This document shows positions 1 through 33,855 of a stretch of DNA of 33,855 nucleotides, one piece after another. Origin of the DNA: a virus. The translations under genes and the position numbers were made by a program. A model generated the notes under the pieces. It was not told where the DNA came from. It searched no databases and saw only the letters and a program-made list of their open reading frames with translations. The DNA is taken from positions 1-33,855 of the IMG/VR virus record IMGVR_UViG_3300027985_000576. The stretch is one strand, 5' to 3'. Numbering within the stretch: position 1 is the stretch's first letter; each line of letters begins with the position of its first letter.

Positions 1-1
1 A

Positions 2-196
2 AATAATATTACATTTAAAGTTGAAGACTCTAAAGTAAATGGAACAAAGACATTATCATTTGGTTTGTCTAATTACAATGTTCCAAATTTATCAGGTGAT
101 GGTGAGTTAGCAGTAAAATTTACTATTTCAGGTGCTACTACAGGTACAATAACTAGGACTCAATATCCAGTCAAAATGACTATTATTAATTTGTAA
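2..196 (+). CDS. C-terminal end of a structural (virion) protein, partial
   Basis: An open frame runs from the window edge to a TAA at 194-196, giving 64 residues with no start inside the window. The peptide is rich in Thr, Ser, Asn and Gly, with alternating hydrophobic residues (for example LAVKFTISG and PVKMTIINL), which suggests a beta-sandwich ending. It stops 11 nt before the next gene, whose ribosome binding site AAAGGA overlaps and follows this stop, so the two are co-transcribed. Its position upstream of other virion-type genes suggests a tail or head decoration component. The function cannot be named from this fragment. Confidence 0.7.
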   Translation, partial: NNITFKVEDSKVNGTKTLSFGLSNYNVPNLSGDGELAVKFTISGATTGTITRTQYPVKMTIINL

Positions 197-207
197 AGGA
201 AAAATAA

Positions 208-1347
208 ATGGCAACATGTACAGCAAAATTAGATCTAACAGCTCTAGATGATAGAGTATTAGAACTTTATCAAGCTTTAATGAAAGCATCTACTGATAAA
301 GATAGTATTTACCTAAAGGCAAAAGAAACCCTTCAAGCGATCTTGTATGATGCTGAACTAGATGCTAGAGAAAAAGCTAATATTCTTTCACAGACTATTG
401 CTAGTATGGTTAATGGTATGTCTGCACAGTCACTGCAAGCAGCTATTGATTTAGCTAAGGATGATCGTGATGCAGAATATGTATTATCTAAATTATGTTC
501 AGAGATCGGTCTTATTGATCAACAAAAATTAAAACTTATCGCTGATACAGCAAACGTTGAAGAAGACACAAAATTAAAGATTGCACAGAACTGGAGAATG
601 CAGGCAGAACTACACCGTGACTATGGTATTATTCCTGATAATCTTGACTTTGCACACGAGGTACTTGATAACATCGACTACGATGAAACATATGGTACTA
701 AATATGAAAGCATTCGTTTAGCACAAGCTAATGTGTATACAGGATATGCACAAGCGTACAGACAATACGGTCTTGTTGATGTTAATGTAGATACTGCAGG
801 TCTACTTGCAAATACTACAACGGCTGATACTGATGGTCTTGTTTATTGGCAAACACGTGTTGCGGAACGTAACGAAGAAGGATTTGATGATAATATGCGT
901 CAACATGTTGCTAATAGTTCAGCAACTATGATTAGTATGCTTTTAAGTTCAGAACAAAGTGGTATTGATTATTCACCATATCTGTCTAACTGGTCAAATG
1001 CGATTACATACCTTAACACAACAAAAAATCAAACTGCTGGTGCTGTATTGATTACAGTATTTGCATCTCTTAGTATTGGTACTGGACGTACTGTTACAGG
1101 TACTACTAGTAATATTCCTGCTGGATCTTCTGTTACAGTATACGCAACATCTACACTTGCAGGAAATACAGTAACATCTGCTGTAGCTGTAGGTATCGTT
1201 CAACTTGATGGTACTTGGTCTGCTGTTCTTGCTCCTGAAGCACTTAATGAACTAGAGATTACAACTGATGGTATGATCTATGCTAGAGTAATGGATAGTA
1301 CAGGTATTCTCAGAACTGATTCTGATACTATTGAAATTGTAGCTTAA
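208..1347 (+). CDS. virion structural protein with Ig-like/adhesion-type C-terminus
   Basis: The 379-aa product starts at ATG 208 behind a good ribosome binding site (AAAGGAAAAATAA-ATG). Residues 1 to about 265 are mainly helical and acidic. From about residue 270 the composition changes abruptly to Thr/Ser/Val/Gly-rich beta sequence (SIGTGRTVTGTTSNIPAGSS, then STLAGNTVTSAVAVGIVQLDG). That pattern resembles bacterial Ig-like or adhesin repeat domains often fused to virion proteins for surface exposure. No signal peptide or membrane segment is seen. It lies between another beta-rich structural gene and a 531-aa virion candidate, all on one strand and closely spaced. A tail or head-surface role is an inference; no family is firmly recognised. 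Confidence 0.65.
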   Translation: MATCTAKLDLTALDDRVLELYQALMKASTDKDSIYLKAKETLQAILYDAELDAREKANILSQTIASMVNGMSAQSLQAAIDLAKDDRDAEYVLSKLCSEIGLIDQQKLKLIADTANVEEDTKLKIAQNWRMQAELHRDYGIIPDNLDFAHEVLDNIDYDETYGTKYESIRLAQANVYTGYAQAYRQYGLVDVNVDTAGLLANTTTADTDGLVYWQTRVAERNEEGFDDNMRQHVANSSATMISMLLSSEQSGIDYSPYLSNWSNAITYLNTTKNQTAGAVLITVFASLSIGTGRTVTGTTSNIPAGSSVTVYATSTLAGNTVTSAVAVGIVQLDGTWSAVLAPEALNELEITTDGMIYARVMDSTGILRTDSDTIEIVA

Positions 1348-1360
1348 TAGTGAGATTACT

Positions 1361-2956
1361 ATGTATATAGTAGAAGATAGAGTAACCCCTACCATTGGGG
1401 CATATATGAATGGATTAGCTTTTAAGAATAAATTTCTTAGAACCTTTCCAACAGAAACTATGGGGGATGGTACTGTAGTTTTTGGTAATTTCTATGTATA
1501 CAGTAACGATGCAGTACACAAAACAGATACCGATTTAAAGATATATAAATTACTTGGTATAAATCCTAATGATATAAATAAAAGTGATTTTAAAGGTGTT
1601 AAGTCATATTGGGTAGGACTTTCTCCACAATTTACGTCATATGATTTAACACTAACAGAACTTAAAAATTACATAAACAACAATTCATCTATTGATGTAG
1701 CTTACAAAGAAGAAGTAGTTTATGATCCTATTGATACAGATGCTCCTAGATATGTAACAGATATACAGATTATAGATCTACTTAAGTCTAAATTTTATTA
1801 TGCTAACTTCCCTGCAGAAGATAGTTTCCCTTTAGTAGCTTTAGCACTACTAGATACTAATAGTGTACTATTTGATATCTCAATCAAAGTTAATACTAAA
1901 ACATTATCTGATCCTATAATTATTAATGGCAGAACCTATAATCAAGTATCACCTAAACTTCTTAGAGCTAATACTACATTAACTATTACACGAAAGACTG
2001 ATGTTGAAGATGTTACTGTACAAACCTACTTAAATAATGTAATAGCGCATATAGCTTCTATTAGAACAGGATATACATCTACGTTTAACAGATATACGTA
2101 CACTGTTAGTTCACCTATGCTAGTATCTGTATACGATAAAGAAGTCAGTGTAAACAAACAGCTATTATACATGGTATCTACTATGAATCCGGCATATGAT
2201 TCTAACTTAGTATATTTTGATATCGTTACAGGGTATAGAATAAAATATGAAGGTTTACGCAATATTAAATCTACACTATTCGGCGAGACTGTAAGTACTC
2301 TGCTTAAATCGGATTATAAACGAGATAGAGGATCTCCGCTAGAACGTTTTATAGGAGCTGTTGTATCGTTAGCACTTATTGCTGTTGCACTAGTAACATA
2401 CCAGTATCAGTTTTTTGCTTATTATGTAGTAGGTGCTACACTAGCGTTAGCTACACTATCCTATATATTCGCTAAAAGCGGGGATTATGGAATGACAAGT
2501 ATCATCGGTAAGAGTATACAAATGTTTTCTGTAGCTACTGCTATGATATCATTTGGTGCAAATATATCCAAGTTTAGTAACACTATAACTGCTGTATCAT
2601 TAAAAGACATAACCTTAGATACAATCACATCTACTATTAAAGATGCATTTGATGTAGTTGTAGAAAAAGCAATTACATCACCAATGATGTTCATATCAGA
2701 TACTCTTAATACAGTATTTAAAGTGTATACAGAAATAATTAATCCAGTAGATTCAACTACAAGTAGTCAAAAAGAACTTGATAAAACTAGAGAAGAACTT
2801 GATAGTTTATCGTCTCCAGATACGATAGATAATGTACGAAGAATAATGTCAGATAGATACTCTAATATTTATGATGCCAATGAGGTATTAGATAATGTTC
2901 CATACCTAATGACACAAGGTAGAATAGATAACGCTATGACTAAATACTATAAATAA
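1361..2956 (+). CDS. large virion-associated protein with central hydrophobic segments
   Basis: The 531-aa product starts at ATG 1361, with a GAG-containing ribosome binding site, 13 nt after the previous gene. The first ~320 residues are mixed alpha/beta and unrecognised. Residues about 327-402 contain three strongly hydrophobic stretches (around VSLALIAVALVTYQY, YYVVGATLALATLSYIFA and FSVATAMISFGANI) that could span a membrane. The C-terminal ~100 residues are polar and helical. A soluble N-terminus followed by a membrane-compatible core is common in phage proteins ejected with the DNA, and the next genes are also of internal-virion type, so a role in the ejection apparatus is plausible. 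This is inference from composition and position only. Confidence 0.6.
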   Translation: MYIVEDRVTPTIGAYMNGLAFKNKFLRTFPTETMGDGTVVFGNFYVYSNDAVHKTDTDLKIYKLLGINPNDINKSDFKGVKSYWVGLSPQFTSYDLTLTELKNYINNNSSIDVAYKEEVVYDPIDTDAPRYVTDIQIIDLLKSKFYYANFPAEDSFPLVALALLDTNSVLFDISIKVNTKTLSDPIIINGRTYNQVSPKLLRANTTLTITRKTDVEDVTVQTYLNNVIAHIASIRTGYTSTFNRYTYTVSSPMLVSVYDKEVSVNKQLLYMVSTMNPAYDSNLVYFDIVTGYRIKYEGLRNIKSTLFGETVSTLLKSDYKRDRGSPLERFIGAVVSLALIAVALVTYQYQFFAYYVVGATLALATLSYIFAKSGDYGMTSIIGKSIQMFSVATAMISFGANISKFSNTITAVSLKDITLDTITSTIKDAFDVVVEKAITSPMMFISDTLNTVFKVYTEIINPVDSTTSSQKELDKTREELDSLSSPDTIDNVRRIMSDRYSNIYDANEVLDNVPYLMTQGRIDNAMTKYYK

Positions 2957-2958
2957 AG

Positions 2959-2986
2959 TTTACCTTAAAGTTAACTTTGCTATAAT
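2959..2986 (+). promoter_or_regulatory. putative sigma70-type promoter with extended -10
   Basis: The 67-nt gap holds TGCTATAAT (2978-2986), a consensus extended -10 element. A TTTACC at 2959-2964 is placed 16 nt upstream of TATAAT as a possible -35. Transcription would begin about 2993 and serve the 120-aa gene at 3024. A related extended -10 occurs in the next intergenic gap at 4758. Host-like promoter recognition is inferred, and no start site is proven. Confidence 0.55.
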
Positions 2987-3023
2987 GTAGCATAAGCTTA
3001 TATTTCACGTGAAGGATAACAAA

Positions 3024-3386
3024 ATGGATGAGAACCTACTTAGAATGCTTGCAGCTAGTGGGTACGGTACTGGTATTCCCGGAACAGGGATTGCTACTAC
3101 AGGTGCTACTGGTGCAGGTTTTATGCCAGAAATGGATTACAGATCATTCCTACAAAAAGTTGGAGATTTAGGTGCTCTAGATCAAATGAAAGCAGGACTT
3201 GGTGTAGGTCAACTCGGTCTTGGAGTTCTTAGCTATATTGACCAAAAGAGACTTGCTGATAAACAAAACAAGTTAATGGGACAACAAATAGAACAAAATA
3301 GATTTTTGATCGATCAGGCTAAGCAACGTCAGAACGATATCAAAACTCAATTCGGTAGTGGCGGATTAGCTGCTAAGTATATTTAA
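3024..3386 (+). CDS. small internal-virion-type protein
   Basis: The 120-aa product is best started at ATG 3024 because AAGGA lies 8 nt upstream. A GTG at 3009 would overlap that ribosome binding site. The N-terminus is Gly/Thr-rich (TGIPGTGIATTGATGAG) and could be flexible. The second half is a Gln/Lys-rich amphipathic helix (about residues 70-110). It is followed after 9 nt by a 445-aa protein with a similar Gln/Ala/Lys-rich helical composition. Small Gly-rich proteins next to giant ejection proteins are common in podoviral virions, where they are packaged inside the head. No family is recognised; the role is inferred from composition and context. Confidence 0.6.
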   Translation: MDENLLRMLAASGYGTGIPGTGIATTGATGAGFMPEMDYRSFLQKVGDLGALDQMKAGLGVGQLGLGVLSYIDQKRLADKQNKLMGQQIEQNRFLIDQAKQRQNDIKTQFGSGGLAAKYI

Positions 3387-3392
3387 GGATAA

Positions 3393-4733
<1,341 letters not shown>

Positions 4734-4735
4734 TT

Positions 4736-4758
4736 AAGCTTCTTTTAGGAGCTTTTTT
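4736..4758 (+). terminator. intrinsic terminator
   Basis: A 7-bp stem, AAGCTTC (4736-4742) against GGAGCTT (4748-4754) with one T-G pair, closes a 5-nt loop TTTTA. The T run of the stem continues to 4758. It begins 2 nt after the stop codon of the 445-aa gene, so it would end or attenuate transcription before the giant genes, which have their own candidate promoter immediately after. Confidence 0.7.
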
Positions 4759-4766
4759 GCTATACT
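4758..4766 (+). promoter_or_regulatory. putative extended -10 promoter for the giant virion genes
   Basis: TGCTATACT at 4758-4766 matches an extended -10 and closely resembles TGCTATAAT at 2978. No convincing -35 is seen; that region overlaps the terminator stem. The leader would carry TTTACCTTAAAG (4780-4791), a 12-mer also present at 2959-2970, followed by an AAAGG ribosome binding site for ATG 4799. A terminator and promoter back to back suggest separately set expression of the two giant genes. Confidence 0.45.
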
Positions 4767-4798
4767 CTTTTTATTATATTTTACCTTAAAGGTACAGA

Positions 4799-7700
4799 AT
4801 GCCATTTAAATACGACTATAGTAACTTTAGTTTTGATGATTTTAAGTCACAAGTTGCTAATCAAAAATCAGAAATTTTATCACAAGCTAAAAACAATAAA
4901 TTAGCTAATTTAGCCGCTAAATCTGGTATTGCCAATGAAGATGTGTTTCGTGCTGGTATGGATCAAACTTATGCTGCACTTAATTTACTGAATACAGGCA
5001 ATGAAGATCTTATCAGTAAAACAATGCGTCCTAACGGTAAAGGAAGTATTTTTGGTGATGATATTCCTTTAAACTTACAAGTAGAACGTGCTACAGATAA
5101 TGAGTTTGGCTACTTTGGTAGACCATTATCAGATGTACGTGGTGTTGGTGGCAAGAGTATTTATGAGACATTTAATACTCCTGAACAAGATACTTCTTAT
5201 AACTCTCGTTACGCTGATAAACCAATCACCGGAGAGTTTAAACCAGCCCTTCTTAAACGTATTACTGATATGGACTCAATGACGTTTCAAGGCGTTACTG
5301 ATCAACAAGGTAAACCTACTGAAGATCGTATTGCTGGTGTAGATGCTTATGAAGTATTTCATGACGATGCACAATCGAAAAAATATTTTGAATCAGCGCA
5401 AGGACAAGCCAAACTTGATAGACAAAAAGAACATTTAGCTAATTTCGGTATTATTCCTAAGCAACAAGAGCAACTACAGGCAATTGATACAGGCTTAGAT
5501 GCACTAAGAAATCGTTTAAAAGAACGTGAATCGTCTAATAACTACAGTGCTGTAAATAAACAAGGCTATGTAGGTGCATATCAATTTGGAATCGCTAGAC
5601 TTAAAGATCTTGGCCTAGTAGATAAGAATGCTCCTGATAACAATAGTGCATTGAATAATCCTAACGTATGGACAGGTAAATATGGAATAAAGAGTAAAGA
5701 AGACTTTTTAAGTTCTGAGGATGTACAAGATACAGTAGCTACTGAACATCTTAATAATTTAGCTGTTATGTTATCAGGTAATGCTACTGATGAAAAAGAT
5801 TTATATGGCAAAATTGCTGCTGCACACCTATTAGGTGTACAAGGATCAAAAGATCTCAGTAAAACTGATGCTAATAAAACTAGTGGACAAGAATACTATG
5901 ATCTTGGTAGTTCTGTAATAGGTACACAACCTACTAGTAGTAAAGAGACCGTATCTACTGTACAAAAAGAACCGACACTAACGGCGGAATCTTTTAGAGG
6001 AGTAGATCAAGATAGTATGTTAGGAGAAGCGTTAGATATTGCACAATCAAGCCTTCTTCAACAGTACGGTAAAACAGCAAAAGCTGTTAATAAAGCTGCC
6101 GTAGCTATTGGTGAAAGTCTTGGAATTAATAAAGACACAATGGAAGGTATTTTCCATGATGATTCTATGTTTGGTGGTAAATTTACTGAATATGCTAAAC
6201 AAGAAGTGTCTGACAAAATTACGGGTGTAATGGCTAAAACTCGTGAAGAACAAAAAGCTGGTATGGACAAAGCACTAGAATCCATTAAGACTGGAAATTA
6301 TGCTGATGCTGCTTGGGAGAGTTTAAAAATTCTTCCTTATATGTTAGGCGATAGCGCCGGAGAGATGGCATCAATTTTTGCTGGTGTTCCTGGTATTACT
6401 GCAGCAGTAGCTGCTCGTGTAAGTGAAGATGCTGAAACATATAAAAAGAATAACGATAAAGATCCTAGTGCGCATTGGATGATTGGTAGTGTATTAACTA
6501 ATGCTGCTGCTTTATTTGGTGAAAAATTCCTTATCAAAAGTGGTGTAGGTGATATCATTGAAAAAGGTTTAAGTAAAGCTAAACGGGTTGGTGGTGTAGC
6601 TGCAAGTACAGTAGGAGAAGCAGTACAAGAATACTACGATCAAACACAACAAGAGTATATGACTCAAAAAACTGGAGAAAAAACTCTTGCTGAAATTGCT
6701 ACAAGCCCGGAAGCACAGTTGGCAGCAGTCGCTGGTGGTGTTATGGGTGGCGCTCTTCGCGGTGCTGGTGAGATCGGTGGTGCTGCAATCGATACTGGTA
6801 AACCTTTATCAGAAAAACTTAATGCTGAGATCGAACGTAGAAAAGCCGCTAAAGCCGCCAAAGAAACTGAAGCAGTTGTAGGTGAATCTGTAAAGCTATC
6901 TACTACATACGGTGGAGTAGAAGCTGTAGCTACAAGGGAAACAGAACACAAAGACTCTATCGATAAAGCTATTGAATCTGGTGATATTCGTGGTGCTGTA
7001 GAAATTCTTAAAGCGTATAAAAACGATCTATCAAATGACTCTGAAAAGCTCATGAATAATGAGGAATTTGAGCAACGTTTAGCGACTGTTAAAAATATGG
7101 TAAATAAGACGTATAATGCTATTAACGAAAGCAAAGCAGATAAGAGTTCAGTAGATACCTTTGGTAGTTCTCCTGATCTAATTGATACAGCAATGTCTGA
7201 TATTTCTGTAGATGAAGCAGAAACGTTTTTACGTAATTATAAAAAAGCAGCAGCACAGTTCGGTAGCGATCCTGTCGGTACTACACGCATCGAACAACAT
7301 ATAAATGCTAAAAAAACGTTAGCTATGGTAGAAACTGACGTAGCTACGGACATAAAAGCAAAAGCTGAAGCTGTACAAAATGCTGCTACTCCGTCCGAAA
7401 AAGAAACAGCAGTTGTTGAGTTTGAACGGTTTAAACAAGACCGTATTGATACAAGCAATAAACTAAATAACTGGCTTAAAAGTATCGAACAAGAAATTAT
7501 GTCTGAAGCTGAAACAATGGTTCAGAATAAAGAAGCTAAAAACACTACTAATGCAGTGCGTAAAATAGTAGCTGAAGAACAGGCTAAACGCAAAGCTAAT
7601 AAGCAAAAAGTAGAATATAAAGGTCAAACATACTATAATCCATACGAAACTAAGAATGTTCTTAAGAAAAAGACTGATGGTGTATGGGTATATGATACTA

Positions 7701-10700
7701 CATACGCTTCTAAAGAAACAATTGCTAGACGTGTTATGTCTAACTTAATGGGTAAAGATCCTGAAATAGTAGGTATTTATACATTACAAAACGCAAAAGA
7801 TACAGAACTGCAGGCGTTTAATGCTGCAGCTGCATTGGCGGGTATTGATACAAAAGCTGACATTGCTAAAGCTAAAGAAGCCAAAGCAAAAGTTGAGAAA
7901 TCTATCACAGAGCAGAAAAAAGCTACTCCCAAGAAATCGGAACAAGTTTCGGATATGGAAGCAGAAAAGATTGCATATGAAGAAACAAAAACTACTCCGA
8001 AAAGTATTGAAGAAGTAACTGTTGTAGAGAAACCTGCAAAACTTGAAAAACTGCGTGCTGAAGTTAAGAGACGTAAAGAAGCAAAGGCTGTTAAAGAAAC
8101 TGAAAAAGCTGCTATGATAGTAACTGATAGTATTATCAAAAAGTCTAAATTAGCTTCGGCTATGCAAAACCCTTTAGTGGCTAAGAGTACAACTAGTAGA
8201 TTAGCAAATGATTCTGAAGCAGGTGTACAACTTAGTGAACTACTATCTACTCTAAGCGATAAACTTGATATCGATAATATTGAAAAAATTATTGCTGATA
8301 AGTTTACACTAAATGTATCTAATACGATTGAGCGTTATCGTGCAGTAGAAAATGATCCAGCTCGTGTATTGTTTTCTGAAGAAGGTACATTAGATTCTAA
8401 TGCAGTGGCTGCTATAAGCAAAGCACTAATAGAGTATTTACTTAAGTATGGAAACAACATTCTACTTCAGGATCGTAATCAAGTAGCTCAAATGCTAGGA
8501 TATGGTGATAACGTAGAACTAGTTCCTGCTGAAGCGTTCAGTAAACTTGGAGATAAAGTATTTAAGAAAAATGTAGCTGACGTATTAGCTAAATCTATTA
8601 TGAAAGATCTAGGTATTAAAATCCGTGCAGGGGTAGATGAAGACCTTATTAAAGTGTATGGAGATGTATTCTCTAAAGCAATAAAAGCAGGACATGCACA
8701 TCAAATGCCTAATAGATTTGAAGAGAAATTTATAGCAAGTTTAGGGCAAATGGCAGCGATTATTGGTGGAGAAATTGGCATTTTTACTAAATTAGATGCT
8801 GATGATCGTCCTGTACTTACACAAGAAGAATACGCAAGAATTGCAGCAGGCGATATAGAAGTAACAAATCCTGAGTTAAAGATGGACTTAATTGGTATCG
8901 GTCCATTAGGTAAATCTCTTGTACGTAATAAAGACATGTACGATACATTTAATAAAGCAGCTAAAGAGTTTACTGAAGGTACATATGTAAAAGAAGTACG
9001 TACTGAACCAATTTCAAGTAAAAAAGTAACTCATCGTGTAATTGCAGATGTATATAACGTAAAACAACAATCTATAGATGTCATTAACAAAGAACGTAGT
9101 AAACCTTGGAGACTTGATACAGAAGCTATCGATACTTTTGAAGGTATGAAAGATACTATGAAATTTTACATGGGTTACATGACTGATAAACAAATGGAAG
9201 AACTATCCTATGTAGACTATGAAAACCAAACAGCAAAAAATAATGCTATAACACTTAAACTTGATTTATTGAATAACCTGGTCAATAGACTTGGTGAAGA
9301 CAACGTAGATGCTGATTTATTTTATGAATGGTTCTATGGTTCTAATGGTCGTTACTACTTAGATAATAATGAAGTAAATCCGCAGAATGATACATTTAAT
9401 CGTTTCATTGTAGGTCTGAAATCCAATAGAGTAACTGTTGATCTATCAAAAGAAGATGCAAATAGTACGAAAACTTTTTATATAGCTTTAGCTCAATCAT
9501 TCGGGAAAGATATTGATAAAATGAGTATTGAAGATTCCATTAAAGCCGGTAAAGAACTGTTTGATATGGGATCTAAAGAATTAACAAATCTTATTAATGA
9601 TACAGAGAACTTTGAGCCGGAAGCGATAGGGCATACTATTCAAGGACTTCTTGCCGTTAAAGCTGCAGAAAAAGCTAAAGGTAAAGCGTTTGATACTAAT
9701 CTAGTAATAGAAACAGACGCAGTTACAAGTGGTATTATCCTTAAGTTACTACAACTACCTTTAGTACAAGACGTAAAAAACTTGCTGAAACGTGGTGGAA
9801 TTATTTTTGAAGACCAACCAGAATACTCTACGTTTACAGGTACAAATAAACTAATTGCAGACGGGCAGTTAGACTTATACCGTATGTTAGCACAGTCTTA
9901 TGGTAAGGCAATTACATCACATCTAGATAGTAATGTTTGGAAGGTCGATACTAACAATCTCGATGATACAAGTTTAAAACGTGCTTTAGCTACTAATAGT
10001 AGACGTGAAGCAGTACTTAAGGCTTCAAGAGATGGTATTATGCCTATTTTTGAAACCGAAGGTGACAAAATTAAGGGTAAACTACGTAGTATCTTTAAAC
10101 CCGTAGTTATGGTATTTGGATACGGTGGTGGTATTGGTAGCATTAAACGTAAATTTATTGGAGAAATAGTAGAAGAACTTCCTACAAAACTAGTAAAAGA
10201 GCTTTATAAATATCAAGATGATATGAGAAAAGGTAAAGTAGACAAAAGCTATAATATGCCTATACTTAACTTCTTTAAAGCACTAGATAAGAAACATGCA
10301 AATACTACATTTAATATTACAAATGTAAGACAAGCAGATGCTTTAATCAAATCGCTATTAAACAAAGATATACTTAACACAAAAGTATACGGTAAACAAA
10401 CATTACGTTCTATAGCGATGTCAGATATGACTGCTTTGTATGGCGATACTTTGAGTAAAGCACTTGAGGATATCTTTGGTTCTGATCTAATTAACGCTAA
10501 TACTACTATTAACAATGCGTTTAGAATGATGTTTAGAATCTTTAACCATAACTATAACCAGAAGTTAAAAGAATTTGCTGAAAAGACTGGACATGAAGCT
10601 AATGCAGAAGAAAAAGCTACGATTATCTTAGATATGAAAAAAGAATTTCCGGCTGTAGCACCTCCTTTTGCAAAGAATGATGAAAAAGGTATTATTATCG

Positions 10701-11767
10701 ACCAAAAGACAAGTCCTGATACGTCAATAACTGCACAAACTTTAGGTTCATACAAACGTAAAGGTACTAAGGATTCTATGTCAATTGCTGCTGTAGTTAA
10801 AGAATTTGAAGAAGCAATTAGTGCAGGTAACGTTGTACCAATTCACTATATCGATGCTGCTATTATGGGACAAACATTACTTAATGTAGACGGTATCACA
10901 CAAGTATTTGACGCTATTGTAGCTAATCTAGATAATGCAACGGAAGCTAACCTAGAATACAATTCGCAAGTAATTGAAGTATCAAAAAATTATAGTCTTA
11001 CTGAAAAAGTATTAGAATCTTTAGATAGTGCTATTAGTACATTAGATGCTAAGACTAGGGCATTGTTTAATGATGAGACAGCAACAAATGAGTATGTCAT
11101 TACTGGAAGATCTGAAGAAGATGCTTCTATTACTCTAGATGCCGTAGTCGAAGCAGTAAATACATTACATACTACTGCAACAGCAAAACGTAAAGAACTA
11201 TTTAGTCAAAATATAAAATCTGATCACATGACAGGATTAGGTGCTGTGGTAGAAATAGATAGGAATGGTAATGTAGTAGAAAGTAAAAAGGCTGAAACTG
11301 CTAAAGAAGAATCTAAGACAGAAGTTGCTAAAGCAAATGAAGAACCACAAGGCAAAAATGATAATATACCAGCTATTAGTGTAGCTGAACCTACTATAGC
11401 AGAACTAGCTTTAATAGAAAGAGATTTAAAACAGGCTTACAAAAATTTAAGACAATTTAAATCCAATAAAAAGAAAGAACAAACAATTAAACCTGTTAAA
11501 AATTTAAAAGGTAAAGCTCTAGAAGTATCTGAAGCGGCAGAACCTACAATTGGCGGATCTGAAGAAGAAGCCAAAGCACGTATAGCTAAAATTTTCAAAA
11601 AAGAACTTGACGCAGACGCTATGTATAAAAACTTGTCGGATGAAGAAATAAAAGAACTAGAAGAAATGTTTGAAGTTGATTCTAAGTATAATAACGGTAT
11701 AGTACCTGAAAATAAACAAACAAAAAAAGCTAAAGAAAACGCCTTGAAGAAGGAATGTAAAAGATGA
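4799..11767 (+). CDS. giant internal virion protein with lysozyme/transglycosylase-like domain
   Basis: The 2322-aa product starts at ATG 4799 (AAAGGTACAGA-ATG). Around residues 236-345 it shows a lysozyme/lytic transglycosylase-like segment: RESSNNYSAVNKQGYVGAYQFG, written here in parts as RESSNNYSAVN and GYVGAYQFG. E244 is the candidate catalytic acid and the GAYQF motif is typical of phage internal lysozymes. Residues about 510-670 are Ala/Gly-rich and amphipathic, and could insert in a membrane. The rest is mostly charged helix. A Lys/Glu/Ala linker is repeated at residues 674-691 and 1085-1102. Size, lysozyme motif and the partner gene fit a genome-ejection protein of the T7 gp16 type. 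Its stop overlaps the next start as ATGA, so the two are translated together. The domain call is by motif only. Confidence 0.75.
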   Translation: MPFKYDYSNFSFDDFKSQVANQKSEILSQAKNNKLANLAAKSGIANEDVFRAGMDQTYAALNLLNTGNEDLISKTMRPNGKGSIFGDDIPLNLQVERATDNEFGYFGRPLSDVRGVGGKSIYETFNTPEQDTSYNSRYADKPITGEFKPALLKRITDMDSMTFQGVTDQQGKPTEDRIAGVDAYEVFHDDAQSKKYFESAQGQAKLDRQKEHLANFGIIPKQQEQLQAIDTGLDALRNRLKERESSNNYSAVNKQGYVGAYQFGIARLKDLGLVDKNAPDNNSALNNPNVWTGKYGIKSKEDFLSSEDVQDTVATEHLNNLAVMLSGNATDEKDLYGKIAAAHLLGVQGSKDLSKTDANKTSGQEYYDLGSSVIGTQPTSSKETVSTVQKEPTLTAESFRGVDQDSMLGEALDIAQSSLLQQYGKTAKAVNKAAVAIGESLGINKDTMEGIFHDDSMFGGKFTEYAKQEVSDKITGVMAKTREEQKAGMDKALESIKTGNYADAAWESLKILPYMLGDSAGEMASIFAGVPGITAAVAARVSEDAETYKKNNDKDPSAHWMIGSVLTNAAALFGEKFLIKSGVGDIIEKGLSKAKRVGGVAASTVGEAVQEYYDQTQQEYMTQKTGEKTLAEIATSPEAQLAAVAGGVMGGALRGAGEIGGAAIDTGKPLSEKLNAEIERRKAAKAAKETEAVVGESVKLSTTYGGVEAVATRETEHKDSIDKAIESGDIRGAVEILKAYKNDLSNDSEKLMNNEEFEQRLATVKNMVNKTYNAINESKADKSSVDTFGSSPDLIDTAMSDISVDEAETFLRNYKKAAAQFGSDPVGTTRIEQHINAKKTLAMVETDVATDIKAKAEAVQNAATPSEKETAVVEFERFKQDRIDTSNKLNNWLKSIEQEIMSEAETMVQNKEAKNTTNAVRKIVAEEQAKRKANKQKVEYKGQTYYNPYETKNVLKKKTDGVWVYDTTYASKETIARRVMSNLMGKDPEIVGIYTLQNAKDTELQAFNAAAALAGIDTKADIAKAKEAKAKVEKSITEQKKATPKKSEQVSDMEAEKIAYEETKTTPKSIEEVTVVEKPAKLEKLRAEVKRRKEAKAVKETEKAAMIVTDSIIKKSKLASAMQNPLVAKSTTSRLANDSEAGVQLSELLSTLSDKLDIDNIEKIIADKFTLNVSNTIERYRAVENDPARVLFSEEGTLDSNAVAAISKALIEYLLKYGNNILLQDRNQVAQMLGYGDNVELVPAEAFSKLGDKVFKKNVADVLAKSIMKDLGIKIRAGVDEDLIKVYGDVFSKAIKAGHAHQMPNRFEEKFIASLGQMAAIIGGEIGIFTKLDADDRPVLTQEEYARIAAGDIEVTNPELKMDLIGIGPLGKSLVRNKDMYDTFNKAAKEFTEGTYVKEVRTEPISSKKVTHRVIADVYNVKQQSIDVINKERSKPWRLDTEAIDTFEGMKDTMKFYMGYMTDKQMEELSYVDYENQTAKNNAITLKLDLLNNLVNRLGEDNVDADLFYEWFYGSNGRYYLDNNEVNPQNDTFNRFIVGLKSNRVTVDLSKEDANSTKTFYIALAQSFGKDIDKMSIEDSIKAGKELFDMGSKELTNLINDTENFEPEAIGHTIQGLLAVKAAEKAKGKAFDTNLVIETDAVTSGIILKLLQLPLVQDVKNLLKRGGIIFEDQPEYSTFTGTNKLIADGQLDLYRMLAQSYGKAITSHLDSNVWKVDTNNLDDTSLKRALATNSRREAVLKASRDGIMPIFETEGDKIKGKLRSIFKPVVMVFGYGGGIGSIKRKFIGEIVEELPTKLVKELYKYQDDMRKGKVDKSYNMPILNFFKALDKKHANTTFNITNVRQADALIKSLLNKDILNTKVYGKQTLRSIAMSDMTALYGDTLSKALEDIFGSDLINANTTINNAFRMMFRIFNHNYNQKLKEFAEKTGHEANAEEKATIILDMKKEFPAVAPPFAKNDEKGIIIDQKTSPDTSITAQTLGSYKRKGTKDSMSIAAVVKEFEEAISAGNVVPIHYIDAAIMGQTLLNVDGITQVFDAIVANLDNATEANLEYNSQVIEVSKNYSLTEKVLESLDSAISTLDAKTRALFNDETATNEYVITGRSEEDASITLDAVVEAVNTLHTTATAKRKELFSQNIKSDHMTGLGAVVEIDRNGNVVESKKAETAKEESKTEVAKANEEPQGKNDNIPAISVAEPTIAELALIERDLKQAYKNLRQFKSNKKKEQTIKPVKNLKGKALEVSEAAEPTIGGSEEEAKARIAKIFKKELDADAMYKNLSDEEIKELEEMFEVDSKYNNGIVPENKQTKKAKENALKKECKR

Positions 11768-14700
11768 GTTGTATTAGAGCACAAGGATACAAAGAGTACC
11801 AAGACGTAACAACAGAATATCTTGTCGAAGAATTTGGAATGACTCCTGAAAAAGCAGAAGTTGTTGCGTATAATGACTGGAAAAACTATGTTATTGAAAA
11901 TAGTTCAGCAAAAGAAGCACAAATATTTACACAGATTGCAAATGCTGATGGTAGTATTGATGTACATTTTAATGGTAGTTTAAAACCTACTCGTATGCGT
12001 CTTGTAAACGTCGACGATGATAGTAAATACTATACGGTAGCTCTTCAAAATCTGAGCAGTAAAAATATATACGAATACAAATTTCTACACGGTCAAAGTA
12101 GAAGTATTGACGTAGATCGTAAGTTGAAAACAGGTGGTACTAAACCACAATACATTACTATTGATAATATGGGTAATATATTTGGAAGTTCTGACGATGT
12201 AAATATCAATCCTGATCTATATGATAAGCAAGAGCTTGATCTGTTAAATAACATCGAAAATAGTACTGCTATGTTAGATAAACTTGCTGATATAGATGGT
12301 ACTGATTTATCAGGTAAACATCGAGCTAGACTAGGTGAAGTTTTGGGTATGTTTGTTAATAACCACAAAAACTTTATTCCTGAAATGAATGTATATCTTA
12401 ATAAAAAAGCAGAAAAAGTTGGTGGTATTTTAAAAGTAGATGATGGTATCTACCTAGGAGTAAATTCAAGAGGTAAATTCACAAGTACAGATATCAGTAA
12501 TTCAGAAATGTACGTTGAAGAGATTACACACGCTGCTACAGTATTTGCTATAAGTTCTGGTAATCCTGCAGCTAAAAGTGCTTTTACACGAATTCAACAA
12601 CTTAGAGACCAAGTACGTGAAGAACTACGCAAGGACTTTGGTAATGATATGTGGAAAGCATTTTTACCAAAGACTAGCGTAGATCCTGTGTACGAAGAAA
12701 AACAAGCTAAAAAGATGTTTGACTATATCTTCAATAATGAAAAGACAGGTATTGAAGAGTTTATAGCAAAAGGGCTTACTTGGGAAGTATTTGCAGAAAA
12801 ACTTGACAACATTAAAGTAAACAAACCTGTAGAGAGTGAACCTGAAACTATATATCAAGCGCTAGTACATTACTTAAATAAAATATTTAAATTTACAGAA
12901 CGTATGTTTAAACGTGAAGGTTTTGATACAACAGCAACAGATGTTCTTGTTCGTATGAGTGCTCAATTAGCTCAAGCAAATAATACTGCAATCAAACGTA
13001 CCAATAGTAACAAATTTGTAGAGTCTGTATTTGAACGAGTCGATAACTTGGACAAAGTAATGTCTGATTGGACTAAAAAACAAATAACCAGTAAACAAAA
13101 ACTTATGAATCTCCCTAAGCCTCCCAGAAAAGGTGCTAGTAGATTAGAACACATAGTTTACATTGGAAAACTAATGCCATTTTTATTAGGCAACCGGGAA
13201 GGTCAGATTGCTGTAAAAGAACTTATGTATGCTCTTGGTATGAAGTATGGTAATGACATTCAAACATTTTATAATCAACTTACCGATCCAGATAATATGG
13301 CTAGAGCTGTAGAATATTTAGGACTATTAAATGAGAATGTTGATCGTGCTCGTGAGACTAGAGCTAAAATTACAGCAATGGGAGTTACTGAAGGGTTTAA
13401 ACAGTTTAGTAAAGAAGAAAAAGAATCTCTTACTATCGCAGGATTAGATACTGATTTACAAGCTATTTACGGTGATTACGATGTAGTAGCATTACTTGAA
13501 GATGAAGAGCGTCTAAAAGTTGAATTGTCAATACTACGAAAACAACTTCGTACTAAAACAAAAAACAAAGAAACAAGTAACTATTACATGGCACAAGCAA
13601 AAGGTCTTGGTTACTATTTGGCTACTCATCAAGCTAAAAGTACAGCACAATTAATGAACGCCACATTAATCGCAAAAGGCCATAACAGAATTGGACGACT
13701 ACGTACACCAGATGTAGATGAAGAAACAATTATTATGATCGACCAATTAGCTACAATGGAAGCGTTACTATATACTCCTACAGAAGCTAAAACTAAATTA
13801 GCTAATCTTATAAAACGTGAACCACAAGGTATGCAATACGTTATGGATTTAAGTGAAGGTATTATCAAAGAAGCTAGAATGAAGACTTTTGATGATGAAC
13901 TTGGTATGATGAAAGGCTATACTAAAGAAATTTTTGATGAAGATGTAACAGTTGTTATACGTCCATCAAAAGATATAGCAAAATTAGCGAAAGACGGATT
14001 CAAGAAAGTAGTAGATCTAAAAAAAGCACCTGGTGATACATCATCTACGGCGATGGCGATGTACGTAAATGAATGGCATGCACAACAGAATCTAAAAAAA
14101 GGTGCATTACGTTACACAGATTTACACACTCGTGGTACAACACTATACGATGCACACAACGCAGATGATGAAGCATTAGCTGCTGAACGTTCTAAAATTA
14201 ATGTTATATCTGTAGAGACAGCCAGTATCAAAGAGATAAGAGCTATGGAACTTGGTAAGTTTGATTTTGAAAATACAGATGATAGAAATTTAGTACCTGT
14301 GTATGGTAGAGACGGAAAAGTATCTAACTATAGATATATGATGAGTAAACGTGCAAAACGTGAATATCTACGTCAAGATATCAGCGCACCTGCGGTATTA
14401 GGTAGAACTGTTGCTAGTATACAAGATAAGATAAATACTGAAGATCATAATAATAAAGTTTTTGATATCATTAAAGAAGATATGAAAAACTATAATGATG
14501 TAACTGGAAAAAGCAATGTACCAGGAGCTAGATATAGATACTATAAGTTAGAAGCAAATAGTCCAGATCCTCAGATAGAAGACATTTGGAAAATTCTACC
14601 AAAACAGATTAAGCAAAAAATGAAAGATAACAATATGCCATACCTGGCAGTAAGAGCTGATCTGTTTAAAGCATACTTTGGTATGAGAGAGTGGGGCCTA

Positions 14701-15777
14701 TTTGATATGATTGGAAATATACCATTGGTAGGTGAAGCACTGGTCGAACTAACGCCACAACAGTTAAAATACATCATGAGAGTAGCTGAACAAATCTGGT
14801 CTAATGTAGTCAATCTAGCTAAGGTAAATATAATTATTAAAATACCAGAAGTACTTATTCGTAATATTATTTCTAATATAATGATTGCGCCTATGTATGG
14901 ACACTTTAATATAATAAAGGTAGCTCAATTGCAACTACGTGGGACAGTAGGATTATTTGATTATCTTGAAAAAGTACACGAACTTAATCGTCTTGAAAAT
15001 GCAAAAATGGCTGGAAATCCAAACAACTTAGACATCGATAAGATTAAAAGTTTAAAAGAAGACTTGAAAAAACATCAAGTAGCAGATTTAGTTGATGCTG
15101 GAATGTTTCAAGCGATTGTTGAAGAGATGGGGAAAGATGAATTTAAGAGTAGTAATAGAGTAGCAAGATTTTTTGATAAGCAACTGGATAAGGTTCCAGG
15201 TTATGTTAAAGATGGAGCACACCTACTGTTTCTTACAGAAAAAACTAAATACTTTAATTTTATGACTAAAGCAACACAGTTTAGTGATTTTGCTTCAAGA
15301 TATGCTTTATACGAACTTGAAAAAGAAAAGCAGGTAAGTAGATTAAATGGTAAGTTTGATGGTAAGAATATTATTCAAGTGGGAAATATTCCTTATTTTG
15401 AAGAAGTTGAAAATAAGGATGAGTGGGTTACGCGGAGTAAAGCAAAAGAGATGCTGCTTTCTAGATTGAAGGATATAGTATTAGATACTCATGTTAATTA
15501 TAGTAAACTAGACGGTCCTGTTATGGATTGGTTAAATCGTGTCGGTTTAGCGATGTTTACTAAGTATGCGTTTAGGATTCAGAAACCTAACGTGAAAGCT
15601 GCAATAGACCATCCATTATACTATTTCTCAACTATTGGGTTACAACGGTTTATAGGTAATGTTGATGACATCAGTGACAGTTTTGCAGGACATTTAAATA
15701 AGTTCGGCAATACATCCGCCTTTACAGGACTAGTAGATGATTTACCGATATACCAAGCTATGAAGAACGTGTTCTAA
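11764..15777 (+). CDS. giant virion-associated protein, probable ejection partner
   Basis: The 1337-aa product starts at ATG 11764, within the stop of the 2322-aa gene (ATGA), with AAGGAATGTAAAAG upstream as ribosome binding site. It is hydrophilic and helical. A more hydrophobic stretch lies near residues 1010-1065 (around VNIIIKIPEVLIRNIISNIM), and the conserved-looking C-terminus includes HVNYSKLDGPVMDWLNRVG. No enzymatic motif was recognised. The sequence does not look like a DNA or RNA polymerase. Coupled translation with the lysozyme-bearing giant protein suggests both are needed in fixed ratio, probably in the internal virion complex. It ends 4 nt inside the convergent gene on the other strand. 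The function is inferred from context. Confidence 0.65.
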   Translation: MSCIRAQGYKEYQDVTTEYLVEEFGMTPEKAEVVAYNDWKNYVIENSSAKEAQIFTQIANADGSIDVHFNGSLKPTRMRLVNVDDDSKYYTVALQNLSSKNIYEYKFLHGQSRSIDVDRKLKTGGTKPQYITIDNMGNIFGSSDDVNINPDLYDKQELDLLNNIENSTAMLDKLADIDGTDLSGKHRARLGEVLGMFVNNHKNFIPEMNVYLNKKAEKVGGILKVDDGIYLGVNSRGKFTSTDISNSEMYVEEITHAATVFAISSGNPAAKSAFTRIQQLRDQVREELRKDFGNDMWKAFLPKTSVDPVYEEKQAKKMFDYIFNNEKTGIEEFIAKGLTWEVFAEKLDNIKVNKPVESEPETIYQALVHYLNKIFKFTERMFKREGFDTTATDVLVRMSAQLAQANNTAIKRTNSNKFVESVFERVDNLDKVMSDWTKKQITSKQKLMNLPKPPRKGASRLEHIVYIGKLMPFLLGNREGQIAVKELMYALGMKYGNDIQTFYNQLTDPDNMARAVEYLGLLNENVDRARETRAKITAMGVTEGFKQFSKEEKESLTIAGLDTDLQAIYGDYDVVALLEDEERLKVELSILRKQLRTKTKNKETSNYYMAQAKGLGYYLATHQAKSTAQLMNATLIAKGHNRIGRLRTPDVDEETIIMIDQLATMEALLYTPTEAKTKLANLIKREPQGMQYVMDLSEGIIKEARMKTFDDELGMMKGYTKEIFDEDVTVVIRPSKDIAKLAKDGFKKVVDLKKAPGDTSSTAMAMYVNEWHAQQNLKKGALRYTDLHTRGTTLYDAHNADDEALAAERSKINVISVETASIKEIRAMELGKFDFENTDDRNLVPVYGRDGKVSNYRYMMSKRAKREYLRQDISAPAVLGRTVASIQDKINTEDHNNKVFDIIKEDMKNYNDVTGKSNVPGARYRYYKLEANSPDPQIEDIWKILPKQIKQKMKDNNMPYLAVRADLFKAYFGMREWGLFDMIGNIPLVGEALVELTPQQLKYIMRVAEQIWSNVVNLAKVNIIIKIPEVLIRNIISNIMIAPMYGHFNIIKVAQLQLRGTVGLFDYLEKVHELNRLENAKMAGNPNNLDIDKIKSLKEDLKKHQVADLVDAGMFQAIVEEMGKDEFKSSNRVARFFDKQLDKVPGYVKDGAHLLFLTEKTKYFNFMTKATQFSDFASRYALYELEKEKQVSRLNGKFDGKNIIQVGNIPYFEEVENKDEWVTRSKAKEMLLSRLKDIVLDTHVNYSKLDGPVMDWLNRVGLAMFTKYAFRIQKPNVKAAIDHPLYYFSTIGLQRFIGNVDDISDSFAGHLNKFGNTSAFTGLVDDLPIYQAMKNVF

Positions 15778-16019
15778 AACAAGTTCTCTATGGCTTTGGT
15801 ATTAATCTTTGGAGGGTTTATCAGTAGGTATAATGATACAAGCATTGATGCAATCATTCCTATCTGTAATCCCGTAATCGTACCGGCGAATAATAAAGCA
15901 ATCACTACAAAGATTACAAAATCTAGGATAGCATCAATATATCGTTCGTGATTAAATTTCCATAGTATGATTAAAAAATTAAAAGCAGTTGCTATACTAG
16001 AAATTACCATAAATTCCAT
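15774..16019 (-). CDS. small three-helix membrane protein, possible holin
   Basis: The 81-aa product has three hydrophobic segments, at residues about 3-22 (VISSIATAFNFLIILW), 30-49 (ILDFVIFVVIALLFAGTIT) and 51-67 (LQIGMIASMLVSLYLLI). They are joined by short charged turns, and a polar tail NPPKINTKAIENLF follows. Size and topology fit a class I holin, but similar small membrane proteins of unknown role are common in podovirus-like phages. No endolysin gene is adjacent. Its TAG overlaps the last 4 nt of the convergent giant virion gene, and its ATG overlaps the end of the NADAR gene. Membrane location is well supported; a lysis role is only a possibility. Confidence 0.7.
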   Translation of the reverse strand: MEFMVISSIATAFNFLIILWKFNHERYIDAILDFVIFVVIALLFAGTITGLQIGMIASMLVSLYLLINPPKINTKAIENLF

Positions 16020-16516
16020 TAATTTTCCTTGTATGCTGAACGTAGTTCCATGAGAAGTTTCCCAAGATTATTTTCCCCAACACCGTTATACGTACCCCAA
16101 AACTTATCGTTCCAGTCATTACGTTCTTCAAGATACTCATTACCTGTAGCGAGCAGTTTTTCTAGTAAATCAGCATGTTGATGAAATTTTAGTTCTAGAC
16201 TTAGTTTCATTGCTTCAATTTTTACACTATCCCAATCTGTACGACAAATTAGTCTATAATCTTTTCGATAAAGCATTCGTTTAGACTCTCTAGGCCCTAC
16301 TTCAGCTATTATCTCTCTTTTATAGATTATATTTAACTTTAACGCTTGATATAGATTTTCAGAACTACTATAAACATAGTTATCAAATCCAAACATTGGG
16401 TAATATGTAGCTAATCCAGGATCCATATATATTTCACATGGATACATATTTGATAAAAATCTTTTCTCGTTTTTAAATTCTACATTGTCCCAATTAATTT
16501 CTTTTGGTTTTTTCAT
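16019..16516 (-). CDS. NADAR (YbiA-like) ADP-ribose glycohydrolase family protein
   Basis: The 165-aa product matches the NADAR/DUF1768 family along its full length. It shows FLSNMYPC (about residues 20-27), SSENLYQALK (51-60), the VGPRESKRM segment, a WDSVKIEAMK helix, and the C-terminal block FWGTYNGVGENNLGKLLMEL with the invariant WG and N-LGK-LM. NADAR enzymes cleave N-glycosidic bonds of ADP-ribosylated molecules, including ADP-ribosylated guanine in DNA, and of riboflavin intermediates. In a phage, reversal of host ADP-ribosylation defence (DarT-type) or NAD-related metabolism is the likely use. It follows a 38-aa ORF by 3 nt with no clear ribosome binding site, which suggests coupling. 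The family is confident; the substrate is not. Confidence 0.85.
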   Translation of the reverse strand: MKKPKEINWDNVEFKNEKRFLSNMYPCEIYMDPGLATYYPMFGFDNYVYSSSENLYQALKLNIIYKREIIAEVGPRESKRMLYRKDYRLICRTDWDSVKIEAMKLSLELKFHQHADLLEKLLATGNEYLEERNDWNDKFWGTYNGVGENNLGKLLMELRSAYKEN

Positions 16517-16519
16517 TTA

Positions 16520-16636
16520 TTATTTTTTAGAATAAGCTAATTCGAGTTCAACATAACGCAGTACTTCTGAGGGTACAGGTTCAGTACCATGAAGTTCTTT
16601 TAACAGTTCGTAAGCTTTTGTGTATAATTCATTCAT
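16520..16636 (-). CDS. 38-aa hypothetical protein
   Basis: ATG at 16636 has AAGGA 8 nt upstream and reads 38 codons to a double stop, TAA TAA. The peptide MNELYTKAYELLKELHGTEP begins an acidic amphipathic helix, and a second helix follows (EVLRYVELELAY). It overlaps the end of the zinc-ribbon endonuclease gene by 8 nt and ends 3 nt before the NADAR start, so it sits in one transcript with both. Small helical peptides like this are typical of phage early regions. The function is unknown. Confidence 0.55.
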   Translation of the reverse strand: MNELYTKAYELLKELHGTEPVPSEVLRYVELELAYSKK

Positions 16637-17531
16637 CTTGTGTCCTTTTGTCTAATAGTAGAATATCTGAATTGAATAACTCAGTATTTCCTGATTTTAA
16701 TAAAGGATCGCCATTGTACCTAGCGTCCTTAAACTCCCGTAAAATTTCCTGTTCTTTATTATAAGCATCATAGCCAATATCATACTTCCAAATCTTAATT
16801 ATTTCTATAGAAGATAACTCTTCTAACCCAAATCTAAATTCTACAGTTTTATTAGTAATACCAATTTTGTAAGCTTGGCCTTTATTTATAGACAAGTAAT
16901 ACAGAATAGCTGGTAATGTAGGTTTAAAACCTGGAATTGCGCATGACGGGCATCCTTGGCCTGATAAATGATTTGAAGGAATTTGTGTAAATTGTCCATG
17001 TACTTTACATAATATATTCACAGGAGTTCTAGAATTTTTATACTCTACATTACAGTAATCGTACATGTTTTTATGTACATGTTTAGCTTTTTCTATGAAC
17101 TCTTTTGTACTATACTTTTTACTTTTTGCTCGTTGTATCTTGCCGCACTCAGGACAACCTTGACCCTTCAAGTGGTTTCCTGCTAATTGTTCAAAGTCTC
17201 CGTGTTGCGGACAATTGATAATTACTTTTTTATTGTATGCTTCATATTTTGTTTTCTCATAATTATATTTACCATTATGTACTTTAATGGCTTCTTGAAT
17301 AAAGTCAGATCTTCGTAGTTTTGAGTTACGTATTAGAATAGCACATTGAGGACATTTGTCTCCTCGATTAGCATGTTTACCTGCAATTTGAGTAAATTCC
17401 CCATGTTCTGGGCATATAATCGTTATTTTATCTTTGTTAGTTAGGTACTTAACTTTACTATAATCGTAGTAGTTAGAATGTTCGTTATTGCATTTATCTA
17501 TAAATTGTTCTTGTGTTAATTTAATACCCAT
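16629..17531 (-). CDS. zinc-ribbon repeat protein with C-terminal GIY-YIG-like domain (homing-type endonuclease)
   Basis: The 300-aa product contains three tandem repeats of about 65 residues (roughly 5-70, 70-135, 138-205). Each ends in a zinc-knuckle pattern: CPEHGEF...CPQC, CPQHGDF...CPEC and CKVHGQF...CPSC. This is the DUF723-like pattern seen in phage-encoded mobile endonucleases, where it probably binds DNA. The C-terminal ~90 residues carry ILYYLSI...AYKIGITN...RF and a later NKEQEIL, matching a T5orf172/GIY-YIG nuclease with Tyr, Arg and a catalytic Glu. It starts at ATG 17531 and stands alone, with no intron signs beside it. It is probably a free-standing homing endonuclease inserted between the MazG-like gene and the NADAR group. 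Domain assignment is by motif. Confidence 0.75.
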   Translation of the reverse strand: MGIKLTQEQFIDKCNNEHSNYYDYSKVKYLTNKDKITIICPEHGEFTQIAGKHANRGDKCPQCAILIRNSKLRRSDFIQEAIKVHNGKYNYEKTKYEAYNKKVIINCPQHGDFEQLAGNHLKGQGCPECGKIQRAKSKKYSTKEFIEKAKHVHKNMYDYCNVEYKNSRTPVNILCKVHGQFTQIPSNHLSGQGCPSCAIPGFKPTLPAILYYLSINKGQAYKIGITNKTVEFRFGLEELSSIEIIKIWKYDIGYDAYNKEQEILREFKDARYNGDPLLKSGNTELFNSDILLLDKRTQDE

Positions 17532-17578
17532 AAATTTCCCCTATTTAATAGTATATCTTATAGATACTTAAAGGAAAC

Positions 17579-18037
17579 TTAAGAAGGTTTACGCTTCGAC
17601 AGGATTTTTTGCAGTTCTACTTCTGGTCCTACAAAATCTTTAGGTTTGATAAGTTTGCCATGTTCATCTTTAGGCATACCAAGTTTTTGCATATTGGCAT
17701 GATTAACTACAAGAATACCGTGTTGGATTTGTTGTGGTGTAAGACCAAGTTTAGCCATAGAACCGATAGCAAATACAATAGCATCAATAGCTTTATCAAA
17801 ACGATCTACATCAGAAAGTTTGTTTGCTTTGTTATGTGCAAGATCTACGATACTTCTAGAAATTTCTTTTGGTGAATAGTCTTCAGCATTTACCCGTTCT
17901 GCAAGAAATTCTAAATCAGTAAATCCTTCAAGCGCTTCTTCAATTTGAAAGCTCGATTCTAAAAAATCATCATAAGGACGATCAGCTAGACCAGCTTCAA
18001 CTTGCCATTTATGAATGGCTTTAATAGGATTTTCCAT
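17579..18037 (-). CDS. PRA-PH/MazG-superfamily-like nucleotide pyrophosphohydrolase
   Basis: The 152-aa all-helical protein has an N-terminal helix with WQVEAGL, an acidic SFQIEEALEGF (possible metal-binding Glu pair), a second acidic motif RFDKAIDAIVFAIG (Asp ligands), and a C-terminal signature HANMQKLG...DEHGKLIKP...FVGPEVELQKIL. This ending is characteristic of phage phosphoribosyl-ATP-pyrophosphohydrolase-like proteins. The superfamily hydrolyses NTPs or dNTPs to monophosphate and pyrophosphate, and in phages may clean the nucleotide pool or lower alarmones. It starts 1 nt after the dCMP deaminase stop region, consistent with a dNTP metabolism operon. The superfamily is well supported; the substrate is unknown. 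Confidence 0.75.
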   Translation of the reverse strand: MENPIKAIHKWQVEAGLADRPYDDFLESSFQIEEALEGFTDLEFLAERVNAEDYSPKEISRSIVDLAHNKANKLSDVDRFDKAIDAIVFAIGSMAKLGLTPQQIQHGILVVNHANMQKLGMPKDEHGKLIKPKDFVGPEVELQKILSKRKPS

Positions 18038-18038
18038 G

Positions 18039-18593
18039 TTATTCCTTTATAGAAATTTTATCAACTTGAATTCGACAAAGACGTAAAAATTTAACACCTT
18101 CATCTGATTTATAGTCATCTGCATATACTACTCTGATAATACCAGATGCTGCCATTGCTTGCGCACATCCGATACATGGAGCATGTGATACATACATAGT
18201 AGCACCTTCTAATGCAATGCCTTTTTTTGCTGCATAAAAGATTATATTACGTTCGGCATGGATAGTAGATTCTTTAGTTTTGGTAACTAATCCTGTACCC
18301 TTACAATTGCTACATGTAGTTAATCCAAACATTTCAGTATCATAGTTTCCTACGCCATCACATAGTTTACATTTAGTAGTTTCTTCGCAACAATTATCTT
18401 GTCCTGAGATAGTACCGTTCCATCCATCAAGTATAGTACGGTTATCTCTAACTGCTACAGCACCTACTTGAAGACGTTTACAGTAAGACATACTTGCAGC
18501 TTCAAAACAACGATTTAAAAAATATCTATCGTATTTATACTGTTTATCTAGCGATGGTAGAATTATATCCATCGCATATTTATAGTCTTTCAT
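18039..18593 (-). CDS. dcd: dCMP deaminase with DnaJ-like zinc insertion
   Basis: The 184-aa protein contains the zinc-dependent deaminase signature H112-A-E114 (STIHAERNIIF) and P-C140-x2-C143 (APCIGCAQAM). Asn/Asp-rich substrate residues (VAVRDNRTILDGWNG) lie in the N-terminal half. It converts dCMP to dUMP, the substrate of ThyX, whose gene is in the same transcription direction at 24077. Between the N-terminal strand pair and the HAE motif lies an insertion with two CxxCxGxG units (C75-C78, C94-C97), like the DnaJ zinc finger. Its start overlaps the phoH stop by 4 nt, so translation is coupled. Symbol used for dCMP deaminase; E. coli dcd is a dCTP deaminase of another family. Confidence 0.9.
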   Translation of the reverse strand: MKDYKYAMDIILPSLDKQYKYDRYFLNRCFEAASMSYCKRLQVGAVAVRDNRTILDGWNGTISGQDNCCEETTKCKLCDGVGNYDTEMFGLTTCSNCKGTGLVTKTKESTIHAERNIIFYAAKKGIALEGATMYVSHAPCIGCAQAMAASGIIRVVYADDYKSDEGVKFLRLCRIQVDKISIKE

Positions 18594-19948
18594 TTAGAGA
18601 ATATCTCCTCAGCAAATTCTGCAATATCAGAACGAACAATTCTTTCAAGAGGTACAGCATGCAGTTTAACTTTACGTTGTTCTTTAGTACATGCATCTAA
18701 CAGTACAGACAGTCCATTAGTAAACTTAGTTATATATGGATGGTCAATCTGTTTATTGGAACCGATGATAATACCTTTTGTATTTTCACCAAACCGTGTT
18801 ACGGTTTTTTGTAAAGATCCCTTAGAATAGTTTTGAGCTTCATCTATAATAACTACACGGTTTTTGATAGTTGTACCACGTAAACCTAGAGTGGTAGTTA
18901 CTGTAATGTTATATTCCTCTAGTAGTTCTGATTTCTTACTGGATACGAACTCTTCGAGTTCCTTTCCTTTAAGTTTAGAATCTTTATAACGTCTACGTAC
19001 AATAAAATCCATTACATCCCAAACAGGTGTAAAGAAAGGTGCATCTTTTTCTTCGTTACCAGAACGAAAACCATTTGCTTCTGCAGGTTCAACGTCGTCT
19101 ACTGAAGTTCTAACATACACGATACCACCGTACTGACGATTTTTAACTAATTGAATTGCATTTGAAAATGCAGTTAACGTTTTACCTGTACCTGCTGATG
19201 CTTCACATACAACGATATGGACATTAGGGTTTTGAATAGCTTTTGATAGAAAAAGTTGACCTGTATTCATCGGTGCTGCGTCTTGACGACGTAACTCGTT
19301 TTCAGTGTCTTTTCCTATTACTTCAATATATCCATTACGGATAGTAGCTAATTTTGTTTGTCCAGTATATTCATCGTAGAATACGTAATTATAATTCTGT
19401 ACTTCATATTCAGAATCTACAGCAGTAATTAGCTGATTATGCAGTTTAACAAATACTTCATTAGGTACAATTAGTTCTTTTACGAATTCACGTTCTTTGT
19501 ACTCTACAAATTTTAAGTCAACTACATTTAAGCCTGCTGCTGCTGCACGTTCACTACAACCTGCATCGTTTGTCATTAGAGTTAATTGACCATTAAAATG
19601 TTTTGTATACTCTTTTGCTATATGAATAATACGACTGTCATTTTCAGCCATATCAAATTTTGGATAGTGCTCTTTTGATACAGTTTCAATGTAGATTTCA
19701 TCATCGATTAGACTAGGTACTATAATCAAGTCCCCTATACGTTCTACCGGAAGTCTTGTTTTTCTTGTGAAGATACGAAAAAATTCTCTTACTTGATAAC
19801 GAATTGTAGGATCGGTAGAATACTTCTTGCTATCAATTTCATCAAGAACTGTTTCAGGAATAATAAGATTATTTTCCTTGCCTAATGTAAGCACATTATG
19901 TGCATCTAGTAGAATAATATTCGTATCTAATACGAGGTAGGGTTTCAT
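18590..19948 (-). CDS. phoH: PIN-PhoH fusion (PhoH2-type) RNA helicase/nuclease-like ATPase
   Basis: The 452-aa protein has an N-terminal PIN domain (residues ~1-145) with acidic residues in LVLDTN (D8), DEID (D36/E37/D39), AENDSR (D104) and MTNDAG (D128). A C-terminal PhoH ATPase domain (~225-452) shows Walker A EASAGTGKT (249-257) and Walker B VVIIDEAQ (365-372). PhoH2 proteins couple RNA unwinding with ribonuclease activity; in phages they are widespread and their role is unsettled. The start at ATG 19948 has AAGGACATAT upstream. It is tightly coupled to dCMP deaminase downstream and 21 nt from clpP upstream. All catalytic positions expected from family knowledge appear present. Confidence 0.92.
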   Translation of the reverse strand: MKPYLVLDTNIILLDAHNVLTLGKENNLIIPETVLDEIDSKKYSTDPTIRYQVREFFRIFTRKTRLPVERIGDLIIVPSLIDDEIYIETVSKEHYPKFDMAENDSRIIHIAKEYTKHFNGQLTLMTNDAGCSERAAAAGLNVVDLKFVEYKEREFVKELIVPNEVFVKLHNQLITAVDSEYEVQNYNYVFYDEYTGQTKLATIRNGYIEVIGKDTENELRRQDAAPMNTGQLFLSKAIQNPNVHIVVCEASAGTGKTLTAFSNAIQLVKNRQYGGIVYVRTSVDDVEPAEANGFRSGNEEKDAPFFTPVWDVMDFIVRRRYKDSKLKGKELEEFVSSKKSELLEEYNITVTTTLGLRGTTIKNRVVIIDEAQNYSKGSLQKTVTRFGENTKGIIIGSNKQIDHPYITKFTNGLSVLLDACTKEQRKVKLHAVPLERIVRSDIAEFAEEIFSK

Positions 19949-19969
19949 ATATGTCCTTATAAAGGAAGT

Positions 19970-20554
19970 TCACTCACAAGTATTTGTGAGCAGTAGTGCT
20001 TGTTTATTTCCCCAACGTTCAATAACTTCGTCTTTACCCATCCAAAGGTCTTTACCGTCAATAACGTCTTGCATTTCGTTATCGGTAAGGAATCCTTTAT
20101 AAAAGCATTTAAAAGTATTGTTAAGAGATTTATCAGCAAATTCTTGACGAGCTTTCATTTCATGACCTTTACCTGACATACCACCAGAGTAGTTATGAAT
20201 CATAAAGGCAGTATGATTTGCTACTTCAATTTGATCACAGGCTAATGCAATAAGAGTACCTGCAGAAGCTACAGTTCCTGATAGTTTTGCGATAACGAGT
20301 GCGTCAGATTGCTCAATTGCATCGATGATCATAAATGCTGAATCGATAAGACCCCCAGGGGTATTTAAATAGACATAAAATGTATCAAGTACCGTAGCTG
20401 CACGAAGTTTATGACAAAATTCATTATACAGATAAGGATCTGAGATATTATCGCTAATATATACGTGAGTAATATTTTTATTTACAATAATAGGTACATC
20501 TTGATCCCAGACACTATATTTAGCAGTAGGTTGGACAGAGATTGGAATTTCCAT
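19970..20554 (-). CDS. clpP: ClpP-like serine protease
   Basis: The 194-aa protein fits the ClpP/crotonase fold. It shows NTPGGLIDSAF (residues 64-74) for the oxyanion region, catalytic S97 in GTVASAGTL, H120 in FMIHNYSGG and D169 in GKDLWMG, a full Ser-His-Asp triad. The length matches bacterial ClpP (about 200). Bacterial ClpP needs a Clp ATPase; none is visible here, so it would have to use a host unfoldase or act alone, for example in prohead maturation or host takeover. It lies among early/middle nucleotide genes rather than next to capsid genes, which argues against a dedicated head protease. The start at 20554 follows AAGGAAAATAA. Confidence 0.9.
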   Translation of the reverse strand: MEIPISVQPTAKYSVWDQDVPIIVNKNITHVYISDNISDPYLYNEFCHKLRAATVLDTFYVYLNTPGGLIDSAFMIIDAIEQSDALVIAKLSGTVASAGTLIALACDQIEVANHTAFMIHNYSGGMSGKGHEMKARQEFADKSLNNTFKCFYKGFLTDNEMQDVIDGKDLWMGKDEVIERWGNKQALLLTNTCE

Positions 20555-20857
20555 TTATTTTCCTTCGAATTGTTTTTGTTTAAGCAAGTAACCTTCTAAC
20601 GCCCAGATTTGATTACGGGCATCGTCAAAAGCGATTTTCTTACCAAGTTCTTCATCAAAATTACTCATAGATACTGCTGCAGATTTTCCTACTACAACGT
20701 ATCCATTTTTTAAGTGCAATGCACAAATAGTAGTTGTAGTATTAGTTACTCTAAAATACTCACTATACAAAATAGTATCGGTGATACTTTTAGGAGTAAG
20801 TCTTGGAGCTGTTAAATTTTTATCTGTAATTTCTTGTTCGATTTCTAATTCAGTCAT
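20555..20857 (-). CDS. N4 Gp49 / Sf6 Gp66 family protein
   Basis: The 100-aa product shows the family signature clearly. A T-x-x-I-x-D-T-I start segment is followed by TTTTICALHLKNGYVVVGKSA, quoted in part as ICALHLKNGYVVVGKSA. Then comes the block NFDEELGKKIAFDDARNQIW and the ending ALEGYLLKQKQ. The family (Phage protein Gp49-like) is common in phage early regions, but its biochemical function is not established. It abuts clpP: the clpP ATG lies 1 nt after this stop. It is preceded by the DUF6378-like gene, all in one operon. Confidence 0.8.
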   Translation of the reverse strand: MTELEIEQEITDKNLTAPRLTPKSITDTILYSEYFRVTNTTTTICALHLKNGYVVVGKSAAVSMSNFDEELGKKIAFDDARNQIWALEGYLLKQKQFEGK

Positions 20858-20866
20858 ATTATACCT

Positions 20867-21193
20867 TTAAGTGTTCTTACCATGAAGGATATCTACAACT
20901 AGTTGGGAATATCCTGCAATATCTTTCCATGAATCATCGTAATAGGCATCACCATTAGCGATACGTCCTAATTTATGACAAATCATAATAATAGCTTCCA
21001 TCATATAAGGCTCGATCGCTGGACCTTGTGGATGTGTTTTTGTGTAATGTGTTAATACAGTACTACGAAGTATACTAGATACTTCTGAATGGTTTTTAAA
21101 CGATCCATAGCGATTACCACGTTGTTCTAAAGTTTCATTAATAGTTCCTGATGTATTTTCACCAGCATCGTTTACTTTTGCTACTTCTGACAT
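20867..21193 (-). CDS. DUF6378-like phage protein
   Basis: The 108-aa product has a variable N-terminal ~25 residues followed by a conserved-looking segment. This includes LEQRGNRYGSFKNHSEVSSI, then MMEAIIMICHKLGRIANGD, and finally SWKDIAGYSQLVVDIL. This pattern (Gly-x-Arg-Tyr-Gly, a Met-x-Lys-helix, an Asp-x-Trp-x-Asp-x2-Gly-Tyr helix) matches small helical phage proteins annotated as DUF6378, which look like remnants of the MazG-type all-alpha fold. The function is unknown. It begins at ATG 21193 with AAAGGAAATAAA upstream and is 18 nt downstream of nrdA in the operon. Confidence 0.7.
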   Translation of the reverse strand: MSEVAKVNDAGENTSGTINETLEQRGNRYGSFKNHSEVSSILRSTVLTHYTKTHPQGPAIEPYMMEAIIMICHKLGRIANGDAYYDDSWKDIAGYSQLVVDILHGKNT

Positions 21194-21211
21194 TTTATTT
21201 CCTTTTTAGAT

Positions 21212-22948
21212 TTATCCATGACAGCTAAGACATTCTGACTTATCTACATGGTATGTTGAGTCTTCGTTTAGACTATAAATGTAGTAAAGCGATTCTACCC
21301 ATTCATCTATGGCTGCTAAATGGTGCAATCTTGAAATCTCTTCCTCAGATTCTTCTTTAGTGAAGTACAGATTAAGTGACTGTCCTTGACCACCGCCACC
21401 TTGAACCATAATACGCTGACGGTGAGAAGCCATTAAAATAATACTTTCTTGATTGATCTCAAAAGCTGTACGTAGATACATTTTTTCATGATCAGTCAAC
21501 CAATTTTGTCCTTGTACAGAACCTTGGTTTTCTGCTACTTCACGCATAACTTCTTCGGTATAGTAGCCACGTTCTTTCATTAATCTAAGAAAGACGGGAT
21601 TGACACGATAAATCGTACCACCTGCTGTATCTTGTTCATAAACATTAGCAAATACAGGACCAATACCTTCAGATACACCACCCATAATAACTGATGTAGA
21701 TTTAGTAGGCGGTAGTGCTAAACGATGCGAAAAACGTTCACCATATCCTTTCATCCATTCAGGTTCTCCAACTTCTCTTGCAAGAAGTTTTGATGCCCGT
21801 AATGTTTCAGTATCAAGATGCTTCATTACAATTTGATTAAGTTGTACAGATTGAAAATCTCCGAAAGCCCAACCTTGCATTTGGTAGTATGTTGATAAAC
21901 CAAGCATACCTAAACCGATTGCTCTTGATTTTTCAGTAAACGCAATAATACGTTCAAATCCAGGTTCTTGTTTGGCCTTAATAAGCATATCAGAAATTAC
22001 TGCATCAAGAAATATAGTAGCAATTTGAACTGCATAAGTATTTTTCCATTCATCATATTTTGCAATATTCATAGAAGAAAGTACACAAGTAAATGAGTGA
22101 TCTTTGTCAGACATCAAGTTAATTTCTGCACAGAGATTAGAATGTCTTACGTAAAAGTTTTTATCTTTATACATTTGAGGACGATGACGATTTACTTTAT
22201 CAAGAAAATAAAAATATCCTTTTCCTGTGATCAGTTTAGTACGAAGAATCTTTTTCCAGATATAGTCTGCTCTTGCAGGATCTTTTTCAAAGAGTTCGTT
22301 AAACTCATCAGTCATATTCCAACCTATATCCCAACCTTTGTTGTCTGCAATAATTTGATCGCATAATTCATCAAAATCTAGATGAAGTGGGTTAAGGTAT
22401 TGTCCAATAGAGCCTCTACGAGTACCTTGTGAAATATCTCGCATATCTTCTACTGCACCAGATGCAGGTTGCATAATCCCGTTAGCTGTACCACCTTTAG
22501 AGATAAGAGATCCTCTGTGTCTAACTGGATCTAGACACCAAGAAGTACCGTACCCACGTTGCGTCAATTGGGCAATTTCCATACGGGCTTGGTAAAAACT
22601 ACGTATACTATCTCCGATGTAAGTACCGGAACATGCAATAGGATGTCCACGATTATTTCCCATATTCGTAAGGATTGGGGTAGATGGGGATAACCATCCT
22701 TTCCACATAACGTCAAAAAATGCATCATACCATGTAGTATAGCCAAAGTAAGATGGAATCTGGAAATCAGTAAGTTCTGCAGCACGTTTAGCGATACGAA
22801 CATACATGTCACGTGGTGTCTCTGCAACATCAAGGTAGTTTTGCTCTGTAAGTAGTTGGTAACCTGCGGTAGTTAACCATTCTGGTGCAAGACCATCTTT
22901 TTGCAGTTGTTTGCGTTGATGTGATAAACGTTCATATTTATTGCTCAT
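21212..22948 (-). CDS. nrdA: class I ribonucleoside-diphosphate reductase, alpha subunit
   Basis: The 578-aa protein carries the catalytic set of class I NrdA. C106 (HPIACSGTY) and C288 (FTCVLSSMN) form the redox pair, with N271-x-C273-x-E275 (NLCAEI) at the radical site. A tandem Tyr pair (ESLYYIY) near the C-terminus serves radical transfer, and a C-terminal Cys pair (ECLSCHG) reduces the active site. It makes dNDPs from NDPs together with NrdB, encoded just upstream. It is shorter than E. coli NrdA (about 760 aa): no N-terminal ATP-cone is seen, so allosteric activity control (dATP shut-off) is probably absent, as in several phage enzymes. The gene order is nrdB, a 30-aa peptide, then nrdA. 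Confidence 0.93.
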   Translation of the reverse strand: MSNKYERLSHQRKQLQKDGLAPEWLTTAGYQLLTEQNYLDVAETPRDMYVRIAKRAAELTDFQIPSYFGYTTWYDAFFDVMWKGWLSPSTPILTNMGNNRGHPIACSGTYIGDSIRSFYQARMEIAQLTQRGYGTSWCLDPVRHRGSLISKGGTANGIMQPASGAVEDMRDISQGTRRGSIGQYLNPLHLDFDELCDQIIADNKGWDIGWNMTDEFNELFEKDPARADYIWKKILRTKLITGKGYFYFLDKVNRHRPQMYKDKNFYVRHSNLCAEINLMSDKDHSFTCVLSSMNIAKYDEWKNTYAVQIATIFLDAVISDMLIKAKQEPGFERIIAFTEKSRAIGLGMLGLSTYYQMQGWAFGDFQSVQLNQIVMKHLDTETLRASKLLAREVGEPEWMKGYGERFSHRLALPPTKSTSVIMGGVSEGIGPVFANVYEQDTAGGTIYRVNPVFLRLMKERGYYTEEVMREVAENQGSVQGQNWLTDHEKMYLRTAFEINQESIILMASHRQRIMVQGGGGQGQSLNLYFTKEESEEEISRLHHLAAIDEWVESLYYIYSLNEDSTYHVDKSECLSCHG

Positions 22949-23041
22949 TTAAAATACCTTTCCTAAAATAAAGCCGACAATTCCAACAATAATTACTGAA
23001 CCAAAATATAAATAAATTAAAGGTGTAAAATTAAATCCCAT
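22949..23041 (-). CDS. 30-aa single-span membrane peptide
   Basis: Between nrdB and nrdA an ATG at 23041 is preceded by GGAG (CCGTGTAAGG/GGAGAAATAAA context) and reads 30 codons. The peptide is MGFNFTPLIYLYFGSVIIVG then IVGFILGKVF: one hydrophobic helix with a Lys near the end. The nrdB stop lies 1 nt upstream and the nrdA ATG 1 nt downstream, so the frame fills the gap exactly. This supports a real translated gene. A longer version of this frame starting inside nrdB is not needed. The function is unknown; a small membrane protein is the only safe statement. Confidence 0.65.
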   Translation of the reverse strand: MGFNFTPLIYLYFGSVIIVGIVGFILGKVF

Positions 23042-23042
23042 T

Positions 23043-24059
23043 TTATTTCTCCGTGTAAGGTAATCTTGATAGATTATCAAATTTCCAAGATCTACGATAT
23101 TGGGAAGTATTTGCCGCAAAGAAGTCATGACTTTTAATAGATTTTGTTCCTTTATAGAACCAATCTGCAATAGTATTTTTTTCGATAGGATAGTATGGAC
23201 TATATCCTAACATTTTTAAAACTTCATTTCCGCGTGAACGAATGAAGATTTTTAAATCTGCTCCTCTAATATCATTTATTGCTACATCTCCAGGGAAGGT
23301 ATAGTCAATAATTGCATCTTCATGAGCAATAATTTCTTTTAGTACTGCAATGATATCAGCGTAACGTTTTCCATAATCTACACTTCTACCTGCTTTAACC
23401 TCTTCCATCATGTATGTCTGGAATAAGTATCCTGCAAACTTTCCGTGCAGTTGTTCATCTTGAATAACAAAATCTACGCCGGTCAGCGTATTTTTCATAA
23501 GATTATGTCCATTAGCTTTGAATGACTTTAGCATAGCAAAATTGCTAAATAGCAGTACTTGTTCAATCATAGCTACTGTAGCTAAAGATAATGGTTTATC
23601 AGCATCAAGATTAGACGTGATATGTGATAATAATTCTAATTTGTTCTTTAAAACAGTAATAGTTTGTTGATTCTTAGCAATAGTTTCTGGATCAATGTTA
23701 AGTACATCTGACATTTTTTGATAGAAGAATGCATGTACAGATTTTTCCATACGGGCAATCTCAGCACATGCTCCTTCAATTTCAGAATGTGGAAACCATT
23801 TTTGAATACGTTCCCATACTTCACCAACTTGCTGTTCAATCTCAACAAAAGTCTGTAGGGTTACGCTATTCAAATTAAACTGTTCTGGTGACATAATAGC
23901 CAAGAAATCATGTTTATCGTTTTCAACAGGAATTTCTTGAGCTGTCCAAGTAACATCTTGTTGATCTTCCATAATTTCTTTAGCTTGAGGGTAAAGATAG
24001 AGGCCAAATAGCGGATTTGGAGTCTCAATAGGGAGTTTTTCCATGTTCATTTCCTTCAT
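23043..24059 (-). CDS. nrdB: class I ribonucleoside-diphosphate reductase, beta subunit
   Basis: The 338-aa protein is an R2-type helical ferritin-like protein. Candidate metal ligands are E73/E75 (FVEIEQ), E105 with H109 (MEKSVHAFFY), a Glu in AMIEQVLLF, and E and H in IQDEQLHGKF. Y113 lies 4 residues after H109, where the radical Tyr is expected. The first Glu/His pair is spaced E-x3-H rather than the E-x2-H of E. coli, and the residue three before His is Lys. The C-terminal tail (RSWKFDNLSRLPYTEK) would dock on NrdA. Two starts are possible: ATG 24059 or ATG 24044 (MEKLPIE), the latter with AAGGA 7 nt upstream. It pairs with the nrdA gene downstream. Confidence 0.88.
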   Translation of the reverse strand: MKEMNMEKLPIETPNPLFGLYLYPQAKEIMEDQQDVTWTAQEIPVENDKHDFLAIMSPEQFNLNSVTLQTFVEIEQQVGEVWERIQKWFPHSEIEGACAEIARMEKSVHAFFYQKMSDVLNIDPETIAKNQQTITVLKNKLELLSHITSNLDADKPLSLATVAMIEQVLLFSNFAMLKSFKANGHNLMKNTLTGVDFVIQDEQLHGKFAGYLFQTYMMEEVKAGRSVDYGKRYADIIAVLKEIIAHEDAIIDYTFPGDVAINDIRGADLKIFIRSRGNEVLKMLGYSPYYPIEKNTIADWFYKGTKSIKSHDFFAANTSQYRRSWKFDNLSRLPYTEK

Positions 24060-24076
24060 TTAAAACCTTAATCTTA

Positions 24077-24820
24077 TCAATCTTTAGCTTTAGTTTCAAT
24101 AAATTCTTCAAATAGATATTTATGTTCAGCAGGAAGTTGTTCATAAATTGTAATAGCAAGATTACGAATCTCTTGAAGAGCAGCTTTGCTTGTGCGAAGT
24201 TGAAGAAAATTTTGTAAACTACGAGCATTAACTGTCCAAACTAAGGATGTCTTATAAGATTCGGGTAAACAGTATTTAGCCGTATCATTAGAAATGCCTT
24301 TAACTAATTGTTTCCAAAGTCCGTGTAAAGCAATTACACCGGCAGAATCTACAGAAGCATTTCCAGTAGTTACTAAGTATTTTTTTGCTCGTTCGGATGC
24401 TTCATTATTTACTAATATACATGGTGTTTTATCACTATCTAATGTTAGTTCTAGAAATGGCATTTCTTCTTTGAGCTCTTTTAAAGTATATCTAGTAGAT
24501 TTTACACTAAGAGAGGCATGACGATGTCTAGCAAGTTCTTGAAGACATGCACGAGAAATACCATCAATATCGAACGAGTAATTAAGATGTTCTAAAGTAG
24601 AAGCATGTTTATTTTTATTGCCTACGCGATGAATTAACTCTCTGTCTTTGAAACCTTCCCCGTAAATTTCTACGTCATCTCCACCATGAGTTATTGAACC
24701 AATATGATAAGGTTCTCCATCTACCAAGAATGTGTCAGATTTATCTTCGCTTGCCCAACACTTTCGAATGGCACGAGCTGCCACCCAAAGTGGTGTATGA
24801 TGTAGCAGCTCTACTTTCAT
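24077..24820 (-). CDS. thyX: FAD-dependent thymidylate synthase ThyX
   Basis: The 247-aa protein has the ThyX signature RHRx7S: R98-H99-R100 with S108 and the following RY (ARHRHASLSVKSTRY). It also has an upstream TLEHLNYSFDIDGISRAC that forms part of the FAD/dUMP site and a later LPESYKTSLVWTVNARSLQN with family-typical Asn-Ala-Arg-Ser. The enzyme methylates dUMP to dTMP using methylene-tetrahydrofolate and FADH2. With dCMP deaminase supplying dUMP and ribonucleotide reductase upstream, it completes a dTTP route. It lies 4 nt after the HU-like gene and 17 nt before nrdB, so it is part of the same operon. Confidence 0.95.
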   Translation of the reverse strand: MKVELLHHTPLWVAARAIRKCWASEDKSDTFLVDGEPYHIGSITHGGDDVEIYGEGFKDRELIHRVGNKNKHASTLEHLNYSFDIDGISRACLQELARHRHASLSVKSTRYTLKELKEEMPFLELTLDSDKTPCILVNNEASERAKKYLVTTGNASVDSAGVIALHGLWKQLVKGISNDTAKYCLPESYKTSLVWTVNARSLQNFLQLRTSKAALQEIRNLAITIYEQLPAEHKYLFEEFIETKAKD

Positions 24821-24824
24821 AGAG

Positions 24825-25055
24825 TTAGCCTACACGAGTTTTAAGCGCAGCATAGGGACGGAATTTAGGAGTAGTTTTTCCGTTAGAACGTTCAAATTTT
24901 TCAAATTTACCAAAACCAGCGATACGAACTTCAGTACCTTCTGCAACAGTATCAGAGATAATATTAAGGAATTCGTTAAGAAATTCACCAGCAGCTTTTT
25001 TAGTTTGGAAATGTTCAGTACTTGCCATTGCAGCAATAAGTTGTTTTTTATTCAT
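24825..25055 (-). CDS. HU/IHF-family DNA-binding protein, short-arm variant
   Basis: The 76-aa protein begins MNKKQLIAAMA, with the helix-turn-helix body AAGEFLNEFLNIISDTVAEG and the beta segment EVRIAGFGKFEKFER, which is diagnostic of HU/IHF. It ends PKFRPYAALKTRVG, matching the usual C-terminal helix. The DNA-intercalating arm, normally about 20 residues with a central Pro, is reduced to a few residues (SNGKTTP). The protein is therefore about 14 residues shorter than HU and probably bends DNA less. Phage HU-like proteins compact DNA or assist replication. The start at 25055 follows AAGGATATATAC. A 107-nt gap upstream separates it from the SSB-like gene. Confidence 0.88.
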   Translation of the reverse strand: MNKKQLIAAMASTEHFQTKKAAGEFLNEFLNIISDTVAEGTEVRIAGFGKFEKFERSNGKTTPKFRPYAALKTRVG

Positions 25056-25162
25056 GTATATATCCTTACATATAGTTATTTGGTAGGATTTACATAGGTA
25101 TCAGGTTTAAACTTTTCTATTTTACTAGTAGTAGGTTCCTGCCTAAAACCTGTGTTAGCTAA

Positions 25163-25837
25163 TTATTTAGCAAACTTACTACGTTTAGCAGATGCAGCCG
25201 GAGCAGCTTTAGTAGAAGTGGAAGAACCACCTTTACGTGCTTCAATCATAGCAGTAACTTCTTCTTCTGTAACATCACGGTATCCAACGTCACCAAAATA
25301 TTTGGATTGTTTTTCAAACCGTACACCAACTTCAGATTCATTAATAATTTCATCAGCAGAAGCATTATCGTTAGCCCGGAAGAAACCTTTAACAGTACGT
25401 TGTTCACCGATAGTACCATCTTTTTTACGGTAGTAGTCTTGTTTAATCCACATCTTAACTTCTACGTCTTCAAATTCTTCAAAGATAGCAACATCTTTTT
25501 CAGAACCACCTTTACCGATAGGAAGAGTAGCTTCAACCGGTTCAAAGCTAGTTTCGATATCTACATCGGCAATTGTACACAGACTACCAAATACTTTTTG
25601 ATTACCCTCAAGAATTTTAGAGTTATCATAAGTAGCCATAGGAAGAGCTCCATACAGCATTTGTTTGTTATCGTTTCCAAGATCTACGTAAAACCCAATA
25701 GAGGTAGCTCCGTGTTCGTTTTGGTCTACAGTTACAGCAAGAATAGTTACACCATAAACACCAGAGGTAGCAATAAATGTAGTACCACCTGTAGGTTTAG
25801 CAACGTCTTCTTTTGTAACGCTTAATTTGAATGACAT
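25163..25837 (-). CDS. putative single-stranded DNA-binding protein
   Basis: The 224-aa protein has a beta-rich body (residues ~1-150) with alternating strands (GVYGVTILAVTVDQNEHG, GFYVDLGNDNKQMLYG, VEVKMWIKQDYYRKKDG, TVKGFF). A flexible Ala/Ser/Lys tail follows (SSTSTKAAPAASAKRSKFAK). An OB-fold-like core with a low-complexity tail, next to a Sak4-like ATPase, is the usual place and shape of phage SSB-like proteins of the Sak4 module. The tail here is basic rather than acidic, unlike T7 gp2.5 or bacterial SSB. No strong family motif was recognised, so the call rests on context and composition. The start at 25837 follows AAAGGACATGAA. Confidence 0.55.
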   Translation of the reverse strand: MSFKLSVTKEDVAKPTGGTTFIATSGVYGVTILAVTVDQNEHGATSIGFYVDLGNDNKQMLYGALPMATYDNSKILEGNQKVFGSLCTIADVDIETSFEPVEATLPIGKGGSEKDVAIFEEFEDVEVKMWIKQDYYRKKDGTIGEQRTVKGFFRANDNASADEIINESEVGVRFEKQSKYFGDVGYRDVTEEEVTAMIEARKGGSSTSTKAAPAASAKRSKFAK

Positions 25838-25884
25838 TTCATGTCCTTTATAAATAATTTTTTGAGGTAGTTATACACTCAGCA

Positions 25885-25910
25885 GAACACTAGGGAGAGA
25901 TCTAGTGCTC
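25885..25910 (-). repeat. hairpin, 9-bp stem
   Basis: GAACACTAG (25885-25893) pairs with CTAGTGCTC (25902-25910) over an 8-nt loop, with one wobble pair. It lies about 50 nt upstream of the SSB-like gene start on the minus strand. The right arm CTAGTGCTC is repeated at 26172-26180. No T run follows on the minus strand, so it is not an obvious terminator. Confidence 0.7.
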
Positions 25911-26026
25911 AGATGAAGGTATAGGTATAGGTGGTAGGATTCGAACCTGCTACTCACCATTTACTTCTTCATAATTAAAATAGTGCCTAGATATCTTTAT
26001 AGTCCGCTCTAGGCTATAGACTTTAT

Positions 26027-26125
26027 TTAAACTACTATCATTACTGACGCATTACGAAGACTCGTCTTGGGTTTTGTTTAAATTACGATGTACCATACAC
26101 CGTTATTCCACTTATAGTAGTTTAA
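26027..26125 (-). repeat. 12-bp perfect inverted repeat enclosing 75 nt
   Basis: TTAAACTACTAT (26027-26038) and ATAGTAGTTTAA (26114-26125) are exact reverse complements. The enclosed 75 nt contain a smaller ACGA/TCGT hairpin. The long-range pairing would fold the middle of the gene-free region into a closed domain, as in structured RNAs, or could extrude in DNA. Confidence 0.75.
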
Positions 26126-26187
26126 GTAAGCACACCAGTTTGTTTTACAGGTTTAGAGAATGTCTGTTGTGCTAGTGCTCTGCCTAA

Positions 26188-26214
26188 CCTAGCCAAGAGT
26201 GCACTCCCGCTAGG
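26188..26214 (-). repeat. palindrome-centred hairpin
   Basis: CCTAGC (26188-26193) pairs with GCTAGG (26209-26214). Between them lies the 10-nt perfect palindrome GAGTGCACTC (26197-26206). It begins about 14 nt after the Sak4 stop codon in the direction of transcription. It has no following T run; it could be a protein-binding site or an RNA stem. Confidence 0.65.
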
Positions 26215-26227
26215 ACGTTATATTGAC

Positions 26228-26896
26228 TTAAATAGTCCATTCATCAGCTTCATCAGCTGCAGATTCAAGCAGTTCAATGTGCGCATTAATATCAAATTCA
26301 CCCATTTCAACAGAATCAGGCACATTTTCTTGAAGAGTACGACAAGGAAATTTCGGAGTACGGTAATGTACAATCCGTTTACTACCTTTGATTTCAATAA
26401 AGACAGCTTCATCGGTAACAGATAACCAACTACCGTTTTTACCGAAACTACCCGGTGCATTAATTTTGTATTTCTGTGTCTCTTGATCATACTGACAGTG
26501 AGATGTAAAGATTACATTGATACCTGCTGGAAGGATACCATCTTCAAGATATGCATTTAATTCAAGAATATCTTTACCAAGACCTGCCCATACAGCAAAA
26601 CCTGTAGCTTTTTCGCTCCAGTATTTTTCCATATTATTAGCAAGGTGAGTAACAGAATCGATAACTAAAGTACGAGGAAGTTTTCCAAATTTTTCTTCGT
26701 AAGCTTCAAGTTTTTCTGCAGTAGTATTTGTGAGTTCGTCTAGACCGTTATATTCCGAATAACGAAAGTGAGCAACTTTGCCACGGAATGCTTTGTTATC
26801 TGTAGACATAACAAGAGCATCTTCAAGTTTACTAATTAAAGTAGTTTTACCAGAGTTTTCAAGAGCGACAACTCCAAATTTGATTCCGTTTGCCAT
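26228..26896 (-). CDS. Sak4-like RecA-family ATPase (AAA_24 type)
   Basis: The 222-aa protein begins with a P-loop GVVALENSGKTTLI (Walker A, residues ~8-21; the usual first Gly is Ala11) and Walker B RTLVIDSVTH (D80). It continues with a RecA-like core including INVIFTSHCQY (sensor-like segment, about residue 140) and a polar acidic tail. Phage Sak4 proteins are single-strand annealing/recombination ATPases that act with a cognate SSB. The putative SSB gene follows next on the strand. The start at 26896 has AAAGGAAAATAAT upstream, lying within the 57-aa zinc-ribbon gene. Family placement is strong; direct recombinase activity is inferred from relatives. Confidence 0.82.
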   Translation of the reverse strand: MANGIKFGVVALENSGKTTLISKLEDALVMSTDNKAFRGKVAHFRYSEYNGLDELTNTTAEKLEAYEEKFGKLPRTLVIDSVTHLANNMEKYWSEKATGFAVWAGLGKDILELNAYLEDGILPAGINVIFTSHCQYDQETQKYKINAPGSFGKNGSWLSVTDEAVFIEIKGSKRIVHYRTPKFPCRTLQENVPDSVEMGEFDINAHIELLESAADEADEWTI

Positions 26897-27032
26897 TATT
26901 ATTTTCCTTTGTTTTAATTTTATTTTCGATTTCTACTATGTATCTACTAAAGCATTTTTCACAGCGTTCATCATTGTGTACAATTTCAGGATAACCTATA
27001 TGTCCACACTTCTTACAATACCATTGTGACAT
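26859..27032 (-). CDS. 57-aa zinc-ribbon protein overlapping the Sak4 start
   Basis: ATG 27032 opens a 57-codon frame ending at TGA 26859. The product starts MSQWYCKKCGHIGYP and has CxxC pairs at C6/C9 and C24/C27, a compact zinc ribbon, followed by a basic tail. It lies 14 nt after the preceding gene's stop and overlaps the Sak4-like gene by 38 nt in another frame. The paired CxxC spacing would be unlikely in a random frame, and the gap would otherwise be empty, so the gene is probably real. The ribosome binding site is weak (AAAGAAAAAC). The function is unknown; a nucleic-acid or partner-binding role is possible. Confidence 0.6.
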   Translation of the reverse strand: MSQWYCKKCGHIGYPEIVHNDERCEKCFSRYIVEIENKIKTKENNNGKRNQIWSCRS

Positions 27033-27046
27033 TAGTTTTTCTTTAT

Positions 27047-27256
27047 TTAAGAGTTACCGAATTTATCGTAATAACAAGATGTAGGTCCACCACTTCTAGT
27101 AAAACCTCCCTCATCTTCTTCAAGATAAGTATAGGTATGACCGTCTTTTTTATCTGTATAAGTAAATCCGCTATTGCCATTAGAATTGATAGGTGTAAAT
27201 GTATCTTCTGTATTTTTAAAATATTCTTCAAGGTCAAAGTATTCATTTACAAACAT
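27047..27256 (-). CDS. hypothetical protein, acidic and aromatic-rich
   Basis: The 69-aa product starts MFVNEYFDLEEYFKNTED and continues with a Gly/Thr/Tyr-rich segment (HTYTYLEEDEGGFTRSGG). It has no membrane segment or known motif. The ATG overlaps the end of the preceding gene by 10 nt and has AAAAGGAAAAGCA as ribosome binding site, which supports this frame over an overlapping one. It sits in the recombination gene cluster between the PD-(D/E)XK nuclease side and Sak4. The function is unknown. Confidence 0.6.
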   Translation of the reverse strand: MFVNEYFDLEEYFKNTEDTFTPINSNGNSGFTYTDKKDGHTYTYLEEDEGGFTRSGGPTSCYYDKFGNS

Positions 27257-27450
27257 TGCTTTTCCTTTTTATAAAAGTAGATTGAATCTACTTCGAAATT
27301 TTCTAAATACTCTTCTGAATATTCACCAGAGTCTTTCATATCTTGTAGTGCTTTTTCCGCCTCTTCTTTAGTTTCATAAGCACCTTCAATAATAGAGTAC
27401 GGTTCAGGTTCATAGTCATTACGCAAAATATAAATTATAGTATGTTTCAT
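27247..27450 (-). CDS. hypothetical protein, small acidic alpha/beta
   Basis: The 67-aa product MKHTIIYILRNDYEPEPY... has a strand-loop-helix pattern. IIYILRNDYEPEPYSIIEGA is followed by YETKEEAEKALQDMKDS and a final strand DSIYFYKKEK. This beta-alpha-beta layout with a Thr-Lys-Glu-Glu-Ala-Glu helix is common in small phage proteins of unknown role. Its ATG overlaps the stop of the PD-(D/E)XK nuclease gene by 1 nt, so it is probably translationally coupled. No function can be named. Confidence 0.65.
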   Translation of the reverse strand: MKHTIIYILRNDYEPEPYSIIEGAYETKEEAEKALQDMKDSGEYSEEYLENFEVDSIYFYKKEKQCL

Positions 27451-28205
27451 TATGATTCCTTTAGCTGCATTGATTTAAACAGAAGGTAATTTAATTCTGG
27501 TCGTTCTTTTGATAACAATATTGTATCAGAAATAAGCTGAAGAACATCTTCAATAGCTCGATAATCTACATCTGTGATCAATTTAGTCACTTTAAAAATG
27601 CGTATTGGAAGAGTTTTTGTAGGTCGTACGACATATACAAGACGAATTTTATCAATCTCAATACCTTCATGTTTGCACATCCAAGCATATGCCATTAATT
27701 GAATATAATAATTCCAAGGAATACTTTCTGTATTAGGTTTTGTTGATACGTTTTTATAATCTACAATACAAGATCCGGTACGATTATCAAAAGTACCTGC
27801 TACGTAAATACCGTTTTTTACTTCCTTAAAAAGACTACGTTCAACCTCTGTAGGTTTATTATGACGAATATAATCATTAATTAACGCTTTAGCCATATCA
27901 GGATATAAATCTCTAATTTCTTGTATATTAATATTTGGTTTAAACTGCTGTCTCATAAGGTATTTTTCTACATCTTCTCTAGTAAGAGTCTCACCTCTTA
28001 CGTATGCTTCAGCTAAACCATGAACAATACTACCTAGTACTGTTGCTGTAGATCCTTCAAATTTTTCTTCACAGGTTACTTGCTCTTTGTACCAAACAAT
28101 AGGCATTTCAAAAAATTTTGAAATAGCTGAAGGAGATATTTTAAAAATACAATCTTCTGGTAATGGTACTTTAACATGATCAAATATCATCGATTCTTTA
28201 CTCAT
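27450..28205 (-). CDS. PD-(D/E)XK superfamily nuclease (RecB/Cas4-like)
   Basis: The 251-aa protein carries the motifs of the PDDEXK_1 family in order: H62 in LGSIVHGLAEAY, D140 in VAGTFDNR, D149-x-K151 in SCIVDYKNVS, and Q169-x3-Y173 in YIQLMAYAW. No four-Cys iron-sulfur cluster is visible, so it is nearer to phage RecB-like exonucleases than to true Cas4. With the Sak4-like ATPase, SSB-like protein and RuvC-like resolvase it would form a phage recombination and DNA-end-processing set. Its start overlaps the 87-aa gene upstream by 4 nt. The family is confident; exonuclease polarity is unknown. Confidence 0.85.
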   Translation of the reverse strand: MSKESMIFDHVKVPLPEDCIFKISPSAISKFFEMPIVWYKEQVTCEEKFEGSTATVLGSIVHGLAEAYVRGETLTREDVEKYLMRQQFKPNINIQEIRDLYPDMAKALINDYIRHNKPTEVERSLFKEVKNGIYVAGTFDNRTGSCIVDYKNVSTKPNTESIPWNYYIQLMAYAWMCKHEGIEIDKIRLVYVVRPTKTLPIRIFKVTKLITDVDYRAIEDVLQLISDTILLSKERPELNYLLFKSMQLKES

Positions 28206-28465
28206 TTAAAATCCTCACAGGTTATATATTTAGGTTTGTAGTTAATTGCTGCATGTTCTAATTCAGCTTCAGCTTTTAACTCATTACAATATTGTTTAAT
28301 AGCATATTTAGCAGTACCTTCAGTAGCATATGTCCTTGGTTCACATCCATAATAATAGCAATCTTCGTGTAGTGAAGTCCAATATCGAATTAACCATAAA
28401 AAATGAGTTTTTCGTTCGGCTATATATCTACCATTATCAAGTAAACGTATTCTAAACTGTTTCAT
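28202..28465 (-). CDS. hypothetical protein, 87 aa
   Basis: The product starts [20 protein letters not shown], continues with Trp/Tyr-rich beta sequence ([15 protein letters not shown]) and ends in a helical Lys/Glu-rich segment. The ATG at 28465 overlaps the end of the DNA polymerase exon 2 by 14 nt and is preceded by AAGGAATTAGATG, lying inside the polymerase coding end. Tight coupling to polymerase and the nuclease suggests a role in the same module. No family is recognised. Confidence 0.6.
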
Positions 28466-29354
28466 CTAATTCCTTTAATACTTTTTTAATGTCTTCTATA
28501 GATGCATTAGTAGGAATTTGGTGAAGACTTGCCCAATCATATCCTATCTCACCAGTTGCTTCGTTTTTTACGATCTGATCAACGATAAAATCAGTAGCCA
28601 TAATACTTGTAATATTATCATTCAGCCATTTAATAACTTCTGGATCTTTTTCTACAATCAAATAAATCGAATCGTAGATAGTAGAAGTTACTTGAATTTT
28701 ACTATGCCAATCTTTTTCATCTAGTAAACTATGAATTTTGTTAATAGTCAATGCAGTAAGAATTGACCAAAATTGACAAGTACCGTTATTCAGTGTTCTA
28801 ATATCACGTCCTGGATTATCAGTACGTAAATAGAAACCCATACCTAAATGAACACGTTTATATTTTTCCGCGGTAGTTAATACGTAGTTTTCTCGATAGT
28901 CAGTAATTCCTGGGTATAATGTAAAGTGGTAATTCTCAAAAATCTTAGTAGCTTCTTCAAGACTAATCTTAAGAGATTTAGATACTTTAGGTGGATATGC
29001 TCCATAACTTAAACCAAAGGTTGCTGGTTTACCTTTTTGTCTAATTGCTTTAAGTTCTTTATGCCCTTCTTCACAAAGTCTAAAAAATTCTTTTACATCA
29101 GTTACGGTATCACCTGTAAGTTCCATATACTGAGCAATTTCATCACGAAAATACCCATAAGCATTCAAACAATGACCATCAAGTTCCTGAAGAAAGACGT
29201 TACATTTATTTTCATCTTTTGTTAATGACGCAATAACACGATCTTCAAGTGCGGAATAATCAATTGCATATACTATATAACCTTCAGGTGCAATAAAACA
29301 GCGTTTTATAGGTTTACTATAAATTGATCTAGTACTTGGTGTATTAAGCATATT
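28452..29354 (-). CDS. polA: DNA polymerase family A, exon 2 (palm and fingers)
   Basis: The exon encodes 300 residues (318-617 of the 617-aa spliced protein). Motif A is [13 protein letters not shown] (catalytic D349). Motif B is [14 protein letters not shown] (R422, K426, F430, Y434). Motif C is [12 protein letters not shown] (D545), where the usual H-D-E is Y-D-S. The exon starts at codon AAT 29354 after the group I intron; joining it to exon 1 gives GRYTSKKP-NMLNTPS, equivalent to the conserved TGRLSSxNPNLQN of Pol I. An ATG at 29351 is an internal codon rather than the true start. The enzyme replicates the phage genome; proofreading would come from the separate exonuclease gene upstream. 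Confidence 0.92.
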
Positions 29355-30290
29355 CCTTATGTTCAGTACAAGGCGTTAATTTGTACTCGGGATTTTACCC
29401 AGCTGCATATTACTATACAGAGCAGACTATATCAACACCCTCATGGGGTGGAATCCGTTTCGGATCACTTGATCCTACGAGCATTTCAGCTCTAGTCGTT
29501 AGGCATTTGAATAATGTTCTTAGGACGATCATAAAGACCGTATTTATCAATAAGGTAATTTACGTGCAAAGCAGCTTCTTCCTCACTATTAAATCGTTTA
29601 CGTTCAAGGTTTTTACCTTCATGACGAATAGTAGCAGTCCATTTACCTCTAGCTTTATCAAAACCTACGTTATGGTAGATGGAGGTAGGATTAGGTAAAT
29701 GTTTTTTACCCAAACTATTTTTATTAGTATAGATTTTATTGTATGTTCCAGTAGCCATACTATACTGTTTGTTGTGGCTTCTAGAACACCATTCTAGATT
29801 TGTTACTGCGTTATTGCTCTTAACTTCATCTTTATGGTTAACTTCCGGTAGTTTATCAACATTTTCTAGAAATGTTTCTGCAACTACTCTATGTACTAAT
29901 TTTTTTGTACGCACAGTGTTAACTCTAAAATCTATACAGGCATATCCTTTGTTGTTTATATAAAACTTCATTAGATTACCACGTTTATTTCTTATTTTAC
30001 CTAAGTCAGAAACTTCATAAAAGTTTTCAAAGCCTTTTACTGGTTTCCAAATTTCATTATTATTTAGCACGGGATTGTCCTTTATGGTATGTTTAAATGT
30101 AGGTGTATTTTATACCACTTCAAGTTAAATATACCTTAAGTGGGAGTTTCCCCGTTTAGGATTCTTTCAACATAACATTACTGCTATGAGGCCCTGTGAA
30201 ATACTTAAAAAGTGATAGCAATATTCACCGATTTATCATTTGTTTATTTTCATCAATCGAGGTTTAATGCTTATTTAAATAAGGTTCTCA
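29355..30290 (-). ncRNA. group I intron (T4 td-like) in the DNA polymerase gene
   Basis: On the minus strand the 5' part contains CCTAAACGGGGAAACTCCC (30142-30160) and GACAATCCCGTGCTAAAT (30062-30079). These match the P3/P4 core strands of the T4 td intron. The 3' part contains AAATGCCTAACGACTAG, the AAGTGATCCGAAACGGAT hairpin, GATATAGTCTGCTCT (P7/P3 3' strand) and a td-like end, CTGAACATAAGG. The intron ends in G and the upstream exon ends in T, as group I introns require. Boundaries were set by restoring the polymerase motif. No convincing P1 guide pairing was found, so the 5' edge is less sure. Length is 936 nt, with an HNH ORF looped between the core halves. Confidence 0.88.
29492..30070 (-). 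CDS. intron-encoded HNH homing endonuclease (NUMOD4-HNH-AP2)
   Basis: The 192-aa protein has a NUMOD4 module (IWKPVKGFENFYEVSDLGKI, residues 7-26). An HNH core follows, with LVHRVVAETFL (H), EVNHKD (N-H), and NNAVTNLEWCSRSHN (N). The C-terminal AP2-like DNA-binding segment runs over about residues 130-178 (GVGFDKARGKWTA, then RKRFNSEEEAALHVNYL; start written from the frame). It lies wholly within the group I intron. Its GTG start and AAAGGA site fall in the ribozyme core, and its TAG lies in the P7 strand, so translation and folding compete. It would cut intronless polymerase genes to spread the intron. HNH residues look intact. Confidence 0.85.
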   Translation of the reverse strand: MLNNNEIWKPVKGFENFYEVSDLGKIRNKRGNLMKFYINNKGYACIDFRVNTVRTKKLVHRVVAETFLENVDKLPEVNHKDEVKSNNAVTNLEWCSRSHNKQYSMATGTYNKIYTNKNSLGKKHLPNPTSIYHNVGFDKARGKWTATIRHEGKNLERKRFNSEEEAALHVNYLIDKYGLYDRPKNIIQMPND

Positions 30291-31241
30291 AGGTTTCTTA
30301 GATGTATACCTACCGCTTTTAGCCCCTAGTAGATTATACTCGCCGTGTAGACGTAATGTACCATCGTTATGTAAAATAGTATACTTATAAAAAGCATTAA
30401 TAAAATTATTACGAACGATAGCAGCAAATGAATGATCAATAAATGCTTGATACAGTTCTAGTAATACAGGTTCATCTTCTGTACGTTGTAGTTCTTCAAT
30501 TTGATCTCTACCCCAACTAGGAAGACCTGTTTCTTTAGAATAAGCTAGTGGTTCAATGTTTAACCATTCAAATAATTCTTGCTTCTGTTTAGAAGATGCT
30601 GGGTTAAATGATCCCATCACTTTTTCAAATGATATATCCATAATCTGTTGGTAGTATGATTTATTATAAATAAGTGCTTTATCTCTAGCCAATCTCTCCA
30701 TAGCCTCTTTTGCCCGAGTACTATTAGGATCTATTGTTTTTTTAAGCAATCGTTTTAATTCATGATACTCTTCTGCATAAGGTTTAACATCCCTAGCAGA
30801 CCATTTTGGTATACCTGGAAATACTTCTTCTATTGGAGTAACTATATCATATAGCGTTTCTGCATTATCTTCAATAAATACTGACATATAATAGCTACGA
30901 TGTATCATATCGTTTGCTTTAAATGGCTTTCTATAGAAATTAATATCACGCATTTTAGATTGCAGTTCCTGTTTAAGATTTTCTGCTACTGCTGGATATT
31001 TATCTTTAAGAAACTCTTTAATGCAGAGATTGTTATCGATTGTATCTTGTACTTTTTCTAAAATACTATCTAATTGTAGTTCTAACTCGTGAACTTTATT
31101 TAAATCAATTGGTAGACCATTATGCATAATACGTACAGTATCTGCTACTAGATACTTAGCTACGTTTTCATAAAACCATCCATCCGGAAAATTTTGGTCT
31201 TTAGGTTCTGCTAAAGGAAGTAAATCAATTGGACATGTCAT
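30291..31241 (-). CDS. polA: DNA polymerase family A, exon 1 (N-terminal part)
   Basis: The exon encodes residues 1-317. ATG 31241 follows AAAGGAATAAA. Most of this part is the helical thumb and connecting region. It ends LLGAKSGRYTSKKP, the start of the conserved Thr/Ser-Gly-Arg motif before motif A. The reading frame hits TGA at 30288 just after Pro317, which is where the intron begins. Without splicing, a 317-residue inactive fragment would result. No 3'-5' exonuclease motifs are present in this exon; they are in the adjacent ORF 11 nt upstream, which has its own stop and start signals. Confidence 0.9.
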
Positions 31242-31252
31242 TTTATTCCTTT

Positions 31253-31945
31253 TTAAAACGGTAAATACATTGGATGTTCTTCATCATACTGTTCAGGATG
31301 GATTACTTCTTGGATTTCAAGCCATAAAGCAAATGTAGCACAACTATCGATACCTGCGTATTTTAACAATTCTTCGTTGTGCATATTCTCAAGATTAAAA
31401 TGATCTTTTGATACTGCCCATTCTCCATATTTGTAACCCATGAGATGTTTAAGACCTACCTTAGCCTCTAGTGGGTTTGTATGATTCAATTGTGTTTTAG
31501 CTAGTACTTCAGTATCTTCGTAGTTTTTAGGCAATTTCCCTGTATGAAACATTATGTGTTTACCATCAAATGATAGGTTATGCCATATTTGTTTTCTTGA
31601 CGTACTAATAAGCCAACGAAAAATTGCTTTACGCTTTTGTTCAGTATCAAGAATTGCTACAAATGCATCAGTAGGGCTCCAAGCCACAGACAAATGAGTA
31701 ACGTAAGTGAGGGAAGGATGCGACAAACCATCTGACTCGATGTACTGTCTAATTTGACGTTTTTCTTCTCTACTAATTTCTGTATGCTTTTCAAGATACT
31801 CCTTCATTTCCACTTTTTCTACATCCGTCCATCTAGACGCTGCTTCAAAGTCACATGCTATGATGTTAGGTAGCTTATTTAATGTACTCATAATAGTGTA
31901 TAGGTTATTCGAATAAGTATAGTTTATACTAGTTACAAATTGCAT
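31253..31945 (-). CDS. separate DEDDy 3'-5' exonuclease (DNA polymerase proofreading domain)
   Basis: The 230-aa protein has the three exonuclease motifs of family A polymerases. Exo I is IIACDFEAA (D32, E34), Exo II is IWHNLSFDGKH (N123, D127), and Exo III is LLKYAGIDSCATF (Y196, D200). In most phage and bacterial enzymes this domain is the N-terminus of the polymerase polypeptide. Here it ends with TAA, then AAAGGA and a new ATG begin the polymerase 11 nt later. It probably reassociates with the polymerase to proofread. The start ATG 31945 overlaps the stop of the preceding gene and has AGGAAAATTTTA upstream. A second start at 31891 lacks a ribosome binding site. Confidence 0.85.
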   Translation of the reverse strand: MQFVTSINYTYSNNLYTIMSTLNKLPNIIACDFEAASRWTDVEKVEMKEYLEKHTEISREEKRQIRQYIESDGLSHPSLTYVTHLSVAWSPTDAFVAILDTEQKRKAIFRWLISTSRKQIWHNLSFDGKHIMFHTGKLPKNYEDTEVLAKTQLNHTNPLEAKVGLKHLMGYKYGEWAVSKDHFNLENMHNEELLKYAGIDSCATFALWLEIQEVIHPEQYDEEHPMYLPF

Positions 31946-32328
31946 TAAAATTTTCCTGTAAATAAATAGTATAAGCGCTGTAAAAAAGACATATTTTGAA
32001 AACGTTTTACCAAACTTCTATAACCAATCATATTTTGATAGTACATACTATTTTTATGTGTTAGATTTGTAATCTCTTCTTGTAAATTATCATATACTTC
32101 AAATGGAATACCTAAAAGTTTCTGCACTTTATCTGACCATCCAATAACTATTTCCCCGTATTTAGGATGATTGAATCTACGCCCATGAATATCCTCAACA
32201 GTAACCTCTACTTTTTCGTAAGGTGTAGTTGAGGAAGGATATTTTATAGGAAATTTACAATGTTGCAGTCTAGTATAAAACTCATCTTCTGTAGTTTCTA
32301 TCGCTTTAAGATCAGTAACTACTAGCAT
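31945..32328 (-). CDS. hypothetical protein, 127 aa, with amphipathic C-terminus
   Basis: The product starts MLVVTDLKAIETTEDEFYTR at ATG 32328 behind AAAGGAATGAT. It has a mixed N-terminal half, a central helix (DNLQEEITNLTHKN) and an aromatic-basic ending, SFLQRLYYLFTGKF. Endings of this type recur in small phage proteins of unknown function and could touch a membrane or a partner. Its stop overlaps the exonuclease start, so the two are coupled. No enzyme motif is seen. Confidence 0.6.
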   Translation of the reverse strand: MLVVTDLKAIETTEDEFYTRLQHCKFPIKYPSSTTPYEKVEVTVEDIHGRRFNHPKYGEIVIGWSDKVQKLLGIPFEVYDNLQEEITNLTHKNSMYYQNMIGYRSLVKRFQNMSFLQRLYYLFTGKF

Positions 32329-32342
32329 ATCATTCCTTTGAT

Positions 32343-32519
32343 TTATTTATTGTCCCAATCAAGTACATCGTATCTACAAATAAATACGTACCAAGCTAAT
32401 TTAAATCTTTTAAAAGACCAATAAGTAATAGGTCTAGCTGGTTTCCAAAAATTAGGAAAATTTTTATCCTCTTCATATACATTATATTTTACTATCTCAG
32501 TAGGTGTATAGATATCCAT
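32343..32519 (-). CDS. 58-aa hypothetical phage protein
   Basis: ATG 32519 has AAGGGATAAT directly upstream and reads 58 codons to TAA 32343. The product contains FWKPARPITYWSFKRFKLAW followed by YVFICRYDVLDWDN. The Pro-Ala-Arg-Pro turn and Lys/Arg/Trp amphipathic helix form a pattern I associate with short conserved phage proteins that sit among replication genes. It fills the gap between the RuvC-like gene (8 nt) and the next gene (14 nt). The function is unknown. Confidence 0.65.
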   Translation of the reverse strand: MDIYTPTEIVKYNVYEEDKNFPNFWKPARPITYWSFKRFKLAWYVFICRYDVLDWDNK

Positions 32520-32527
32520 ATTATCCC

Positions 32528-32989
32528 TTAATTATAAGTTTTTCTGAGATAATGGCACATACCTAGTGCATCACATCTTCCATCAATAATTCCACCTTTA
32601 GGTCCTGTCAATTCCGCTTGAGGATAAATTTTAGAAATTGCTTCATAAATACCTTTTTTTCCTGATTTGGCAGGAACTCCGCAAGCTTTCTGCCAAAGTT
32701 GAGGACGTATTAGTTCATAACCCATATCAAATGCTTGTAAAATACCTTCAAGTTCTCCAAGTCGTTGACCAAAGCTAAACATAGATGAAACACCTTGTCC
32801 AGGCATTGCATGTACTTTTTCTAGTGCAATCATGGTAGGTTCAAGATCTTCATCCCTAATATCACCTAGTGTTGTAATATATCCACGAAGACCGTTAGTT
32901 TTATAGTCTGTAAAGAATACATTATTTTCTTCAGTTAAAATACACATACTTCCTGAAGCACCTGGATCAATTGCTAACCATATTTTCAT
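32528..32989 (-). CDS. RuvC-like Holliday junction resolvase
   Basis: The 153-aa protein matches the RuvC/RNase H-fold resolvases. D8 lies in LAIDPGASGS, E57 in IALEKVHAMPGQG, and D136 and D140 in IIDGRCDALG, giving the four acidic metal ligands. The middle segment SSMFSFGQRLGELEGIL and PQLWQKACGV is typical of phage RuvC homologues. It would resolve branched DNA made by replication and recombination before packaging, working with the Sak4, SSB and nuclease genes in this operon. Its ATG overlaps the stop of the 76-aa gene upstream. The length is close to the family norm (about 150-170). Confidence 0.9.
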   Translation of the reverse strand: MKIWLAIDPGASGSMCILTEENNVFFTDYKTNGLRGYITTLGDIRDEDLEPTMIALEKVHAMPGQGVSSMFSFGQRLGELEGILQAFDMGYELIRPQLWQKACGVPAKSGKKGIYEAISKIYPQAELTGPKGGIIDGRCDALGMCHYLRKTYN

Positions 32990-33216
32990 CTGTATTCCTT
33001 TAAAGGTTTACTACAGAAGCGTCTATAAGTATCACTACGTCTACTAGTAGAACAAGATTTTTGGTTTATTAAACCTAATAGATCATTCTCATCAGGTTCA
33101 AACAAGTATTCTTCAGGATCAATCATACTAAGTTCCATATCGAGTTCTATGTTTAATGCATCTTCAAAAGCCATTAAAGCATATTCTCCTCTTGGAATAG
33201 AGAAATTTGAATACAT
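32986..33216 (-). CDS. hypothetical acidic protein, 76 aa
   Basis: The product starts MYSNFSIPRGEYALMAFEDA. Its middle is strongly acidic (IELDMELSMIDPEEYLFEPDEND) and it ends in a basic Ser/Arg-rich tail (KSCSTSRRSDTYRRF). Such charge separation is compatible with a small partner-binding protein. The stop overlaps the RuvC-like start by 4 nt and the start lies 2 nt after the next gene's stop. Nothing identifies a family. Confidence 0.55.
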   Translation of the reverse strand: MYSNFSIPRGEYALMAFEDALNIELDMELSMIDPEEYLFEPDENDLLGLINQKSCSTSRRSDTYRRFCSKPLKEYR

Positions 33217-33218
33217 AT

Positions 33219-33437
33219 TTATTCCTTAGAAAAAGTTCCAATAGCTTCGATAGCCAGTGCTTGTCGTTCATCACGACTATAGTAACCAATATTATCCAAT
33301 ACGGTATGATATGCTTTCATAAGATTGTTATGTTCTTGCTGATATAAATAGTCTTGTTCATGATCTTCATATCTAACTTGTGCAAGTTCATTAATATCTT
33401 CTTCAGTAATTTGATATTGACTTAAACTTTCAATCAT
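33219..33437 (-). CDS. hypothetical acidic helical protein, 72 aa
   Basis: The product MIESLSQYQITEEDINELAQ... is almost entirely helical and rich in Glu, Gln and Tyr (YEDHEQDYLYQQEHNNLM). It has no Cys or membrane segment. ATG 33437 lies 3 nt after the preceding gene's stop, with AAAGGATAAATA as ribosome binding site overlapping that stop. The operon context is replication/recombination. The function is unknown. Confidence 0.6.
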   Translation of the reverse strand: MIESLSQYQITEEDINELAQVRYEDHEQDYLYQQEHNNLMKAYHTVLDNIGYYSRDERQALAIEAIGTFSKE

Positions 33438-33440
33438 TAT

Positions 33441-33722
33441 TTATCCTTTGCAAAATTCTTTCATTACAATTTTATCTAAAATTTCATAATCAACGTCTTG
33501 AGGTTTATAGGCTAGTTTAAGTTCGTCATAAATATCATTTAAACGTTTAATATATCTATCTCTTGTTTCTTCTGCTTCTTTTAATGATAGTTTTCCACGT
33601 TTGATCGCTATTAATTCTTTACGAGCTTCTCCGCCATAAGATAACACCTTTTGAGATGGATGTACCAGTTTAACGTTTAACAAATCTACTAATCTGATAA
33701 TATGATGTAGTTGTTTTGTCAA
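33441..33722 (-). CDS. helical protein resembling the C-terminal part of phage nucleotidyltransferases
   Basis: The frame holds 93 residues if a TTG at 33722 is the start, with no ribosome binding site near it. The sequence KQLHHIIRLVDLL, then RKELIAIKRGKLSLKEAEET and a long helix to YDELKLAYKP, resembles the alpha-helical C-terminus of the phage nucleotidyltransferase family (PF10127-like), recalled from memory. The catalytic N-terminal domain is absent. A stop in this frame lies at 33729-33731. A well-formed start with AAAGGG is at 33771 in another frame, so a +1 frameshift (real or a sequence error) may join the two. Treat the start as unresolved. Confidence 0.5.
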   Translation of the reverse strand: MTKQLHHIIRLVDLLNVKLVHPSQKVLSYGGEARKELIAIKRGKLSLKEAEETRDRYIKRLNDIYDELKLAYKPQDVDYEILDKIVMKEFCKG

Positions 33723-33771
33723 GAGTTTTTACATCATAATTATCTGCAGTTGTTATGTAGACCACACGCAT
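33670..33771 (-). CDS. 33-aa ORF with strong ribosome binding site, possible true N-terminus of the next gene
   Basis: ATG 33771 is preceded by TAAAGGGTAAAT, one of the best ribosome binding sites in the window. The frame gives MRVVYITTADNYDVKTLDKT and ends 33 codons later, overlapping the 93-aa frame by 53 nt. A +1 shift around 33720-33735 would give a continuous protein of roughly 109 aa (…NYDVK joined to KQLHHIIRL…). It may instead be a separate tiny gene. Confidence 0.4.
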   Translation of the reverse strand: MRVVYITTADNYDVKTLDKTTTSYYQISRFVKR

Positions 33772-33792
33772 ATTTACCCTTTAAAAATTTAT

Positions 33793-33855
33793 TTATCCGA
33801 AGACTTTATTACCTAAAAATCTCATAATATAAAATTCTGCTTTGTAGCAGTACCA
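33793..33855 (-). CDS. C-terminal end of an unknown gene, partial
   Basis: From the window edge one minus-strand frame is open for 20 codons and ends at TAA 33793-33795, with the peptide ending EFYIMRFLGNKVFG. It is followed after 21 nt by the ATG at 33771 with its own ribosome binding site. This is consistent with the next gene of the operon running in from outside. It is too short to identify; it could also be a chance open frame. Confidence 0.4.
   Translation of the reverse strand, partial: WYCYKAEFYIMRFLGNKVFG

Follow-up and report, generated by a model that had tools for sequence, protein, structure and literature searches.

A two-hairpin RNA element conserved in five phages lies just past a stop codon at the head of noncoding tracts

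The question raised by this locus is what occupies the 390-nt noncoding spacer that separates a Sak4-like ATPase gene from an SSB gene. The window, i.e. the whole 33.9-kb stretch of DNA analysed (positions 1–33,855 of IMG/VR record IMGVR_UViG_3300027985_000576, a fragment), derives from an N4-like phage by gene content, with a virion RNA polymerase (two ORFs), PhoH, ribonucleotide reductase, thymidylate synthase and an HU-like protein. Its replication genes include SSB, Sak4, an exonuclease and a DNA polymerase, and the replication operon is on the minus strand. BLAST comparison with isolated phages finds no relative of this region of the window. Profile matches agree with the earlier note in placing the spacer between a Sak4-like ATPase gene and an SSB-like gene:

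26228–26896, minus strand: Sak4-like ATPase gene, 5′ of the spacer (phrog_124, E 2e-16)
25838–26227, sense strand minus: noncoding spacer of 390 nt, with no ORF of more than 33 aa wholly inside (fold z −2.66)
25844–25849, minus strand: SSB Shine-Dalgarno AAAGGA, outside strong stems as judged from sequence and fold
25163–25837, minus strand: SSB gene, 3′ of the spacer (phrog_743, E 1e-10)

The gap is real and is the longest same-strand gap of the window, but its true extent is 390 nt rather than the 367 nt (25861–26227) given earlier; the start at 25861 merely omits the SSB ribosome-binding site. It is slightly wrong that all other same-strand gaps are under ~110 nt, as gaps of 112, 140, 150 and 217 nt are present, those of 140 and 217 nt adjoining an HNH insertion. 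An HNH endonuclease ORF (29492–30070) sits between two DNA polymerase ORFs (28452–31241) that abut in the family profile (11–313 and 315–609 of 611), as either a homing-endonuclease insertion or an intron. The virion RNA polymerase (4799–15777) consists of two ORFs (2322 and 1337 aa) with a 4-nt overlap, both matching phrog_2206.

The dense secondary structure claimed for the spacer holds for the spacer as a whole (1 of 100 shuffles folds as well) but its sliding windows are not top-ranked; among 120-nt folds the best plus-strand spacer window has a z of −4.1 (rank 3 of 563) and the best minus-strand window a z of −2.6 (rank 20). The former (25861–25980, SSB-proximal) outfolds nearly all other 120-nt stretches of the window; nothing in the analysis indicates that the spacer yields an RNA from the plus strand. 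The motifs singled out from the sequence are all present, including the perfect 12-bp pair enclosing 75 nt (26125–26114/26038–26027; such a length occurs in 0 of 300 shuffles), the palindrome-centred hairpin (26214–26188, with a UGCA loop), the 9-mer GAGCACTAG at both spacer ends (26180–26172 and 25910–25902) and the T-loop-like GGTTCGAATCC (minus strand, 25947–25937). As a set, the five inverted repeats are unremarkable, perfect 6–7 bp arms with short loops being equally frequent in shuffles (P 0.49–0.57). Above chance level are three features: the 12-bp stem with its perfect pairing, the T-loop of tRNA type, and the folding of the spacer overall (z −2.7). From the Sak4 end to the SSB end the spacer contains:

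26188–26214, minus strand: hairpin hp1, with a 6-bp outer stem CCUAGC/GCUAGG, a 1-nt 3′ bulge, a 5-bp inner stem and a UGCA loop
26130–26183, minus strand: hairpin hp2, GCA/UGC (26183–26181/26132–26130) plus CACUAG/CUGGUG (26177–26172/26138–26133), with a long loop
26136–26148, minus strand: motif GUAAAACAAACUG on the 3′ side of hp2, of a form common to all five copies by direct reading
26027–26125, minus strand: 99-nt domain with the perfect 12-bp stem UUAAACUACUAU/AUAGUAGUUUAA (0 of 200–300 shuffles; predicted pairing probability near 1)
25985–26014, minus strand: hairpin GCCUAGA/UCUAGGC, 7 bp, at chance level (P 0.57)
25930–25958, minus strand: tRNA 3′-half remnant, T-arm GCAGG-UUCGAAU-CCUAC in a hairpin, with no acceptor partner
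25885–25910, minus strand: hairpin GAGCACUAG/CUAGUGUUC, 5′ of SSB (local hairpin z −6.6)

The first ~95 nt past the Sak4 stop codon, containing hp1 and hp2, form an element whose pairing is conserved. In the nearest relative (locus L001 on the 80-kb contig G001), the Sak4 and SSB proteins are 80% and 72% identical to those of the window, and the syntenic gap is 455 nt long, structured (z −3.0), and contains an intact tRNA-Ile. The two spacers have no significant local similarity; over their full length, their global alignment scores above those of shuffles (P 0.003), at ~44% identity. When they are aligned by sequence only (MAFFT), the RNAalifold consensus of the first ~100–110 columns forms two hairpins with a z of −10.5 against 200 column shuffles, each refolded. 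There are 20 pairs, nine changed on both sides and none broken, and sliding the partners by 1–3 columns reduces pairing to 30–43%. More weight belongs to the column-shuffle test and to copies identified independently than to these pair counts, as the structure was chosen on the same alignment. Conservation and covariation in relatives, whose absence the earlier note had named as grounds for rejection, are found for the 5′ part of the spacer only.

A covariance model built from the window and L001 finds nothing more among the first set of loci. Scanning a viral collection with an hp1 pattern identifies L094 (model R1, E 5e-6), and the L094 MazG-like gene led to L102, with the element at the same place (R1, E 9e-5). 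A four-sequence hp1 model finds a fifth copy, L141, in G004, the contig of Sak4 relative L014; this match is weak (R2, E 0.008 per genome) and has two hp1 pairs broken. The window hp1 scores 50.9 bits against model R2, and all covariance-model E-values are rough, given a short calibration. The five copies are all on metagenomic contigs, and model R3 finds another copy in 0 of 40 related contigs. Other pattern matches (L095–L100, L119–L128 and L130–L136) were rejected as lying inside ORFs, having an unpaired outer stem, or being without covariance-model support; L127 (R2, E 0.023) is inside a 370-aa ORF and its pairs are broken.

The copies have a common anatomy. In hp1, a 6-bp outer stem is followed by a single bulged nucleotide on the 3′ side, a G-U-rich inner stem of 3–5 bp and a loop of UGCA; the flanks UAACG and (A)GGUU are largely conserved. 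The hairpin starts 13 nt after the stop codon in the window, and 10, 9, 7 and 11 nt after it in L001, L094, L102 and L141 respectively, the upstream gene being MazG-like in two of the three further N4-like copies and ClpP-like (named by eye) in L141. The stem sequence of hp2 varies, yet the stem forms every time; nine pairs are kept in L001, four with double changes, analogous hairpins are present in L094, L102 and L141 (aligned by eye in three copies), and the 3′ side carries the motif GURAAAA..AACUG.

Across the five phages 51 of 54 hp1 pair cells hold (94%) and seven of the 11 pairs change on both sides, one of them appearing as five pair types; the CCU/AGG pairs were unable to vary in the pattern-found copies because the search pattern fixed those bases. 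Double-change cells number 13 as against 3.8 in shuffles, and the covariation score is reached by 0 of 500 shuffles. G-U pairs are kept in hp1, and mark the sense RNA strand because they would be mismatches on the opposite strand or in a DNA cruciform. The element is thus present in five phages, with its pairing kept by compensatory changes and its strand marked by G-U. Together, hp1 and hp2 seem to represent a family of phage RNAs not described before, of which the fold but not the sequence is kept in the four other phages. The earlier proposal of an undescribed phage ncRNA is supported for the 5′ ~95 nt (with the alifold z-score, the five-phage hp1 covariation and the lack of an Rfam match in its favor) but not for the remainder.

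The same pairs bear on whether the spacer acts as DNA, either as the replication origin, which the earlier note had offered as one of its options, or as a cruciform. It lies among replication genes and has a long perfect inverted repeat, but GC skew makes no turn at 26 kb (on a contig that is a fragment), the conserved G-U pairs of hp1 are unusable by a DNA cruciform and point to RNA, and the copies occupy non-equivalent genome places. With no supporting signal, an origin or cruciform is highly improbable. The hairpin promoters of the N4 virion RNA polymerase have a 5–7 bp stem and a 3-nt loop, in contrast to the 11-bp bulged stem and 4-nt loop of hp1, whose kept G-U pairs also argue against a DNA hairpin.

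Another option was a structured cis-acting leader, in which SSB or another factor binds the RNA and tunes SSB translation, as for T4 gp32. Autoregulation of SSB mRNA is known in T4 and RB69, and at the T4 gene 32 leader SSB itself binds a target in its own mRNA (PMC535899). As in T4, structured RNA lies 5′ of a phage SSB gene, and relatives commonly have a hairpin shortly before SSB (mean z −1.54, n = 50), as they also do before Sak4 (−1.09). Owing to the 9-mer repeat, a 13-bp long-range stem enclosing the whole spacer can form in competition with the last hairpin (base-pairing probability 0.92 by single-sequence folding); this stem was discarded, being incompatible with the covarying hp2. Unlike the T4 leader, the conserved part comes after the stop codon of the preceding gene, and further copies are found away from SSB. 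A T4-type structure at the SSB ribosome-binding site, which is not sequestered, is not found; the conserved hairpins end at 26130, at least ~290 nt from the SSB start. Because three of the five copies are located elsewhere and most Sak4-SSB relatives have short gaps only, control of SSB is unlikely as a general function of the element, and we consider an SSB leader improbable.

The tracts behind the element differ greatly. Intact same-strand tRNA genes follow in three of the five phages: L001 has further hairpins, tRNA-Ile and a domain closed by 11 bp; L102 has a conserved segment of 170 nt, then a degenerate piece resembling tRNA-Asn, and tRNA-Ile; and L094 has ~500 nt, tRNA-Val, ~760 nt (z −3.0) and six more tRNAs. 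L094 and L102 have in common a 210-nt structured segment with 76% identity and conserved pairing (alifold z −3.3). In the window a tRNA remnant follows, and in G004 there is no tRNA near the element, which is ~200 nt from the next ORF. The association with tRNA islands is suggestive, and is not a rule. G001 contains 12 tRNAs above the Rfam cut-off, one in the Sak4-SSB spacer, and clusters of tRNAs lie at 51 and 72 kb. These clusters include two irregular tRNA-like RNAs missed by ARAGORN (L089 975–1060, and L090 about 65–165, minus strand), of which one is Ser(UGA)-like and one has UUAAAAU replacing the T-loop. The window spacer resembles these phage tRNAs and degenerate tRNAs in its setting, but hp1 and hp2 form no cloverleaf and only a T-arm is kept.

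Behind the element in the window are the 12-bp domain, for which no homolog was found, the T-arm with no other part of a tRNA, and the last hairpin before SSB. The T-arm with a UUCRANN loop is located at 25950–25934 with four of five pairs; its loop is the sole strict T-loop of the window, and 22 of 28 positions are identical to the L102 tRNA-like 3′ half. Across the strands of relatives (329 kb), the strict T-loop gives three matches at two loci, both with real tRNA-Lys genes. Neither ARAGORN nor RF00005 at default thresholds predicts a tRNA in the spacer, and ARAGORN -m (default) and Rfam predict no tmRNA; ARAGORN settings for tRNAs with introns, tmRNA and mitochondrial-type tRNAs yield low-score noise only. 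The best candidate acceptor partner (6 of 7, at 165 nt) is not convincing, and the exact T-arm/acceptor pattern has no match in the viral and genome collections.

This part of the spacer, the 3′ two thirds, is variable with no alignable homolog, and may be degenerate tRNA cargo. The whole locus could be a decayed tRNA or ncRNA cargo site and nothing else, with small insertions coming and going between Sak4 and SSB and the window holding a functionless remnant. The T-arm without an acceptor partner and the failure to find a tRNA even allowing introns fit such decay, as does the wide variation in gap length and content among the ~70 Sak4 relatives fetched for comparison, the majority of which have gaps of only 20–90 nt, mostly without the element, and others small ORFs or structured sequence. 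However, decay accounts for the 3′ part and not for hp1 and hp2, with their nine double changes at ~44% spacer identity, and the hp1 pairing recurs after other genes; we judge this explanation unlikely for the locus as a whole.

The Sak4-SSB gap is an insertion hot spot, with small inserted ORFs in L018, L025, L037, L040, L057, L064, L065 and L067. The structured look of the long spacers in L040, L057, L064, L065 (first part) and L067 was set aside as that of small ORFs, by eye, and in further long spacers (L059 and others) the 'tRNA-sized' domains, whether tandem or closed, are mostly at chance level. A group I intron (RF00028, 92.9 bits) interrupts Sak4 in L074 (6441–6706), and the same search finds none in the window spacer; Sak4 likewise looks interrupted in L072 and L073 (AD45-P1 group).

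The constant position of hp1, 7–13 nt from the stop codon in five of five copies whichever gene precedes it, would also suit an element serving the translation or mRNA end of the upstream gene, i.e. a hairpin behind the stop codon that stops 3′ exonucleases or limits ribosome run-on independently of tRNAs, and the lack of a tRNA near the G004 copy agrees with this. A simple barrier hairpin, however, needs no conserved UGCA loop, bulge, flanks (UAACG..AGGUU) or second hairpin, and tRNAs follow in three of the five phages; such a role seems rather unlikely.

We favor, with a probability of roughly 0.55, the reading that this is a conserved two-hairpin RNA that heads a noncoding tract between operon genes, is part of the operon transcript, and caps the tract. 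On the minus strand no promoter-like site reads into the spacer, and an intrinsic terminator (a stem then a U run) was not found in it, so the element is probably within the operon transcript, and would be transcribed on the minus strand together with the replication operon. A post-stop stem-loop heading a tract with tRNAs fits a signal for cleavage or end protection; the element may protect the 5′ end after cleavage or be the processing site, and mRNA would thereby be separated from stable RNA. The tract behind it in the window is mostly lineage-specific sequence, and includes the 3′ half of a degenerate tRNA.

Nearest in setting to this two-hairpin RNA are GOLLD and ROOL, structured noncoding RNAs of phages and prophages that lie beside tRNA islands and rank with the largest RNAs that have no assigned function. 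GOLLD RNAs often exceed 800 nt, as compared with ~95 nt for the conserved part here. With Rfam 15, the window, L001 and L094 tracts match no family except tRNA, neither GOLLD nor ROOL giving a covariance-model match, and no common sequence is seen. Searches of open-licence papers gave no account of such an element for N4-like phages. As the linker of GOLLD can contain tRNAs (PMC12286853), hp1 and hp2 might tentatively be taken as the 5′ domain of a new tRNA-carrying ncRNA family that is GOLLD-like but unrelated in sequence, a possibility we regard as doubtful; if true, the L094 RNA would span a ~2-kb ORF-poor tract with seven tRNAs, and the hp1 loop, a palindromic (G)UGCA(C), might join two RNAs through loop-loop pairing.

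Another short, covarying RNA family in N4-like phages, its 5′ boundary clearly set just past a stop codon, would be easily tested. It would bear on how phages excise stable RNAs from operon transcripts, and on possible roles in tRNA maturation or counter-defence. The case also shows that genuine RNA genes missed by Rfam can be signalled by raw gaps in tightly packed phage operons.

The L094 tract (9633–11583, minus strand) includes two further noncoding stretches besides its seven tRNAs and is a candidate large phage RNA; it has no Rfam match besides tRNA, and pieces of it recur in L102 and L104. Beside it and the MazG-like gene is a DUF2829-like ORF (L094 12040–12318), which we take by eye to be Tad2-like.
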